Shown here piece after piece: positions 1 to 64,000 of a DNA stretch of 64,000 nt. The notes below the pieces were generated by a model. That model did no database searches. It saw nothing but the letters and a program-made list of their open reading frames with translations, and was not told the origin of the DNA. Within the stretch, counting starts at the first letter, position 1; the number at the start of each line of letters is the position of its first letter. The stretch is taken from positions 62,001 through 126,000 of the forward strand of contig JAEPNO010000009.1 of NCBI GenBank assembly GCA_017643365.1. Direction: 5' to 3'. Made by a program: the position numbers and the translations under genes. The DNA is from Balneolaceae bacterium. GTDB taxonomy: Bacteria; Bacteroidota; Rhodothermia; Balneolales; Balneolaceae.

Positions 1-1242
1 CAAATCGCAGAGCTTGAACTGGAATATCAAGAGTTGCAGGATGAATTGATTAAAGCCAATCCTAGTATACAGCAAATCGAGTATCCCGAAGTAACTACCC
101 TTGAAGAAACTCAGGATATGCTCGATAATAAAACGGCGGTTATCAGTTACGGAGTTACCAAGAACGATCTTTACACTTTTGTGATCCGTAGAGATAATTT
201 TAAGTTTTTTGAGGCACCCAATCCTGATACAAGAAATCAACTCACTGATGCTATTGAAGCATTCAGAACTGCGATTATTTTCCAACAAGATGAGGAACAA
301 CTTCGCCAAACTTCAAACACATTAACAACTCAATTGCTTCAGCCGATATTGAACGAGCTGGACGGAATCGAGCATTTGATCATCATCCCCGATGGACCGT
401 TACATTTGCTACCATTTGAAGCGTTAATGTTGGAGGATCAATACCTCATCGAGAAATTTGCCATAAAATACACCCCATCAATTTCGGTGCTAAACGTAAT
501 TCAAGAGAATCTACCCATCGATTTTGAGCGAGATATGCTTGGCTTGGCGAGTTCGGGCTTCGAATCCGGTGATGATCTAGCCGTTGCCCGATCTCAAAAT
601 TCCTTTTCAACGTTGCCTTATACTTTAGCCGAAATCGATTCTATCCGCACCAGTTTTCCCGGATCAAAAATTCTTAAAAACGAAGAGGTAACCGAAGCGG
701 CATTCAAAAACTTAACGCTATCAGATTATCGATATCTACACTTTGCTACTCACGGCAACATAAACGAATCGGTGCCTGATCAAAGCGGACTTATCTTATC
801 CAAAAAAACAGAAACTGAAACCTTATTTGGTGAGGACGGGTACCTCAATGCTCGCGAAATATCTCAGCTTGATTTGCGCGCTAATCTTGTGGTTCTAAGC
901 GCCTGTAATACGGGAGTGGGGCGAATTATTAATGGAGAGGGTGTGATGGGATTGCAACGCTCGTTTTTAGCTGCCGGGGCATCATCGGTAATGGTGAGCT
1001 TGTGGAATATTTTTGATCGAAGCACCCCGATTTTTATGGATCTGTTTTACGAGAACCTGAATGAAATTGAAGATGATGAAACTTCTTTGCTCGACTTGGC
1101 TTTGATGTATACCAATTTATATCGATCTGATATAGTAGATTTTAAGATGTTGGCGCTTCAAAAAACCAAGAAGCAGATGATTGAGCACCCTTACTACAAT
1201 CATCCGGTTCATTGGGCTCCGTTTGTACTAAACGGAAAATAA
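1..1242 (+). CDS. CHAT-domain caspase-like protein (5' end outside window)
   Basis: The reading frame is open to the first base of the window, so this is the C-terminal part of a longer protein; the frame reads through from base 1 and the TTG at 34 is not needed as a start. The visible part has a short charged, probably coiled-coil stretch and then a complete CHAT domain. The catalytic pair is visible as the His in FATHGN (about base 755) and the Cys in LSACNTG (about base 900), followed by the usual GVMGLQRSFLAAGA and SLWN segments and the terminal HWAPFVLNG. CHAT proteins are caspase/gingipain-fold peptidases, usually with N-terminal TPR repeats, that cut partner proteins. Its substrate cannot be read here. 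A sigma factor and a membrane TPR protein lie 2.5 kb downstream on the same strand, a pairing often seen with CHAT genes, but two minus-strand genes intervene. Confidence 0.9.
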   Translation, partial: QIAELELEYQELQDELIKANPSIQQIEYPEVTTLEETQDMLDNKTAVISYGVTKNDLYTFVIRRDNFKFFEAPNPDTRNQLTDAIEAFRTAIIFQQDEEQLRQTSNTLTTQLLQPILNELDGIEHLIIIPDGPLHLLPFEALMLEDQYLIEKFAIKYTPSISVLNVIQENLPIDFERDMLGLASSGFESGDDLAVARSQNSFSTLPYTLAEIDSIRTSFPGSKILKNEEVTEAAFKNLTLSDYRYLHFATHGNINESVPDQSGLILSKKTETETLFGEDGYLNAREISQLDLRANLVVLSACNTGVGRIINGEGVMGLQRSFLAAGASSVMVSLWNIFDRSTPIFMDLFYENLNEIEDDETSLLDLALMYTNLYRSDIVDFKMLALQKTKKQMIEHPYYNHPVHWAPFVLNGK

Positions 1243-1252
1243 CAGATCAGCT

Positions 1253-2881
1253 CTATTCTTCGCTTTCTCTTGTCTTTTCGATGAATTGTTGATTGTCTAC
1301 AACGGGTCGATCATCGTCGTTAGCGAGTAATGCGGTAGTCATAAAGATCAACTTGGTTCTCTTTTGCAGCGCTTCAAAATCGATTTTTTCGATCTCATCT
1401 GATGGGCGGTGGTAATCGGCGTGGGTTCCATTAAAGAAAAAGATGAACGGCACACCTAATCGGCCAAAGTTCCAGTGATCGCTACGTCGGTAAAATTGAT
1501 TGGGGTCGTTGAGGTCGTTATAACGGTCGCTCAACTCCAGGTTCACACTCATTGCGTTGGCTTGCTCTAAGGTAGCCTGCAAACCGCTTGAAATGATCTT
1601 ACCGCCAATCACATAAATGTAATTCGGATTGTCGGCAAATTGATTGTCTCGACGGCCAATCATATCAGAATTTAAATTGGCAACCGTATTTTCGATCGAA
1701 AAGATGGGGTGATCTGAATAATATCTTGAACCCAATAGGCCTTTTTCCTCGCCTGACACATGAAGAATTAATACGCTACGTTTAATCTCCGCACCCGATT
1801 GTTTTGCAGAAGCTAGTGCCTGAGCGGCGTGTAACAAACCGACGGTTCCACTTCCATCGTCATCGGCACCATTATAAATGGCATCGCCGGTAGAGTCGGG
1901 AGTACTTATGCCCACATGATCATAATGCGAACTTAGCACAACCACTTCGTTTTTAAGTACCGGATCGGTTCCTTCTAAGAATGCAACTATGTTTTTGGTT
2001 TCAACTACTTCATTTTCAACTTCTGCTGAGTGCGATAAACTAAATTGCAGCTCGTAGCCCTCGAAAGCATCGGGAGAGTCTTTTATTTCGGCTTCCAACT
2101 CGGCTAGTTCTTCCAAGGTGTCTAGGCCAAATAATTGTGTTGCCAACGTTGGGCGGATTCGGTTAAATGGAGCTGCAGCCTCTGCATCCGACAAATATTC
2201 TAAACTTAACCCCGCCGACTCACCAAACTCACCTTGAAGCCGTGTTGCCTGATCATCGAAGGATTGTTCGTCGGTTCCGATGATCAATATCGCACCTAAT
2301 GCTCCGCCTTGATCTATTGCGTCTTGCATGGCCATAAAATTGGAAATCGTTCGATCGTAGAAAATAACAAGCCACTTTCCATCTACATTACCTTCAAAAT
2401 GGTTGATCCCAATGCTTTCGTCACTGATACCATATCCTGCAAAAAAGAGATCTCCGCTAAAGGCGCCGTCGCCACCTAGCAAGGTGTTAAAGTTTCCGAT
2501 TTCATTTGCGCTATGGGTAGACTCATCTACAAGTTCGCCATCAGCATTATGAACCGAGTATGTGATGCTTTCGAATACTTTTCCTGTTAGGTTAAAGTGT
2601 TGAAAGTAGGTGCCGTTGTCGCCAACAGGCTCTAAACCTAATTCTTGATATCGTTGCGCTAAATAGTCGGCTGCTTTTTTTAAACCTTCGCTGCCGGTAT
2701 CGCGCCCTTCCATTTCGTCGCTGGCAATTACCGACAAATCAAGCAGCAAGCCTTCTTCAGTGATAGTATTTTGGAAATCGGTTACATCAGGAACAGGAAG
2801 TTCTATGGATTGCTTTGAGCTGCTACACGCCAGGATAAGCGATGCAGCAAGTAAGATGAGTGAGCGTAAGTTGCGTTGCAT
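1253..2881 (-). CDS. M28-family zinc aminopeptidase, lipoprotein, with PA-type insert
   Basis: The 542-residue product starts with a lipoprotein signal (hydrophobic run ending LILAC, Cys19 as the lipidation residue). Residues about 120-290 form an inserted region of PA-domain type. The M28 catalytic part follows, with the expected two-zinc ligand set: HYDHVG (about 319-323), NGADDDGSG (338-345), the Glu pair in SGEEKG (about 376-381), the Asp in NSDMIGR and the His in RSDHWNF. It probably hydrolyses peptides in the periplasm or at the outer membrane. It follows scpA by 4 bases on the same strand, so the two are probably co-transcribed. Family assignment is firm; substrate preference is unknown. 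Confidence 0.93.
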   Translation of the reverse strand: MQRNLRSLILLAASLILACSSSKQSIELPVPDVTDFQNTITEEGLLLDLSVIASDEMEGRDTGSEGLKKAADYLAQRYQELGLEPVGDNGTYFQHFNLTGKVFESITYSVHNADGELVDESTHSANEIGNFNTLLGGDGAFSGDLFFAGYGISDESIGINHFEGNVDGKWLVIFYDRTISNFMAMQDAIDQGGALGAILIIGTDEQSFDDQATRLQGEFGESAGLSLEYLSDAEAAAPFNRIRPTLATQLFGLDTLEELAELEAEIKDSPDAFEGYELQFSLSHSAEVENEVVETKNIVAFLEGTDPVLKNEVVVLSSHYDHVGISTPDSTGDAIYNGADDDGSGTVGLLHAAQALASAKQSGAEIKRSVLILHVSGEEKGLLGSRYYSDHPIFSIENTVANLNSDMIGRRDNQFADNPNYIYVIGGKIISSGLQATLEQANAMSVNLELSDRYNDLNDPNQFYRRSDHWNFGRLGVPFIFFFNGTHADYHRPSDEIEKIDFEALQKRTKLIFMTTALLANDDDRPVVDNQQFIEKTRESEE

Positions 2882-2885
2882 TTTT

Positions 2886-3638
2886 CTACGTTAGTTTTGC
2901 GGAGATAATTTCGTCCACCGGCTTTAGATCTATATAAAAATCAGTGGGTTCGTCGCCGATGAATAAATTAATTTGTTGTTCTTTTATCATTTCAAGTACT
3001 GCCAAAAACGTAACTACTACGATTACCTTACTTTTAATGTTATGGCATAATTGGCTAAAATTTTGGCGCCCACGATTCTGGAGAGTTAGCAACACAAATT
3101 CGCTTTGCTGCTCTATCGTTGCTTTAACCTTTTCAACTTTATGAACGATGTTTTTTCGTTCGATGTCGCTTAGTACTTTTCTGAAAGCTCCAATCAAGTC
3201 AAACATAGTCACATCTTTCAGAGCTTCACCGGTTGCGCGTTTATCTACTTGATCGGCATCGTAAAAACCACGCGTGTATTTCTTGCGTGTTTCCTCGTCG
3301 ATGTCAGACATTTTTTCGGCCATTTCTTTGTACCTCTTATACTCAAGTAAGCGCTGCACCAACTCATATCTTGGATCGGTTTCGTCGATTTCGTCAGTGT
3401 CTTCGCCTTCTACGCGTGGCAACATCATCTTGGCTTTAATCGACATTAACATACTGGCCATCAACACAAATTCACTAGCTACATCAAGATCCAATTCTTC
3501 CATTAAGTGGATAAATTCCAGAAATTGCTCGGTGATGTACGAGATCGGAATGTCGTAAATATCCAGTTCGTCACGCTTGATGAAAAAGAGGAGAAGGTCG
3601 AGAGGTCCCTCGAAGTTATTTAGTTGAACTCGATACAT
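2886..3638 (-). CDS. scpA: Segregation and condensation protein A
   Basis: The 250-residue kleisin is the bridge subunit of the SMC-ScpAB condensin complex, which organises and segregates the chromosome. The N-terminus has the diagnostic FEGPLDLLLFFIKRDELDI (residues about 9-27) and the following DIPISYITEQF segment. The middle is acidic (EGEDTDEIDETDP) and the C-terminus carries the winged-helix part that binds the Smc head. Length is typical for the family. It is the first gene of a minus-strand pair with the M28 peptidase; scpB is not in the window. Confidence 0.95.
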   Translation of the reverse strand: MYRVQLNNFEGPLDLLLFFIKRDELDIYDIPISYITEQFLEFIHLMEELDLDVASEFVLMASMLMSIKAKMMLPRVEGEDTDEIDETDPRYELVQRLLEYKRYKEMAEKMSDIDEETRKKYTRGFYDADQVDKRATGEALKDVTMFDLIGAFRKVLSDIERKNIVHKVEKVKATIEQQSEFVLLTLQNRGRQNFSQLCHNIKSKVIVVVTFLAVLEMIKEQQINLFIGDEPTDFYIDLKPVDEIISAKLT

Positions 3639-3728
3639 GCTCTAAATTACTGGCTAAATATCTTAAATTCATCGTTTTCTTTAATTACCTGAATGTTATT
3701 TTATTGCGCCCAAAGCCCCTAACAATTT

Positions 3729-4274
3729 ATGGATTATTCAAAATTTGTTTATGCCATTCAAAAAGATGATGAACCCGTTATTAACGAAATGGTTCCCATC
3801 ATAATGAGTGTGCTGATAAAATTCTTGAAAGTCAGGCAGGGGGCCGACCATCACGATGCAGAAGATTGCGCACAAAACACGCTCATTCAAGCCACCGAAA
3901 AGATTAAAAATGATCAAATTGAGAACCCAAATTCGGTGATTTACTACCTGTTTACCACGGCAAAGCATGAATATTTTAAGATGTTGAAGAAGGATAGAGA
4001 ATCCAATTACGAGGAAATACCGGAATCTCATGCTATCGAAGGCGACCAGTTAATTAAGCTTCTAGAGGCTGAAAAACAACGTGTACTAGCCGTATGTATG
4101 CAATTGTTAAAACCTGACTTAAAAAAATATATCCAATATTGGTTCAATAATCCCCGAGATGAAGCCGCCGTAGTTGCCGATCATTTTGGGATTTCTGTAA
4201 ACAATGCTTGGACCAAAAAACATCGAATTCTAAAAATCTTAAAAGACTGCTGCCAAAAAAAATTAGCTGTTTAG
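3729..4274 (+). CDS. Sigma-70 family (ECF-like) RNA polymerase sigma factor
   Basis: The 181-residue protein has a sigma region 2 signature, DAEDCAQNTLIQA (about 43-55), followed by a segment resembling the promoter-melting helix (SVIYYLFTTAKHEYF). The C-terminus has a helix-turn-helix like region 4 (VVADHFGISVNNAWTKKHRI). Region 4 is divergent, so promoter preference cannot be guessed. The next gene, 77 bases downstream, encodes a one-pass membrane protein with TPR repeats in the position where an anti-sigma factor would be expected. Together with the CHAT protein at the left edge this resembles the sigma/TPR/CHAT modules of Bacteroidota and Balneolota, an association I infer from context. 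Confidence 0.82.
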   Translation: MDYSKFVYAIQKDDEPVINEMVPIIMSVLIKFLKVRQGADHHDAEDCAQNTLIQATEKIKNDQIENPNSVIYYLFTTAKHEYFKMLKKDRESNYEEIPESHAIEGDQLIKLLEAEKQRVLAVCMQLLKPDLKKYIQYWFNNPRDEAAVVADHFGISVNNAWTKKHRILKILKDCCQKKLAV

Positions 4275-4351
4275 TGTAAGGAGTTCCTCTGAAAACGATC
4301 TTACATAACAGAATGTGAGTAAAACGACACATTCTGAATACGAGAATTATT

Positions 4352-5134
4352 ATGAGTGACAATAGAGATATACATAAAAAAATAGATGCCTACGTAAAAG
4401 GCACACTTGCAGAAAATGAAATTGAAGAGCTTTGGGTAGAGTTTGCTAAACAACCGGATTTATTAGATCAGTTAGAGCTTGAAGTTGGCGTTAAAACCAT
4501 CATTGAGCAGGAACTTGCCGGAAGTACAAAAACCGGTGCTACGATTCGCAAAATGCCAAGCTGGACCTGGCACGCGGTTGCAGCGGCGGTACTTGTGTTA
4601 GTTGCATTTATTCAGATTTTTCAGATACCAAGCAAAAGCTCTTTAGAACAATTTGTACTTAATGATATTTCGGCTGATCAGCTGGAAACATCTGACGGTG
4701 TACGCTCTAAAGAGATGCAAATTACGGCGGCCGATTCGATTCTAAATCTAGGCTTTAGCGAATTCGTATCCGGGAATGATGAGCGAGCGCTAACTCTGTT
4801 TAACGAAGTGATCAGCGAGTTTGATTACGAACCCTATGGCTCTAAAGCATACTTAAACAAAGGGATCGTTTACTATAATCAATCGAAGTACGATTCTGCC
4901 ATTGTAGCCTTCGAGTTTGCACTGCAACGTGTTGAAGACAGCCGAATGATCGAAGAAAAAAGCCACTGGTACCTTGGTAATGCCCTGGTAAATATCGGGC
5001 AGTTCGAAGAAGCCCGAACAGCCATCATGGAGGCATACAGCTTAGATGGTGTGTTTAGAAAGCCGGCTTTCCTGCTCCTTCAAAAACTAAATTACGATTT
5101 AGGATATACTCAAGCTGAAGAAGTAGGACAGTAA
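4352..5134 (+). CDS. One-pass membrane protein with TPR repeats, putative anti-sigma factor
   Basis: The 260-residue protein has a cytoplasmic N-terminus of about 70 residues that looks like an anti-sigma N-terminal region without zinc ligands (IHKKIDAYVKGTLAENEIEE). A single membrane segment follows at about 71-92 (WTWHAVAAAVLVLVAFIQIF). The outer part holds at least two to three TPR-like helical repeats (for example YLNKGIVYYNQSKYDSAIVAF and HWYLGNALVNIGQFEEARTA, each at about 34-residue spacing). The position directly behind a sigma factor suggests it controls that factor, but no direct family match to a named anti-sigma domain can be claimed. Confidence 0.7.
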   Translation: MSDNRDIHKKIDAYVKGTLAENEIEELWVEFAKQPDLLDQLELEVGVKTIIEQELAGSTKTGATIRKMPSWTWHAVAAAVLVLVAFIQIFQIPSKSSLEQFVLNDISADQLETSDGVRSKEMQITAADSILNLGFSEFVSGNDERALTLFNEVISEFDYEPYGSKAYLNKGIVYYNQSKYDSAIVAFEFALQRVEDSRMIEEKSHWYLGNALVNIGQFEEARTAIMEAYSLDGVFRKPAFLLLQKLNYDLGYTQAEEVGQ

Positions 5135-5147
5135 CCATGTCGTGCTT

Positions 5148-7385
5148 TTATGCAATCGGAATCGGGTCGATACTGTCGGCGGTGTGATTCATTAGCACTT
5201 TGTGGGTAGAAATTTTGCGCTCGCCTTTTTTCTTTTCCACTCTGTGGTAATTGCCTTCAGTATCAAGCACCCACCGTTGTTGGTTATCTTTGAGGTAAAT
5301 ACTTAGTAAAAACTGCAGATATTTTTTGAGCTCAGGTTTTTCAATCTTCAGCACGGCCTCAACACGATTATCTAGGTTACGATGCATCCAATCGGCGGAG
5401 CCCAACGCATAAATATGTTCGCCACCGTGGTGAAAATAGAAAATGCGGGAATGTTCAAGGAAACGACCAATTACGGAGTAAACACGAATATTTTCGCTGA
5501 GGTTTTCTTTTCCGGGGATAAGTCGGCACACACCCCGAATGATTAAATCTATTTCTACTCCCGCTTGCGAGGCTTCGTATAATTTCTGAATAATGCGCGG
5601 GTCTTCTAAACTATTCATCTTTGCAATAATTCGGCTTGGGCGACCTTCTCGAGCTTCGTTCGTTTCGAAATCCACCAATGCCTCCATCTGGGGACGCATA
5701 TGCTTTGGCGCAACAATCAACTTTTCGAAGGTTTGTCCCGGGGCATATCCCGTAAGTAAGTTAAACACATCCGTTACATCCGATGCAAGCACTTCATCGC
5801 AAGTAAAAACAGCTAAATCTTCATACAACTGCGCAGTTCCGGGGTGATAATTTCCCGTCCCGATATGGCAATAAGTCTTTAACCCATTTTCCTCTTCGCG
5901 TACCACCATGGTAAGCTTGGTGTGAATTTTTAAGCCGGGAATACCATAGGCAACATGCACGCCATAATTATCAAGTTGTTGAGCCCATTGGATGTTTCGC
6001 TCTTCGTCGAAGCGGGCTTTAATTTCTACTAACACGGCCACTTGCTTACCGCTTTCTGCTGCGCGCATTAAGGCATGCATCAATGGCGAATCTTGCGAAG
6101 TTCTGTATAACGTTTGCTTTATGGCAAGCACTTTAGGATCTGATGCAGCCTCCTCTATAAATCGCTGAGTAGATAATTCAAAACTGTGATAGGGATGATG
6201 CACCATAAATTCGTGCTTCTTAATCACATCAAACATACTTGGCGGTTCTTCATCAATGGGATGCGAAAGCGCCGGGTGAAGAACGGGTGACCAATTCTTG
6301 ATTTTGTGTTGCGAAAACCCCGGAATGTTTGCGATTTCGAACGAACTCACCAACCCGATCATGCCCTCCATCTGATACACGTCTTTCTGAGTAACATTCA
6401 GATTTTTGTACAAATACTTTTTGATGTGCTCAGGCATCGTTTTCTCAAGCTCTAGCCGAACAATTGAGGCAAACTTTCGCTCACGAAGTTCGTCTTCAAT
6501 CACTTCCAGTAAATCATCGGCTTCTTCTTCGTTGCGTTCGAGCGATGCATTCCGAGTTACCCGAAATAAATGAGCCGATAGGATTTCCATGCCCGGAAAA
6601 AAGGACTCCATTTTTTGGCGGATAATATCTTCGATGGGAACCAACACAACCTTATTACCACGGCGGAAAACCTGAACAAATCGCTTTCGGTTTGATGGAA
6701 TCTTAATCCGCGCAAACGATTCTTCTTTGGTTTCGGGGTTTCGTAACTCAACCGCAAACGACAAACTGTGATTAGATATAAAAGGAAATGGATGAGATTC
6801 ATCCACTGCCAAAGGAGTAACAATTGGGTAGATCTCTTTTTTAAAAAACTCGTCGCTTGTCTTTTGTTGCCGATCGGTTAGTTCAGCATAATTTTTTATA
6901 CAAATCCCGATTTCATCTAATTGCGGCTTTAAATCATCAAAAAAGCAGGTTCGGTAGTCCTCAATCATCTTTTTAACTACTTGTCGCACTTCTTCCAGCT
7001 GATCACTCACCGACATGCCATCCACACTCAACGATTTAACACCCGCGTGGTACTGCCGCTTTAAACCACCCACCCGTTTTTGGAAATATTCGTCGAGGTT
7101 GGAGCACACAATCCCGATAAACTTTACCCGCTCAAGCAATTTATTCTTCTCATTTTGAGCCTCGGCCAGCACTCGTTCGTTAAACTTTAACCAACTCAAT
7201 TCGTAGTTAAAAAAGTAATCGCCACCAAAAATTTTTAACGCACTCATTCTCTTGTCTTTATGCAAACCCTTTTCCTTTAAAATCTCGTTTTTCTTTTGAT
7301 TTGATATTTTATCGCCCCGTCGTTTCTTCTGTTCTTCGATTGGATCGTATGGGAGTTCGTCGGGCGAAAAAGATGGTTTTTCCAT
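5148..7385 (-). CDS. ppk1: Polyphosphate kinase 1
   Basis: The 745-residue enzyme makes inorganic polyphosphate from ATP reversibly. The two phospholipase-D-like catalytic regions are visible: GLKIHTKLTMVVR with the autophosphorylated His, followed by HIGTGNYHPGTAQLYEDLA, and the second His region SRIFYFHHGGEH. The N-terminal domain begins with the usual FFNYELSWLKFNERVLAEA. Length is slightly above the family norm because of a lysine-rich N-terminal extension of about 50 residues. It is transcribed divergently from ruvB across about 90 bases and converges with the TPR gene across 13 bases. Confidence 0.96.
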   Translation of the reverse strand: MEKPSFSPDELPYDPIEEQKKRRGDKISNQKKNEILKEKGLHKDKRMSALKIFGGDYFFNYELSWLKFNERVLAEAQNEKNKLLERVKFIGIVCSNLDEYFQKRVGGLKRQYHAGVKSLSVDGMSVSDQLEEVRQVVKKMIEDYRTCFFDDLKPQLDEIGICIKNYAELTDRQQKTSDEFFKKEIYPIVTPLAVDESHPFPFISNHSLSFAVELRNPETKEESFARIKIPSNRKRFVQVFRRGNKVVLVPIEDIIRQKMESFFPGMEILSAHLFRVTRNASLERNEEEADDLLEVIEDELRERKFASIVRLELEKTMPEHIKKYLYKNLNVTQKDVYQMEGMIGLVSSFEIANIPGFSQHKIKNWSPVLHPALSHPIDEEPPSMFDVIKKHEFMVHHPYHSFELSTQRFIEEAASDPKVLAIKQTLYRTSQDSPLMHALMRAAESGKQVAVLVEIKARFDEERNIQWAQQLDNYGVHVAYGIPGLKIHTKLTMVVREEENGLKTYCHIGTGNYHPGTAQLYEDLAVFTCDEVLASDVTDVFNLLTGYAPGQTFEKLIVAPKHMRPQMEALVDFETNEAREGRPSRIIAKMNSLEDPRIIQKLYEASQAGVEIDLIIRGVCRLIPGKENLSENIRVYSVIGRFLEHSRIFYFHHGGEHIYALGSADWMHRNLDNRVEAVLKIEKPELKKYLQFLLSIYLKDNQQRWVLDTEGNYHRVEKKKGERKISTHKVLMNHTADSIDPIPIA

Positions 7386-7474
7386 GTTGAACGTTTAAAG
7401 TTACTTGGGCAATTCGTAGCAATTCTAAGTATAATCGTTTAAAGTAAAAGTAAACACCGAAAACCTCAGTTTTT

Positions 7475-8491
7475 GTGCAAAACCCATTACTTAATCCTCT
7501 GCAAAAAGAAGACGCTTTCGAACAATCGGTACGCCCGGCCAGCCTAAACGAATTTATAGGCCAGCAAAAGGCTATAAGCAATCTTGGTGTTTTTATTAAA
7601 GCGGCTAAGCAGCGTGGCGATGCCCTAGATCACGTAATTCTTTCCGGGCCTCCGGGCTTGGGAAAAACCACTCTTTCGTACATTATTGCGCAAGAGATGG
7701 GCGGCACAATTCGGCCAACCACCGGACCAGTGCTCGAAAAACCCGGCGATCTTGCCGGAATGCTTACCAATTTGGAAGAAGGTGATGTGCTGTTTATTGA
7801 TGAAATCCATCGGCTTAATCCTGTGATCGAAGAATATCTGTATTCGGCGATGGAAGACTTTAAGCTTGATATCGTGATCGATTCGGGGCCAAATGCGCGA
7901 AGCATCCAAATCGATTTGAATCACTTTACACTCGTAGGTGCCACCACTCGAAAAGGCATGCTAACCGCTCCGCTTCGGGCGCGATTTGGCATCGACATCC
8001 GACTCGATTATTACGACGTGGAGTTGCTGCAACGTATTGCTCTCCGATCAGCACACATCATGAATTTTGGGATTGATGAAGCCGGCGCGCATGAAATTGC
8101 CAGTCGTAGTCGGGGAACGCCTCGCATCGTGAACAAACTTCTGCGTCGTACCCGCGATTTTGCTCAGGTGGATGGACTCACCGCCATCAACCAGCAAGTG
8201 GCTGATAAGGCACTCAACGCTTTGGATGTAGATTCGAATGGTTTAGATGAGATGGATGTGCGTATGCTTCGTGCCATCATCGAAAATTACAGTGGCGGAC
8301 CAGTTGGCTTGAACACCTTAGGAGTGGCTGTAGGCGAGGACAAAGGCACTATTGAAGAAGTGTACGAGCCGTATTTGATCAAAGAAGGCTTTTTGCAACG
8401 TACACCAAAAGGGCGTGTTGCCACGGCTAAGGCCTATCAATATCTCGGAGCAACTAAAGGCGGCAAAGACGGGGATTTGTTTGGGGGGTGA
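7475..8491 (+). CDS. ruvB: Holliday junction branch-migration helicase RuvB
   Basis: The 338-residue AAA+ ATPase is the motor of the RuvABC complex. Visible motifs are Walker [11 protein letters not shown] (about 59-68), Walker [11 protein letters not shown], sensor 1 GATTRKG, the arginine region LRARFGI, and the C-terminal winged helix ending in YLGA. Start is taken as GTG at 7475; no in-frame ATG lies nearby, and [20 protein letters not shown] matches the usual RuvB N-terminus. A palindromic REP-like element lies downstream, before the convergent TRIC gene. Confidence 0.97.
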
Positions 8492-8534
8492 TTTTCGCGT
8501 AACCACAAAAAAGTGTTATCAAAGCTCCATGTAA

Positions 8535-8554
8535 GGACAATTCAGGAATTGTCC
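8535..8554. repeat. Perfect-arm palindrome, REP-like (copy 1)
   Basis: Twenty bases with 9-base arms (GGACAATTC / GAATTGTCC) around AG, followed by cccaacg. A near-identical element sits at 14225-14264, including the trailing cccaacg. It lies between the convergent ruvB and TRIC genes and could also act as a transcription terminator, although no T-tract follows. Confidence 0.75.
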
Positions 8555-8580
8555 CAACGATCCGGTCGGCAAATAATAAA

Positions 8581-9186
8581 CTACGCCTTCATCTTGGGCA
8601 GCTGCAGATCGAATTTTATAGCAGCTACTCGAATGCCAACTATTACAGAAGTAGTGAGTAGGTAATTCGCGATTTCGGGAAGGTTGAATTCAATCCCAAT
8701 GTAAAAGACCATGGCTCCAGTAAGGCAGGCTGTAGCATAGATTTCTTCTCTGAAAATAAGTGGTACTTCACGGCAGAGCACATCGCGAATGATCCCACCA
8801 ACTACGGCTGAAGTCATTCCCATAGTGGCAGCCATAAACGGATTGAGCCCAAAGTCGAGCGCTTTTTCCATCCCACTTATTGTGAATAGTGCGATTCCCA
8901 ATGTATCAAAAATAAAGAGCGGCTTGTTGATGCTTTTAAAGTGATTGCGGATGAGATAAGTGAACGGAATGGCCGACAAAATCACGATTGGATACAGCAT
9001 ATTTCCCATCCAGGTTACGGGTTGGCTACCGAGCAGGATATCGCGAGTGGTTCCGCCTCCAATAGCAGTTACAAAACCGATAACTGCCGCGCCAAAAATA
9101 TCCAGGTTTTTGCGAGCTGCCATTCGAATGCCACTGATGGCAAATACGAAGGTTCCGATTAGGTCCAGAATCGAAATAAAGTCCAT
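8581..9186 (-). CDS. TRIC / UPF0126 family membrane channel protein
   Basis: The 201-residue protein has about seven membrane segments in two homologous halves. Each half carries the glycine-rich motif with a conserved Arg-Asp: AIGGGTTRDILLG (about 41-53) and AVVGGIIRDVLCR (about 127-139). This two-repeat pattern is diagnostic for the bacterial relatives of trimeric intracellular cation channels, formerly UPF0126 (YadS, YicG). The physiological substrate in bacteria is not settled; potassium or amino acids have been proposed for relatives. It is a single gene with no functional partner adjacent. Confidence 0.9.
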   Translation of the reverse strand: MDFISILDLIGTFVFAISGIRMAARKNLDIFGAAVIGFVTAIGGGTTRDILLGSQPVTWMGNMLYPIVILSAIPFTYLIRNHFKSINKPLFIFDTLGIALFTISGMEKALDFGLNPFMAATMGMTSAVVGGIIRDVLCREVPLIFREEIYATACLTGAMVFYIGIEFNLPEIANYLLTTSVIVGIRVAAIKFDLQLPKMKA

Positions 9187-9322
9187 GCTACGAATTCAAT
9201 GTGAAGTTGTCGTTCTTTCAAAAGTACCGTTATATGCAGATAACTACTACCATAGCTTTTTCAACACGGATGATTGAATATTTCATCTAGCAGTTAATTA
9301 TTGAATTTCTTTAATTCTATTT

Positions 9323-9529
9323 ATGAAAGGATTAATCGATATAGAACAGCTCAATTATTCTGAAAAACTTCAGTTGTTAGATCAACTTTGGGAAGATATT
9401 CGCAGCTCCGACAAGTTTGAATCTCCGAAATGGCATCTAGATATATTAAAAGAAAGAGAAGAGAAATATTCTGCCGGCGAGGAAGAATTAATTGATTGGG
9501 AAACGTTCAAAAAATCAATGGATCTGTGA
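9323..9529 (+). CDS. Type II antitoxin, addiction-module (Unstab_antitox) family
   Basis: The 68-residue acidic protein has the family features: a short helical N-terminus (LNYSEKLQLLDQLWEDI) and a C-terminal tail with the W-x-(D/E)-x-K segment (LIDWETFKKSM), plus HLDILKEREEKYSAGEEE between. It is directly followed by a ParE/RelE-type toxin whose GTG start overlaps this stop codon (GTGA), as expected for a translationally coupled pair. The antitoxin should bind and neutralise the toxin and repress the shared promoter, which must lie in the 136-base gap upstream. Confidence 0.85.
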   Translation: MKGLIDIEQLNYSEKLQLLDQLWEDIRSSDKFESPKWHLDILKEREEKYSAGEEELIDWETFKKSMDL

Positions 9530-9819
9530 AAATCCGACTTCTTAAGTCTGCAAGCAGTGATATAAAAGAAGGATATAAATTCTACAGCACCCGTGAAGAA
9601 GGATTAGCTGAATATTTTAAAGCAACCTTATTTAGTGAGATTGATGACCTAACATTTCAGGCTGGCATTCATCCAATCATTAAAGGGTATCATAGAAAAC
9701 TAACTAAAACATTTCCTTACGCAATCTATTACAAAGTTACGGATGAAGAAGTAGTAATATCAGCTGTTTTGGACTGCAGAAGAAATCCTGAGTATCTCAA
9801 TAAAAAGTTATCCGAATAG
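9526..9819 (+). CDS. Type II toxin, ParE/RelE family
   Basis: The product from GTG at 9526 is 97 residues. The start overlaps the antitoxin stop by GTGA and begins MKIRLLKSASSDIKEGYKFY, the normal N-terminus of the family. The core RKLTKTFPYAIYYKVTDEEV and AVLDCRRNPEYL match the beta-sheet part of ParE/RelE-like toxins (compare the usual FPY.IYY and V..V.H.RR.P). ParE members poison gyrase and RelE members cut mRNA on the ribosome; sequence alone does not decide. Codon use looks similar to neighbours. Confidence 0.88.
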   Translation: MKIRLLKSASSDIKEGYKFYSTREEGLAEYFKATLFSEIDDLTFQAGIHPIIKGYHRKLTKTFPYAIYYKVTDEEVVISAVLDCRRNPEYLNKKLSE

Positions 9820-10016
9820 TGGGTGCTAAATTTCAATAAAGCTCTCTATACTAGCTGACTGCTCAAAATAGTTTACAGCATTTTTATTCGATTTCTATTT
9901 ATTCCATCAATGTTGAGTAATTGATCTGCAAACCTTATTCGCACATCATTGAATTTTCTTCGTACCTTTTGCGCTCTTCGTAACCGAAAGTACCTAACCC
10001 GAGATTTAAATTTAGA

Positions 10017-11141
10017 ATGAAGAAATTATTTACCTCAGAGTCTGTTTCAGAAGGACATCCGGATAAAGTAGCTGATCAGATTTCAGACGCCATCCTCGAC
10101 GCCATGCTCGAGCAGGATCCATCATCAAGAGTTGCCGTTGAAACCCTCGTAACTACGGGGCTAGCCGTTGTTTCCGGCGAAGTAACCACCGAAGCTTACG
10201 TAGACGTGCAAGAAGTGGTTCGGCAAGTGATTAAAGAAATTGGCTACACCAAAGCATCTTATCGTTTCGATTCGGAAAGTTGCGGTGTGCTTTCTACTAT
10301 CCACACACAAAGCGAAGATATTGCCCAAGGTGTAGATCGCGATGGTGCCGGCGATCAAGGCATGATGTTCGGCTATGCCACCAACAACACGCCCGAGTTT
10401 ATGCCAATGCCCCTTCAGCTGTCGCATAATTTGTTGAAGACACTGGCCGACATCCGCAAAGCAAAAAAGGAAATGACCTATCTGGGACCTGATTCTAAAA
10501 GTCAGGTTACCATTGAGTACAATGATGATGGCTCGCCTAAACGCATTCATACCATCGTGCTTTCTACTCAGCATGATGAAGGTGTTTCGCAAGAGCAAAT
10601 CCATGCCGACATCAAAAAGATTTTGATACCACAAGTGTTGCCAATGGATTTGGTAGACGACGAAACGCTGTATCACATCAACCCGACGGGTAAGTTTGTG
10701 ATCGGCGGTCCACATGGCGATACCGGTTTAACCGGGCGAAAAATCATTGTGGATACCTACGGTGGTTTTGGTGCCCATGGTGGCGGTGCCTTTTCGGGGA
10801 AAGATCCTTCGAAAGTTGACCGTAGCGCGGCCTATGCAGCTCGCCATATTGCCAAGAACCTAGTTGCTGCCGAGTTGGCGGATGAGTGCCTGGTGCAACT
10901 CGCGTATGCCATTGGGGTTGTTGAGCCGGTTTCGATTTCGGTAAATACTTACGGTACCGGAAAGAAATCGGATACTGAACTAGCGGCTTTAGTTGCTAAC
11001 ACTTTCGATTGCACGCCTAAAGGTATCATCGAACGCTTCGATTTACTGCGCCCGATTTACCGCCCAACCGCAGCTTACGGACATTTTGGTCGGGAAGAAT
11101 TCCCCTGGGAGAAGCTCGATTTTGTGGATCGATTGGTTTAA
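10017..11141 (+). CDS. metK: S-adenosylmethionine synthetase
   Basis: The 374-residue enzyme makes S-adenosylmethionine from methionine and ATP. Family motifs are complete: [20 protein letters not shown] (residues about 5-24), [12 protein letters not shown] (about 117-128), [20 protein letters not shown] and [17 protein letters not shown], with the C-terminus [18 protein letters not shown]. It is slightly shorter than the Escherichia coli enzyme. No SAM-type riboswitch is evident in the roughly 200 bases upstream. The last 56 coding bases are repeated 760 bases downstream as a separate fragment. Confidence 0.97.
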
Positions 11142-11164
11142 ATCGCATCAAAATTGTTAATTCT

Positions 11165-11190
11165 AAAGACTGCTTCGGCGGTCTTTTTTT
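11165..11190 (+). terminator. Rho-independent terminator of metK
   Basis: An A-run, a stem GACTGC/GCGGTC closed by a TTCG tetraloop and then a run of seven T residues, beginning 24 bases after the metK stop codon. The flanking A and T runs could let it work in both directions. Confidence 0.85.
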
Positions 11191-11263
11191 GTTTGGTGGA
11201 TTTAGATAGCTCAAGTAACTTGGGCATCAATAATTGGAGCCGAGTAAGAGATGTTGTCATAAA

Positions 11264-11773
11264 ATGATGTTTAAGATTTTTATCCTCTCACTATTATGTA
11301 ATGTTTTAATATTTACAAATACTATTACTCAGACTGTGCATGATATTCAAAATCTTATCCCTGAAACCGAGGCATCTAGATTCGCAAACAGCTTTTTATT
11401 TAATACAGCCTGCCCAACTGAAAATGAAAAGCATAGAACAATTGTTGAAAACTTTTTAACCAAATCATACTGGTCTCAAGAGAGAGCTGATACAGATACA
11501 GATCATTTAACTATCTCTCAGATAACCGTTTTAAATGATCTGGTTCATACTAGTGCTTGTAGTACGTTTAACGACCTATACCAAGAAGCACTAACAGAAG
11601 ACAACGGCCTCGGGGAACACGCTTATAGTACCACTTATTATAAAGTTGGCACTTTCTACTTTGTAGCTATTTCTATACGCCAATCTGATACTCCAGGGGT
11701 GGTAAGTATGGGACTTAGTTATTTACATATATATAATGATTCTAAAGAATTAATTGAGGCCTATGTATTCTAG
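11264..11773 (+). CDS. Hypothetical exported protein between metK and its duplicated tail
   Basis: I do not recognise the family. From ATG at 11264 the product is 169 residues and begins with a signal peptide (MMFKIFILSLLCNVLIF), so it is probably exported. The rest is polar with four cysteines (FNTACPT, HTSACST) that could form disulfides. The alternative upstream TTG start at 11234 would spoil the signal peptide and is rejected. Base composition is clearly more A+T rich than metK. The gene lies between metK and a fragment duplicating the metK 3' end, so it may have arrived with the event that made the duplication. Confidence 0.6.
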   Translation: MMFKIFILSLLCNVLIFTNTITQTVHDIQNLIPETEASRFANSFLFNTACPTENEKHRTIVENFLTKSYWSQERADTDTDHLTISQITVLNDLVHTSACSTFNDLYQEALTEDNGLGEHAYSTTYYKVGTFYFVAISIRQSDTPGVVSMGLSYLHIYNDSKELIEAYVF

Positions 11774-11833
11774 TCCAATTTATTTCTAGAGCCTTACTCT
11801 ATTTGGTCAAAGCGGACGCTTAAACCAGTTTGA

Positions 11834-11901
11834 CTTACGGACATTTTGGTCGGGAAAAATTCCCCTGGGAAAAACTCGACTTTGTGGATAAACTGTCATA
11901 A
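11834..11901 (+). pseudogene. metK 3'-end fragment (duplicate tail)
   Basis: Bases 11834-11889 repeat metK bases 11074-11129 at a constant offset of 760 with only four differences, all transitions, three of them synonymous (E-to-K is the one change). The fragment then continues in frame with its own ending (K-L-S-stop instead of R-L-V-stop), as a diverged metK terminus would. An in-frame stop lies a few codons before it, so it is not part of a gene. It looks like the tail of a second or displaced metK copy. Confidence 0.85.
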
Positions 11902-11982
11902 ACCATATGAGAATTTTTTTCTAACTGATTTCGGTGATGCTTCTTGCTACTATCAATAATCATCTAACGACTATTCATTGAT

Positions 11983-13017
11983 ATGACGCGCTTTTTTATC
12001 CTTTTTCTGAGTTCTGTTTTATTATTTACTGCTTGTAAAGATTCCGCATCTAATACCAATACCGGTGTTTCTGAGCCTCTTGATCCATTTGAGCAGAATG
12101 CCGCTTTAAGTCGTGGAATAAATCTCGGTAATGCACTCGAAGCTCCCAATGAAGGCGAGTGGGGGGTAACATTGGAACCTCAATTTTTTGAGTTAATTAA
12201 AGCCGCCGGGTTTAGTAGTGTTCGTATTCCGATTCGGTGGAGCGCCCATACTACAGCCGATGCCCCTTTTACCATCGATGAAACCTTTTTTGCTCGTGTT
12301 GATTGGGCGATAGAGCAAGCGCTTGACAACGATTTGATGGTGATTATAAACATCCATCATTACGAAGAAATTTTTGAACAACCTGTGCAAGAACGGGATA
12401 AGTTTTTATCGATATGGACACAAATTTCAAATCGCTATAAAGACCAACCTAAAGAAGTGCTTTTCGAAATTTTGAATGAGCCCCATGGCGAGCTTACGGC
12501 TGAACTTTGGAATCAATTACTGCCTGCAGCTTTGGATATCATCCGTGAAACAAACCCGAACCGAACTGTGGTGATTGGCGCGGCTGAATGGGGCGGGATT
12601 CCGGGATTACTCAAGCTCGAAATCCCCAGCGACAGCAACCTTATTGTGACCGTGCATTATTACGAACCGTTTCAGTTTACACATCAAGGCGCCGAATGGG
12701 TGGATGGTTCTGATCCTTGGGTTGGTACAACCTGGGACGGCACAGCTCAGGAAGTTCAGGCCGTTGAAAATCACTTTCAACAAATAGTGGACTGGGGACA
12801 AGATCGCGGCGTGCCGATTAATATTGGTGAGTTTGGTGCTTACAGCAAAGCGGATTCACCCTCTCGCGCTCGCTGGACAGAAGCCATTGTGCATTTTGCC
12901 CTCGAAAACAACATGAGTTACCACTACTGGGAGTTCGCCTCCGGATTTGGAATTTATAACGCAAACACCGGCGCCTGGGACATGGAGCTCTTGAATGCGT
13001 TGGTTAATACGGAGTAG
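11983..13017 (+). CDS. GH5-family glycoside hydrolase (endoglucanase-like), lipoprotein
   Basis: The 344-residue protein has a lipoprotein signal (LLFTAC, Cys18) and a low-complexity linker rich in Ser/Thr/Asn, followed by a GH5 barrel. Active-site residues are visible: the Arg in SVRIPIRW (about 79-86), INIHHYEE with paired His125/126, the acid/base Glu166 in FEILNEPHG, His225-Tyr in TVHYYEPF, and the nucleophile Glu283 in NIGEFGAY. Members cut beta-1,4-glucans such as cellulose or related polysaccharides. It appears as a single gene without a polysaccharide utilisation locus around it. Confidence 0.92.
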   Translation: MTRFFILFLSSVLLFTACKDSASNTNTGVSEPLDPFEQNAALSRGINLGNALEAPNEGEWGVTLEPQFFELIKAAGFSSVRIPIRWSAHTTADAPFTIDETFFARVDWAIEQALDNDLMVIINIHHYEEIFEQPVQERDKFLSIWTQISNRYKDQPKEVLFEILNEPHGELTAELWNQLLPAALDIIRETNPNRTVVIGAAEWGGIPGLLKLEIPSDSNLIVTVHYYEPFQFTHQGAEWVDGSDPWVGTTWDGTAQEVQAVENHFQQIVDWGQDRGVPINIGEFGAYSKADSPSRARWTEAIVHFALENNMSYHYWEFASGFGIYNANTGAWDMELLNALVNTE

Positions 13018-13309
13018 TTTGAAGAAGGGGCAAAGGGGCAGGAGCTCAGAGGCACAAAGTCTATCTTCAACTTGCCTGGTAAACCATTATTAATTCAGAT
13101 TTTGTCATCTCGAACGTAGAGAGAGATCTAAAGAGCAAGCCACTAATTCGAACTGTAGGTTTATCCTTAAGAATGCCATTGGCGCTCACTCGATGAATCG
13201 GAATAGAAATCTAAAAGTGTAGATTTTAAAGCGCTCGTTAGATTTCTCTTTCGCATGCGCTCACTCGAAAGGACAAACCTGATGTTTTTTGTAATTCTTT
13301 TGCTGTAAA
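13018..13309. other. Non-coding stretch after the GH5 gene
   Basis: No gene-like reading frame is supported here. The sequence contains degenerate low-complexity text and a loose repetition of gcgctcactcga-like and ctcactcgaa-like segments around 13185-13275, resembling the worn repeats seen elsewhere in the window. The better-defined multi-hairpin repeat begins at 13310. Confidence 0.5.
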
Positions 13310-13548
13310 GCGAAGCACTTAAGTACTTCGCTTGATAAATCTCTTTTCGTGGTTTTGTGGCGAATATTGAAGCGCTCGGGGTTTTATGAGTATGGCGGGA
13401 CTGAAGTCCCTGCCTGCCTTCCGAAGTTTTAAACGTAGGTTGGCTTGGTAATTACTGTGTTGGATCGAACATAAACAAGCAAGGGTTTTAACCCTGCGAA
13501 ACAAGGCGCGTTGCAATCTGAGTTTGAGATTCCTGCATTCGCAGGAAT
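13310..13548 (-). repeat. Composite multi-hairpin repeat (copy D, inverted)
   Basis: This is the inverted copy of a repeat that also occurs three times in tandem at 23863-24663. It contains the same ordered set of short palindromes: GCGAAGCAC/GTACTTCGC (13310-13331), a GGGAC..GTCCC hairpin near 13398, the AAGGGTTTTAACCCT hairpin near 13482, and ATTCCTGC/GCAGGAAT (13529-13548). The bases between the hairpins are also conserved. Apparent reading frames across it are by-products of the repeat. Confidence 0.85.
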
Positions 13549-13630
13549 GACTTAATTGATATTTCGTGGTTTAGTGCTTTAGTGGCAAAAATATTCTGTG
13601 ATTTTGTTACGAATTAGCCGGTGCAAAAAT

Positions 13631-14098
13631 TTATTTCAACTCCACCCAACCCGAATCGGGATCGTTGCCACTCATATCTAAGCCGGCGCGTACGTAATAA
13701 CCATGACGAGCATTGAAGCCATGATAAATCGGGAGCGAACCTTCCGGTATTTCCACCTGAATCTTCCAATCATAAGTTTGATTGGCTACCAAATTCGAAG
13801 CTCCTTTTACCGTGATTTCATCTTTATAAGTTTCGTGGCTTAATTCTACCGTTCTTGTTTGGGTTCGTGTACTTCCGTCGCTGTTTCGCACTTGATCCGA
13901 AGTTTGGGCTTTCACTAATTCCGTGCCCACCACATTTAAATACACACGATCAATGCTGATATTTTCGTCTTTAATTTCAGCTTTGATGCGAACCTCAAAG
14001 GGTTCTCCAAATTTGATGGGATCGCAATCCACAAACACTTTTGCAGAACTGCCTGTTAACTTTCTTGCGATTGACTTTACTTTATCGAAAATACCCAT
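13631..14098 (-). CDS. Arrestin-fold, Spo0M-like protein
   Basis: The 155-residue protein starts MGIFDKVKSIARKLTGSSAKVFVD and looks like an all-beta arrestin-type domain: regularly spaced beta strands such as FEVRIKAEIKDENISIDRVYLNVVG and the YDWKIQVEIPEGSLP segment, typical of the Spo0M/arrestin-N group. No signal peptide or membrane segment is seen, so it is cytoplasmic. In Bacillus, Spo0M affects sporulation and cell shape; its role here is unknown. The family call rests on fold-like pattern and is moderate. Confidence 0.65.
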   Translation of the reverse strand: MGIFDKVKSIARKLTGSSAKVFVDCDPIKFGEPFEVRIKAEIKDENISIDRVYLNVVGTELVKAQTSDQVRNSDGSTRTQTRTVELSHETYKDEITVKGASNLVANQTYDWKIQVEIPEGSLPIYHGFNARHGYYVRAGLDMSGNDPDSGWVELK

Positions 14099-14224
14099 AA
14101 AACACTGATTGGTTAGACAACATTTTGCCTATGAACATCGGCAATCATTCTATCTCGTTCAATTTTTATCTATCACCAGTTCGTATTGATAATTTGTGAC
14201 CGAAGGTTGAATTCAAATTCGTAT

Positions 14225-14264
14225 GGACAATTCATGAATTGTCCTTACATGAATTGTCCCAACG
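14225..14264. repeat. REP-like palindrome (copy 2) with half-copy
   Basis: Bases 14225-14244 are a perfect 20-base palindrome (GGACAATTCA/TGAATTGTCC). They are followed by a second half-copy, catgaattgtcccaacg, which matches the element at 8535-8561 including its flank. The rest of the roughly 300-base gap 14099-14397 contains no supported gene. Confidence 0.75.
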
Positions 14265-14397
14265 GGAATTGACCGGATAACAATTACCACAGTAAATTCT
14301 ACCGCCCAACTTGTAAAAATCCCAAACAACCGTTTCAACTCATTGCGGAATCTGCTTTCTTATCGCATCAACAAATCTGCAACAATACCTGCGAATC

Positions 14398-16815
14398 ATG
14401 AAACGAATCACCGTTTTCCTTTTTGGGATCCTTTTCTCCGCCAATCTCTGGGCACAAACTCCATCCATCGCCGAAAAAACAGATGGACTTACCGAAACCG
14501 AAGGTTTCTTCGATTACTTTTACGATGACAATGAAGCCAAGCTTTGGTTAGAAGTAGACAAGCTTAATTTCGAATTTCTATATGCCAATTATCTGGCGGC
14601 TGGTGTAGGCTCGAACGATATCGGGCTGGATCGAAGTCAACAAGGCGGACAACGTGTGGTTTATTTTGAAAAACGTGGCCCGAAATTATTCCTGATTCAA
14701 CCAAATCTTGATTACATCGCCCGCTCTGATAACGAACTCGAAAAGAAATCGGTGCGCGAGGCATTCGCATCTTCCGTGCTGGCCGCTTTTAACATTGAAG
14801 CCGCTTCCGACGGCTCTTATTTGATCGATCTTACACCTTTTTTAATTCGCGATGCTCATGATGTTATCGGTCGACTTCGAGGACGTGGTGAAGGCAATTA
14901 TTCGCTCGACAAAAACCGCTCTACCATTTACGAGGAAGGCACGTTCAACTTCCCCAAAAATACCGAATTCGAAACTATGCTTACCTTTGCGGGAAGTAAT
15001 CCCGGCGGACAAGTGCGCTCTGTGGTACCATCCCCAAACAGTATCACCGTTCGTCAACATCATTCGTTTGTTGAGTTGCCCGACGATAATTACGAGCCTC
15101 GCATGTACGATCCACGTGGCGGATTCTACCCAACTTCATTCATGGATTATGCGTCGCCGATCGACGAGCCCATGCTGATTCAATACATCAATCGTCATCG
15201 TTTGGAGAAGAAAAATCCGGAAGCAGAAATCAGCGAAGCGGTGGAGCCCATCATTTATTATTTGGATAACGGCACGCCCGAGCCGGTGCGATCTGCCTTG
15301 CTGGATGGCGCCCGCTGGTGGAACGAAGCTTTTGAGGCTATCGGATACAAAGATGCTTTTCAGGTGCGTGTACTGCCCGACGATGCTCATCCGCTCGACA
15401 TTCGCTACAACGTGATTAATTGGGTGCATCGCTCAACACGGGGATGGTCTTACGGCGGTTCGGTAGTTGATCCTCGCACGGGCGAAATCATCAAAGGAAA
15501 TGTGTTGCTTGGCTCGCTTCGAGTGCGCCAGGATTATATGATTGCCACCGGATTACTCGCTCCGTTTGAAGAGGGTGCTGAAGAAGATCCGCGAATGATG
15601 GAGATGGCATTGGCACGAATTCGTCAGCTTTCTGCACACGAAATCGGGCACACGCTTGGCATCTATCACAACTTTGCGGCCAGTGTAAACGATCGCGCTT
15701 CGGTGATGGATTATCCGCATCCGAAAGTGGACATCAAAAACGGTGAGCTTGATTTAAGTGATGCTTACGAAACCGGAATGGGTGATTGGGATAAAGTGAC
15801 CATCGCGTTTGGTTATCAGGATTTTCCCGATGGTGTGGATGAGGCTGAAGCCTTGAATGAGATTTTAGAAAACGCACATACCGATGGCTTGAAATACATT
15901 TCAGATTCGGATGCACGTCCGCAAGGTGGGGCTCATCCATACGGACATCTATGGGAATATGGATCTGATCCCGTAGCCCAAATGCGCCATATTTTAGAAG
16001 TTCGTGAAATTGCTCTCAGCAATTTTGGAGAAGCGAACATCCCTGCAGGAACCGCCATGAGTAAGCTTGAAGATGTATTGGTGCCGATTTACCTGTTCCA
16101 TCGTTACCAGCTGGAAGGCACCGTTAAGTTGATCGGTGGCGTTGATTACTACTACAAATTAAAGGGCGACAATCAGCCTAACTTGAGCGTGGTAGATGCC
16201 AGAACACAACGCCGCGCTTTAGAAGTGATGCTTTCAACCATCGAGCCTGAAGTTTTAGCATTGCCAGAGAACCTGTTAGAACTAATCCCGCCACGCCCGG
16301 CAGGAATGCGAAACACCCGTGAATTATTTAGTGGCAATACCGGTCCAACTTTGGATGCACTTTCGATTGCACAAACCGCTGCCGATGCGAGCTTGGGCTT
16401 GATGTTTCATCCACAAAGAGCAAACCGGCTGGTAGAGCAAAACGCTCGAGATAACAACCTGGGACTGGAAGAAATGACCGACAAAACGATAGAACGCACT
16501 TGGGGAAGCCGTTTGGGCGATGATTATCACGATGCCATTCAAAAAGTGGTGAATCATTTAGTGGTTGTAAATCTGATTGAATTGCATGCATCAAACCAAG
16601 CGAATCCGCTAACCAAAGCTATCGTGTTTGGTAAATTGGTAGAATTGATGGAAATGCTAGAAGATCGCGACGATGATGTGATCGCTCAACAAGCCGCCAT
16701 GATGATCGATAGTTATCTTGATGATCCGGCTGAGTTTGAATCGCCAAGAACACTTTCGCCACCTCCGGGCTCACCTATTGGCTCCGGTGATTTCTTGATG
16801 TTTTGTAATTATTGA
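14398..16815 (+). CDS. Exported zinc metalloprotease, DUF5117/DUF5118 type
   Basis: The 805-residue protein has a signal peptide cut after NLWAQ (residue about 20). The zincin motif is H414-E-I-G-H418-T-L-G-I-Y-H424 (HExxHxxxxxH) in the context LSAHEIGHTLGIYHNFAAS, with SVMDYPHP downstream as the Met-turn. The N-terminal part (YANYLAAGVGSNDIGLDR, VYFEKRGPK) and the segment DARWWNEAF-like WNEAFEAIGYKDAF match the large exported metalloproteases of Bacteroidota and Balneolota carrying DUF5118, DUF5117 and a metzincin domain. It is likely periplasmic or secreted; substrate unknown. Confidence 0.88.
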   Translation: MKRITVFLFGILFSANLWAQTPSIAEKTDGLTETEGFFDYFYDDNEAKLWLEVDKLNFEFLYANYLAAGVGSNDIGLDRSQQGGQRVVYFEKRGPKLFLIQPNLDYIARSDNELEKKSVREAFASSVLAAFNIEAASDGSYLIDLTPFLIRDAHDVIGRLRGRGEGNYSLDKNRSTIYEEGTFNFPKNTEFETMLTFAGSNPGGQVRSVVPSPNSITVRQHHSFVELPDDNYEPRMYDPRGGFYPTSFMDYASPIDEPMLIQYINRHRLEKKNPEAEISEAVEPIIYYLDNGTPEPVRSALLDGARWWNEAFEAIGYKDAFQVRVLPDDAHPLDIRYNVINWVHRSTRGWSYGGSVVDPRTGEIIKGNVLLGSLRVRQDYMIATGLLAPFEEGAEEDPRMMEMALARIRQLSAHEIGHTLGIYHNFAASVNDRASVMDYPHPKVDIKNGELDLSDAYETGMGDWDKVTIAFGYQDFPDGVDEAEALNEILENAHTDGLKYISDSDARPQGGAHPYGHLWEYGSDPVAQMRHILEVREIALSNFGEANIPAGTAMSKLEDVLVPIYLFHRYQLEGTVKLIGGVDYYYKLKGDNQPNLSVVDARTQRRALEVMLSTIEPEVLALPENLLELIPPRPAGMRNTRELFSGNTGPTLDALSIAQTAADASLGLMFHPQRANRLVEQNARDNNLGLEEMTDKTIERTWGSRLGDDYHDAIQKVVNHLVVVNLIELHASNQANPLTKAIVFGKLVELMEMLEDRDDDVIAQQAAMMIDSYLDDPAEFESPRTLSPPPGSPIGSGDFLMFCNY

Positions 16816-16825
16816 AAGTAGAAAT

Positions 16826-16851
16826 GAGGTGTGAGTTATGAGCTATGAGCT
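16826..16851. repeat. Left short-period repeat flanking the four-helix-bundle gene
   Basis: gaggtgtgag followed by repeated tatgagc/tatgag units runs straight into the start codon of the following gene. The decamer at 16826-16835 is the exact reverse complement of ctcacacctc at 17261-17270 on the far side of that gene. Confidence 0.6.
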
Positions 16852-17205
16852 ATGAGAAAATTCAAAGAGCTACATATTTGGAAAAGATCAGTTGAATTAG
16901 CTTCAACTATATATTCCATTACTCAGAATTATCCAGATACTGAGCGATATGGTTTAATTTCACAAATGAGAAGATGTTCTATTTCTATATCTTCAAATAT
17001 TGCTGAAGGTGCAGCTCGAACGTCAAAGAAAGAATTCAAGCATTTTCTTGATATATCTTACGGCTCTTTATATGAGTTACATACTCAGGTAATTATTTCT
17101 TCTAAACTTGGATTCATAGAATTAGATGTGCAGGCCATGTTAGAAACTGAAATCGAAGAAATTCAAAAGATGCTCTATAGCTATGCTCAGAAATTGATTA
17201 ATTGA
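16852..17205 (+). CDS. Four-helix-bundle protein (S23 / 23S rRNA IVS-encoded family)
   Basis: The 117-residue protein matches the S23 family: FKELHIWKRSVELASTIY at the N-terminus, GLISQMRRCSISISSNIAEGAAR in the centre (typical L..Q.RR...SI..NIAEG), and KEFKHFLDISYGSLYELHTQ after it. The family forms pentameric four-helix bundles; members were first found inside intervening sequences of 23S rRNA and later as scattered orphan copies, function unknown. Here it is an orphan, boxed between short-period repeats that are inverted relative to each other, which suggests a small mobile unit. Confidence 0.9.
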   Translation: MRKFKELHIWKRSVELASTIYSITQNYPDTERYGLISQMRRCSISISSNIAEGAARTSKKEFKHFLDISYGSLYELHTQVIISSKLGFIELDVQAMLETEIEEIQKMLYSYAQKLIN

Positions 17206-17226
17206 AAACTGTAGCTGCTAAATTCT

Positions 17227-17277
17227 CAAATCTCATGGCTCAAAGCTAACTTGTGCAAACCTCACACCTCACACCTC
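17227..17277. repeat. Right short-period repeat flanking the four-helix-bundle gene
   Basis: Degenerate ctca-rich repeats (ctcaaatctcatggctcaaagctaac and, at 17261-17277, ctcacacctcacacctc). They are complementary in style and partly in exact sequence to the left flank at 16826-16851, so the gene could sit at the top of a long imperfect stem in RNA. Confidence 0.55.
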
Positions 17278-17288
17278 AAATCTAACTC

Positions 17289-17876
17289 TTGCAAATAATC
17301 CACCCAGATACCATAATTGACGCGTACTCAAAGGGGTTTTTCCCGATGGGGGATTCTCGTCATTCGGATGAAATCCAATGGTACACGGCCGATCAACGTG
17401 GGATCATTCCTGTAGATAACTTTCATGTATCCGGCAATCTTCGAAAAATCATTCGCAAGCAAACATTCGACGTAAAGGTTGACACTCAATTTCGAAAAGT
17501 GATGGAAGGCTGTGCAGATCGAGAAGATACTTGGATCAATGATCTGATCCTGAATTCCTACGAGCATTTACATCAATTGGGGCATGCACATAGTGTTGAA
17601 GTTTTCTTAAACGATGAATTGGTTGGGGGCGTTTATGGGGTGCATATTCAGTCTGCCTTTTTTGCGGAAAGTATGTTCAAGTATCAACCCGAGGCCGACA
17701 AAGTAGCCATGTATTATTTGCATCAGATCTTACAGAATAATGGCTTTACGCTTTGGGATGCCCAGTACTACACCGAGCATCTTGGCAATACATTCGGTTG
17801 CATCGAAATTCCGGCCGAGGAGTATCTCCTAAAATTAGCCGATGCGATGAAAACTTCTTGTGTGTTTAAATTTTAA
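17289..17876 (+). CDS. aat: Leucyl/phenylalanyl-tRNA--protein transferase
   Basis: The 195-residue enzyme adds Leu or Phe from aminoacyl-tRNA to N-terminal Lys/Arg residues, marking proteins for ClpS/ClpAP. Motifs visible are AYSKGFFPMG (about 13-22), WYTADQRGIIPVD, TWINDLILNSYEHLHQLGHAHSVEV, GGVYGVHIQSAFFAESMF and WDAQYYTEHLGNTFG. A TTG at 17289 is the best start, because it places QIIHPDTIIDAYSKGFFPMG at the usual distance from the N-terminus and no suitable ATG is present. A perfect palindrome begins one base after the stop codon. Confidence 0.93.
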   Translation: MQIIHPDTIIDAYSKGFFPMGDSRHSDEIQWYTADQRGIIPVDNFHVSGNLRKIIRKQTFDVKVDTQFRKVMEGCADREDTWINDLILNSYEHLHQLGHAHSVEVFLNDELVGGVYGVHIQSAFFAESMFKYQPEADKVAMYYLHQILQNNGFTLWDAQYYTEHLGNTFGCIEIPAEEYLLKLADAMKTSCVFKF

Positions 17877-17906
17877 TGTAGGGTCAAATCATGATTTGAC
17901 CCTACA
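17877..17906. terminator. Perfect 30-base palindrome between convergent genes
   Basis: Fifteen-base perfect arms (left TGTAGGGTCAAATCA, right its exact complement) with no loop bases. It directly follows aat and precedes the convergent gene at 17924. It may act as a bidirectional terminator, but no long T-run follows, and its form (GTAGGG...CCCTAC outer bases) is that of a dispersed REP-like element. Confidence 0.7.
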
Positions 17907-17923
17907 TTCAATTTTTCGCGGTA

Positions 17924-19117
17924 TTAATATTCGGTAACCGAAACCGATTTAATCGCATCATCTCGGCTAATACGCCCGCGATCTAGACTCTCGAGCACGG
18001 ATTTCTTAATCTGAACATCCACTCGTTCGGGAACCTCTTCAATCCCTGAAGCAGATACTTTCATACTGATTAAAATATGCTGATCTGAATCAACCGAGCT
18101 TAATGTGCGCCCATAATCAACCAAATACTCCGATACATTCGACATCATATCCGCATACCCTTCAATGATCTTCGTTTTAATTTCTTCTTGTGCGGCTTCC
18201 AACTCTTCTTCAGAAAGATTATTACCTGAAACACTTGTCGCCCGCTGCTGATCTCTTCTCATATTTTGAAGCACTATTCGTGAGTTGTTTAAAACTCTAA
18301 ATACACCGTCACGATCTGAGTAGCGCGTATCAAAACTAAAAATTGCACCAAAGTTATCTAGCAATAAGTAGTTAGGTTTGCCCGACATTCTAAATCCGTT
18401 ATCTGATTCGTCAAATGCGGTTTCAAAGATGTTTCCCATCACTTTCAAATCCATGTATTCTTTGCCTTCGCTGGATGCAAAAGAGATTTTCTCTTTCATT
18501 TTAGCTTCGTTTAAACCACCACGTCGGTACTCTTTCAAATCTTTAACGGTCACCGAGCCTGAAATAACGGGAAGTGCTTTCGCCGGTTCTTCATCAACAA
18601 AATTGCCGTTCAGCGCTACTCGATACCTCGCCAATGAGCCACTGCCTCCGGTATTTGCGCCATAAATTACCATCACCTCCTCGTCGTCTTCTAATTGGCC
18701 AATGGTGGATGCATAATCCATCAAAAACTCAGTGATTCTGCGTTTTATCGTTGTTTCATCTACTTCTTTTGATGCGTCCCCGGTTTCAGAATCTGTGCTG
18801 TAGAAAAAACTATAGCTACCTTGTCCGGTAACGTGCATTTTTGGTGCAAATGGATCTTCGCGATTAATCATAAAAATGATGCCATATCCATTCAGATAGG
18901 TGCCCCTAATGCCGCGCATACGAAATCCGCCCCGATCAATAATTAAGGTTTCTGCGGTTGGTGTTTCGATTTGTGTTCGAAACAGTTCAGAAAGGATATT
19001 TTCCATAATGCGGATGTCGCGGTTCATGCGATTCGCATCAATATTTTGTGCTGATAGGGTTGGAGCAAAAAGGATGCTCAACAAGCCGATCAGTATTGTT
19101 TTTCTTAAATGATTCAT
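17924..19117 (-). CDS. Exported protein with internal duplication, third gene of a sigma/anti-sigma operon
   Basis: I do not recognise the family. The 397-residue product has a signal peptide ending PTLSAQ (about residue 24). Two halves look like tandem repeats of one domain: GTYLNGYGIIFMI with ITEFLMDYASTIGQLEDDEE and TVKDLKEYRRGGLNEAKMK in the first, and YLLLDNFGAIFSFD with VSEYLVDYGRTLSSVDSDQ and IKKSVLESLDRGRISRDDA in the second. No catalytic motif is visible. It follows the anti-sigma gene by 4 bases, so it is probably co-expressed with the sigma/anti-sigma pair and may be their envelope-side sensor or output. Confidence 0.7.
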   Translation of the reverse strand: MNHLRKTILIGLLSILFAPTLSAQNIDANRMNRDIRIMENILSELFRTQIETPTAETLIIDRGGFRMRGIRGTYLNGYGIIFMINREDPFAPKMHVTGQGSYSFFYSTDSETGDASKEVDETTIKRRITEFLMDYASTIGQLEDDEEVMVIYGANTGGSGSLARYRVALNGNFVDEEPAKALPVISGSVTVKDLKEYRRGGLNEAKMKEKISFASSEGKEYMDLKVMGNIFETAFDESDNGFRMSGKPNYLLLDNFGAIFSFDTRYSDRDGVFRVLNNSRIVLQNMRRDQQRATSVSGNNLSEEELEAAQEEIKTKIIEGYADMMSNVSEYLVDYGRTLSSVDSDQHILISMKVSASGIEEVPERVDVQIKKSVLESLDRGRISRDDAIKSVSVTEY

Positions 19118-19121
19118 GGTC

Positions 19122-19805
19122 TTATTGATTATAACTTACAGTTTCTATGATTTCGCCTAACACCTGATCGGTTTGAACAAAGCGATTGTAGGTAGTTTCT
19201 TGCAGGTTGGCCAAGCTGTAGTCGATCAGCTCGAGATCTGAGGTTCGCTGCTCATCCAAATAAGAGGCAAAACTTGCTAAGGTCTGCTGGAACTGTGTTT
19301 CTTGTTGCTCCTGTGCTGCCTGCACAAACTCGGCCACTAATTCCGCATTTTCGGCCTGCACTTGATTAATGATCATCTCAACCTGAGCGGCACTATATCC
19401 AACCTGCGCGGGTGGCTGTTCGCCAAATCGGAGGGAAATTTCACCATCCTGCATACTAAAATTCAGGTTCGTAAGGCTTCCGGTGATGATGAATAAAAAC
19501 ACAAAACTGGCAACAGCAAAACCGGCTCGGCCGAATCCAGATTTTGGGCTGAGTGCGGTCCAAAGTTTTTCGAAGGAAGAACGAAACGAACTTTTTGCTA
19601 CCGCGGGATCCATCATTACAAATTGTTCGGTTGGCGATTCAACCGGCATTTGTTGAAGCACTTGTCGTGTTTCCATCAATCCGTCCAGTTCATCCTTTAA
19701 ATCGGGATGCTGCTGTACAAATGCTTCCAGTTGTTGTTGCGTGTCGATATCGAGCCCACCGTACATAAAATCGATAAAAAGCTCGCGTGCTTCTTCTTTA
19801 GTCAT
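19122..19805 (-). CDS. Transmembrane anti-sigma factor
   Basis: From the ATG at 19805 the product is 227 residues. The N-terminus (KEEARELFIDFMYGGLDIDT, then QHPDLKDELDGLMETRQVL) resembles anti-sigma N-terminal domains without clear zinc ligands. One membrane segment lies at about 95-113 (GRAGFAVASFVFLFIITGS), and a long Gln/Glu-rich, probably coiled-coil periplasmic part follows. The start codon overlaps the end of the upstream sigma gene, implying translational coupling, and this order is the main support for the role. The longer frame from 19841 would extend it into the sigma gene by 12 further codons and is less likely. Confidence 0.75.
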   Translation of the reverse strand: MTKEEARELFIDFMYGGLDIDTQQQLEAFVQQHPDLKDELDGLMETRQVLQQMPVESPTEQFVMMDPAVAKSSFRSSFEKLWTALSPKSGFGRAGFAVASFVFLFIITGSLTNLNFSMQDGEISLRFGEQPPAQVGYSAAQVEMIINQVQAENAELVAEFVQAAQEQQETQFQQTLASFASYLDEQRTSDLELIDYSLANLQETTYNRFVQTDQVLGEIIETVSYNQ

Positions 19806-20376
19806 AGCTAAACACCTCTTTGTTGATATTCCACGAATCAAAAGTCTTTCTCAAAGCCCTTAAGCCGTAATACAGCCTTGATTTTATAGTGTTCTCCGAT
19901 TCGTCTAAAATTTCTGCAATTTCTCTGAAGGTCAGTCCTTCATATTCTTTCATAATTACCACCATCCGCTGTTCATTGGGTAATTGAAGCAACGCTTTAT
20001 GCAAAAGAACAATGGCTTCGTTTCTCATTAAGGCACTATCCGCGGCGCGTTCTGTTTCGGATTGGGGAGCCGTTTTAAGTGCTTCCAGCGATGTAGACCG
20101 TTTTCTGCCAACACGCTTCAATTCATCCAGACACAAATTATTAGCGATGCGATACAACCAAGATCCAAATTTGCCGGCATCTTCCAGCGTATTCAGCTTT
20201 TGGTACGCTTTAATGAAGGTTTTCTGGGTGATCTCTGCGGCGTCATTGTTATTAGCAAAGTAGCGATACGCAAAGTGATGAATGCGATCCTGCCACCGAC
20301 CAATCAGCTTATTAAAAGCCTGATGATTGCCTCCCAAAAAATCCTGAACCAGTTGTGCATCTTCCATGTGTGTCAT
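19798..20376 (-). CDS. ECF-type RNA polymerase sigma factor
   Basis: The protein has canonical sigma region 2 (NKLIGRWQDRIHHFAYRYF, NDAAEITQKTFIKAYQKL, FGSWLYRIANNLCLDELKR) and region 4 (QLPNEQRMVVIMKEYEGLTF, then REIAEILDESENTIKSRLYY), as in RpoE/SigW-type factors. The start is uncertain: ATG at 20376 (MTHMEDAQLVQDFLGG) is chosen because it gives the usual ECF N-terminus, while the frame extends upstream to 20439. It heads a three-gene minus-strand operon with a membrane anti-sigma factor and an exported protein. The autoregulated promoter would lie in 20377-20510. Confidence 0.9.
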   Translation of the reverse strand: MTHMEDAQLVQDFLGGNHQAFNKLIGRWQDRIHHFAYRYFANNNDAAEITQKTFIKAYQKLNTLEDAGKFGSWLYRIANNLCLDELKRVGRKRSTSLEALKTAPQSETERAADSALMRNEAIVLLHKALLQLPNEQRMVVIMKEYEGLTFREIAEILDESENTIKSRLYYGLRALRKTFDSWNINKEVFSYD

Positions 20377-20507
20377 TTCATGTTCAACGTAGAGTTTCGT
20401 TTTCTCTTTTGTTGATTTCGAGGGTAAGACGAGCGCCATTTCCCGATAGTTTTAAAGTGTAGAATATTTCTTTCATATACACCTCACAATGACTCTACCA
20501 CTAATGG

Positions 20508-20660
20508 CGGGTGTTCGGTTAAATTTGCCCAAAAGTTACTTTAACACGCCAACACATGAATACATCAACACCTAAACACACCAACACAAGAACACGTCCG
20601 ATCCCCTAAACCCCCAACTCCAGCTGCTCCCAATTCTCTCTTTCGATAATGAAATTTCGG
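20508..20660. repeat. Direct repeat copy 1, including a degraded dinB 3' end
   Basis: This segment repeats the intergenic DNA and the 3' end of dinB found at 22571-22748. It includes cgggtgttcgg, tttgcccaaaagttac, the caacac-rich stretch, and the complement of the last dinB codons (WEQLELGV-stop, stop at 20606-20608). Relative to intact dinB it lacks 16 bases between two ttcga copies plus a few others. The two copies bracket the three lipoprotein genes. The remaining 20661-20778 shows no supported feature. Confidence 0.85.
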
Positions 20661-20778
20661 CATCGACACAGGTATTTTTCCTTAAATTACTATATCATGT
20701 GGGCTTAATGCTAGCTTGTATATTATGGTAATTTACAATCTCGAATACTTTTATTGATATCGAACCGTATCTAGTTAT

Positions 20779-21357
20779 ATGTATAATGTTTTCAGAACTA
20801 TCTCCTTATTATTCCTTCTCTCCAGCTGCAGCTTATTCGATAACGAGCCCAAACCATTGGAGCCCATCCCAACTTTCTTTTACGCTGAAATTAATGGAGA
20901 ACGTTATGATGCAAACAGAGCTAGTGCATCAATGTCTTCATCAAATGGTAAATCATTTTTAAACTTTAGCGGTAGCTATTTTTACGATGACTTATACCCA
21001 TTTAGAAAAAAAGTCCTTTTTTTTGTGGTTTACAATGAAGCTACTATCAACTATCCTCTTCATTTTGATTCAGAGCTTTCGAATGAAGTAGGTTTCAATG
21101 TTCCTGTTGGTGCTTATTATGAAAATGATGGTGATGTGATCATATCAGATTATCAAGCCCCAGAAGACAGCAATGGTTTTGTAACGGTTGAATTAGAAGA
21201 ATTGGAAGATGGGCGAAAGACCATTTCCGGCACTTTTGAAATGACGGTATATTTGAATAAACGAATAGAAACTGCTTTCCCACAACAAGAACAGGATACC
21301 CTGGTCATTACCAATGGGCAGTATTTATTAGAACTGAGAGATTTTAGGGATGAATAA
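20779..21357 (+). CDS. Small lipoprotein, tandem paralog 1 of 3
   Basis: The 192-residue product has a lipoprotein signal (LLFLLSSC, Cys17) and then PKPLEPIPTFFYAEINGERYDAN, a start common to Bacteroidota surface lipoproteins of DUF6252-like type (FxAxINGxxF and a C-terminal ISGTFEMTVY). No catalytic residues are apparent. It is the first of three head-to-tail paralogs with gaps of four bases between them, so they form an operon. The C-terminal roughly 100 bases are nearly identical to paralog 2, while the middle differs markedly. Confidence 0.75.
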   Translation: MYNVFRTISLLFLLSSCSLFDNEPKPLEPIPTFFYAEINGERYDANRASASMSSSNGKSFLNFSGSYFYDDLYPFRKKVLFFVVYNEATINYPLHFDSELSNEVGFNVPVGAYYENDGDVIISDYQAPEDSNGFVTVELEELEDGRKTISGTFEMTVYLNKRIETAFPQQEQDTLVITNGQYLLELRDFRDE

Positions 21358-21361
21358 ATAA

Positions 21362-21943
21362 TTGAAAAATATCTACCAAATACTTTTCCCAGTTCTTCTT
21401 TTCTACTCGGGCTGCAGTTTATTCGATGCGGAGTCCAAACCGCTTGAACCCATACAAACTTATTTTTATGCCGAAATAAACGGAGAACGTTTTGATGCAA
21501 ACGGTGGAAATGCAGCTATTACTTCAGCTAATGGATATTCAATGCTTGATTTTGGCGGAAGTTATTACGCTGAAGAACTATTCCCTTACAGGGAAAGTGT
21601 GGCTTTTTCTATAATTTATACCGAGACTACAACTACGTATCCTTTACAGCTAGATTCAGCACTTACTAAAAATTTAGGTTTTAACATACCATCTGCAGCC
21701 TATTATGAAAATGATGGCGATGTGGTCATTTCTCATTTTAGAAAGCCTCATGAAAGTGATGGTTTTGTAACCGTAGAGTTGGAAGAATTAGAAGATGGGC
21801 GAAAGACCATTTCCGGCACTTTTGAAATGACGGTATATTTGAATAAACGAATAGAAACTGCTTTCCCACAACAAGAACAGGATACCCTGATCATCACAAA
21901 TGGGCAGTATTTATTAGAATTGAGAGATTTTAGGGATGAATAA
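21362..21943 (+). CDS. Small lipoprotein, tandem paralog 2 of 3
   Basis: The 193-residue product starts at TTG (KNIYQILFPVLLFYSGC, lipidation at Cys18), four bases after the previous stop. The same TTG start and leader occur in paralog 3. The mature part is FYAEINGERFDANGG at the N-terminus and GRKTISGTFEMTVYLNKRIE at the C-terminus. The 3' third is almost base-for-base identical to paralog 1, and the 5' leader is almost identical to paralog 3, so this gene looks like a mosaic made by duplication and recombination. Confidence 0.75.
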   Translation: MKNIYQILFPVLLFYSGCSLFDAESKPLEPIQTYFYAEINGERFDANGGNAAITSANGYSMLDFGGSYYAEELFPYRESVAFSIIYTETTTTYPLQLDSALTKNLGFNIPSAAYYENDGDVVISHFRKPHESDGFVTVELEELEDGRKTISGTFEMTVYLNKRIETAFPQQEQDTLIITNGQYLLELRDFRDE

Positions 21944-21947
21944 ATAA

Positions 21948-22529
21948 TTGAAAAATATCTACCAAATACTCTTCCTTGTTCATCTTATCCACTCGGGCTG
22001 CAGTTTATTCGATACGGAGCCCAAACCATTAACGCCTATTGATGCGTATTTTTACGCAGAAATTAACGGTGAGCCCTTTAATGCTTATAGCCTTAAAGCA
22101 GGAGTTGAGACTTGGCGTGGATACTCGTTTCTTGAATTTGGTGGTCGCTATTATCATGACGAAATATTATCATATTATGAACAAATAGTTTTTTCAATCA
22201 TCTATGATGATGATAACAATAGATACCAACTAAGTGTTGACTCTTCTTTGACTAAAGAAATTGGATTTAGGGTTCCGCTTGGGTCATATACTGAATTAGA
22301 AGGTGACGTTGTTATTACCAGATTTGAAACGCCTGTAGATAGTGATGGCTTTTTAACAGTTGAACTGACAGAATTAGAAGATGGGCGAAAAACTATTTCG
22401 GGTACTTTTGAGATGACTGTCTACTTAACTGAACGAATCAATACTTCATTTCCTCAACAAGAAGAGGATACGTTGCATATCACAAATGGCAGATATCTGA
22501 TGGAATTGAATGATAAAAGGGATGATTAA
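21948..22529 (+). CDS. Small lipoprotein, tandem paralog 3 of 3
   Basis: The 193-residue product starts at TTG with the same leader as paralog 2 (KNIYQILF), with lipidation at the Cys in HSGCSLFD. The mature part is the most diverged of the three (EPFNAYSLKAG, YLTERINTSFPQQEED), but keeps FYAEINGE and GRKTISGTFEMTVYL. The stop codon is followed after one base by six copies of an 8-base tandem repeat. Function unknown; probably outer-membrane anchored. Confidence 0.75.
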   Translation: MKNIYQILFLVHLIHSGCSLFDTEPKPLTPIDAYFYAEINGEPFNAYSLKAGVETWRGYSFLEFGGRYYHDEILSYYEQIVFSIIYDDDNNRYQLSVDSSLTKEIGFRVPLGSYTELEGDVVITRFETPVDSDGFLTVELTELEDGRKTISGTFEMTVYLTERINTSFPQQEEDTLHITNGRYLMELNDKRDD

Positions 22530-22530
22530 A

Positions 22531-22578
22531 CGGGTGTTCGGGTGTTCGGGTGTTCGGGTGTTCGGGTGTTCGGGTGTT
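22531..22578. repeat. Tandem repeat, six perfect copies of cgggtgtt
   Basis: Six uninterrupted 8-base units directly after the stop codon of lipoprotein paralog 3, followed by the partial unit cgg. The first direct-repeat copy at 20508 keeps only one unit, so the array has expanded in one copy or contracted in the other. The complementary aacacccgaaca lies at about 22655, so the array could pair with it. Confidence 0.95.
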
Positions 22579-22748
22579 CGGCTAAAATTTGCCCAAAAGT
22601 TACTTTAACACGCCAACACATGAATACATCAACACCTAAACACACCAACACATCAACACCCGAACATGTACGCCTCCCTAAACCCCCAACTCCAGTTGCT
22701 CCCAATATTCTTTTTCGATGAGGTTTAAATTCGATAATGAAATTCCGA
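22571..22748. repeat. Direct repeat copy 2, spanning the intergenic region and the dinB 3' end
   Basis: This is the intact partner of the repeat at 20508-20660: the same tttgcccaaaagttac and caacac-rich stretch, then the last codons of the functional dinB gene. Within it the caacac units are a degenerate short-period repeat. Confidence 0.85.
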
Positions 22749-23763
22749 GTAAGCGAATCTCTCTCGTGCCTGCTTCCGTTTGTTCCAATAATTGCTTAGC
22801 GACGGTTGAAATTTCTTCGGCTTTGTTTGTGTAATGGGCCAGCGAATGACTCCGAGTAATCGTATCGAAATTTTTGTAGCGCACTTTTAGCGTGATGGTT
22901 TTCCCCGCCGTTGGGATTTTCCGCATTCCATCCGAGATTTGTGTTGCCAGGTCATCAAGAAAGGTATTCACCCAATCCAAATCGCCTACATCTTCCGAGA
23001 AGGTTCGCTCTTTACCGTACGATTTTCGGGTTCGATGAGGCTTCACTTCCCGATCATCAATACCGCGTGCAATTCGGTAATAATATCGGCCTGATTTTCC
23101 GAACGCTTTCACCAAATCAATCTCCGACCACTGCTTTAAATCGGCGCCGGTTTTAATCCCCAAGGCATGCATTTTCTTTTGCGTTGCTTTGCCAACCCCA
23201 AAAAACTTTTTGATCTCAAGCTGCTCTACGAATTCTTCAACTTTGTTGGGCGTGATAACCGTTAACCCATTTGGCTTGTTGTAATCGGAAGCAATCTTAG
23301 CCACGAACTTATTGGGCGCTACGCCCGCCGATGCCGTGAGCTGTGTTTCTTCAAATATTCGTGCCCGAATCTCTTCTGCAATTAAAGTGGCCGACGGATT
23401 TCCTTTGTGATTTTCGGTCACGTCGAGATAGGCTTCATCCAAAGAAAGAGGCTCCACCAAATCGGTGTACTCGAAAAAGATGTTTCGAACGATTGTTGAG
23501 GCTTCTTTATAGGCTTCGAAATTGGATCGAACAAAAATACCGTGCGGACATAACCGATAAGCTTCGTTGGTGGGCATGGCTGATCGAACGCCAAATTTTC
23601 GTGCCTCATAACTACAGGTAGAAACCACGCCACGACCTCCGGGTTTTCCCCCAACAATAACCGGCTTTCCACGCAATTCCGGATTATCCCGTTGCTCTAC
23701 AGCAGCGAAGAAGGCATCCATATCAACATGGATAATTTTCCGAAGCGTGTCCTCCCTTTTCAT
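22678..23763 (-). CDS. dinB: DNA polymerase IV (Y-family translesion polymerase)
   Basis: From ATG at 23763 the product is 361 residues (KREDTLRKIIHVDMDAFFAA). Catalytic acidic residues are in HVDMDAFFAAVEQRDNP and SLDEAYLDVTE. GGKPGGRGVVSTCSYEARKF and the helix-hairpin-helix GVGKATQKKMHALGIKT are normal for the family, as is the little-finger region with SHSLAHYTN. The longer frame from 23811 adds 16 unconserved residues. The protein copies past damaged bases at the cost of accuracy. The end WEQLELGV overlaps the direct repeat. Confidence 0.95.
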   Translation of the reverse strand: MKREDTLRKIIHVDMDAFFAAVEQRDNPELRGKPVIVGGKPGGRGVVSTCSYEARKFGVRSAMPTNEAYRLCPHGIFVRSNFEAYKEASTIVRNIFFEYTDLVEPLSLDEAYLDVTENHKGNPSATLIAEEIRARIFEETQLTASAGVAPNKFVAKIASDYNKPNGLTVITPNKVEEFVEQLEIKKFFGVGKATQKKMHALGIKTGADLKQWSEIDLVKAFGKSGRYYYRIARGIDDREVKPHRTRKSYGKERTFSEDVGDLDWVNTFLDDLATQISDGMRKIPTAGKTITLKVRYKNFDTITRSHSLAHYTNKAEEISTVAKQLLEQTEAGTREIRLLGISLSNLNLIEKEYWEQLELGV

Positions 23764-23862
23764 GACATATATTATACATATAATTTGAATAACTTTTCGA
23801 CACGAAAACACTAAATCACGGAAGGTTTTTTGGACACCAAACCACGAAATATCAATTAAGTC

Positions 23863-24109
23863 ATTCCTGCGAAAGCAGGAATCTCAAACTCAGCTATTAG
23901 CACATGAATGTTCGCAGGGTTAAAACCCTTGCTTGTTTATGTTCGATGCAGCACGGTCATAATCAAGCCAACCTACGTTTAAAACTTCGGAAGGCAGGCA
24001 GGGACTTCAGTCCCGCGGTATTTATTAAAAACCGAGTAATTCAATACTTGCCACAAAAGCACAAAATCACGAAAAAAAGTTTATCAAGCGAAGTACTTAA
24101 GTGCTTCGC
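23863..24109 (+). repeat. Composite multi-hairpin repeat (copy A)
   Basis: A 247-base unit containing four hairpins in fixed order: ATTCCTGC-GAAA-GCAGGAAT, GCAGGGTTAAAACCCTTGC, GGGACTTCAGTCCC, and GCGAAGTACTTAAGTGCTTCGC-type (24088-24109, interrupted stem). It is the first of three tandem copies; a fourth, inverted, is at 13310. The surrounding 23764-23862 and 24664-24759 hold related worn sequence (cacgaaa, ctaaatcacgg; gcctctgcgcctttgtccctc) but no gene. Confidence 0.9.
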
Positions 24110-24137
24110 GATTAAACCACAGAAAACCAATCAAGTC

Positions 24138-24384
24138 ATTCCTGCGAAAGCAGGAATCTCAAACTCAGATTGCAACGCACTTTGTTACGCAGGGTTAAAA
24201 CCCTTGCTTGTTTATGTTCGATCCAACACGGTTATAATCAAGCCAACCTACGTTTAAAACTTCGGAAGGCAGGCAGGGACTTCAGTCCCGCGGTATTTAT
24301 TAAAAACCGAGTAATTCAATATTTGCCACAAAAGCACAAAATCACGAAAAAAAGTTTATCAAGCGAAGTACTTAAGTGCTTCGC
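24138..24384 (+). repeat. Composite multi-hairpin repeat (copy B)
   Basis: Same length (247 bases) and hairpin order as copy A, and nearly identical in sequence including inter-hairpin bases such as caacctacgtttaaaac. It starts 275 bases after copy A. The high identity argues for recent tandem duplication. Confidence 0.9.
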
Positions 24385-24447
24385 GATTACAGCAGCAGAA
24401 ACAGAAAAAGGTTTTTGGGCATTAAACCACAGAAAACCAAACAAGTC

Positions 24448-24663
24448 ATTCCTGCGAAAGCAGGAATCTCAAACTCAGATTGCAACGCACTTTGACTCGC
24501 AGAGTTAAAACCCTTGCTTAATTATGTTCGATCCAGCACGGTCATAATCAAGTAGGGACTTTAGTCCCGCGATATTAAATAAAAAAGTGAGTAAATCAAT
24601 CTTTGCCACAAAAGCACAAAACCACGAAAAAAGTTTATTAAGCGAAGTACTTAAGTGCTTCGC
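24448..24663 (+). repeat. Composite multi-hairpin repeat (copy C, internally deleted)
   Basis: Third tandem copy, 216 bases. It has lost about 30 bases in the middle (the caacctacgtttaaaacttcgg part) but keeps all four hairpins, the third as GGGACTTTAGTCCC. The deletion spares the palindromes, suggesting that these are the conserved units. Confidence 0.88.
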
Positions 24664-24759
24664 GATTACAGCAATAGAAATAATTAGCTTTGTGCCTCTG
24701 CGCCTTTGTCCCTCAGTGCCTTTGCCACTCTGTAACTCAGTCACTATGTAACTCTCCCC

Positions 24760-26037
24760 TTACCCCTCAGCCTGAATTTGCGCAGCAATTGCTGTCACTT
24801 CATCCAATACTCGAAGTAGGTTTCCGCTCCAAAGTTGCTCTATTTCCGATTCCGAATAACCGCGCTTAACCAGCTCAAGAGTTACGTTGAACGTTTCTGA
24901 CGCATCCATCCATTGATGAACACCGCCGCCTCCATCAAAATCGGAGCTTATACCCACATGATCGATACCAATCAATTCTACCATATAATCGATGTGATCC
25001 ACCAAATCGCTAACTGCTACCGGTGGGGCTTCAACTTCAGCTTCCACTCTTGGCTGTGCCATCGCCTGAATCTCGCGGTACTTGGCGATGTACGCGTCTC
25101 GCTCATCTTTGGGCATTTGGCGGACTTCTCCCCATGACTTACGCTCGAATCCCTCTTCTTCCATCACCTGATTGATGATCTCATCGGCCGCTTCTTGATA
25201 TGCAGCATGTTTCTCTGAATCCAAATATGAACGGAATGCCACTGTTTGAACTACACCGCCTGTTTCTGCTAATTTGATCAATTCTTCATCGCTCAGATTT
25301 CTACTCACACTTGGGTCCAGTGCTCTAGCCGAAGAATGCGATGCAATAACCGGAGCGCGCGTTAAATCCATCGTTTGCATATTCGATTCATAGGATGGAT
25401 GTGATAAGTCGATCATCATGCCCCATTTATTCATTTCTTTGATGGCTTCCTTACCCAATTCACTTAAACCGTTGTACAACCACACATCGTCCCGTTCGCC
25501 GGTGTTAGAATCACAAAACTGGCTGTGACCATTATGTGAAAGCGACATATATCGAGCACCGAGATCGTAAAACTCTTTGATTCTACCCAAATCGGTTCCC
25601 ACCGGATATGCATTTTCGATGCCAATCATGGCTACTTTTTTACCGGAAGCTGCAATCCGACGAACATCTTCGGATGTGGTAGCCAGCTCAATGCGATCAG
25701 GAGCAATTTCTTTTGTTAATCGATGAATGGCATTAAACTTATCCATCGCATTTTCATAAGCAGCGGCATAACCTTCTTCGCTAAGTGTATCTTGGCCGGT
25801 GTACACAATCAGCCATGCCACATCGAGTCCGCCTTCTTCCATTTTTGGCAGCGTTACCTGAATCGGAAGATCCATAGTGTAGTTTCGATCTGCAGTAAAA
25901 TTAGCGGTATTAATATCCACATGAGTATCAAGAGTAATCACCCTTTCGTGGATATCTCTGGCTTTTTTTTCAAGATCAGATTGTGCACAATTTGCAACGA
26001 AAAGAAGGACTAGAATGGCTAGGAAAGAATACTTCAA
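24760..26037 (-). CDS. Membrane dipeptidase, M19 (renal dipeptidase) family, lipoprotein
   Basis: The 425-residue protein has a lipoprotein signal (LLFVANC, Cys17). M19 zinc-site features are present: the His-x-Asp of LDTHVDINTANF (about 36-47), ENAYPVGTDLGRIKEFYDLG, SLSHNGHSQFCDS, MIDLSHPSYESN, PVIASHSSARAL and GISSDFDGGGG near the C-terminus. The enzyme cleaves dipeptides, likely in the periplasm. The insert between about 275 and 325 is acidic and typical of Bacteroidota members. It is a single gene, convergent with the repeat cluster. Confidence 0.95.
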   Translation of the reverse strand: MKYSFLAILVLLFVANCAQSDLEKKARDIHERVITLDTHVDINTANFTADRNYTMDLPIQVTLPKMEEGGLDVAWLIVYTGQDTLSEEGYAAAYENAMDKFNAIHRLTKEIAPDRIELATTSEDVRRIAASGKKVAMIGIENAYPVGTDLGRIKEFYDLGARYMSLSHNGHSQFCDSNTGERDDVWLYNGLSELGKEAIKEMNKWGMMIDLSHPSYESNMQTMDLTRAPVIASHSSARALDPSVSRNLSDEELIKLAETGGVVQTVAFRSYLDSEKHAAYQEAADEIINQVMEEEGFERKSWGEVRQMPKDERDAYIAKYREIQAMAQPRVEAEVEAPPVAVSDLVDHIDYMVELIGIDHVGISSDFDGGGGVHQWMDASETFNVTLELVKRGYSESEIEQLWSGNLLRVLDEVTAIAAQIQAEG

Positions 26038-26206
26038 TGGTCGATGGTTGGGTTAGAATTCGTATCGAAAATAAACAAAACCATGAAGCGAGCAACGAAC
26101 TATAGCTCTTAACTTTGTTAATTATTGTTGCAGAAGGGATTGAGCTGTTATTCATGGGCGTAGAGATTCCTCGAAACAGTTATCATAAAAACTCGTGTAC
26201 CATCCC

Positions 26207-26959
26207 ATGCAGAAAGTGTCGCAAAATGATATCGAGTGGTTATTACAGAAGAAGGAGCAATTCAACCCGAATACCCTTTCTTCACCTTCGAGTATTTCAT
26301 CAAAACCTTCCACAAAACAAAAGCGCCGAAGCATTGGTTATTACCTAACCGGCTTTCTGTTTATGGCGGTCAGCTTGGTCATCTTACCTTTTTTTATTCT
26401 GATCAGAACCGCCGTTCACCTAAATATTTCTGAACAGTGGAATGCCTGGGGTGCTTTATTGGGCGGAACCGGGGTTTGTATTTTGTTTTTATCCCTGCTC
26501 TTCTTCTTTGTGTTCAGAAAAGTGAAAAACAAAAAGTTGATGGCGAAATTGTGTGTTTCATCAATTTCAATGTTGGTAGGCGGTTTTATTATCTATGGCT
26601 TGTTATACCTAAACAGTGTGAATGCTAAATCGGATGAAATTCGCGATGTCTACCGTTCGCTTCACCCAATACTTCGCGTTGCGGTAACCAGCACTACTCT
26701 TGCTGATAATGAACTCGTAATTACCGACATTTCTCGCACTCAAGATGATTACATTGCCATGGGCCTTACCCCTTTGCAAAGCTCAATGCATTACGAACAA
26801 GAGACCGGTTTTGTACATGCAATCGACTTAAGAACCATTGGGCATTCCGAAATTCGTAATGTATCGTTAGAGTGGGGATTAAATCTTTTAGGTTTTAAGA
26901 CGATAAGGCATGTGGGAACAGCCGATCACCTTCATGTAGCTCTCCCTTTGAGTAATTAA
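26207..26959 (+). CDS. Membrane-anchored protein with M15-like (DD-peptidase fold) C-terminus
   Basis: From ATG at 26207 the product is 250 residues (the frame opens at a GTG four codons earlier). After a polar N-terminus there are three membrane segments (GYYLTGFLFMAVSLVILPFF, GALLGGTGVCILFLSLLFFF, ISMLVGGFIIYGLLYL). The C-terminal 110 residues carry SMHYEQETGFVHAIDLRT and TADHLHVALP. This His..Asp..His-x-His pattern matches M15-type peptidoglycan DD-peptidases (SxHxxGxAxD and HxH). I infer a periplasmic murein peptidase-like domain; substrate and activity are unproven. Confidence 0.6.
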   Translation: MQKVSQNDIEWLLQKKEQFNPNTLSSPSSISSKPSTKQKRRSIGYYLTGFLFMAVSLVILPFFILIRTAVHLNISEQWNAWGALLGGTGVCILFLSLLFFFVFRKVKNKKLMAKLCVSSISMLVGGFIIYGLLYLNSVNAKSDEIRDVYRSLHPILRVAVTSTTLADNELVITDISRTQDDYIAMGLTPLQSSMHYEQETGFVHAIDLRTIGHSEIRNVSLEWGLNLLGFKTIRHVGTADHLHVALPLSN

Positions 26960-27046
26960 GAGAAAAAGCGCTTTTCTATTGTTTATCAATTAGAATATCC
27001 CGACCATTGATTGCTCATTTTAATTAAGTGAAATCAGTACAGAATA

Positions 27047-28453
27047 ATGGCAAAATATAATTTCTTCGAGCAGGTAAATAAGAATTTCGATAAGGCGGCT
27101 GCCTATACCAAGTTTGATAAAGGGATCCTCAGCCAAATTAAAATGTGTAATACCGTGTATCACGTGTCTTTTCCATTGCGCAGAGACGACGGATCGGTTG
27201 AGGTAATTGAGGGTTGGCGCGTGGAGCACAGCCATCATAAAATGCCAACCAAAGGAGGGATTCGATACAGCCATAAAGTAGACGAGGACGAAACTATGGC
27301 TCTTGCAGCATTGATGTCGTACAAGTGTGCATTGGTGGATGTACCCTTTGGTGGCGCTAAAGGTGGGGTAAAAATAAGTACTCGCTCTTATTCTGAATCT
27401 GAGCTCGAAAGAATTACTCGCCGCTACACCTTCGAACTTGTTAAAAAAGGATTTATTGGCCCTGGCGTTGATGTACCTGCACCAGATTATGGTACCGGTG
27501 CTCGCGAAATGGGCTGGATTCTGGATACTTACCGCCAGATGAAAGACGATTTAAATGCTGAAGCTTGTGTTACCGGTAAACCGATTTCGCAGGGCGGAAT
27601 TCGTGGACGTACTGAAGCTACCGGCCGTGGTGTTTATTTTGGAATCCGCGAAGCATTAAATGTTAAGAAAGATATGGATGCCCTTGGTTTGGAAGTGGGC
27701 GTTGAAGACAAAACATTTTGTGTGCAAGGTTTGGGGAATGTGGGTTATCATGCCTCAAAATACATGACCGAAGCGGGAGCAAAGCTAATTGGTGTTGCCG
27801 AAATCGAAGGTGCTATCTACGATCCGGCCGGAATCGACTTAGAAGCATTGATGGCTTACCGTAAAGAAACCGGAAGCATTATTGGCTTTGGTACCAGCAA
27901 AGAATTGTCTGATAATTCCATGATTTTCGAAATGGATTGCGACATTATGATCCCTGCTGCACTCGAGAGTCAAATTACAGCCGAAAATGCCAACAAAGTT
28001 AAAGCAAAGATTATTGCTGAAGCGGCAAACGGTCCTGTTACTGCCGATGCTCACGAAATGATGAAAGAACGTGGCGCACTTATCATTCCCGATACTTACA
28101 TGAATGCGGGTGGCGTGGTAGTTTCTTATTTCGAGTGGTTAAAGGATATTCAGCACGTTCGTTATGGTCGAATGAATAAAAAATTCGATGAGGGCAGCTT
28201 GCTTAAAATTGTACGCGAATTAGAAAGCATCTCCGGCAAAGCATATAATACTGCCGATTTAGAACGTCTAACTTACGGAGCGGGCGAGGCCGATTTAGTA
28301 GATTCCGGATTGGAAGAAACTATGATTACCGCATACAATCAAATCACTGAAATTCGCGAGCAACATAACCTTAACGATCTCAGAACCGCAGCATTTATCA
28401 ATGCCATTCAAAAGATCGGAATCATGTACGAACAAATGGGAATCTTCCCATAA
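27047..28453 (+). CDS. gdhA: Glutamate dehydrogenase (Glu/Leu/Phe/Val dehydrogenase family)
   Basis: The 468-residue enzyme interconverts glutamate and 2-oxoglutarate plus ammonium with NAD(P). Active-site segments are KMPTKGGIRYSHKVDEDE, ALMSYKCALVDVPFGGAKGG with the catalytic Lys, and VPAPDYGTGAREM. The Rossmann motif is VQGLGNVGYHASK, and NAGGVVVSYFEWLKD lies in the C-terminus. Length is typical of the roughly 50 kDa hexameric class. The cofactor cannot be assigned from the visible residues alone. A long inverted repeat follows the stop codon. Confidence 0.95.
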   Translation: MAKYNFFEQVNKNFDKAAAYTKFDKGILSQIKMCNTVYHVSFPLRRDDGSVEVIEGWRVEHSHHKMPTKGGIRYSHKVDEDETMALAALMSYKCALVDVPFGGAKGGVKISTRSYSESELERITRRYTFELVKKGFIGPGVDVPAPDYGTGAREMGWILDTYRQMKDDLNAEACVTGKPISQGGIRGRTEATGRGVYFGIREALNVKKDMDALGLEVGVEDKTFCVQGLGNVGYHASKYMTEAGAKLIGVAEIEGAIYDPAGIDLEALMAYRKETGSIIGFGTSKELSDNSMIFEMDCDIMIPAALESQITAENANKVKAKIIAEAANGPVTADAHEMMKERGALIIPDTYMNAGGVVVSYFEWLKDIQHVRYGRMNKKFDEGSLLKIVRELESISGKAYNTADLERLTYGAGEADLVDSGLEETMITAYNQITEIREQHNLNDLRTAAFINAIQKIGIMYEQMGIFP

Positions 28454-28467
28454 TTTGTTATTGGAAT

Positions 28468-28513
28468 TTGGTTAATGGTTATTTGGGGTTATCTACCAAT
28501 AACCATTAACCAA
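28468..28513. terminator. Inverted repeat between convergent gdhA and DoxX genes
   Basis: Sixteen-base perfect arms (left ttggttaatggttatt, right its exact complement at 28498-28513) around a 14-base loop, with further pairing outside them. It sits between two genes that converge and probably terminates both, without a classic T-run. Confidence 0.65.
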
Positions 28514-28516
28514 TAA

Positions 28517-28972
28517 CTATCCTGCCACCAACTTCCCCCCTCTTACTGTTGCGCCCAGAGCCAGCGCCGAGCCGATTAACACCAGGTTTTTAACGATGTA
28601 TTGCCCTTCGAGGGTCAATCCAAACGGAAACTGTGTCCAAACTACATCGGGGAGTAAAACGATTGGGAGTGCAGTTCCGGGCATCTGCAGAAACAACAGT
28701 AGCAGCGTTACTCGCATGAACTTTCCGGCGATCAGCCCCAAGCCAATTAGTACTTCCCAGGTGGCTAAAATCGGGATGAACATATCCGGATCGACAAAAT
28801 AAACGGTATTTCGCACCAACTCTTCGGCCGGACTTAGTCCCGGAAAGAATTTTAGTGCCCCAAACCAGAGGAAAATCACACCCAAACCAATACGCATTAT
28901 CAACAATGCGTTATTCGCCATCCAGCCGGTAATAGCCACGTCTATTTTTTCAAACTTCTTCTCTAACATCAT
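28517..28972 (-). CDS. DoxX-like integral membrane protein
   Basis: The 151-residue protein has four membrane segments ([77 protein letters not shown]). [20 protein letters not shown]-type sequence at the first segment is characteristic of the DoxX/YkgB group. DoxX relatives act with thiol or quinone oxidoreductases in some bacteria, but the role here is unknown. It stands alone between gdhA and mrp. Confidence 0.8.
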
Positions 28973-29041
28973 CTCGATACCTCTTTAACCAATTTTCAAT
29001 TAAAATTAGAGGCTCTGTATGAAGTTTATATGAAGAACCTG

Positions 29042-30145
29042 TTAGCTCTTAAACGAAATCTGAACCTTCGGTTTTGCCTCAGCTTCACGCAAACTCAGCT
29101 GTTGCTGCAAGTTGGACGTCACCGTATAAAAAGCGTGGGCTGCGTTCGACTGCTCATCGGCTAACACAATCGGTTTCCCGTTGTCACCGGCTTCGCGAAT
29201 CGGTTGCTCAATCGGGATTTCTCCTAAAACCGGAACGGCTAACTCTTCGGCTAGTCGTGTAGCGCCTCCTTCTCCAAAAATATGATACTTCTTATCCGGC
29301 ATATCCGGAGGGGTGAAATACGCCATGTTTTCGATCACGCCAAGCACGGGTACTTTCACTTTTTGGAACATCGCCACGCCTTTGCGCACATCGTCTAAAG
29401 CTACGGTCTGAGGAGTCGAAACTATCACCGCTCCACTAAGCGGAATGGTTTGCACAATCGTTAGTTGGATGTCGCCCGTTCCCGGAGGCAGGTCCAGAAT
29501 CATGTAATCCAATTCGCCCCACTCCACGTCTTTCATAAACTGCTGGATAGCACTCGTAGCCATTGGTCCGCGCCACACCATCGCTTGGTTCACATCCACC
29601 AAAAAGCCCATACTCACCATTTTGATGCCGTATTTTTCCAATGGAATCAATTTCTTTTGGGTGGTGATGTTCGGCCGTTCGAATAAATCGAACATGGTTG
29701 GGATGCTCGGGCCGTAAATATCAGTGTCCATCAAACCAACTTTTGCGCCGGTTCGCGCCAGAGCTGCTGCAATATTCACCGCAACGGTAGATTTACCCAC
29801 GCCGCCTTTTCCAGAAGCGACGGCTATAATATTTTTCACACCCGAAAGTGGCTGAGCGGGAGGCTCCGCCGGTTTCGGTGCTTCTTGTCGCTTAGATACA
29901 TTTATTCCAACTTGAATATCTACAATGGCTTCACGATCGATGAATTTATGAACCGCGCCCTCGCATCGTTGTTTGAGTTCGCTGGCAAGAGCATCGTTTT
30001 GAGCCGGCATCTCGAGCGTAAATGAAACATATTTATCCTGAACGATGAGATCCTGAATCATATCTAACGAAATCAGGTCTTGCTTTACTTCGGGGTGCAG
30101 AACGTGTGCTAATGCGGTTTTTACTTGTTCCTTGTTAATGGACAT
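29042..30145 (-). CDS. mrp: Mrp/NBP35-type P-loop ATPase, Fe-S cluster carrier
   Basis: The 367-residue protein has an N-terminal MIP18/DUF59-like domain (residues 1-85, HPEVKQDLISLDMIQDL), a proline-rich linker (about 88-100) and an ApbC-type ATPase domain. The P-loop is SGKGGVGKST (111-120), followed by KVGLMDTDIYGPSIPTMF and LDYMILDLPPGTGD. The CxxC pair used by many Mrp proteins to hold the Fe-S cluster is absent: the segment reads ENMAYFTPPDMPDKKYHIFG. This is common in Bacteroidota homologues as far as I know. It likely transfers Fe-S clusters to target proteins. Confidence 0.93.
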   Translation of the reverse strand: MSINKEQVKTALAHVLHPEVKQDLISLDMIQDLIVQDKYVSFTLEMPAQNDALASELKQRCEGAVHKFIDREAIVDIQVGINVSKRQEAPKPAEPPAQPLSGVKNIIAVASGKGGVGKSTVAVNIAAALARTGAKVGLMDTDIYGPSIPTMFDLFERPNITTQKKLIPLEKYGIKMVSMGFLVDVNQAMVWRGPMATSAIQQFMKDVEWGELDYMILDLPPGTGDIQLTIVQTIPLSGAVIVSTPQTVALDDVRKGVAMFQKVKVPVLGVIENMAYFTPPDMPDKKYHIFGEGGATRLAEELAVPVLGEIPIEQPIREAGDNGKPIVLADEQSNAAHAFYTVTSNLQQQLSLREAEAKPKVQISFKS

Positions 30146-30283
30146 CTAACTAACTAGTTCTTGAATTTTTTTGGATAGGGTGAAGATACGGAGATCACAG
30201 GAAGAATGTGGAACAGTGGAACATCGAACTTTGAATATCGATCTAAGGAATTTGATTTCATTTATTAGCACGCATTCAATACA

Positions 30284-30311
30284 TTGAGTTCGCCTTAACT
30301 TCATACTTTTC
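30284..30311 (+). promoter_or_regulatory. Possible Bacteroidota-type promoter for the M23 peptidase gene
   Basis: TTG at 30284-30286 and TACTTTTC at 30304-30311 are separated by 17 bases, close to the Bacteroidota pattern TTG-N17-19-TAnnTTTG. The start codon lies 19 bases after the second box. Confidence 0.35.
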
Positions 30312-30329
30312 AAACTAACCGATTCTATT

Positions 30330-30788
30330 ATGAAATTAGTTTCCTTTGTGATCATCCTTTTTATTACCGGTACTTTTAACTCTTCTGATGTCAATTTTGA
30401 ACCACCCATTGATAAAGATGTACCTATTGTGAGTAACTTTGGGGAAAAAACACACCCGGTATTATTAACAACTCGTTTTCATAACGGAATTGATTATCAG
30501 GTTGAGCCTGATTCGAAAATCATTGCTTCGGCAGCCGGCACAATCAAATCGGTAGAGTTAATTGATGAACAATGGTATCAGGTAATTATAGACCATGGTA
30601 ATGGATTTGAAACACATTACAGTCAACTAAGCGAAGTTTCAGATAATTTAGCTTTGGCCACAAAAGTTGAGCAACATGATGTTTTGGGCGTGGCCGGGAT
30701 ACCTGTGCACTCAGTTACACCCATGCTGCATTTCAGTATCCTCAAAGATGGTGAGTTTGTTGATCCCGCATTATATCTAAAAAAATAA
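30330..30788 (+). CDS. M23 (LytM) family peptidase domain protein
   Basis: The 152-residue protein has a signal peptide (MKLVSFVIILFITGTF) and a compact LytM domain. Zinc-site residues are visible: HNGIDY (His and Asp), the His in ETHYSQLSE, and the final LHFSI. These correspond to the H-x3-D and H-x-H ligands of lysostaphin-type endopeptidases, though the first H of the last motif is Leu-Met-neighboured (PMLHF) rather than HLH. It may therefore be a weak or inactive peptidoglycan hydrolase. It begins a plus-strand cluster of three genes with short gaps. Confidence 0.85.
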   Translation: MKLVSFVIILFITGTFNSSDVNFEPPIDKDVPIVSNFGEKTHPVLLTTRFHNGIDYQVEPDSKIIASAAGTIKSVELIDEQWYQVIIDHGNGFETHYSQLSEVSDNLALATKVEQHDVLGVAGIPVHSVTPMLHFSILKDGEFVDPALYLKK

Positions 30789-30797
30789 AAGGGTTAT

Positions 30798-31415
30798 ATG
30801 CGGGCAATTGCTTTACTATTTTTCAGTCTCTATTCATGCGTAGTACTAGCTCAAGATTCGAATTTCACAGGCAAAATCGTTTACGAATACACCTTTATAA
30901 ATCCCGAAACCGGTGTGGATGTTTCTGATATGATGGCTGAGCAATATGGCCGTGAACAGCATTATTTCATTAACGAACACAGCTATAAATCGTACGACGA
31001 AAACGGAACGTTTAAACAACTCTACAATAGCGCTAACAACTTGTACTACTTCGTTTTGGGTGATCAGGTAATGAAAATGGAGGCTTCAAATGCAACTGCA
31101 AACGAAATAACCATCACACAATTTGACGAGACTGAAACCATTTTGGGCTATGAGTGCAAAAAGCTGATTGTAAAAACAGAAAGCTCTGAAACCGAATATT
31201 GGTACGCGCCAAAGCTTTCAGTAAACCAAACGGTATTCAGTAAGCATAAATTTGGTGAATGGTCGAATTATCTGGAAGCAACCAACGGCGCATTACCTCT
31301 CAAATACATCATTAAAAAAGGGGATTTCGTTTGGACTACATTTGCCACATCAATTGAAATCATGTCGTTCAAAGACGATGATTTTGATATTGAAAATGAA
31401 CTTGAATCAAATTAA
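30798..31415 (+). CDS. Exported GLPGLI/DUF4412-like protein
   Basis: The 205-residue product has a signal peptide ending CVVLAQ. FTGKIVYEYTF at the start of the mature part, ETILGYECKKLIVKTES in the middle and TEYWYAPKLSV match the general layout of GLPGLI and DUF4412 proteins of Bacteroidota (a G.I.Y..., then I.GY.C.KA, then W.a..i). The function is unknown; members are periplasmic beta-rich proteins. It lies 9 bases after the M23 gene and 7 bases before the next. Confidence 0.7.
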   Translation: MRAIALLFFSLYSCVVLAQDSNFTGKIVYEYTFINPETGVDVSDMMAEQYGREQHYFINEHSYKSYDENGTFKQLYNSANNLYYFVLGDQVMKMEASNATANEITITQFDETETILGYECKKLIVKTESSETEYWYAPKLSVNQTVFSKHKFGEWSNYLEATNGALPLKYIIKKGDFVWTTFATSIEIMSFKDDDFDIENELESN

Positions 31416-31422
31416 GAGTTAA

Positions 31423-32073
31423 ATGATCAGATATTTAAAAATGGGGCTTGGCTATGTTGCTGTATTATTAGGTCTTTTCGGCGGTAGTGCATTGATTTAT
31501 AAATTAATTTTTGACCCTACTGTTAAACTTGAACTAATCAATATCCCGCAATTATTTTTAGTTTATATGTTTATCTATCATGGCTGGCATTTATCAAAGG
31601 GCATCATTCATTATAGTGATGAAAGCTTTTTTAAGCCGACCGATAACTATTATAAAGAAGCGGTTTCCTTAGCCAAATCTTCTCTGAATGAATTTTTAGA
31701 GTTGCTTGAAACTGAAGAGAGTTACGGATTACTGCTTGTTAAATTCAAAAATTATAATGGCAAAGTAGTTCGTGCAGAAGCCATTGTTGAATCAGTAAAC
31801 CGGGAAACTCAAACGTTCAATGTTTTACTCATCAAGGAATTCAATAGGGAACTCGAAAATGATTATACCAATCAATCGGTTTCATTTAATGATGTCGAAG
31901 ATTGGTTGTATCCATTGGAAGACGAAACTTTCCGGGGTGGCCATTTAATTCAGGCGAAAATTAGAAAGGCCGATGAAAAAGGGTACATGTTTGATTATCA
32001 AGCTGAACCCTTTGTACAATACATCAGAACAAATGCTCAAACTAATATCGACTCAACCTCCTCATCCGGCTGA
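31423..32073 (+). CDS. Two-pass membrane protein with DUF2314-like C-terminus
   Basis: The 216-residue protein begins with two membrane segments (LGYVAVLLGLFGGSALIY and PQLFLVYMFIYHGWHL). The soluble part includes LLVKFKNYNGKVVRAEAIVES and VEDWLYPLEDETFRGGHL, which resemble the DUF2314 pattern (VKF..G..E..WV, then I.DW.Y...G..RGG). I regard this as a likely but unproven match. The last 37 bases overlap the convergent flavin reductase-like gene, so both stop codons lie inside the other gene. Confidence 0.6.
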   Translation: MIRYLKMGLGYVAVLLGLFGGSALIYKLIFDPTVKLELINIPQLFLVYMFIYHGWHLSKGIIHYSDESFFKPTDNYYKEAVSLAKSSLNEFLELLETEESYGLLLVKFKNYNGKVVRAEAIVESVNRETQTFNVLLIKEFNRELENDYTNQSVSFNDVEDWLYPLEDETFRGGHLIQAKIRKADEKGYMFDYQAEPFVQYIRTNAQTNIDSTSSSG

Positions 32074-32693
32074 GCATAACTAAACCTGTCCAGAATTTTG
32101 GGTAAAGCGTAGCCGTCTAATCCGGTAGCGGCAACGGTTCCTGCTTTTTCGAGATTAATGAAGCCATCTTCGCTTACAATCTCTTCGGGGAGATAAATGT
32201 GTTCCATCGCTCCGATGATGAATCGGCAGTCATTTTCTTTCAAATAGTATTCGTTTATGTAGCGGCATCCAATTTTGATGGCGCTTTCTGCCACGTAGGG
32301 CGCTTCAAATTCTTCCCGATATTCTTCGCTTAGTCCGGCTTGCTCGAACTCAGATACACCCGCAGGGTACTTCGCCGATGTCTGATGAGCTTTACGGATC
32401 ATCTCACCGCTCACGTGATTTACTGTAAATACTCCCGTTTCTTTCAGATTGTCGAAGGTGTTGCGCATAACCGTGTGTGGACGTAGCACAAAGCCCAGCA
32501 TTGGCGGATTACTCCCCAAATGGGTTACCGAGCTGAATATAGCTAGATTCGTTTTTCCATCCGGCGATACAGTCCCGATCAAGTTGCAGGATTTAAAGCC
32601 GGTTACCGAGTTCATAAAATGTGCCCGCGCCCGAGAAGGCATCTCTTCGATAGAAGTTTTAGAATAGTGTTTCATAAGATCTGTTTCTGACAA
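32037..32693 (-). CDS. Flavin reductase-like, FMN-binding split-barrel protein
   Basis: The 218-residue protein contains ARAHFMNSVTGFKSCNLIGT and VSPDGKTNLAIFSSVTHLGSNPPMLGFVLRP, the N-terminal pattern of the flavin reductase / split-barrel family that binds FMN. FTVNHVSGEMIRKAHQTSAKYP (about 88-110) is also typical. It probably acts as an oxidoreductase on flavin, with substrate unknown. The C-terminus overlaps the opposite gene by 37 bases. Confidence 0.85.
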   Translation of the reverse strand: MSETDLMKHYSKTSIEEMPSRARAHFMNSVTGFKSCNLIGTVSPDGKTNLAIFSSVTHLGSNPPMLGFVLRPHTVMRNTFDNLKETGVFTVNHVSGEMIRKAHQTSAKYPAGVSEFEQAGLSEEYREEFEAPYVAESAIKIGCRYINEYYLKENDCRFIIGAMEHIYLPEEIVSEDGFINLEKAGTVAATGLDGYALPKILDRFSYAQPDEEVESILV

Positions 32694-32835
32694 CCAACCT
32701 TAGATTTATGATATTAATTCTTTCTTTTTTTCCTTGTTTTGATATTTTACAACCGATCAATAATTAGAGCTAAAATATTAATTTATGTGAATTTCTACTG
32801 TCTCTTAAAAACAAATAATCCAAAAATAGTACGCA

Positions 32836-33348
32836 ATGAACTACATCAAAGCTTTCAGCCTTATTCTACTTTTTATTTTTAGTAGTAACTCTATCGCAAT
32901 TGGTCAACAATCCTACCAATTTAATTCAACCTTCGTAGCGAACAACAGCTCAAATATTGAATTATTAACATCTGTTAGGATGCTTTTTAACGACTTAATG
33001 ATTTTAAATGGAGCTGAATTAAGCGAGAAAGAGCATATGATGTTTTTGATCAATATTTCAGAAGAAATCGATGATCAATACTTTGCTATTTCTATTACCA
33101 GTTTAAATTCTCTTCCCGAGAGAGTTATCAAAAGCGGTAAAGATGGACAGGTTTTCTATTCAAATTTAAAAAATGAATCTCTCATGTTGTTAACCGAAGA
33201 ACAAGCTCAGGTTAGAGAGTATATGTCAGAAAATTATATCCGTCAATTTTATTCAATTGTAGATAGTTGGATGTTAGTTGTAACCCGAAAAACGATTGAA
33301 CGGGAACTTGAAAAATTTGTGAAAGACAAAGTTTTGAAGCAGGATTAG
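32836..33348 (+). CDS. Hypothetical exported protein
   Basis: I do not recognise the 170-residue product. It begins with a signal peptide (FSLILLFIFSSNSIAIGQQ), and the mature part is helical and charged, with no cysteine pairs and no catalytic motif (for example EYMSENYIRQFYSIVDSWML). It lies 142 bases after the divergent flavin reductase-like gene and 93 bases before gcvT. Confidence 0.6.
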   Translation: MNYIKAFSLILLFIFSSNSIAIGQQSYQFNSTFVANNSSNIELLTSVRMLFNDLMILNGAELSEKEHMMFLINISEEIDDQYFAISITSLNSLPERVIKSGKDGQVFYSNLKNESLMLLTEEQAQVREYMSENYIRQFYSIVDSWMLVVTRKTIERELEKFVKDKVLKQD

Positions 33349-33441
33349 GTAAGTTCAACTGATTTAGAAAGTTCTCCTCTCGTTAGTTGAAAATTCACTA
33401 ACTTCGCCCTGCACCATTACTACATTTTTTTAAACAGGTAC

Positions 33442-34536
33442 ATGCTAAAAAGAACGCCGTTTTTTGACCTCCACAATCAAACAGGAGGCAAAATAGTAGA
33501 GTTTGCCGGATACGAAATGCCGGTTCAATACAAAGGGATTAAAGTGGAACACGCAGCCGTACGGCATGCAGTGGGCGTATTCGATGTATCGCACATGGGC
33601 GAGTTTTTCATCTCCGGGGATAAGGCGCTAGAGCTTATCCAAAAAGTTACCGTAAACGATGCCTCAAAATTGTTTCCGGGTAAGGCGCAATATTCATGTA
33701 TGTGCTACGCCGATGGCGGCATTGTGGACGATCTGATTGTGTACATGCTGGCCGAAAACGAATATATGCTGGTTGTTAACGGCGCCAATGTGGATAAGGA
33801 TTTCGCCTGGATTAAATCCCAAAATACTATGGGTGCGGAACTGGTTGATCGCTCCGACGACTACGCATTACTTGCCGTGCAGGGACCAAAAGCGAAGGCT
33901 ACCCTACAAAAACTCACCGATACCAACTTGGATGAAATCGGCTTTTACAGTTTTAAAACCGGTGAACTGGCAGGGGTTTCTATGATTATCTCCGCAACGG
34001 GTTATACCGGCGAACCGGGATTTGAGCTTTACTTCGAGCACAAAAACGCTGACGAAGCCGCTGTTTGGAACGCCATTTTTGAAGCGGGAGAAGAGTTCGG
34101 CATCGAACCTTGCGGCTTGGGCGCTCGCGATACCCTTCGCCTTGAAATGGGTTTTGCGCTCTACGGGAACGACATCACCCAAAGCACACACCCGCTGGAA
34201 TCCCGCTTAGGCTGGATTACCAAATTCGATAAGGGCGAGTTTGTGGCGAAAGAAACACTGCTTGCTAAAAAAGAAGCCGGTTTAAAGCGTCGTTTGGTAG
34301 GTTTTGTGATGGAAGACCAACGTTCAATCCCTCGAAATGGCTACACCATTACCGATGCAGAAGGTAATGACATCGGATTTGTGACAAGTGGAACTATGTC
34401 GATAACACTGGGTAAGGGAATTGGAATGGGATTTGTTTCCACCGATCACGCAAAAGACGGTGGTACTATCCATATTTCGATCCGCAAAAAATCTGCCCCG
34501 GCTACTATAACAAAGCCACCTTTTATCAGTAAATAA
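33442..34536 (+). CDS. gcvT: Glycine cleavage system T protein (aminomethyltransferase)
   Basis: The 364-residue enzyme transfers the aminomethyl group from lipoyl-H-protein to tetrahydrofolate. Features are RTPFFDLHNQTGGKIVEFAG at the N-terminus, VGVFDVSHMGEFFISG, DDLIVYMLAENEYMLVVNGA, SATGYTGEPGFELYF with the folate-binding region, and LGARDTLRLEMGFALYGNDI. Length fits. It starts a plus-strand run gcvT-comB-ftsK-lolA-flippase with gaps or overlaps of a few bases. The other glycine-cleavage genes are absent from the window. Confidence 0.96.
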   Translation: MLKRTPFFDLHNQTGGKIVEFAGYEMPVQYKGIKVEHAAVRHAVGVFDVSHMGEFFISGDKALELIQKVTVNDASKLFPGKAQYSCMCYADGGIVDDLIVYMLAENEYMLVVNGANVDKDFAWIKSQNTMGAELVDRSDDYALLAVQGPKAKATLQKLTDTNLDEIGFYSFKTGELAGVSMIISATGYTGEPGFELYFEHKNADEAAVWNAIFEAGEEFGIEPCGLGARDTLRLEMGFALYGNDITQSTHPLESRLGWITKFDKGEFVAKETLLAKKEAGLKRRLVGFVMEDQRSIPRNGYTITDAEGNDIGFVTSGTMSITLGKGIGMGFVSTDHAKDGGTIHISIRKKSAPATITKPPFISK

Positions 34537-34543
34537 CCCACTC

Positions 34544-35281
34544 ATGCCAGAATCCAATTACATCGACGTCTTTTTTTCGGTACAAGCTTTTCAAGAGGAA
34601 GACTTGCGCGGGAAAAGTGCCGTAATTATCGACATTCTCCGGGCTACTTCTTCTATAACCACGGCCATTCATAATGGCGCCAAAAAAGTGATTCCTGTTG
34701 AAGACATGAGCGACGCCGTAAAAATCGCTCATACCATGGACACCAACGATTATTTGTTGTGTGGCGAGAAAAACGGATCTAAAATCGAAGGCTATCACTT
34801 AGGGAATTCTCCACAGGAATACACCAAAGAAGCTATAGCCGACAAAACGTTGATTTTCAATACCACAAACGGCACCAAGGCGATCAAAAAAGCGGCGCTG
34901 GCGAATCGGATTTATATCGGGTCGTTTCTTAATCAACAAAATATTTTGGACGCCTTGAAAGAGCACGACGATGAAGTGGTGTTGATTTGCTCGGGTTGGC
35001 GAGGTCGTTTGGCGCTCGAGGATACTCTTTTTGCAGGTTCGCTACTTTATCATATGTTTGAGGGTAATCTACCGGAAAAAACGAAAGACGGCGCAAAAAT
35101 AGCATTCGGTCTTTACGAGAAGTTTAAAGATCAAATTCAGGAAACGATTGGAGGCAGCGATCATGCGTATCGCTTGCGCAATTTAGTTCCCGAAAACGAC
35201 ATCGAATTCTGTTGTAATCTCAATGCTTTCGATGTGTTGCCCGGCATGCGCGACGGTCTCATCACAGATTTAAATGGCTAA
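34544..35281 (+). CDS. comB: 2-phosphosulfolactate phosphatase (ComB family)
   Basis: The 245-residue protein contains the ComB motifs VIIDILRATSSITTAIHNGA, CGEKNGSKIEGYHLGNSP, FNTTNGTKAIKKA and ICSGWRGRLALEDTLFAG. The archaeal enzyme removes phosphate from 2-phosphosulfolactate in coenzyme M synthesis. Bacteria without that pathway often keep a homologue, so the reaction may belong to sulfolactate or another phosphonate-like metabolite. It starts 7 bases after gcvT, and its end overlaps the start of ftsK by 8 bases. Confidence 0.9.
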   Translation: MPESNYIDVFFSVQAFQEEDLRGKSAVIIDILRATSSITTAIHNGAKKVIPVEDMSDAVKIAHTMDTNDYLLCGEKNGSKIEGYHLGNSPQEYTKEAIADKTLIFNTTNGTKAIKKAALANRIYIGSFLNQQNILDALKEHDDEVVLICSGWRGRLALEDTLFAGSLLYHMFEGNLPEKTKDGAKIAFGLYEKFKDQIQETIGGSDHAYRLRNLVPENDIEFCCNLNAFDVLPGMRDGLITDLNG

Positions 35282-37817
35282 GAAAAAACAACATACTTCA
35301 CCTGTATCAACACCGCTTGATTCCGGACGAAAAATGGAAATCATTGGCATTATTGTAATTGCCATCGCTGTTCTTCTGGGCTTAAGCATTGTTTCGTATA
35401 CCGCCGAAGATTACCAATACGCTCAGCGACTTTCTTTTTCTGATCTTTTCAATCCCGATGCCACTTCGCGAATGGTGCAAAATTGGCTAGGTCCGGTAGG
35501 CGCCTATATCTCGCACTTTTTAGTGTATAAACTGTTTGGCTATACCAGCCTTTTGTTTGCGCTGATAGTTGGTTATAACGGCTGGCATACCTTTCGCCGA
35601 CGAATGTTTCGCGACAACGCATACCTGAACGTGCTTTCGATTTGGGGGATGGTGTTGCTTTCAACATTTCTGGGTTGGTTGATTACCAACGAAGCCGGCA
35701 TCGAAGATCCGATCTGGTCTGGCGGAGCCGGAATTGCTTTTGCCAGCATCTTGCAAAACATCACCGGAATTGGTTCGATCTTTATTCTTTCTGTGTTGAT
35801 GCTGATTACCTTATTGCTGTTTGTGGAGCGTGATCTGCAAAAAACCATCGACAATTTGAAGTTGTGGATGGAGCAGATGCAGGAAAAAATGGAGCAAAAC
35901 CGACAAGAACGAGCAGAACGCAAAGCCCAAAAAGCGGCTGAACGCGAAGAACGGATTGCTGCAAAACGTGCCGAACTTCAGCTCAAAAAAGAAGAGCAAG
36001 AAGCTGCTAAAGAAGAGAAATCGAAAGAAAAGGCAAAGAAGAAGGAAGAAAAAGCAGCTGCGAAACCAGAGAAAACAGCCGAAGAGAATACCCCTGCCCC
36101 ATCCATCGATGAAATTGTAGAACGATCGGAAGAAGAAGATCGAAAGCGATTGGAAGAAGCAAAAGCTGAAGTGAAAACCTTGGATACCCGTCCGCGAGCC
36201 AGCCTTGAAAAGCCCAAGTCTGAAGTCACTGAGGACGACGATTTAGAAGTGGCCATTTTTAAAGGCGAGGAAGAAGAACAGGCCGATGCCAAAGAGCTGG
36301 ACAAAAAAAATCAGGAAAAGGCGAAGGAAGTCCCGGTTATCAAATACAAATTCCCGACCGTAGATTTGCTGAACACGCCGCCAAATGAAGGCAATGAAGT
36401 TGATCTGGAAGAGATCAAAGAAAACAAGCGTATTATTCTGGACAAGCTGAAACGCCACAAAATTGAAATTGTGGGTATTAATGCGATCGTTGGTCCAACC
36501 GTAACTTTGTATGAGCTGGAACCTGCTCCGGATGTTAAAATCAGCAAGATTGAGAGTTACTCGAACGATTTAAAAATGGCTACCGCATCAAAAGGATTGC
36601 GGATGTTGACGCCTATTCCGGGTAAATCTGCTGTTGGGATCGAGGTTCCAAACAGCACACGCGAAACGGTATACATTAAGCAAGTGATAAACACCAAAAA
36701 GTTCGTTGAAACGGATATGATACTTCCGGTAGCCTTTGGTAAAACCATCGAGAATGAAGTGTTTTTGATGGACTTGACCAAAATGCCTCACTTACTTGTG
36801 GCCGGTGCTACGGGTTCCGGTAAATCGGTCGGGATCAACACTATCATCACGTGTTTGTTATACAAATGTCATCCCGACAATCTGAAGTTTGTGATGATCG
36901 ATCCGAAGAAGATCGAGCTTTCGCTGTATCGCAATATTCAGAATCATTTTCTGGCGATGTTACCTAACGCCGATGAGCCGATCATCACCGATACCTCCAA
37001 AGCACTCGATACGCTAAACAGCGTGTGTAAAGAGATGGACGATCGCTACGATTTATTGAAAATGGCGCTCGTTCGCGATATTAAAGCTTACAACAAAAAA
37101 TATAAGGACGGCGAGCTGGATGAAGAACTTGGTCACCGCCACTTGCCGTACATCGTAGTAATTATTGATGAGCTTGCCGATTTAATGATGACAGCCGGAA
37201 AGCAAATTGAAGAGCCGATTGCCCGTATCGCTCAGCTTGCTCGGGCGGTTGGTATCCATATGGTTGTAGCAACGCAGCGACCATCCGTGAACGTAATTAC
37301 GGGTACCATCAAAGCGAATTTCCCTGCTCGTGTTGCCTATCAAGTGGCCTCGAAAGTAGATTCGAGAACGATTTTAGATGTTGGTGGAGCGGATCAATTA
37401 GTGGGAATGGGCGATATGTTGTATACCAACGGAGCGGGTATGGTTCGCATCCAAAACGCTTTTGTAAGCACCGAAGAAGTGGAGCGCATCAACGCATTTG
37501 TAGGCGAACAAGCAGGATATAAGGAACCATTTTATCTGCCGGTAATTCAAGAGGACAATGGAGGCATCCCTGATCCGTTAGAAGACATAGACGATATGTT
37601 CGAGACGGCCGCCAAAGTGGTGATATTACATCAACAGGGATCGGTTTCTCTCTTACAGCGTAAACTAAAAATCGGCTATAATCGCGCCGGACGAATCATA
37701 GATCAATTATTTAATGCAGGGATTGTTGGACCATATCAAGGAAGTACTGCCCGCGACGTACTCGTGCAAGACGAGGATGAATTACAAGAGATTTTGGATG
37801 GACTTAAAGACTTATAA
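35274..37817 (+). CDS. ftsK: DNA translocase FtsK
   Basis: The 847-residue protein has four N-terminal membrane segments (about 23-190), a highly charged Lys/Glu/Ala linker (about 195-360), and the motor with Walker A GATGSGKSVG (about 511-520) and Walker B IVVIIDELADLMM. The C-terminal gamma domain (VILHQQGSVSLLQRKLKIGY, then AGRIIDQLFNAGIVGP) recognises polar DNA sequences. It pumps the chromosome termini across the division septum. The start overlaps comB and the end overlaps the LolA-like gene, so the run is probably one operon. Confidence 0.96.
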   Translation: MAKKKQHTSPVSTPLDSGRKMEIIGIIVIAIAVLLGLSIVSYTAEDYQYAQRLSFSDLFNPDATSRMVQNWLGPVGAYISHFLVYKLFGYTSLLFALIVGYNGWHTFRRRMFRDNAYLNVLSIWGMVLLSTFLGWLITNEAGIEDPIWSGGAGIAFASILQNITGIGSIFILSVLMLITLLLFVERDLQKTIDNLKLWMEQMQEKMEQNRQERAERKAQKAAEREERIAAKRAELQLKKEEQEAAKEEKSKEKAKKKEEKAAAKPEKTAEENTPAPSIDEIVERSEEEDRKRLEEAKAEVKTLDTRPRASLEKPKSEVTEDDDLEVAIFKGEEEEQADAKELDKKNQEKAKEVPVIKYKFPTVDLLNTPPNEGNEVDLEEIKENKRIILDKLKRHKIEIVGINAIVGPTVTLYELEPAPDVKISKIESYSNDLKMATASKGLRMLTPIPGKSAVGIEVPNSTRETVYIKQVINTKKFVETDMILPVAFGKTIENEVFLMDLTKMPHLLVAGATGSGKSVGINTIITCLLYKCHPDNLKFVMIDPKKIELSLYRNIQNHFLAMLPNADEPIITDTSKALDTLNSVCKEMDDRYDLLKMALVRDIKAYNKKYKDGELDEELGHRHLPYIVVIIDELADLMMTAGKQIEEPIARIAQLARAVGIHMVVATQRPSVNVITGTIKANFPARVAYQVASKVDSRTILDVGGADQLVGMGDMLYTNGAGMVRIQNAFVSTEEVERINAFVGEQAGYKEPFYLPVIQEDNGGIPDPLEDIDDMFETAAKVVILHQQGSVSLLQRKLKIGYNRAGRIIDQLFNAGIVGPYQGSTARDVLVQDEDELQEILDGLKDL

Positions 37818-38424
37818 ACGCTCATTACTAATTGTGCTTTTTTTTATTGGAGCCAGTTTTCAGGTTCAGGCACAAAGCACTCCAGTTTTTGATCAACTAA
37901 AAGCCCGTTTTGATGCCGGTGAAGTTTTTAAAGGACAATTCGAGCATGTCTATTTAGATTCTTATACCGAAGAAACCACACGTACCGATGGAAACATCTG
38001 GATTAATGCTGTGGGTTATAAACTAGAAAGCGCCCAACAAACTATCGTGGTGGACGGGGAGATTTCGCAAGTGTACGACGGATCAAGAAACCGGGTGATC
38101 ATAAGCGAATACGAAGCTGAAGAAGACGATTTTGCACCATCACGTATGTTAAGTGGCATCGACGAAACTTATACAGCCAGCGAAGAGCCATTGGGCGACG
38201 GTAAAACGAAAATCACTCTCATCACCACCGATGATTTTGCCGCTTTTATTACTGTAGAAATTGAAGTAAATGCTCAGCTTTTGCCTTTAAAAATTACGGC
38301 TTACGACATCGCCGATAATGTAATTATAACCACTTTTTCGGAAGGCGCCTTCATCCCCGAAAACTCTTCGATCTTTGAATTTACTCATCCCGAAGATGCC
38401 GAAATCGTTGACATGAGATACTGA
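37798..38424 (+). CDS. lolA: LolA-like outer-membrane lipoprotein carrier protein
   Basis: From ATG at 37798, which overlaps the 3' end of ftsK by 20 bases, the product is 208 residues with a signal peptide ending VQAQS. KGQFEHVYLDSYTEETTRTD, GNIWINAVGYKLES and the C-terminal TFSEGAFIPENSSIFEF segment match the LolA beta-half-barrel pattern. LolA carries lipoproteins across the periplasm. The ftsK-lolA order is also known from proteobacteria, which supports the call. An earlier in-frame start at 37714 would lie inside ftsK and lacks a signal peptide. Confidence 0.85.
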   Translation: MDLKTYKRSLLIVLFFIGASFQVQAQSTPVFDQLKARFDAGEVFKGQFEHVYLDSYTEETTRTDGNIWINAVGYKLESAQQTIVVDGEISQVYDGSRNRVIISEYEAEEDDFAPSRMLSGIDETYTASEEPLGDGKTKITLITTDDFAAFITVEIEVNAQLLPLKITAYDIADNVIITTFSEGAFIPENSSIFEFTHPEDAEIVDMRY

Positions 38425-38425
38425 T

Positions 38426-39451
38426 ATGAACAAATACGTAAAGGTTGGCATAAGTCTGCTCGTTGGATTGGGGTTTTTGTGGTTCGCTTTTAAAGATGTT
38501 GAACTTTCGGAGATTGTAGAAGCTTCGAAAGGAGCTAGTTGGGGCTGGTTTTTTCCATTTGCAGGAGTGACTCTATTTGCCCATTTCATCCGCGCTGAAC
38601 GCTGGCGCATGCTTTTTGAAGACAAAGCGAATCTTCCACATCGCTCTACTTTGTTTACCGGAGTGATGTTTGGCTATCTCACCAATATTGCTTTCCCAAG
38701 ACTAGGCGAAATTACACGTCCCGTTTATGTTGCCCGCCAACTTGATGAAAGTAACTCTAAATTGATCGGTACAGTTGTGCTCGAACGCATTGTGGATGTA
38801 TTGAGTATGCTTTTCATCCTGGTGTTGGTTGGTATTTTTCTGATTTCAGATGTTCAGGTACTTTCAAACCTTTTTGGCACCGATGTAACTGATCCCGAAG
38901 TGTATGTTGGCTTGATAAAAGCCGTGGCATTATACGGTGGTATTTTACTTGCCGGTGGGGTGCTGATCTTTTTTGTGCTGAACAAATTGAGTTCTCCCGA
39001 AAATAAATTGGGTCAGTTTTTCGCAAAGCTAAGCGAAGGCTTTAAGAATTTTGCTCAAGGCATTCTGGCTATTCGAGAACTTGAAAACTGGCCGCTGTTC
39101 ATTTTTCATACGGCATTGATCTGGGTGTGCTACATTACCATGACGTACATCCCCTTTTTCATGTTTGATATGACGAACGTCTTCGACCTTTCCTACACCG
39201 ATGCAATTATATTAACCATGGTTTCTGCGGTAGGTATTTCGATTCCAACTCCCGGCGGCGTTGGCAGTTATCACATATTCATCAAGCTTGCATTGCTCTA
39301 CCTTTATGCGGTGCCCGAGGCTACTGGACTTGCTTTTGCAACCATCGCCCACGCAGCTACTTTAGTGGTGATTATCGTTGTTACTCCAATACTCCTTGCC
39401 GTTGAAAAGCGCTTGTCGATGGGTAGAGAGAAAGCTAAAATTATCGAATAG
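38426..39451 (+). CDS. Flippase-like membrane protein (UPF0104, lysylphosphatidylglycerol synthase TM type)
   Basis: The 341-residue protein has about eight membrane segments. The N-terminus KVGISLLVGLGFLWFAFKDV and FAHFIRAERWRMLF (about 50-63) with FPRLGEITRPVYVARQL are diagnostic for the AglD/UPF0104/LPG-synthase-TM family. TMVSAVGISIPTPGGVGSYH near the C-terminus is the other conserved site. Members flip lipids or lipid-linked sugars; the substrate here is unknown. It starts one base after the LolA-like stop codon. Confidence 0.88.
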   Translation: MNKYVKVGISLLVGLGFLWFAFKDVELSEIVEASKGASWGWFFPFAGVTLFAHFIRAERWRMLFEDKANLPHRSTLFTGVMFGYLTNIAFPRLGEITRPVYVARQLDESNSKLIGTVVLERIVDVLSMLFILVLVGIFLISDVQVLSNLFGTDVTDPEVYVGLIKAVALYGGILLAGGVLIFFVLNKLSSPENKLGQFFAKLSEGFKNFAQGILAIRELENWPLFIFHTALIWVCYITMTYIPFFMFDMTNVFDLSYTDAIILTMVSAVGISIPTPGGVGSYHIFIKLALLYLYAVPEATGLAFATIAHAATLVVIIVVTPILLAVEKRLSMGREKAKIIE

Positions 39452-39549
39452 ATTATACGATTGGCTGAATAAGCATCGGGTATTTTAATATTGCTGCATT
39501 AGATTTAAGCTACCATTATTCGATTTTCATGTTTTTTTGCTGATTCTTC

Positions 39550-39565
39550 TCCGCCAGCCGGCGGA
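39550..39565. repeat. REP-like palindrome TCCGCC...GGCGGA (copy 1)
   Basis: tccgccagccggcgga, with related elements at 50743-50760 and 55410-55425. It lies between the flippase gene and the convergent TauE gene. Confidence 0.75.
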
Positions 39566-39602
39566 TCTGAATGACTTTTAAACTACTACTTAGATTTACA
39601 GC

Positions 39603-40418
39603 TCACCCAAAAACGCCCCAAAGTAATCGGCTGGCCATAATTACGGCAAGTACAGCGAATCCCCACTGTAAATATTGCTGTTTTAGCTTGTGATTAAGGA
39701 TCGTTCCGAAATTAGCGCCGACTAATCCACCTATAGCCAGCGGAAGCGCCGCACCGATATCAACATATCCCAGATTATACGGGGATATTCCCTGATTATT
39801 GACATCAACCAGTGCCAATTGAATCAATCCTGTTGTGATAAGAACACACATCCCAAGGTGAGAAATACTCACCGCTTTTTTGAAAGGCTGCTTGTACACC
39901 AAATTCATGATTGGCACCATAACTCCACCTCCGCCCACTCCAGCTAAAGCGGCCACTAATCCACCTGAAAGTCCTGCCGTTCCTGCTGATTTCGTTTTAA
40001 AATCCATATCGGATTCATCTTCAGTAAGTTCTTGAGAGATTTTGCCACGCTTGAACATCATATAAGCGGCGAAAAATAGAACCGCGCTGAAAATGATTAC
40101 GAATTGCTCCCTGTCGTAATATTCGGAAGTTAGAATCCACTTTCCGAAGGAAATTCCAATCGCACCGAATACCCCAAGCATCAACCCTTCTTTTATATAA
40201 AGGTTTTTGTTCAGATACTGCCGAACAGAACTGCTTACTGAGGTGAACAACGTGCATAACAAACCACTTGCCACTGACCATTGAACCGGGTTTTCAACGC
40301 CGGCTTCATCGAACAAGAAATAAAGAACGGGAGTGAAAATGATTCCTCCACCAACCCCCATTGAACCGGCAATTAAGCCACCAAATACCCCGATTATTAG
40401 TAAAATGAATGGTTCCAT
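39603..40418 (-). CDS. TauE/SafE-family anion permease
   Basis: The 271-residue protein has about eight membrane segments in two halves, each with a glycine-rich signature: GGLIAGSMGVGGGIIFTPVL (about 14-33) and AALAGVGGGGVMVPIMNLV (about 155-173). This is the DUF81/TauE pattern. Relatives export sulfite, sulfoacetate or similar anions; no substrate can be assigned from this locus. The gene is single and transcribed toward the flippase gene. Confidence 0.9.
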   Translation of the reverse strand: MEPFILLIIGVFGGLIAGSMGVGGGIIFTPVLYFLFDEAGVENPVQWSVASGLLCTLFTSVSSSVRQYLNKNLYIKEGLMLGVFGAIGISFGKWILTSEYYDREQFVIIFSAVLFFAAYMMFKRGKISQELTEDESDMDFKTKSAGTAGLSGGLVAALAGVGGGGVMVPIMNLVYKQPFKKAVSISHLGMCVLITTGLIQLALVDVNNQGISPYNLGYVDIGAALPLAIGGLVGANFGTILNHKLKQQYLQWGFAVLAVIMASRLLWGVFG

Positions 40419-40462
40419 GTATTTAAATTAGCTTCATTTTCTGTGAATTACACACCCCTAAA

Positions 40463-40480
40463 TCCCCTCTCTAGAGGGGA
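40463..40480. repeat. Palindrome TCCCCTCT...AGAGGGGA
   Basis: Eight-base arms preceded by cacccctaaa, a dispersed intergenic form also echoed at 41456, 50617 and 55387-55440. It lies between PhzF and TauE on the minus strand. Confidence 0.6.
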
Positions 40481-40561
40481 CTTCTTCTTCTAGAGTTGCT
40501 ACTTTTGATTGATCAAAATTTATGAACTATTCCTTATTCGTAATTCCTAATTCTATATTTC

Positions 40562-41344
40562 TCAAACCTCAATCTCTCCTCTTAGAAAAGTAACGGCTTG
40601 ACCTTCAATTTCGACGCGATCGCCTAAATGACGAACGGTTAGATCTCCCACTCTTTTTGATATTTGACGGGCTAACAGTTCTGATTTCCCCAGTTCCTTT
40701 GCCCAATATGGTGTGGTTTTGGTATGTGCGGATCCGGTAACAGGATCTTCATCGATGCCCACTTGAGGGGCAAAGAATCGGGAAACAAAATCAACGTTCT
40801 CGCCCGGTGCAGTGACGATAATTCCCCGAGCATCAACCTCTTTCAGAAATCGGAAATCCGGTTCCAGCGCCGCAACTTCTTCTTCCGATTCCAAAACAAC
40901 CATATAATCATCGCTACGATAAGTTTTAGAGGTTCGTTTTATTCCCAATGCTTGGAATAAAATCGGTGGAGCTTCCACCTGAGGCATGTCATCGGTGGGG
41001 AAGTTCATTGAATATCCGATGTCCGCTTTTTTTACCGTTAACCGACCACTTTTCGTATCAAATTTTAGTTCATTACCGGCAAAACCCAACTCGCTAAACA
41101 AAACATGTGCAGTTGCCAACGTCGCATGCCCGCACAAATCCACTTCAACTTCGGGCGTAAACCACCGAAGACCAAAGGCTTCATGCTCCTCCACATAAAA
41201 AGCTGTCTCAGAAAGATTGTTCTCCATGGCGATCTTCTGCATGGTTTCTACCGGCAACCAACTTGATAGGGGCACTACCGCAGCGGGATTTCCACCAAAA
41301 ACGTGATCGGTAAATGCATCAACTTGAAAAATGGGGAATTTCAT
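40562..41344 (-). CDS. PhzF-family isomerase-like protein
   Basis: The 260-residue protein matches PhzF: QVDAFTDHVFGGNPAAVVPL at the N-terminus, MQKIAMENNLSETAFYVE (with the catalytic Glu of NLSETAF), VDLCGHATLATAHVLF and EDPVTGSAHTKTTPYWAKELG. Members isomerise or epimerise small acids using one acidic residue and no cofactor. The single-gene context gives no pathway. The name yfhB/yddE is used for homologues but is not assigned here. Confidence 0.93.
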   Translation of the reverse strand: MKFPIFQVDAFTDHVFGGNPAAVVPLSSWLPVETMQKIAMENNLSETAFYVEEHEAFGLRWFTPEVEVDLCGHATLATAHVLFSELGFAGNELKFDTKSGRLTVKKADIGYSMNFPTDDMPQVEAPPILFQALGIKRTSKTYRSDDYMVVLESEEEVAALEPDFRFLKEVDARGIIVTAPGENVDFVSRFFAPQVGIDEDPVTGSAHTKTTPYWAKELGKSELLARQISKRVGDLTVRHLGDRVEIEGQAVTFLRGEIEV

Positions 41345-41455
41345 AGGCCAAGAATTAGGTTTATCTTCCAGTACAATCTACAATTTTTGAATTAAGACTG
41401 ATAACATAATCCTGCTCCCGATTTCTCAATCTAGTATTGAGTTCTTAACTGAGCT

Positions 41456-41479
41456 CCCTCCCATTTTCAAAAGGGAGGG
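41456..41479. repeat. Stem-loop CCCTCCC...GGGAGGG upstream of mutS2
   Basis: Seven-base arms around a 10-base loop (attttcaaaa), followed by tcggggaggggtttctt. The same attttcaaaa- or tttcaaaa-centred design occurs at 50617-50638, so this is a dispersed repeat rather than a regulator specific to mutS2. Confidence 0.6.
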
Positions 41480-41509
41480 TCGGGGAGGGGTTTCTTAACT
41501 TATTCTTTG

Positions 41510-43915
41510 ATGGAGTTCTATCCCGAAAACGTATTAGAAAAACTTGGCTATGAACAAGTTCGGGAGGCAACCTTAGCTGCCGCCCAATCCATCCGTTCTG
41601 CAGAGATGATTGAAGAGCTCCGTCCTACCAATCGCAAAGATCGAGTACAAGTGCTCTTGGCTCAAACAAGTGAGATGATGGCGATCATTCGCGATCCCGA
41701 AGTGTTTCCGATGGACGAACTGCCCGACGTTCGAGATCACTTAGATACCGCCAAAGCATATGGTAGCATCATTCCTTTATATGCCTTTCGCGACATTTTG
41801 AAAATCAGCGTAACTGCTCGAACGATAAAGAAGTTCATCAAACAAAAAGAAGAACGGGCGCAGGTACTTAGTGAAATCTCCGAACGATTGATTCCCCAGA
41901 AAGAGCTGGAGAATCACATTAAAGGAAAAGTCACCGAAAATGGTGAACTACGTGATGATGCCTCACCGGAGTTGAAAAGCATTCGAAAGCGCTTGAACTC
42001 AAAACGGAATGAGTTACGAAGCACCATCAACAAAATGATGCGTAACGCAGTTAAAGACGGCATGGCCAGCGATGAGGGCGCTACCATCAGAAACGGTCGC
42101 ATGGTGATACCCATTCAAGCTGAATACAAACGGCAGATTCAGGGCTTCATTCATGATGTATCATCGACAGGACAAACGGTGTACCTGGAACCGGTTGAAG
42201 CACTGCACTTAAATAACGAAATCCGACAGTTTCAGGCCGAAGAACAACAAGAAATTGAACGGATTCTTCAGGAACTCACCAACCACATTCGGGTGAATCG
42301 GGAATACATCTCCGTAAATATTGAAACATTGGCGGAGCTGGATGTAATATATGCCAAAGCCAAGGTGAGCATTCAGTTAGAAGGAGAAATTCCCTCTGTT
42401 TCTCATACCGGATTCACTAAACTGAAAGAGGCTTTCAATCCTAACCTTCGGCTCAAAAATCTATCTCTCAAAAAAGAAGATCGCTTAGAGGTCATTCCCC
42501 TCGATCTTGAGCTATCGGAAGACGAACACTGCCTCATGATCACCGGTCCGAATGCGGGTGGGAAATCGGTGGCGATGAAAACCATGGGGATTTGTGTGTT
42601 GATGAATCAATCGGGATATGCCATTCCGGTTAATCCAATTTCGGAATTGCCTGTGTTTAACGGCGTTTTTGTTGATCTGGGCGATGATCAGTCGATTGAG
42701 AATGATTTGAGTACCTTTTCATCGCGTTTGCAATGGATGCGGGAAACCCAACATCGTTTGCAGGAAAATAGCCTCATTTTAATTGATGAAGCCGCTGCCG
42801 GCACCGATCCTGATGAAGGATCTGCACTATTCCAGTCGTTTATTGAATACATTTTGAGATACGATTGCAAGATTTTGGTGACCACTCACCATGGCGCTTT
42901 AAAAGTTTTTGCCCACGAGCATCCAAACGCCATCAATGGCTCGATGGAGTTTGATCAGGCCTCACTTTCGCCTACCTATCGTTTTAAAAAGGGAATTCCG
43001 GGCAGTAGTTACGCCTTTGAAATTGCAGAGCGCATGCATCTGGATAAGCGAATTCTTTCTCGATCTCGAGAACTGCTTGGCGAAGCAAAAAGTAAAATGG
43101 AAGGCTTAATTGCGGAACTGGAATCGAAAACCCAATCTGCCGAAGAGCTTGAAGAGAAGAACAAGGAAATCTTAAAACGAGCTCAAGTGAATGAGAATCG
43201 TTACAAGCAAAAGCTGGAATCCTTAAATCGGGAGCGAGATAAGATTCGCGAAAAAGCACTGAAAGAAGCAAAATCCATCATGGATCAAGCGAATCAAAAG
43301 GTTGAGCGTGCGGTTGAGAAGATAGTTGAAGAGAAAAAGACCGGTAAAAAGCAGATTAAGGAAATCCGCAAAGATATTGAGCAAGAGAAGGATAAGATTG
43401 AATCATCCCTCGAAGAAGTAAAAGAAAAGCGAGAGGCTAAGTTCGTGAAAAGTAGCGAGCAACCTGCTGTGGGTGATCATGTTCGGTTTTTGGATGGAAA
43501 CACAACCGGTCAGCTGGTAGAATTAAAAGGCAACAACGCAACCGTTCAGGCAGATGGTCTTCGATTGAAAACGAAGTACAAAAACCTGGTTAAGGTTGAA
43601 CCACCAAAGAAGAATAAATCAAAAAAGGGTCGCGCCAACGTAATTATTAACGACTCATCGTTAAAAGGCGCGGTATCACCACGTTTAGACCTTAGAGGAA
43701 AACGAGCCGAAGAAGCACTTGATGAGGTGACTCAATATTTAGATAAGGCCGTATTTAGAGGTTTGAATCAAGTGGAGATCATTCACGGCAAGGGAACCGG
43801 GATTTTAAAAGAACAAATTCACAAATATTTGGGTGATCGCTCCGAAGTTAAATCGTACGCTCTTGCCAACGAAGACTTTGGCGGCGCCGGCTGCACGGTT
43901 GTTGAGTTGAAGTGA
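41510..43915 (+). CDS. mutS2: MutS2 endonuclease / ribosome-collision ATPase
   Basis: The 801-residue protein has an N-terminal MutS-core part (ENVLEKLGYEQVREATLAAA), an ABC ATPase with Walker A ITGPNAGGKSVAMKTMG and the signature region DLSTFSSRLQWM plus LILIDEAAAGTDPDEGSAL, a long coiled coil (about 520-650) and a C-terminal Smr domain (LDLRGKRAEEALDEVTQYL, IIHGKGTGILKEQIHKYLG). MutS2 cleaves branched DNA and also splits collided ribosomes in some bacteria. ATG at 41510 is preferred over the TTG immediately before it. A short-period repeat follows the stop. Confidence 0.96.
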   Translation: MEFYPENVLEKLGYEQVREATLAAAQSIRSAEMIEELRPTNRKDRVQVLLAQTSEMMAIIRDPEVFPMDELPDVRDHLDTAKAYGSIIPLYAFRDILKISVTARTIKKFIKQKEERAQVLSEISERLIPQKELENHIKGKVTENGELRDDASPELKSIRKRLNSKRNELRSTINKMMRNAVKDGMASDEGATIRNGRMVIPIQAEYKRQIQGFIHDVSSTGQTVYLEPVEALHLNNEIRQFQAEEQQEIERILQELTNHIRVNREYISVNIETLAELDVIYAKAKVSIQLEGEIPSVSHTGFTKLKEAFNPNLRLKNLSLKKEDRLEVIPLDLELSEDEHCLMITGPNAGGKSVAMKTMGICVLMNQSGYAIPVNPISELPVFNGVFVDLGDDQSIENDLSTFSSRLQWMRETQHRLQENSLILIDEAAAGTDPDEGSALFQSFIEYILRYDCKILVTTHHGALKVFAHEHPNAINGSMEFDQASLSPTYRFKKGIPGSSYAFEIAERMHLDKRILSRSRELLGEAKSKMEGLIAELESKTQSAEELEEKNKEILKRAQVNENRYKQKLESLNRERDKIREKALKEAKSIMDQANQKVERAVEKIVEEKKTGKKQIKEIRKDIEQEKDKIESSLEEVKEKREAKFVKSSEQPAVGDHVRFLDGNTTGQLVELKGNNATVQADGLRLKTKYKNLVKVEPPKKNKSKKGRANVIINDSSLKGAVSPRLDLRGKRAEEALDEVTQYLDKAVFRGLNQVEIIHGKGTGILKEQIHKYLGDRSEVKSYALANEDFGGAGCTVVELK

Positions 43916-43957
43916 GTAATGAGTTTTGAGTGTTGAGTGTTTAGTTTTGAGTTGATC
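43916..43957. repeat. Degenerate tgagttt/tgagtgt short-period repeat after mutS2
   Basis: About five worn copies of a 7-to-8-base unit (tgagttt, tgagtgt, tgagtgt, ttagttt, tgagttg) run from the stop codon of mutS2. This is one of several cases in the window where a short tandem repeat begins at a stop codon. Confidence 0.6.
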
Positions 43958-44040
43958 AACTACGTTTGAATTAGGCTGAATAGAGGGTGATTCTAATTTG
44001 AATGTAATTTCATTGTAATTACATTTAGTGCAAATAATCA

Positions 44041-44292
44041 ATGAATCAGATGAAAACAAAGCTAATCAAGGTTGGGAATTCGAAGGGCGTTAGGATCCCG
44101 AAACCAATGATAGAAGAAGCCGGTTTGTCGGATGATATTGAACTCATCCTCGATGATAATAGAATCATCTTACAATCAACAATTACCCCAAGAGCAAATT
44201 GGGATGAAGGCTTTTCCACAGATAGTGAATCTGTTGGAGAAACTGTGCCTTATTTATCCAATGATTGGGATGAAGAAGAATGGACATGGTAA
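44041..44292 (+). CDS. MazE/AbrB-type antitoxin
   Basis: The 83-residue protein has an N-terminal swapped-hairpin DNA-binding domain of the SpoVT-AbrB/MazE type (TKLIKVGNSKGVRIPKPMIEE, residues about 5-25) and an acidic C-terminus (DWDEEEWTW) that would plug the toxin's RNA site. Start is the ATG at 44041, with a second possible one at 44050. The 3' end overlaps the MazF-type toxin gene by 13 bases. Confidence 0.9.
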   Translation: MNQMKTKLIKVGNSKGVRIPKPMIEEAGLSDDIELILDDNRIILQSTITPRANWDEGFSTDSESVGETVPYLSNDWDEEEWTW

Positions 44293-44606
44293 CACGTTTC
44301 GAGGTTCACTTGGTTGCTTTAGACCCAACCATTGGTTCGGAGATTAAAAAAACTCGACCATGTGTCATTATTTCGCCTGACGAGATGAATAGACATCTAA
44401 AGACAGTAGTTATTGCGCCACTTACTTCCACAATTAAGAACTACCCGACTCGTGTTGCTTTAACATTTCAGGGTAAATCTGGTGAAATTGTGCTCGACCA
44501 ACTTCGAACGGTTGATAAGCGCCGACTTGTTAAAAAACTAGGAACGATATCAAGAAAAGCCCAAATAGCTACTTCCAGAATTCTTATTGAGATGTTCGAG
44601 CTTTAA
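44280..44606 (+). CDS. MazF/PemK-family endoribonuclease toxin
   Basis: The 108-residue product has the PemK/MazF core: VHLVALDPTIGSEIKKTRPCVIISPDEMN, then TVVIAPLTSTIKNYPTRVAL and DQLRTVDKRRLVKKLGTIS. The last contains the conserved Asp-Gln-x-Arg and Arg-Leu-x-x-x-x-Gly pattern. Such toxins cut single-stranded RNA at short sites. The overlap with the antitoxin gene indicates a coupled operon. ATG at 44280 or 44286 could be the start. Confidence 0.93.
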   Translation: MDMVTRFEVHLVALDPTIGSEIKKTRPCVIISPDEMNRHLKTVVIAPLTSTIKNYPTRVALTFQGKSGEIVLDQLRTVDKRRLVKKLGTISRKAQIATSRILIEMFEL

Positions 44607-44689
44607 TTGATTTCGGAACGTGAACTACCATAATACGTTTTACAAAATAGGTTACTCCTAATTTTATATTTCATATTCCTAATTACCTC

Positions 44690-45427
44690 ATGAAATCCCC
44701 AAGCGGACAACCATCCATAGAGCTTTTTGATATCACGATTATGGAGCCGGTGGTTACCCTCACCGATTTCCTGATCACCGCTGTATGCTTGTTTGCCTAC
44801 CTCAAGCTGCGAAAGAAAAACTTGGCCGGTAAAGTGCATCAGTATATGCGCTGGTATTTTTTGATTATGGCGATTGCTACTTTTTTAGGCGGATTATTGG
44901 GTCACGCTTTTCAGGCTCAAGTTGGGCTCGCATGGAAATTACCCGGTTGGTTGATCAGCATGCTAGCCGTCTCTTCGATTGAACGGGCTACCATTATGTA
45001 CGCATTTCCATTGCTAAAACGCAGATTTGCCCGTTTTTTAGAAATTGCGAACGTAGTAGAATTGCTCGTTTTTGCCGTTATCACTTTTAGCACGCTTAAC
45101 TTCTTCTACATTCAAGTCCACTCGGCTTATGGCTTAGGCTTAATCGTGTTGCCCATTCACTTTTATATTTTCATGCAGACGCAAAATCCAGGGAGTAAAC
45201 TCATTTGCCGAGCCACCCTTTTTGCCACCTTAGCTGCCTTTTTCTACACCAGCGAAATCGGCATCAGTGTTTGGTTCAATCATCTGGATCTGGCACATAC
45301 AGTAATGGCAATAAGTCTGTATTTCTTTTATAAAGCTACCCTTATTTTGCCTGTCTACGATCAATCCACCGAAACAAATCCTGTTTCATTTAGTAAAGGC
45401 GTTCAATTACTTTTTAAGGGCAATTAA
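44690..45427 (+). CDS. Seven-helix membrane protein, unknown (DUF6962-like)
   Basis: The 245-residue protein has about seven membrane segments (VTLTDFLITAVCLFAYL, WYFLIMAIATFLGGLLGHAF, LPGWLISMLAVSSIERATIM, VELLVFAVITFSTLNFFYI, and others). HGFLGGLLGHAF-like and SIERATI motifs occur in a Bacteroidota family of unknown function that I believe is DUF6962. No cofactor motif is clear, although His residues in helices might bind one. It is followed after 8 bases by two small paralogous cytoplasmic genes. Confidence 0.65.
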   Translation: MKSPSGQPSIELFDITIMEPVVTLTDFLITAVCLFAYLKLRKKNLAGKVHQYMRWYFLIMAIATFLGGLLGHAFQAQVGLAWKLPGWLISMLAVSSIERATIMYAFPLLKRRFARFLEIANVVELLVFAVITFSTLNFFYIQVHSAYGLGLIVLPIHFYIFMQTQNPGSKLICRATLFATLAAFFYTSEIGISVWFNHLDLAHTVMAISLYFFYKATLILPVYDQSTETNPVSFSKGVQLLFKGN

Positions 45428-45434
45428 TTAATCC

Positions 45435-45836
45435 ATGGGCATATTTTCTTCAAAACAGACAAAAGCACCTCATCTTCAATTTCCGGAAATATTACACTGG
45501 CAGGAAGGCGATATCATCAAAGCGAGAAATGTTGGCGCGAAAAACATTATTTCTAAGTTAAATGCCATCGAGACGGGGAAATTCACTAAGAAATACGTTT
45601 ACAAAGGGATTACAAGAGATGGATCTATAATCGTGGAAGATCAAGAAGATGAAATTGCTCATAAGGTAGATTTAAAAAAATTCCTTAAAAAAGCTGAGAA
45701 TCTTAGTCTAACCAACCGAAATATTTACTCTGATCTTGATACATCAAGCGAGTACATGGCATTAATTTCAGAATTCCAAAAGGCATACCTGGAGTTATCA
45801 AGCAACGAAGAAGACACAAAACTTCTAGAAGAATGA
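45435..45836 (+). CDS. Small hypothetical protein, paralog of the next gene
   Basis: I do not recognise the 133-residue product. It shares FPEILHWQEGDIIKARN with the next protein (YPEILHWKEGDRINCWN) and a C-terminal helix (SSEYMALISEFQKAYLELS versus SKEYMELMDNFQQAFNELQ), so the two are diverged tandem duplicates. The WxEGDxI segment suggests an SH3-like or KOW-like small beta barrel. No signal or membrane segment is seen. Its stop overlaps the next start (ATGA). Confidence 0.65.
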   Translation: MGIFSSKQTKAPHLQFPEILHWQEGDIIKARNVGAKNIISKLNAIETGKFTKKYVYKGITRDGSIIVEDQEDEIAHKVDLKKFLKKAENLSLTNRNIYSDLDTSSEYMALISEFQKAYLELSSNEEDTKLLEE

Positions 45837-46270
45837 AATTTTTCGGAAACAAAAAGAGGGGCGTACCACCACACACCTGGTACCCTGAAATTCTGCACTG
45901 GAAAGAAGGTGATCGCATTAATTGCTGGAATATTGCTCAGGCGTTATCCGGTGAAAAATTCGACTGGGGTACTTTTAAAAAATATGCGGGTTCGAATGCC
46001 GGCGCCGGCCAATACGTTTTTTCTTTTCGTTCGGTTGATGAGCAGGGAATAATCTACTTAGAGGATGAGAATGGCGAATTAGTTTCTTTTCATTTTTACC
46101 GTTTTTCTAAATACGCACGGAATGAGACGCTGAAATCAAGAAAACTGGAACAGCGTGTGCTTGAATCAAAAGAATACATGGAGTTGATGGATAATTTCCA
46201 GCAAGCTTTTAACGAACTTCAGGCTGCAGATAATCATCCAAAACGATTAGGCGAAAAAAGTTCGGATTAA
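45833..46270 (+). CDS. Small hypothetical protein, paralog of the previous gene
   Basis: The 145-residue product is homologous to the preceding gene (see the shared EILHW-x-EGD and EYM-x-L motifs) but has an insert around SGEKFDWGTFKKYAGSNAGA. The start overlaps the previous stop as ATGA, so the pair is translationally coupled. Cytoplasmic; function unknown. Confidence 0.65.
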   Translation: MKFFGNKKRGVPPHTWYPEILHWKEGDRINCWNIAQALSGEKFDWGTFKKYAGSNAGAGQYVFSFRSVDEQGIIYLEDENGELVSFHFYRFSKYARNETLKSRKLEQRVLESKEYMELMDNFQQAFNELQAADNHPKRLGEKSSD

Positions 46271-46417
46271 CTTCAAGCGATGCTCTTTTACGGATTGAAT
46301 GGTTTAAGTCTTTCGCCTGGAAAACCTTCGTTCGGTAAAAAATCATCAATCTCTCATTTTTTCATTGTTTAGCTTAGATGGATTCTTTTCTTTCGATGAA
46401 ACCAAGTCCATGCTGCC

Positions 46418-47794
46418 ATGAAAAAAATACTCGCCCTCCTACTAATCCCGATAGCTGTTGCACTCGCTTTTATTGTGATGCTTAACGATCGACAGAACTA
46501 TGTTGATGAATCGAAAGTCAGCTATGCTTTCACAAATGTTCATGTGATTCCCATGACAGAAGACGGGCTGATCAAAGAAAATCAAACCGTCATAATTACC
46601 GAAGGCCGGATTTCGGAAATTGTTGATGCCAATAAAATTAAGTTCGGCCCAAATACTCCTGTTATCGATGGCACCGGCAAATACCTAATCCCGGGGCTCG
46701 CCGAAATGCATGGACACGTGCCACCCACTCATCCACCGGCAAATTTTCCCGCATATTTTAATGAGGATTACGTGGAATCAACCTTGTTTTTGTATGTATC
46801 TGCGGGGATAACCACTGTTCGGGGCATGTTGGGCTACGATCATCAGCTTGAGCTGAAAGAAAAGGTGGCAAGCGGCGAATATATCGGTCCCAATTTATAT
46901 CTGGCAGGACCTAGTTTTAATGGAAACTCAGTGAGCTCGCTTGATCAAGCCAGAGAGAAAGTCCGCCAGCAAGTGGACGAAGGCTGGGATTTATTAAAGA
47001 TTCATCCGGGCTTAACTTTAGAAGAATACAATGCCATGGCGGATGAAGCCAACAAGCTGGGTATTCGATTTGGTGGACATGTTCCACAAGCGGTGGGCAT
47101 AAATAGAGCTATCGAAGCCGGGCAAGAAACAATGGATCACATTGATGGGTATGTTTCGTACTTGCAAGCTTTTGAAGGTGTCGAACTCGAATCGAAAATG
47201 GATGAAATCATCCAAAAAACGAAGGAATATGGCGTGTGGATTGTGCCAACTCAAGCTCTTTGGGAAACCATCATTGGTGCCGCGGATTATGAAACCATGC
47301 AAAACTACGACGAGCTGAAATACATCCCGCAAGCCGTTCGTGATAACTATAACGGATTTGTAGCCAATAACATCGAAGGAAACCCAAATTTGAATTATGA
47401 GGAAGCCGAAGAGCACGCAGTATTACGTCAGCGATTGCTTGGGGCGATGAGCGATGCCGGAGTTAGAATCTTGATGGGAACCGATGCCCCGCAACTGTTT
47501 AGCGTGCCCGGGTTTTCAATCCATAGAGAATTGCCATTTATGAAGGCAGCAGGGATGAGCAACTACGAAATCCTCCACTCCGGAACCAAGGCCGTGGGAG
47601 ACTATTTCGCTAACGAAGATGATTTCGGGACCATTGAAGTAGGAAAACGAGCCGACCTTATCTTGATGGACTCCAATCCACTGGAAAGTTTAGATGCTAT
47701 TCGAAATCACTCTGGTGTAATGGTGAGTGGTGAGTGGTTATCGCGGAAAATGATTGATGAAAAGCTAGCCGAAATCGAGGCTATGTATAATTAG
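46418..47794 (+). CDS. Exported amidohydrolase-family protein
   Basis: The 458-residue protein has an N-terminal membrane anchor or signal (ILALLLIPIAVALAFIVML). The amidohydrolase superfamily features are GKYLIPGLAEMHGHVPP with the metal-binding His-x-His, ILMGTDAPQLF with the Asp ligand near the end of the barrel, and the C-terminal GTIEVGKRADLILMDSNPLE typical of the imidazolonepropionase/prolidase-like group. The substrate is unknown (a peptide or imidazolone-like compound is plausible). Confidence 0.9.
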   Translation: MKKILALLLIPIAVALAFIVMLNDRQNYVDESKVSYAFTNVHVIPMTEDGLIKENQTVIITEGRISEIVDANKIKFGPNTPVIDGTGKYLIPGLAEMHGHVPPTHPPANFPAYFNEDYVESTLFLYVSAGITTVRGMLGYDHQLELKEKVASGEYIGPNLYLAGPSFNGNSVSSLDQAREKVRQQVDEGWDLLKIHPGLTLEEYNAMADEANKLGIRFGGHVPQAVGINRAIEAGQETMDHIDGYVSYLQAFEGVELESKMDEIIQKTKEYGVWIVPTQALWETIIGAADYETMQNYDELKYIPQAVRDNYNGFVANNIEGNPNLNYEEAEEHAVLRQRLLGAMSDAGVRILMGTDAPQLFSVPGFSIHRELPFMKAAGMSNYEILHSGTKAVGDYFANEDDFGTIEVGKRADLILMDSNPLESLDAIRNHSGVMVSGEWLSRKMIDEKLAEIEAMYN

Positions 47795-47861
47795 CTTTCA
47801 TCCCACACTTTTTTTTCTAACTTAATTTCGAAATGTGATACTAAATCGGGGGAATAAATAG

Positions 47862-49580
47862 ATGGAAATCATCAAAAGCAGAAAAGAATATGATGCCGTA
47901 ATTGTGGGATCAGGCGCCGGTGGTGGGATGTCGGCGAAGATACTGGCCGAGCAAGGGCTGAACGTCGCTATTATTGAGGCAGGTCCATTTTTTGATCCTG
48001 CACAGGATCAATATCGAACGCAATTGCGACCACCATGGGAATCGCCACGCCGTGGTTATGGCTCTACCCGCGCTTTTGGTGATTACGATGCCGCTTACGG
48101 CGGTTGGGATATCGATGGCGAGCCGTACACCCAAGCCGATGGCACAAATTTCGGTTGGTTTAGATCCAGAATGTTGGGCGGACGAACCAATCACTGGGGT
48201 AGAATTTCATTGCGATTTGGTCCGCTCGATTTTAAAAGAAAAGACTGGGACGGCCTCGGTGACAACTGGCCCATCAGCTACGACGATGTGAAACCCTATT
48301 ACGATCGAGTTGATAAAATGATCGGCGTATTTGGTAGCAAGGAAGGGATTTTTAATGAGCCGGATGGTTTTTTCCTGCCACCACCAAAACCAAGATTGCA
48401 TGAACTGTATTATATCAAAGGCGCAAGAAAAGCGGGGATTCCGGTCATTCCCTCACGCCTTTCTATTCTAACCAAACGGCTGAATAACGACCGCGGCGTT
48501 TGTTTCTACTGCAATCAATGTAATCGCGCTTGCCAGATTTATGCCGATTTCAGCGCAGGAACCTGTTTGATTTTTCCGGCTCAAAAGTCCACCGGTCGGG
48601 TTGACCTTTATGTTAACTCGATGGCCAAAGAAGTGGTGACCGATGGCGACGGAAAAGCAACCGGCGTTTCTTACATCAATAAAGAAAATGGCAGCGAACA
48701 AGAAATTAAAGGAAAAGTGATCGTACTCGGTGCTTCGGCATGTTCAACCGCTCGCATCCTGCTAAACTCTAAAAGTTCGGTTCATCCCGATGGATTAGGC
48801 AATAGCTCCGGCATGATCGGGAGATATTTACACGATTCGACGGGTACAGGCGCTGCCGCACTGGTTCCGGAACTCATGGATCGAACCATGTATAACGAAG
48901 ATGGCGTGGGCGGGCTTCACGTGTACACGCCATGGTGGCTGAACGAAGCCAAGCTCGATTTTCCGCGCGGATATCACTTAGAAATTTGGGGCGGAATGGG
49001 AATGCCATCATATGGAATCGGTTTCGACACGACCAATTTAAACTCGCATTTCAATGATACAGTAGGCGGTTACGGCGATAAACTCAGAAAAGATGTGAAA
49101 CGATTTTTCGGTTCGGTGATGGGCATCGCAATGAGAGGCGAAAGTGTGCCTCAATACAACAACTATTGCGAACTCGACCCCGAGGTTAAAGATCAGTGGG
49201 GCATTCCGGTTCTGAAATTCAATTATCAGTGGACCGATTACGAGCGACTCCAGGCAAAGCATGCTCATGATACCATCGAGAATATTTTTGATGCGATGGG
49301 GGCTATCAAGCTCGGAAATAAGCCGGGCGCCGATTCGGATTATGGTTTGATGAATCCCGGTGTGATCATTCACGAAGTGGGTACCACGCGTATGGGCGAT
49401 GATCCGGCCACTTCGGTCACTAATAAATACAATCAACTGCACGATGCCGAGAATGTGTTTGTGGTTGATGCGGGTGTGTTCGTATCGCAAGCGGATAAGA
49501 ACCCGACCTGGACCATCCTGGCACTTTCGATGCGGGCCAGTGAGTACATCGTAGATCAACTTAAAAAGCAAAATATTTGA
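47862..49580 (+). CDS. GMC-family FAD oxidoreductase, dehydrogenase catalytic subunit
   Basis: The 572-residue protein has the FAD-binding VIVGSGAGGGMSAKILAEQG (about 13-32) with Glu of IIEAGPFF, and the C-terminal TTRMGDDPATSVTNKY and FVVDAGVFVSQADKNPTWTI. It has a cysteine cluster at C214-x2-C217-x2-C220-x3-C224 (CFYCNQCNRACQIY). Similar cysteines in glucose/sorbitol/gluconate dehydrogenase catalytic subunits hold a small Fe-S cluster that passes electrons onward; I infer this here. The partner subunit-3 gene follows. No cytochrome c subunit is in the neighbourhood. Confidence 0.9.
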   Translation: MEIIKSRKEYDAVIVGSGAGGGMSAKILAEQGLNVAIIEAGPFFDPAQDQYRTQLRPPWESPRRGYGSTRAFGDYDAAYGGWDIDGEPYTQADGTNFGWFRSRMLGGRTNHWGRISLRFGPLDFKRKDWDGLGDNWPISYDDVKPYYDRVDKMIGVFGSKEGIFNEPDGFFLPPPKPRLHELYYIKGARKAGIPVIPSRLSILTKRLNNDRGVCFYCNQCNRACQIYADFSAGTCLIFPAQKSTGRVDLYVNSMAKEVVTDGDGKATGVSYINKENGSEQEIKGKVIVLGASACSTARILLNSKSSVHPDGLGNSSGMIGRYLHDSTGTGAAALVPELMDRTMYNEDGVGGLHVYTPWWLNEAKLDFPRGYHLEIWGGMGMPSYGIGFDTTNLNSHFNDTVGGYGDKLRKDVKRFFGSVMGIAMRGESVPQYNNYCELDPEVKDQWGIPVLKFNYQWTDYERLQAKHAHDTIENIFDAMGAIKLGNKPGADSDYGLMNPGVIIHEVGTTRMGDDPATSVTNKYNQLHDAENVFVVDAGVFVSQADKNPTWTILALSMRASEYIVDQLKKQNI

Positions 49581-49582
49581 TT

Positions 49583-50290
49583 ATGGACAGAAGAGAATCC
49601 CTTAAAACCATGTTGATCGGAGCCTTAGGAACAGGCGCAGTGCTTACCGGATGTGTGCCACGTAAAGAAGATCGTGAAAAGTTACAGGACGTCTACGATT
49701 TCAGTTCTTATGGACGAACCATAGAAGAAAAACAACGCGACGCAGACTTATTTGGAGAAAATTTCTTAACCGATCACGAATTAGAAACCGTTGCGGTGAT
49801 GTGTGATTTGATTTTGCCGGCGACCAAAACTGCGGGCTCAGCCTCGGATGCGCATGTGCCTGCCTTCATCGATTTTATGGTGAAAGATGCTCCAAGTTGG
49901 CAAGATAGATTCCGCAATGGAATTATTTGGATGGATGGCTACTCTAAACAAAAGTTTGGCTACGATTTCGTGTTGCTTACAAAAGAACAACAGATTGAGA
50001 TATTTGACGAGATCGCCTATCCGGATAATGCAACCGAAGAGAATCAACCCGGTGTAGATTTCTTCCGAGATATCAGAAATTTAACTCTCACCGGCTATTA
50101 CACCACACAAATGGGTTTCGATGATTTGGGATATGTGGGTAATCGTCCGAATATTTGGGATGGCGTGCCGGATGAGGTGCTCAAAGAACACGGCTTAGCA
50201 TACGAACCGGAGTGGCTGGCGAAATGCGTGGATCAATCGAAGCGAGAAGTTACGGCTGAATGGGATGAAGATGGGAATTTGATTAGTTGA
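49583..50290 (+). CDS. Gluconate 2-dehydrogenase subunit 3-family protein
   Basis: From ATG at 49583 the product is 235 residues. It starts DRRESLKTMLIGALGTGAVLTGC, a Tat-type twin-arginine leader that also fits a lipobox (LTGC). ELETVAVMCDLILPATKTAGSASDAHVPAF and FIDFMVKDAP match the subunit-3 (gamma) family that chaperones and exports the GMC catalytic subunit. It follows the GMC gene by two bases, so they form a unit. The upstream TTG at 49577 would add two residues only. A 7-base tandem repeat follows the stop. Confidence 0.88.
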   Translation: MDRRESLKTMLIGALGTGAVLTGCVPRKEDREKLQDVYDFSSYGRTIEEKQRDADLFGENFLTDHELETVAVMCDLILPATKTAGSASDAHVPAFIDFMVKDAPSWQDRFRNGIIWMDGYSKQKFGYDFVLLTKEQQIEIFDEIAYPDNATEENQPGVDFFRDIRNLTLTGYYTTQMGFDDLGYVGNRPNIWDGVPDEVLKEHGLAYEPEWLAKCVDQSKREVTAEWDEDGNLIS

Positions 50291-50296
50291 TGTGTT

Positions 50297-50338
50297 CGGG
50301 TTTCGGGTTTCGGGTTTCGGGTTTCGGGTTTCGGGTTT
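50297..50338. repeat. Tandem repeat, six perfect copies of cgggttt
   Basis: Six uninterrupted 7-base units starting 7 bases after the stop codon of the subunit-3 gene. Number of copies (six) and start (cggg) parallel the 8-base array at 22531-22578. Low-complexity, with no coding value. Confidence 0.95.
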
Positions 50339-50890
50339 CAGGTAGTGAATTTGCCAACCATTCACGAGCGGAGCGAAGTGATCTCGGGAATTCAATAACC
50401 AATATTCAACAAGGAATAGGCAATTTTCAAGTGAGGGAGGGGACATTCAAGATTCATCTCGCTATTTCCGCCAACAATTCTACAGCCCTTTTTGAATCCA
50501 TTCACGATCCCGCTGGTTCCTGAGCATGTCGAAGGAGGCGGAAGAAGTGATCTCGGGAATTCAATAAACAATCTAATATGCATTGAGGCTGTTCGATTTT
50601 TTCAAACCCCTTCTGTCTTCCCCTTTCAAAAGGGGAAGGACGCCTTAGATTACTCAGTGCGATATCAACTGGCGCTCTTTCTGATTTAAATGAAGGATTT
50701 TTTTAATCAGACTCTGATGTCGACAAAATAAAGTCATTCAGATCAGCCGGCTGGCGGAGAAGGATCTAGACGAATGTATGACTATAAATACGCTTCTTTC
50801 GCTGATTGGTAGTTGTAGCATGTAGTAAATTATGAACCACTTATCCGTTCAGTTCCATCGCTTTCGCTCTGGATGACCTATTTTATTAGT
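50339..50890. other. Non-coding stretch rich in dispersed repeats
   Basis: No gene is supported. The region contains gaagtgatctcgggaattca twice (about 50374 and 50545), the dispersed ggttcctgagcatgtcgaag at 50515-50534, the perfect palindrome at 50617-50638 (cttccccttt and its complement) and a TCCGCC-type REP palindrome at 50743-50760. It leads into the candidate recombination site at 50891. Confidence 0.7.
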
Positions 50891-51050
50891 ATCTCCAGTT
50901 TCTAAATACCATCTCGCCAATTTATTTGAACTTACCAAGTGAATACTTTTCATTCCTCAAGCAATATTATTTCAGTTGATTAGGTGCATCATTGGGTTGA
51001 ATCATATACATTTATGATCAATGAAATAGTTCATAAATAATATGTTAGCA
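50891..51050 (+). repeat. Candidate attC-like site 1 (left core degraded)
   Basis: The right end is GTTAGCA (51044-51050), the form of an integron cassette boundary (G^TTRRRY-like). The site aligns base-for-base with site 2 at an offset of 920, including cattcctcaagcaatat, ttcagttgattaggtgcat and atcatatacatttatgat. Its left end lacks the expected AAC core, so the preceding unit may be truncated. Confidence 0.55.
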
Positions 51051-51064
51051 TGCTTGCTCGATAG

Positions 51065-51790
51065 ATGAAAAGAATAACTGCAATATTGTTTCTCACATGT
51101 ATTCTAATTAGTTGTTCTTATGTGTGGGAGGTGCCATTCTCAAATAATTACAACCAATCAATAAAGGTAATTTGGCATCAAGCTGAAGGATATGGACAAC
51201 ATCCAATTGAAAGTGATGTAATTAGGCCCGGTCATACTAAAGAAATTAAAACTTCAGTTTGGAGGACACATACACGATCCAATTTTCAATTTCAGATGTT
51301 TCATGTAGTTAATGAAGAGAATGACACATTAGAGACTGTTTTTTTAAATAGTGGGCTGATAGCATGGTTAGGATATAATGTAGAATTACCTCTAAAAAAC
51401 ATCTCTAGTGAGCCACATAAGAGGTATGATAGTTTTTTGAAATATTGCAATAAAGACTCACTCAGTATTAATGTAGTAGAGTTATTCGTTGATTTTACAA
51501 ATGAGGAGTATGACAAAGTATTGAAACGATCCGATCTTTTATTGAATGAATACAGAGCTCCAACAAATGAAGTAAAAGAGGAATTTAAAAATTTAGCTGA
51601 AGATATAGACTCTGCAAATATTCAAGCCGTTATGCTTCTTCAAGTTCTGGCTTCAGAAAAACAAGGTTCTAAAAGCATTGCTAAAAGTGTGACTAATTTG
51701 AAACGTGTTTATCCAGAGGTATTTGAACACTATAGTAATTGGAATCCGTTCAATAAAATCTTCGAATCCGTTGCTATTGCAGATTCTTAG
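51065..51790 (+). CDS. Hypothetical lipoprotein, cassette gene 1
   Basis: I do not recognise the 241-residue product. It has a lipoprotein signal (ILFLTCILISC, Cys17) and an N-terminal part with beta character (VPFSNNYNQSIKVIWHQAEG, then SNFQFQMFHVVNEENDTLE). The C-terminal half is helical and charged. A+T content is visibly higher than in flanking housekeeping genes. It starts 15 bases after the GTTAGCA of site 1 and ends 12 bases before the complementary left end of site 2, the tight packing expected of a cassette. Confidence 0.65.
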   Translation: MKRITAILFLTCILISCSYVWEVPFSNNYNQSIKVIWHQAEGYGQHPIESDVIRPGHTKEIKTSVWRTHTRSNFQFQMFHVVNEENDTLETVFLNSGLIAWLGYNVELPLKNISSEPHKRYDSFLKYCNKDSLSINVVELFVDFTNEEYDKVLKRSDLLLNEYRAPTNEVKEEFKNLAEDIDSANIQAVMLLQVLASEKQGSKSIAKSVTNLKRVYPEVFEHYSNWNPFNKIFESVAIADS

Positions 51791-51802
51791 TAAACTAACT
51801 TC

Positions 51803-51970
51803 GCATGCTAACAAGCAGTTTCCAAATCCAATCCAGCCGATTTATTTGAATGTTCATTGTGAGTTTTATTCATTCCTCAAGCAATATCATTTCAGTTGAT
51901 TAGGTGCATTATTGGGATGAATCATATACATTTATGATCGATGAAATAGTTCATAATTAATATGTTAGCA
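51803..51970 (+). repeat. Candidate attC-like site 2
   Basis: 168 bases bounded by gcatgctaac and gttagca, which are complementary at their cores. The left end continues aagcagtttcca, almost the same as site 3 (aagcgtttcca). Interior pairing is modest, with an ATCATA/TATGAT hairpin near 51922. The ungapped similarity to site 1 covers 160 bases. Confidence 0.6.
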
Positions 51971-51988
51971 GTACAGAAAATCTAAAAT

Positions 51989-52642
51989 ATGACTGAATTC
52001 ACTATAATTCTTGTCGCAATTTGGGCCTATCCAATTCTTGGGTTTCTACTTTTCCAATTTACTAAACCTAATGAGGTTATCAGAAATAGAATTATAGGCA
52101 CAATAACTGTAATCTCCTTCACTGCAATCATTGGTTATTTAGTTAATGTCTCTACAACATCAACAGAATTAGACTGGCTATTCTTTACAATTCCATATCT
52201 ACTAATTTCAATTTTACTTTGGAGGGCATTTTATCATAATACAAAAGCAATCAAATCTTTGGCAGTATTCGGAATGGCTTTAATTTTTGGCTTAGGGTAT
52301 TTCTCAGGTTCTTTAGGAATTTTAGGTATTGGGCTGGGGATTGGAGATTATCAAACAGATGCAGAAACTTGGTATGACACTGGGTTTATTTACAAAGAAA
52401 CTTCTCTTGGAAATGCCCTTGCAGATTATCGTGGGAAAAGAGTTGAAATAAGTAAAACCATTCCTTGGTTACCCATAATTGAATGGGAAGTAAAAACGAA
52501 AGAATATTTTGGAAGAGCCGTTTATAAAAATAGACTTGAAGTTGAATTCGATAGCGACAAAAAAGAATTTTATTTAAGTACAATTGACCAATTCAAAGAT
52601 TCTACTAAGTTTTGGGCAGACACTTTAAAAATAGAACATTAA
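51989..52642 (+). CDS. Hypothetical four-helix membrane protein, cassette gene 2
   Basis: I do not recognise the 217-residue product. The first 120 residues hold four membrane segments (IILVAIWAYPILGFLLFQF, IIGTITVISFTAIIGYLV, LFFTIPYLLISILLWRAFY, VFGMALIFGLGYFSGSLGIL). The remaining 95 residues are soluble and include WYDTGFIYKETSLGNALADY. It starts 19 bases after the GTTAGCA of site 2 and ends 14 bases before gtactgctaa of site 3. Confidence 0.62.
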   Translation: MTEFTIILVAIWAYPILGFLLFQFTKPNEVIRNRIIGTITVISFTAIIGYLVNVSTTSTELDWLFFTIPYLLISILLWRAFYHNTKAIKSLAVFGMALIFGLGYFSGSLGILGIGLGIGDYQTDAETWYDTGFIYKETSLGNALADYRGKRVEISKTIPWLPIIEWEVKTKEYFGRAVYKNRLEVEFDSDKKEFYLSTIDQFKDSTKFWADTLKIEH

Positions 52643-52656
52643 CTAAATCCATATCC

Positions 52657-52801
52657 GTACTGCTAAGAAGCGTTTCCACATGGGGATCTTCGACAAGCGG
52701 ACGCGAGTAGGGTTCTCACTTCGGCTTGTAGCCAAGAAAAATATTCAGTTACTTCAACAAAAACCGAGAACCTGCGCCGCTGAAACGCAGGGTCGTTATA
52801 C
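52657..52801 (+). repeat. Candidate attC-like site 3, nested imperfect palindrome
   Basis: A 145-base site with three nested pairs of arms: gcgtttc (52670-52676) with gaaacgc (52782-52788), agcgg (52696-52700) with ccgct (52777-52781), and ggttctc (52711-52717) with gagaacc (52766-52772). The left core tgctaag has G where AAC would have C. The right core is gttatac (52795-52801), five bases from the next start codon. This is the best-folded of the three sites and looks most like a canonical attC. Confidence 0.65.
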
Positions 52802-52805
52802 ACTT

Positions 52806-53303
52806 ATGATTAAAATCGTAATTGCTTCTGAAAAATACCCCATTGACAATATTCTAATTCACATTCGGGTATTTTTAAAAAAGGGAAACAGTTATGGAAA
52901 TATTTCAAATTTGAAAACTGATGAGTATGGTTCGATTATTTTGACCAAGAAATTAATTGAAGAGAATTTAGTATCTGCAGATATCAAAAATATAACAGGT
53001 TTTGGCCTCTCATTTCTTAATCTCAAAACTATTGAACAGCTTAAACAAACTTATAAGCGGTATGAAACAATAGATATTTCCGAAATTGAGGCTGAACTTG
53101 GTAAAAAGGGATTTAAAGAAAGTAAATTAAAAACCATCGCGAGAAATACTTTATCAGAATTAAGAAAACAATCAGAGATGTATTCATTTTATGAAGCAAG
53201 TAATAATCACTTGGTACCTAGTTTAGATTTTGAAAATGAGTTCAAATTTGATTTTACTACGTCAAAAATAATATTAAACCTAGAAAGTGTATTATATCTT
53301 TAA
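52806..53303 (+). CDS. Hypothetical protein, cassette gene 3
   Basis: I do not recognise the 165-residue product. It has no signal or membrane segment. The N-terminal 90 residues (IKIVIASEKYPIDNILIHI, VFLKKGNSYGNISNLKTDEYG) look like a beta-sandwich of the kind found in Ig-like or transthyretin-like folds, with a helical segment after it. The frame runs upstream to 52680 through the palindromic site, but the ATG at 52806, just after gttatac, is the cassette-like start. The end of the gene contains aagtgtatta (53285-53294), a near-complement of the opening gttatacactt. Confidence 0.6.
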   Translation: MIKIVIASEKYPIDNILIHIRVFLKKGNSYGNISNLKTDEYGSIILTKKLIEENLVSADIKNITGFGLSFLNLKTIEQLKQTYKRYETIDISEIEAELGKKGFKESKLKTIARNTLSELRKQSEMYSFYEASNNHLVPSLDFENEFKFDFTTSKIILNLESVLYL

Positions 53304-53415
53304 ATAGGACAATGTCAAGGGCACATAGTTTCCCCACCGTAGTTAATCTCGTTCCGAACGAGCCATTCGGAATACTTATAAAACCACCAGTTCATTTGTT
53401 GTTGTGCTTCTGTTT

Positions 53416-54075
53416 TTAAACTTTGAACAACGTCGTAACAATCTCTCCCTTTCCTTCTTCAAACGGGATTCGTAGCAGCTCTTCCCTTCTTACAAAATCG
53501 AAGTTAAAAGGCGGTGCGGTTATATCGACGCCACTGCCTTTTTTGAGGCGAATTCCTTGTCCCGAAATGATATCGATATTTGGAGTAAACTCACCTTCGG
53601 GAAGATGCTCGGTGAGGATCACGTAATTAAACCGACTCAGTTTGTCTACTACTGCCTGCACTTCGGTATTAGACAAATGTTGCAACACATTTCTGATCAG
53701 GGCTACGTCCGCAATCGGGAGATCATCTTTCGCGATATCCAGACACCGAAATTCGAGATGTTCGGCTTTGTACAGCATTCTATTTCTGTTGATCAATTCC
53801 GGCACTATATCCACCGCAATATACTCGCTCGAACATTCATACAACTGCTTCCCTACATTGAAATCGCCGCATCCTAAATCGCAGACACTCGGTTTTTCAT
53901 CAAATTGGTTAAGGAAATCGGAAACAACCTTTACATACGGTAGAACATACATTGGATGATGCGATCCTTCGCCGGAAAAGTATTCGCCTGCCTCACCACC
54001 CCACAGATTTTGCTCATAAATCTGGGTCATAGCATCTTTGGTGGGCCAGGGTTTTTTGGATTTGGTTTCCTGCAT
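53416..54075 (-). CDS. Class I SAM-dependent methyltransferase
   Basis: The 219-residue protein has a Rossmann-like motif I (PSVCDLGCGDFNVGKQLYE, about 63-81), the acidic motif II end YIAVDIVPELINRN, and motif post-I FRCLDIAKDDLPIADVALIRNVLQHLSN with a terminal NYVILTEHLPEG. No substrate domain is visible, so the target cannot be stated. It faces away from the cassette region and starts 58 bases from the divergent membrane-protein gene. Confidence 0.88.
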   Translation of the reverse strand: MQETKSKKPWPTKDAMTQIYEQNLWGGEAGEYFSGEGSHHPMYVLPYVKVVSDFLNQFDEKPSVCDLGCGDFNVGKQLYECSSEYIAVDIVPELINRNRMLYKAEHLEFRCLDIAKDDLPIADVALIRNVLQHLSNTEVQAVVDKLSRFNYVILTEHLPEGEFTPNIDIISGQGIRLKKGSGVDITAPPFNFDFVRREELLRIPFEEGKGEIVTTLFKV

Positions 54076-54133
54076 CTTAACTAAAACTATCCCGTAGGTC
54101 TTTCAAATTTTAAGGGCAACATACTACCGATTT

Positions 54134-54709
54134 ATGCAAAACTCATCCAGCGAAAACTATTTAGCCGCGCTAAAACTCGAAATTCAACAAAAGGCCAAAA
54201 ATGGCGTAGATTTTATCACGGCCGCATCGATATTATGGTTTGCCATCTCTGCAATCTGGCTGCTAGAACAATCTGCGTACAACAAAAGCATCTTTACTTT
54301 TATGATAAGTGGGTTGATGCTTCCCTTGGCGTTTGGTTTCTCAAAGATTTACGCTACCACCTGGAAAATCAAAGGAAATCCTCTTCAGCCTTTAGGAATG
54401 TGGATAAATGTAGCCCAACTCTTTTATTTTCCATTTTTGATCTTCATCCTACTCAAATCTCCGGACTATTTTATCATGACATTCAGCATTATTACCGGTG
54501 CACATTTCCTGCCCTATGCCTGGTTTTATGACGAGCTTGCCTACGCAATAGCTGCCGGTTTCATTTCGATTGGGAGCCTGATCATAACTCTAAACATCGA
54601 GATTGAACAAATGTGGATGGTCCCATTTTTTACAGCCTGCTTGCTGACTCTTCTTGGCATCATAATTTTTATTCGATGGAAAAAAATGATGGCACACGTT
54701 TCGAGTTAA
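54134..54709 (+). CDS. Hypothetical multi-pass membrane protein (DUF7010-like)
   Basis: The 191-residue product has five to six membrane segments (VDFITAASILWFAISAIWLL, FTFMISGLMLPLAFGFSKIY, IIVLFYFPFLIFILL-type and others). The pattern VDFITAASILW, MLPLAF and GAHFLPYAWFY resembles a family I know as DUF7010, of unknown function. It may be a small transporter or sensor; nothing more can be said. Confidence 0.6.
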   Translation: MQNSSSENYLAALKLEIQQKAKNGVDFITAASILWFAISAIWLLEQSAYNKSIFTFMISGLMLPLAFGFSKIYATTWKIKGNPLQPLGMWINVAQLFYFPFLIFILLKSPDYFIMTFSIITGAHFLPYAWFYDELAYAIAAGFISIGSLIITLNIEIEQMWMVPFFTACLLTLLGIIIFIRWKKMMAHVSS

Positions 54710-54733
54710 CTCAATTTCTATTATCGTAAGGAT

Positions 54734-55240
54734 ATGAAGCCCATCACTTTTAACAGCTATTTAGAGCCTCAAACTAAAGTAGGATACTCACACATTACCG
54801 TTCCACCCGAAATTGTGGAAGAAGTCGGTGGGTTTGGTACTCGGCTACTTTGCTCGATTAACGGGAATGAACAGATTCATTGTGGCTTGATGGGAAAGGG
54901 CGATGGTCGAGGTATGATTATCATTAACAAAAAGCGACAAAAGAAATGGGGCATAACTATTGGCGATGAAGTTTCGGCAACCATCGAGCTGGATCGTTCA
55001 AAATACGGTGCAGAAATGCCGGAAGAACTCGAGGCTTTGCTGGAGCAGGATCGCGAAGGACTTAAAGCATTTGAGAAAATCACTGCCGGTCAGCAGCGGT
55101 ATATCCTCAATTATGTGGATGGGGTGAAGTCCATACAAAAACGCATCGATCGAGCCATCATGCTAATCGAAAACCTAAAAACCATGCCCGAAGGCTCGTT
55201 CGATTATCGCCATTTATTAGGGATGGAGGAGGAAGACTGA
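54734..55240 (+). CDS. DUF1905/YdeI (OmpD-associated) domain protein
   Basis: The 168-residue protein has an N-terminal beta barrel (TKVGYSHITVPPEIVEEVGGFG, then INGNEQIHCGLMGKGDGRG, MIIINKKRQKKWGITIGDEV, residues 15-85) as in DUF1905. The C-terminal helical region (GLKAFEKITAGQQRYILNYV, then KSIQKRIDRAIMLIENL) is of YdeI/OmpD-associated type. Members are cytoplasmic and of unclear function, with some evidence for a role in resistance to membrane-active peptides. It is a single gene, followed by a repeat-rich gap. Confidence 0.85.
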   Translation: MKPITFNSYLEPQTKVGYSHITVPPEIVEEVGGFGTRLLCSINGNEQIHCGLMGKGDGRGMIIINKKRQKKWGITIGDEVSATIELDRSKYGAEMPEELEALLEQDREGLKAFEKITAGQQRYILNYVDGVKSIQKRIDRAIMLIENLKTMPEGSFDYRHLLGMEEED

Positions 55241-55788
55241 AGAACATTGAACTTCGAACAGTTGAACCTCTAACATTGAAGTACGATTAAGCGAGTAAAG
55301 ATTTACGCCGTACGAGTTCTCTACACTAAGTCACACAGAGCGAAAGCGTAGTGTCATATAAACTTACGCTTTACGATCTCAAATTAGTCTCCCCTTGAGG
55401 GGAGTACCGTCCGCCAACCGGCGGATGGGGAGGGGTGTAGAGGAACATCGAACTTTGAACGATTGATGTACGAATATGGGAATTAGGATTCACGAGCTAC
55501 GAATTATTGTAGACAATTCCCCTCCGGTGGAGGGGTGCTCCGACGGTTCCTGAGCCTGCCGAAGGAGTCGGAGCGGGGTGGTTGTAGAACATCGAACGTT
55601 GAACAGTTGAACCTCGAACATTGAAGTACGAATATGCGAGTACAGAATAAAGAGTTACGATTTCAATTCAGATCGAAACTCATTATCTAGCTTTGAGCCA
55701 ATGAAGTGTTAAGTAAAGAATTAATTGTCCATATTCTTGGATTGCTCTACCATTTAGCATTTAAACTTTAACACTTAACATTTAGTCA
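55241..55788. other. Non-coding repeat-rich stretch
   Basis: No gene is supported. Three worn blocks of the same short-period repeat (gaacattgaac, gaacatcgaac, ttgaacctc and tgaagtacga motifs) lie at about 55242-55286, 55442-55478 and 55587-55640. Between them are the REP-like tccgccaaccggcgga (55410-55425), a ccccttgagggg hairpin (55391-55402), ccctccggtggagggg (55521-55535) and ggttcctgagcctgccgaag (55545-55564), which recurs at 50515. Confidence 0.75.
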
Positions 55789-56196
55789 ATGAAAATCTCA
55801 ATTTCAACCACGGTTAACGCCCCAATCGAAACCGTTTGGAATGCATGGACAGCGCCGGAGCATATCACCAGCTGGAACTTCGCGTCGGATGAATGGCAAT
55901 GTCCAACGGCTACAAACGACCTTCGGGTTGGCGGCACATTCAGCTCGCGGATGGAAGCTAAAGATGGCAGCATGGGCTTCGATTTTGAGGGCACTTACAC
56001 TCAGGTCGACCGCCACAAATTAATCGCTTACAAATTGGCTGATGATCGTATCGTTCGCATTGAATTCCACACCGACGGTAACTCAACCAAAGTGACCGAA
56101 CATTTTGATACCGAGGACACACATACGGCCGAACAACAGCGCGACGGTTGGCAAGCTATCTTAGATAATTTCAAATCATACACCGAAAGTTTGTAG
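55789..56196 (+). CDS. SRPBCC (AHSA1/START-like) domain protein
   Basis: The 135-residue protein has the AHSA1 pattern: ISISTTVNAPIETVWNAWTAPEHI (about 2-25), WNFASDEWQCPTATNDLRVGGTFSSRME, DFEGTYTQVDRHKLIAYKLADDRIVR, and the C-terminal GWQAILDNFKSY. It forms a small hydrophobic-cavity fold that may bind a ligand or a chaperone partner. Start ATG is supported by the family N-terminus. It is followed by a VanZ-like gene after 8 bases. Confidence 0.93.
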   Translation: MKISISTTVNAPIETVWNAWTAPEHITSWNFASDEWQCPTATNDLRVGGTFSSRMEAKDGSMGFDFEGTYTQVDRHKLIAYKLADDRIVRIEFHTDGNSTKVTEHFDTEDTHTAEQQRDGWQAILDNFKSYTESL

Positions 56197-56204
56197 GCAG
56201 CATT

Positions 56205-56768
56205 ATGCCCAAGCCCACATCAAAAAAAGAACGCAACTACTGGATTGCTGCATTTACCGTTGTTGCAACCATCTACGCCACGCTTGGGCTTGCCGGTTCT
56301 TTGGCTGATGTATTTATCGAAAAGCAGCTTTTCACTTATCTGTTTGTTGGATGTTTTGTCGTCACAGGAATGGTGATGATCGGGTTTGGGATCTCAAAAA
56401 ACGTCCGGCTTTCTAACTGGCTGATTTATCTCACTATTTTTGTTGGATTGGTAATGCTATTTACCCGATCGGGAATTAGTCCGGCCGAGCGCACTCATTT
56501 ATTCGAATATGGATTGGTTGGCGTATTGATCTTTAACGCGATAAAAGAGCGTTATCACAATTTACTTAAAGCAGCGCTTCTCGCTTTTATAATCACCGTT
56601 TTATTTGGAATCATCGACGAATGCCTCCAATACTTTTTACCCAACAGAGTGTTCGATACGCTGGATATCATCAGAAATACTGTGGCCGCATTTATCGGCG
56701 TATTTGTTTCACTTTTGATGGTGTTAATGTCGAGCCGAATCCATCCAGAAATAGAAAAGCCCGAGTAA
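56205..56768 (+). CDS. VanZ-family membrane protein
   Basis: The 187-residue protein has five to six membrane segments, with the VanZ-like core SPAERTHLFEYGLVGVLIFNAI, ALLAFIITVLFGIIDECLQYFLPNRVFDTLDIIRNTVAAFIG-type region (the D-E-x-x-Q and D-x-x-x-N motifs are recognisable in IIDECLQYF and TLDIIRNTV). The family is linked to low-level glycopeptide resistance and lipid or polysaccharide biology, with unknown mechanism. The terminator stem overlaps its last codons. Confidence 0.88.
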   Translation: MPKPTSKKERNYWIAAFTVVATIYATLGLAGSLADVFIEKQLFTYLFVGCFVVTGMVMIGFGISKNVRLSNWLIYLTIFVGLVMLFTRSGISPAERTHLFEYGLVGVLIFNAIKERYHNLLKAALLAFIITVLFGIIDECLQYFLPNRVFDTLDIIRNTVAAFIGVFVSLLMVLMSSRIHPEIEKPE

Positions 56769-56780
56769 AACCCGGGCTTT
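56756..56780. terminator. Terminator hairpin between convergent genes
   Basis: Arms AAAGCCCG and CGGGCTTT around a 9-base loop, overlapping the last codons of the VanZ gene. The A- and T-rich arm ends suit bidirectional termination between it and the convergent M14 gene. Confidence 0.75.
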
Positions 56781-56812
56781 CCATCATGTAATTTAATAAA
56801 TGTGTTGGCTGT

Positions 56813-59398
56813 TTAGTTTCCTGAACTTGATCGGATATTCGGACCGAAAAAGATGGAGTTAGCAAACAGCTTGTTGGTTCCGTACCAAAACGCGCGGAAG
56901 TTCGGATTATCCGTCATGGCAATCACTTTTCCGCCACCGTATCGGCTAACCACAATGGCTGCTGTACCGGCAAGTGTTTCTGCGTTTTCATCCGATACAT
57001 AGCCACTGGCAAGTGGATTATCAGAATAATATAGCGGCGTTGAATACGGATTTTCACCTTTTTCCATAAAAATGGTGCTGTTTCTGAAAACGGTGATGTC
57101 ATCATCGTTATAGCCGTAGCCAAGCGGATGCGTAAGATCTAGTTTTGCGTTGAAGATGGTTCCACCAATCACCTGCGCGCCCTGATCGGCCCCCTGTTTC
57201 ACATACGGGCGAGTTTCGGTTTCTTCTTCGTCCACGTCTTCATCGTCATCAACAAAAGTAACGTCGGCTAAGTCGTTGCGGGCAGCCCACTGCACACCTT
57301 GCTTCATAGCTACCAAAACGCCACCATCGCGTACCCAATCTTTAATTTTATCAACTGTACCGCTAGATAGATTTCCATAGTAATAACCGGTCATAATCAA
57401 CACGGTGTATCGGCTTAAATCTGCACCACCCAAATCACTTTGATCAATGATCGAGAGCGGCATATGATATCGTTGATCCATCAAGTGCCACATTTCGCCG
57501 ATTTCGTACGAATTGGTTCCGTTACCGCCAATAACTGCTACACTTGGCTTTTCAACATTGGAAAAATTATTACTACCCAGATCCATGCCGCCTGACGAAA
57601 GTCCGGTGTTTAGCCCATACACTTTGATTTGATCTTCGGTAGCAATTTCATTCATGATTCGATGAACTTCCGTCTCATCATCCTGAATACCAACCGGCAC
57701 TAAAATGGTACCATAATCGAAGTTCTTTTCGCCCTGAGCGGTTACACCAGAGAACGTAAGTGTTGCCACTTTTGCCTTGATGCCCGCATCTAACAATCGA
57801 TACAGAGCACGAGGCGCGTAATATTCATCCCATTCGAATGCGTACGCATAACGGCTGCGGCCGCCAATAATTTGTCCGTTTTGTGGCATGTTTCCATCAA
57901 AACGATCGCCTAATAAATCGTTACTAAATGAGCGGTTGTTTAACTCAGCAAAAGGCAGGTTGAAAGCGTAAGGCATCGTCCAAGCAGAAACATCGTAGAA
58001 CAAACTATCGGTGAAGGTATTTCGGCGCTCGAACAAGGCGGTTATCAATTTATACTGTGGTTGATCGGTTGGAACCACATATGCTTTTCCGGCCTCAAAT
58101 GATTCGCCATCAAAGCTCACGTCTTCGCCTAATTCGTACACCTCAATGCTGTGACGATTAATCATTTCTGCCAGGTGGAAAGTACGAGCCTGATCGGCAG
58201 ATTCTCCAAAAACGTAGGCTTTTATCGTAGAGCGCGATGCTGCTCGAGCAGATTCTTTATAAAACAATCTATAATGCTCAAGCAACTCTTCCCGTAAATC
58301 AACCGCGGCTTTTATGGTAGATTGCGTTGCCGTGAATTGGTTCAAAATGGTAAAAGGAAATTTCAACACCCCGTGAATAGTTTCCTGAGCATGACCTCTT
58401 GAACTAGCCTGCTCGAACAGAATTCCGATACTTCCCTGAACATCCGGATAGGTAGATCCTTTTCCGTAGTAATAATCATCGAAGCTTTCTTTGGTATAGT
58501 AAAGGGATTGTATTTTGTCGAGCTCTTCGGCATGATATTCTGCAATACTCGCTGTTAGTGCCTGATTACGTTCCGGCGTTAATGGATGCGTACGGCTGGG
58601 AATCCCCGGCTGAAAGAAAAAGGTTGAGTTCGATCCCATTTCATGGTGATCGGTTAAAATATTTGGTTTCCATTCCTGAAAACGGGCAACCCGTCCTTTG
58701 CTTTCGGGATGTTGTACCAGCATCCAGTCGCGGTTCAAATCAAACCAGTAATGGTTGGTACGTCCGCGAGGCCAAACTTCGTTGTATTCGCGGCTCTCAG
58801 GATCGGTAACCAGCGTATTTAAACTCTTGTGCATATTAGCCCAGTGCGCAAAACGAGCAAGACCATCCGGGTTGATGCTTGGATCAACCAAAATCACGGC
58901 GTTATCCAACATGTTTTCGATTTCAGCGCCTTCGGCAGCTGCTAAGTGATAAACCGTTAATAACGATGAATTAGAACCACTAGGCTCGTTACCGTGCACG
59001 CTGTAGCTGAGCTGTACAACCACCGGCATATTAGATACATCTAAATTATCCGAGTTTTCAGGATCGCCGAGGGCAAGGTGATTCTGACGGATTTCTTCGA
59101 GTTGCGCGTGGTTTTCGGGCGATGTAAACACCAACGACAGTAACTGCCGGTTTTCGTAGGTGCGGCCGGTTTCTACGATGGTGGCGCGATCGGAAGCCTC
59201 CGCAATTGCATGCATATATTGCACCAATTGATCGTGGCGAATATGCCATTCACCTACTTCCTGATTAAGAACCTCAAACGGTGTTGGAATGTCATCGTTA
59301 TACGAAACTCCCTCAGGCAAATAGTAATCGAGGGTGACTTGTGCATTCGTTTGCACAACCATGAGAAGAGCGAATAAGAGTGTAAAGTATGTTTTCAT
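56813..59398 (-). CDS. Exported M14-family zinc carboxypeptidase
   Basis: The 861-residue protein has a signal peptide ending VVQTNAQ. The N-terminal half is an M14 domain: VVVQLSYSVHGNEPSGSNSS with the His-x-x-Glu zinc pair (about 134-137), DPSINPDGLARFAHWAN, and LTDHHEMGSNSTFFFQPG with the third His. The C-terminal half (about 470-861) includes GGRSRYAYAFEWDEYYAPRALY and VAVIGGNGTNSYEIGEMWHLMD, a glutamine-amidotransferase-like fold found fused to M14 in Bacteroidota. It is probably periplasmic and cleaves peptides. Confidence 0.93.
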   Translation of the reverse strand: MKTYFTLLFALLMVVQTNAQVTLDYYLPEGVSYNDDIPTPFEVLNQEVGEWHIRHDQLVQYMHAIAEASDRATIVETGRTYENRQLLSLVFTSPENHAQLEEIRQNHLALGDPENSDNLDVSNMPVVVQLSYSVHGNEPSGSNSSLLTVYHLAAAEGAEIENMLDNAVILVDPSINPDGLARFAHWANMHKSLNTLVTDPESREYNEVWPRGRTNHYWFDLNRDWMLVQHPESKGRVARFQEWKPNILTDHHEMGSNSTFFFQPGIPSRTHPLTPERNQALTASIAEYHAEELDKIQSLYYTKESFDDYYYGKGSTYPDVQGSIGILFEQASSRGHAQETIHGVLKFPFTILNQFTATQSTIKAAVDLREELLEHYRLFYKESARAASRSTIKAYVFGESADQARTFHLAEMINRHSIEVYELGEDVSFDGESFEAGKAYVVPTDQPQYKLITALFERRNTFTDSLFYDVSAWTMPYAFNLPFAELNNRSFSNDLLGDRFDGNMPQNGQIIGGRSRYAYAFEWDEYYAPRALYRLLDAGIKAKVATLTFSGVTAQGEKNFDYGTILVPVGIQDDETEVHRIMNEIATEDQIKVYGLNTGLSSGGMDLGSNNFSNVEKPSVAVIGGNGTNSYEIGEMWHLMDQRYHMPLSIIDQSDLGGADLSRYTVLIMTGYYYGNLSSGTVDKIKDWVRDGGVLVAMKQGVQWAARNDLADVTFVDDDEDVDEEETETRPYVKQGADQGAQVIGGTIFNAKLDLTHPLGYGYNDDDITVFRNSTIFMEKGENPYSTPLYYSDNPLASGYVSDENAETLAGTAAIVVSRYGGGKVIAMTDNPNFRAFWYGTNKLFANSIFFGPNIRSSSGN

Positions 59399-59688
59399 AG
59401 ATAGTATTAATTGAATCCCTTTTTAATAGCAAAGTATTGTACCTGTTGCAATTGAAAAATGCTGAAAAATAACTGCTCGCACTAACAATTAGATTCCAAC
59501 CTGATGAATTAAAACCAATCTTTAGTTTGAAATCGTGATAGCGCGCGTCTTTGGTGCAATTTATCTCAAAACCATCGTTTTAGCACATTTCGAGACTCTT
59601 TTATAACTGCTTTTTGTGTTATGTACTTTATGAGTCTTTTTTGATACCAAATTAATTGATACACTCTTCGAAAATAAAATTTCGGAGT

Positions 59689-60954
59689 ATGGCGGAGACT
59701 AAATCAAAAGCGGTATCAACACTAAAGTATGCCTTTGGCCCCGGTTTAATTTTGGCTGCGGCTGCGATTGGCGTTTCTCATCTTGTACAATCAACTCGGG
59801 CAGGTGCCGAGTTTGGTTTTGCCTTGGTTTGGGCGGTATTACTAGCCAACATTTCAAAATATCCATTCCTCGAATTTGGTCCGCGTTACACTATAACTAA
59901 GCGTGAAAGCATCATTCACGGTTATCAGCGGTTGGGGAAATGGGCGCTATACACATTCAGTGGCTTTACCATGCTCACCATGTGTGTAGTTCAAGCTGCA
60001 GTGACCATCGTGACTGCAAGTCTTGCCGCCGAGCTTACCGGAATCACTCTAAACCCTTTGCTGTGGAGTGCCATAATTTTGGCTATTTGTATTGCCATTT
60101 TGGGCGCCGGCCAATATTCAGCGCTTGATAAAGCCATTAAGGTGATAATTGTTGTCCTTTCAATATCCACGCTTATCGCGGTTATCGTGGCGTTCACTAA
60201 CGCAGGTGGTGCTGCGCGACCAGAACCTCCTACCATTTGGACGGTTGGCGGTGTTTCCTTTTTGATTGCATTGATGGGATGGATGCCAATCCTGATCGAT
60301 GCCTCTGCTTGGCATTCTTTGTGGATTTTGGAACGTATCAAACAAACCGGACACACCCCAAAACTGAGCGAGTCACTCACCGATTTCAACATCGGATATA
60401 TTGGTGCAGCCGTTATGGCTTTGGGCTTTCTATCGCTGGGTGCATTGATTTTATTCGGAACCGGTCAGGACTTTGCAATTAGTGGCTCACAATTTGCCAC
60501 CACTTTAGTTAGCCTTTATACCGAAACCTTGGGAGATTGGGCGTATTGGATCATTATCGTGTGTGCATTCACGGCAATGTTCAGCACTACGCTTACCGTT
60601 ACCGATGCCTATCCACGCACAGTTTCGCATATTTTAACCCTCAATAATGCCGAAGACTCTCCAACTCCATTTGCGAAATCGTACAAAGGCACGCTCATTA
60701 TAATTTCCATTATTTCACTTCTTGTGTTATATCTGGCGGGCAGCAAATTCATCTTTATGGTCGATTTAGCTACTACCATGTCCTTTTTAGCCGGGCCGAT
60801 CTTTGCGTACATCAATTACAAACTCATTTTTTCCGAGCATTTTCCCGATGATCAAAAACCTGCACTCTGGCTGAAATTATTAAGCTGGTTCGGCATGTTA
60901 TTTATTACAGGGTTTGCGTTAACCTTTTTGTATTGGAAGTTCTTCGTAACTTAG
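59689..60954 (+). CDS. Nramp-like transporter with non-canonical metal site
   Basis: From ATG at 59689 the product is 421 residues with about eleven membrane segments. FGPGLILAAAAIGVSHLVQS is the Nramp TM1 region, but the canonical DPGN is replaced by GVSH. In TM6 the usual M-P-H appears as GWMPILIDASAW, without the His. Such changes occur in Nramp-related proteins with altered or no transition-metal use, so the substrate should not be assumed to be Mn or Fe. The frame can be extended to TTG 59656, but the ATG gives a normal N-terminus. The 290 bases upstream show no other gene. Confidence 0.88.
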   Translation: MAETKSKAVSTLKYAFGPGLILAAAAIGVSHLVQSTRAGAEFGFALVWAVLLANISKYPFLEFGPRYTITKRESIIHGYQRLGKWALYTFSGFTMLTMCVVQAAVTIVTASLAAELTGITLNPLLWSAIILAICIAILGAGQYSALDKAIKVIIVVLSISTLIAVIVAFTNAGGAARPEPPTIWTVGGVSFLIALMGWMPILIDASAWHSLWILERIKQTGHTPKLSESLTDFNIGYIGAAVMALGFLSLGALILFGTGQDFAISGSQFATTLVSLYTETLGDWAYWIIIVCAFTAMFSTTLTVTDAYPRTVSHILTLNNAEDSPTPFAKSYKGTLIIISIISLLVLYLAGSKFIFMVDLATTMSFLAGPIFAYINYKLIFSEHFPDDQKPALWLKLLSWFGMLFITGFALTFLYWKFFVT

Positions 60955-60972
60955 CATCAAATAAATTGCTTA

Positions 60973-61629
60973 GTGAAAAAATATCTCTTTCCCATCCGGG
61001 AGCCATTTAATGCGTTCACACATCTTTTTGGAGCGTTAGTAGCGCTCGCCGGAACTGTATTACTTATTCAAAATTCCACCATCGATCCGGTTTCATACAA
61101 GTTGTCGTTCATTGTGTATGGCATCACCGTTTTTTTGATGTTCGCCTCGTCCGCGCTATATCACACGGTTCAGGTTTCGGAACGTACCGAAGAAATTTAC
61201 CGCATGATCGATCATATCATGATTTATCTGGTAATTGCCGGTTCGTACACTCCAATTTGTGCCATTGCACTGGATGGCAAGTGGCAATTAGGTATGCTAC
61301 TCGGAATCTGGATTTTTGCCGCAATTGGCGTACTTAAGAAAGTATTTTGGTTGCACGCACCCCGATGGTTTTCAACCGGTTTATATTTACTGATGGGTTG
61401 GGTTGCTGTAATCATCTTCCCTCAAATTTGGGGAGTTTTGCCTAAAGGTTTTTCACTTTGGATAATTATCGGTGGGCTTTTCTATACCATCGGAGCCATA
61501 ATTTATGGGCTCAAAAAACCAGATCCTGCGCCAACTTGGTTTGGTCATCATGGAATTTGGCATTTATTTGTGATCGGAGGTGCGTTCTCACATTTCTGGG
61601 CAATATATAACTACTTACCCGGGTTCTAG
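60973..61629 (+). CDS. Hemolysin III / PAQR-family membrane protein
   Basis: The 218-residue protein starts with GTG at 60973 and has seven membrane segments. The family signature is visible: REPFNAFTHLFGALVALAGT at the N-terminus, FMFASSALYHTVQVSERTEE with the Ser and His of the first zinc motif, and GHHGIWHLFVIGGAFSHFWAIY with the terminal His residues. This is the YqfA/hlyIII group of bacterial PAQR relatives; zinc-dependent hydrolase activity is proposed for the fold. It follows the Nramp gene by 18 bases and is probably co-transcribed with it. Confidence 0.93.
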   Translation: MKKYLFPIREPFNAFTHLFGALVALAGTVLLIQNSTIDPVSYKLSFIVYGITVFLMFASSALYHTVQVSERTEEIYRMIDHIMIYLVIAGSYTPICAIALDGKWQLGMLLGIWIFAAIGVLKKVFWLHAPRWFSTGLYLLMGWVAVIIFPQIWGVLPKGFSLWIIIGGLFYTIGAIIYGLKKPDPAPTWFGHHGIWHLFVIGGAFSHFWAIYNYLPGF

Positions 61630-61637
61630 TGCCATTT

Positions 61638-64000
61638 ATGTCAAAGTTTTATCTCGCATTTATAGCTGTACTAATTTTCGCAGGTTCTGCTCAGGCGCAG
61701 AACCAATTGTACTTCACGCAACATCGCCCTGCGGGTTTAAATTGGCAGGAACTCAAAAGTCCTCATTTCCGCATTATTTTTGCCACGGGTGATGAAGCCA
61801 TCGCTCGAAAATCGGCTCGTATTTTAGAAAGTCATTACGCCCGATCTTACGAATTAACCGGAGGGCAGCTTAGAAACTTCCCCGTTGTACTAAGTAATTA
61901 CAACGACCTTACCAATGGCTTTGTCTCTTCGGTTAACTTTAGATCAGAAGTTGATTTGGCTCCTTTTAAAGGAAAAAGCTTAAATCCCCAATCGGGACTT
62001 TGGCTCGAAACGGTTTTACCCCACGAGCTTGTGCATGCCAACCATACCAATGTTACGAATAATTTCTCCTTAGCGAGTGCCTTCGGATTACTTTCGCCTG
62101 ATATCCGCCGATCTTTTAACATGTTTCCGCCGCTGGGTGTACACGAGGGTCTTGCTGTGTATCACGAATCAGAGCAAGGTATCCGACCGCAATCAGGCCG
62201 ATCAAATTATACCTATTTCACCAATCAGTTCAACGCCAACCTAAGCGGCAGCAACACTTGGAGTATGGGGCAAAACCTCATTATTTCTGATTACACACTC
62301 CCCAATAATCGGCATTACATTGGCGGTTCTACATTTACCGAGTGGCTGCATCAAACCTATGGCGATAATGTATCGAAGCGAGCAATAGAGGTTCATCAGA
62401 ACCTCTTTTTTATGGGCTATGGGTACGCCTTAAAAAATGTAACCGGTAAATGGCCCGGCGAATTATACGATCAGTATATAGCAGATAAAGAGGCGGAAGA
62501 AGAGGGGCGCTTAAATTCAATTCTTTCCGGAATGGATGAGCTCAACTTTATTGGCTCACCGTTTAAAGGAGTTCGGCAAAGCGGACCAATTTGGATTTCC
62601 GATTCCGAGATCCTGTATCACTCTAGGCAATACAATTCATCCGCTGCATTTTATATTTTTGATACCGAAAACAAGTCCCACAAGAAACTAAGCGAGCATT
62701 TTGTAGTTTCAGATTTTTATTACGATTTCGATCCTGAAAACCATCAGTTAATTTTTGCAGAATACTTTGCTCAAAACCGAATCTTCAATAGCTACAACGC
62801 TGATTTAGTTCGGCTCAATGTGCAAACCGGTTCTGACTTCCGCTTAACGAATAATGCTCGCTTATTTTCTCCAGCAAAAACTTCCAAATCGGTTTTAGCA
62901 CTTCAGCCCGATGGCGATATCGCTTCCATCGTAAAGTTAAATGGTACAGAACCTGAGGTTATTAAACGCTTTGAGAACCGACATCCGGTTGCAATAAAAG
63001 CATCAAAAAATGGCACGGATAAACTGGCCGTTCTCATAAATCAACGGGGTGTTCAGGCGTTATGGATTACAGCCGAATCTACCTTAGCCGATGATTTAGA
63101 TGGTAACCCGGATTTAGCTTTTCGCGCCGGATCAATCCACGATCCGCAATGGCATCCCACCGAAAATAAACTGCTTTTTACGCTAGATGCTTATCCGGCG
63201 ATGAATATCTTCGAGTACGATTTGGATACCCATTCCATCACTCAGCTAACTAATTATCCATACAATGCTTTTGAGGCATCATACGCGCCGGATGGAAATT
63301 CCATCGCTTTGGTTCTTCAAGATGAGGAAGAGCAAAAAGTAATCACTCTACATCGCAATGACTTTCTAAATAAGCCTATCCAACGCGCCATGTTGTTAAA
63401 TGGGGTTGAATTAACCAGTGCATTAAACGCCCCAATTATGGGTGATGAGTTCTTCGATGAAAGTCAGACTTGGGAGGTAAAATCGTATGGCTCTGATTTA
63501 CGTTGGCTGAAACCGCGTGCAATTTTACCGGTTGTTAAAGATAAAAGCGGCACTAATGAATGGGGAGCACAAATTACCAGTACCGATGTGTTGCAAAGCC
63601 AGATGTATAATATTGAAGTTACCGCTTTACAGGACCAGGCTTGGTACAATCTAACTTATACGAATAAAACTTTTTGGCCGGGAATTAGTGTATTCACCTT
63701 TCGAGAGCCTTCATACTTTTCTACTCGCTTTAGGCTCGAAGATGAAGTACTTACCGAAACATTTTTAGTTGAAGATATTGGCACCGGAATCTCTACTACC
63801 TACGAATATTATTTTGATGATGTAGAGCGATATTCGTCTTTCTATTTTCGGCCTCGATTTACTCTCAACAATTCCCGGTATTATCAGCTTGATAACAACC
63901 CGGCAACTAATCGAATTAAAGAAAATAAACTTGGTGCATTTTTGCAGTTTAACTTAAGAGTGTTGCAACGATCCCGCGATATTCAGCCGGCTTCGGGAGT
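61638..64000 (+). CDS. Exported HExxH metallopeptidase-like protein with beta-propeller (3' end outside window)
   Basis: The frame opens at ATG 61638, 8 bases after the previous stop, and stays open to the window edge (787 codons visible). A signal peptide ends GSAQAQ. The N-terminal domain has WLETVLPHELVHANHTNVTN with an HExxH zincin motif (His-Glu-Leu-Val-His) and, about 40 residues on, GVHEGLAVYHESEQG, where the Glu may be the third ligand (gluzincin-like). From about residue 300 on, regular four-strand repeats (WISDSEILYHSRQYNS, DSATA-like YIFDTENKSHK, PQWHPTENKLLFTLDA) suggest a TolB/WD40-type propeller. Toward the end the text resembles an outer-membrane beta barrel (FRPRFTLNNSRYYQLDNNPA). 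Partial. Confidence 0.82.
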   Translation, partial: MSKFYLAFIAVLIFAGSAQAQNQLYFTQHRPAGLNWQELKSPHFRIIFATGDEAIARKSARILESHYARSYELTGGQLRNFPVVLSNYNDLTNGFVSSVNFRSEVDLAPFKGKSLNPQSGLWLETVLPHELVHANHTNVTNNFSLASAFGLLSPDIRRSFNMFPPLGVHEGLAVYHESEQGIRPQSGRSNYTYFTNQFNANLSGSNTWSMGQNLIISDYTLPNNRHYIGGSTFTEWLHQTYGDNVSKRAIEVHQNLFFMGYGYALKNVTGKWPGELYDQYIADKEAEEEGRLNSILSGMDELNFIGSPFKGVRQSGPIWISDSEILYHSRQYNSSAAFYIFDTENKSHKKLSEHFVVSDFYYDFDPENHQLIFAEYFAQNRIFNSYNADLVRLNVQTGSDFRLTNNARLFSPAKTSKSVLALQPDGDIASIVKLNGTEPEVIKRFENRHPVAIKASKNGTDKLAVLINQRGVQALWITAESTLADDLDGNPDLAFRAGSIHDPQWHPTENKLLFTLDAYPAMNIFEYDLDTHSITQLTNYPYNAFEASYAPDGNSIALVLQDEEEQKVITLHRNDFLNKPIQRAMLLNGVELTSALNAPIMGDEFFDESQTWEVKSYGSDLRWLKPRAILPVVKDKSGTNEWGAQITSTDVLQSQMYNIEVTALQDQAWYNLTYTNKTFWPGISVFTFREPSYFSTRFRLEDEVLTETFLVEDIGTGISTTYEYYFDDVERYSSFYFRPRFTLNNSRYYQLDNNPATNRIKENKLGAFLQFNLRVLQRSRDIQPASG

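Follow-up and report, generated by a model that had tools for sequence, protein, structure and literature searches.

Organization of the cassette array

The window analyzed here is a 64-kb stretch of DNA (positions 62001-126000 of contig C51) from a Balneolaceae genome (G000, the source genome) of 3.77 Mb in 51 contigs that is 99.8% complete. This genome contains an integron gene-cassette array and lacks an integrase gene. The array in the window holds three ORFs, all on the + strand, which start 4 to 18 bases beyond cores at 51044 (GTTAGCA), 51964 (GTTAGCA) and 52795 (GTTATAC). Read 5' to 3' on the + strand, its order is attI-like site A, cassette 1, attI-like site B replacing an attC, cassette 2, an attC (site C), cassette 3 and a degenerate closing site (site D):

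50896-51044, + strand: site A, attI-like by similarity to attI adjoining intI; crossover G^TT at 51044
51044-51816, + strand: body of cassette 1; opening GTTAGCATGC, ORF, closing R'' GCATGCTAAC (51803-51812) and AAGC
51065-51790, + strand: ORF of cassette 1, 241 aa; by eye a lipoprotein-like start (LISC)
51816-51964, + strand: site B, attI-like, in the attC place of cassette 1; crossover at 51964
51989-52642, + strand: ORF of cassette 2, 217 aa; N-terminal half hydrophobic (by eye)
52657-52801, + strand: site C, attC of cassette 2; R'' GTACTGCTAAG, L'' GCGTTT, L' AAACGC, R' GTTATAC; extra stretch after L''
52806-53303, + strand: ORF of cassette 3, 165 aa
53285-53345, + strand: site D, predicted closing end of cassette 3; R'' AAGTGTATTAT (degenerate) precedes ATCTTTAAATAGGACAATGTCAAGGGCACATAGTTTCCCC..GTTA

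The initial annotation had described integron cassettes with unrecognized genes and no integrase in a Balneolota-like host, and this description is borne out, as are its three same-strand genes following GTT cores and the pairing of the two ends of a unit. The ends of cassette 1, GTTAGCATGC and GCATGCTAAC, are complementary at 10 of 10 positions, which was equalled by none of 300 permuted openings (p=0.003), and those of cassette 2, GTTAGCAGTAC and GTACTGCTAAG, at 10 of 11 (p=0.05 in the same anchored permutation test). Pairing of opening and closing ends is as high as 12/12 in the cassettes of relatives. The third unit, which the initial annotation had left open, is closed at 53285-53292, where AAGTGTAT pairs with ATACACTT in the opening (by eye, the core being degenerate). 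Comparison of the cassette proteins with Pfam, PADLOC, PHROGs and viral contigs gave no useful match and no family assignment; a single weak Pfam match of the cassette 1 ORF (E 0.02) fell below the cut-off and was disregarded. An Rfam scan of the window gave no match.

Site D is a putative conserved second type of cassette end. The same element also closes cassettes on contigs C18, C20 and C50 of the source genome and at loci in G091, Gracilimonas and Balneola. Near-identical copies of the closing element, TAACATCTTTAAAAAGGACAATGTCAAGGGCACATAGTTTCCCCACCGTAGATGTTACG, lie at 53296-53345 in the window, at L027:5770-5849 and L237:1787, and in L069, L077 and L107, spanning Balneolaceae genera. The outer ends of this element, TAACATC and GATGTTA, are inverted repeats, and L''/L' are not obvious in it.

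A family of attC sites in the Balneolaceae

Site C is an attC. To build an attC covariance model we chose 17 of 99 complete sites, all 17 from genomes other than the source genome, and cmsearch with this model returned a single match in the window, at 52661-52801 (65.2 bits, E 1.4e-15), and none other in the 64 kb. Both the covariance match and the further sites in the genome that the integron reading of the initial annotation foresaw were found: the source genome has at least 10 attC at the level of the covariance model, and the right-end pattern TTAAACGCNGGGTCGTTA occurs at 12 sites with at most one mismatch, the next matches having three mismatches, which is the chance level. The family structure has 93% of cells paired, with R''-L''/L'-R' pairing and an extrahelical base, and the 99 complete sites share one form, YYTAAC-AA-GCGTTT(c)AAG-CGG ... 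CCGCTTAAACGC-NGGGTC-GTTRNN (with some variation), corresponding to R''-L''-L'-R'. When a single genome from each of 84,980 species was scanned, the right-end pattern was present in 81 stretches, mostly in records of Balneola, Gracilimonas, Fodinibius and other Balneolaceae or Rhodothermia, frequently as dense arrays. These stretches supplied the 99 complete sites.

The initial annotation had treated the three long sites as being of one kind. This does not hold, as its first two sites are an attI-like direct repeat and the third alone is an attC. The shared left end tgctaa(c/g)aagc(a)gtttcca that it had noted is a true R''-L'' in the third site, whereas in the second it is made up of the R'' of cassette 1 and the left end of the attI copy. 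Its description of the array as CALIN-like is supported in that attC cassettes occur without intI. The strict rule asks for two or more attC in a 4-kb span and no intI, and the window locus has one attC at model level. Contigs C18, C33 and C50 of the source genome carry two attC each within 4 kb, as the rule specifies.

Several variants of these sites and arrays were seen in passing. An attC on contig C49 of the source genome (L028:64-157) contains a 27-bp tandem unit, AAGCGTTTCCCCATGGGGATCTTCGAC, and site C has a similar extra stretch after L''. A 4-kb contig binned as Spirochaetaceae (L066, JAQQAK010000242.1) carries four attC of the Balneolaceae type, reflecting either transfer or misbinning. 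In a Balneola genome without intI above the cut-off (G003), attC sites extend over ~17 kb (C17:62668-79469).

Sites A and B are attI-like

Site A lies 606 bp downstream of a gluconate-dehydrogenase-like gene. Sites A and B form a direct repeat of 155 nt that is 86% identical. Both align with the intI-proximal attI of two relatives, G027 and G001, which occupies the stretch from intI to the first cassette. Across 92 family genomes the best matches to A and B terminate at cassette junctions, and one of them is the interval that separates intI from its first cassette in G027 (C3:449524; intI at 449750). The attI adjoining the G001 intI has the same end as the A/B type, GTTCATCAATACTATG^TTA, and the G027 and G001 intI, both of which have A/B-type attI, are sisters in the integrase tree (support 99/97). 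At sites A and B a predicted G^TT junction joins the attI-like site to its first cassette. From similarity and position, then, A and B are best described as attI-like. We considered and rejected an assignment of A and B as attC, there being no covariance match to either and none at B even at E<=10. A fixed GTT left boundary for such copies, which A, B, L184 and L186 seemed to display, was also discarded, since other copies extend further upstream.

With A and B read as attI-like, cassette 1 would be an attI-ORF-attI unit, a cassette of the delta-attI type. Its R'' GCATGCTAAC-AAGC runs into attI-like site B, so that an attI segment stands in place of the attC after the ORF. Such units are rare in class 1 integrons because IntI1 excises them at ~100% (PMC12901181). 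They have been proposed to originate when attI L recombines with attC R'' in an uncommon crossover (PMC12901181, with reference to Partridge 2000), and the joining of R''-AAGC to attI at 51812-51816 matches this proposal.

Cassette mobility and integrase loss

A homologue of cassette 2 with 85% identity is present in another genome, MAG 7_bin.32 (locus L130), and the homology runs from TATG^TTAGCAGTAC to GGGTCGTTA of the closing attC. The upstream sequence and the next cassette both differ between the two loci. Gain or loss of units at exact G^TT junctions, anticipated by the initial annotation, is thus seen for cassette 2 as a whole unit between unrelated neighbors, in a comparison of genomes rather than strains. 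No intI lies within the 8-kb L130 locus; the MAG has an intI elsewhere.

The initial annotation's question of an intI elsewhere in the genome received a divided answer. Profile searches of the source genome gave no TIGR02249 match above the cut-off, and the genome has no IntI and no intI beside attI. Among the 92 family genomes IntI is found in 50, and several carry two or three intI. Genomes of this family share identical attI/intI stretches with named Balneola and Gracilimonas records, which identifies the family as Balneolaceae. The best integrase candidates of the source genome are XerC, XerD and a 280-aa protein on contig C44.

A relative of the same genus, G001, encodes a bona fide IntI (418.8 bits) divergent from its array. 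The order repeat-protein gene, VOC gene, array at this native locus is common to G001 and to contig C18 of the source genome. Contig C18 has orthologues of the genes that adjoin intI in G001, followed by attC-bounded cassettes, and because it keeps these but neither intI nor attI, intI appears to have been lost from the native locus in the lineage of the source genome. In this draft assembly an intI within an unassembled repeat is conceivable despite the 99.8% completeness and the read-through of the native locus on the VOC-gene side. Contig C49 of the source genome starts with a gene similar to the one found at the far end of the array in G001. Sites of the attC family are retained in four of the six intI-less genomes searched (the source genome, G003, G013 and G040).

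The source genome contains toxin-antitoxin cassettes. Cassettes or cassette-like units on contigs C18 (L027:3100-5849) and C7 (L029:150-2100), where the end of C18 and the start of C7 look contiguous, carry UPF0175/DUF3368, HigB/HTH, Phd-YefM/ParE and Unstab_antitox/ParE pairs, and a protein with an FRG domain. In G001 the first cassette after attI (contig C11, L061:15062-18200) spans 3.07 kb and holds zorA2, zorB2 and zorE2 between an opening GTTATGTTTC and a closing GAAACATAAC, so that one cassette carries a complete Zorya type II defence system.

Satellite attI copies in related genomes

Copies of A/B-type attI far from intI, which we call satellite attI, occur in G027, G024, G032, G091, G018, G028 and G001 as well as in the source genome. 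The G027 satellite is 95% identical to the attI borne by its own intI. Downstream of several satellites there are attC sites in the same orientation (G027 C14, G024 C9 and C7, G032 C8, G003 C2), the first of them within ~0.25 to 1.4 kb. Three Gracilimonas genomes share one orthologous satellite locus, in which the upstream sequences are 71-72% identical over 1-1.3 kb and the first cassettes are three different ones; at another such locus, in two Balneola genomes, the upstream sequences are 92% identical over 1.2 kb and there is no similarity past the junction.

In the sister species G001, the orthologue of the window locus has an attI copy (C9:1-64) ~290 bp after the orthologue of the gluconate-dehydrogenase-like gene, and because of this copy the attI platform in the window is older than the split between the source species and G001. 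A further G001 copy, on C26, adjoins an M23 peptidase gene; in the source genome 75 bp separate the M23 peptidase gene from an M28 peptidase gene downstream, and this interval contains no attI. Both G001 copies sit at contig ends, and the comparison of C26 with the source genome is tentative. Several genomes with satellite attI of the A/B type have an intI of their own that adjoins an attI of another type, and because of this difference in type, cognate activity in trans is uncertain in these genomes. What appears to be new here, judging from the open-access literature, is that attI copies distant from intI occupy conserved positions and have their own arrays in several species, with differing cassettes at the same attI.

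Origin of the array

We interpret the array (probability roughly 0.85) as integron cassettes stranded in an intI-less chromosome and docked at a satellite attI, most likely by insertion in trans. In an ancestor, an IntI encoded elsewhere on the chromosome would have inserted circular cassettes at the G^TT of the satellite attI; cassette 1 probably arose by fusion of the R'' end of its attC with attI; and intI would have been lost later in the source lineage. We infer the recombination in trans, the order of these events and the manner in which the attI copies spread. The survival of cassette 1 fits the loss of intI, because in class 1 integrons an active IntI removes nearly all attI-ORF-attI units. 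More broadly, the Balneolaceae could possess multi-platform integrons in which one IntI serves scattered attI in trans and actively builds integrase-less arrays, the attI copies themselves spreading, for example as delta-attI-type cassettes like cassette 1. We advance this wider proposal tentatively, at somewhat short of even odds.

Ordinary decay, in which every satellite attI and the array behind it are what is left of a whole integron copy after deletion of its intI and nothing took place in trans, has a real if minority chance of being correct. It accounts for single satellite copies with intI-leader-like sequence, and draws on such sequence kept upstream of attI at L191, L198 and L196 and at the G001 C9 and C26 copies, on the multiple intI of several family genomes, and on the loss of the native intI in the source genome itself. 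Nevertheless, tblastn over the ~1.5 kb that precedes the satellite copies detected no intI remnant, the tandem arrangement of A, cassette 1 and B requires more than deletion of intI, and the differing first cassettes at orthologous copies point to turnover after the attI had settled, although such turnover could predate a local loss of intI. Off-target insertion at random GTT (attG-type) sites, with A and B as chance repeats, is improbable. IntI1 does use attG sites (PMC12901181), and off-target insertion is one possible source of CALINs (PMC8618304), but attG sites reportedly diverge strongly from the classical att sites (PMC12901181), while A and B are attI-like along their length and the G027 satellites are up to 95% identical to an intI-borne attI. 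We consider it equally improbable that the cassettes were moved by another tyrosine recombinase, such as XerC/XerD or the C44 protein. The latter is nearest to IntI among the recombinases of the genome that were compared and scores 203 bits against the integron integrase model, but this is below the cut-off, and we rejected it as the cassette integrase since the IntI-specific region is missing and no such sites adjoin its gene in the stretch searched; furthermore, relatives combine the same attC type with a true IntI at the head of the array.

Relation to known integron systems

Integrons are known in Bacteroidota (PMC8618304, PMC9668308). CALINs are common, and integrase-less cassette clusters are reported to be commoner than complete integrons, with several origins proposed (PMC9668308, PMC8618304). 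Those proposed for CALINs are off-target insertion, loss of intI and rearrangement; a separate attI platform is not among them (PMC8618304). Within open-access text, most subscription journals being outside this scope, we found nothing on point about integrons of Balneolota/Rhodothermaeota or about extra or satellite attI sites. The orthologous satellite attI with different cassettes suggest a concrete route to integrase-less arrays, namely building in trans followed by loss of intI, such that these arrays may be built at spare attI sites rather than merely left behind. The Balneolaceae also offer an integron system outside the Proteobacteria in which the attC family can be recognized, together with an attI-ORF-attI unit that occurs naturally on a chromosome.

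Sedentary chromosomal integrons of the Vibrio type resemble the Balneolaceae system in their IntI and attI, in arrays whose small genes point away from intI, in having one homogeneous attC family per lineage and in carrying toxin-antitoxin cassettes, to which the Zorya type II defence cassette of G001 may be added as a further likeness. The Balneolaceae differ from them in host, in having small arrays scattered over several loci and in the extra attI away from intI. With CALINs the window array shares attC-bounded cassettes in a genome without intI, but it differs in starting at an attI-like site. Cassette 1 is closest to the delta-attI-type cassettes of class 1 and 2 integrons, such as attI1-aacA4-attI1 (PMC12901181), in which an attI segment likewise replaces the attC after the ORF and attI lies on both sides; it is distinguished from these by its chromosomal location, its ~150 bp attI, the lack of an integrase and its occurrence in another phylum.
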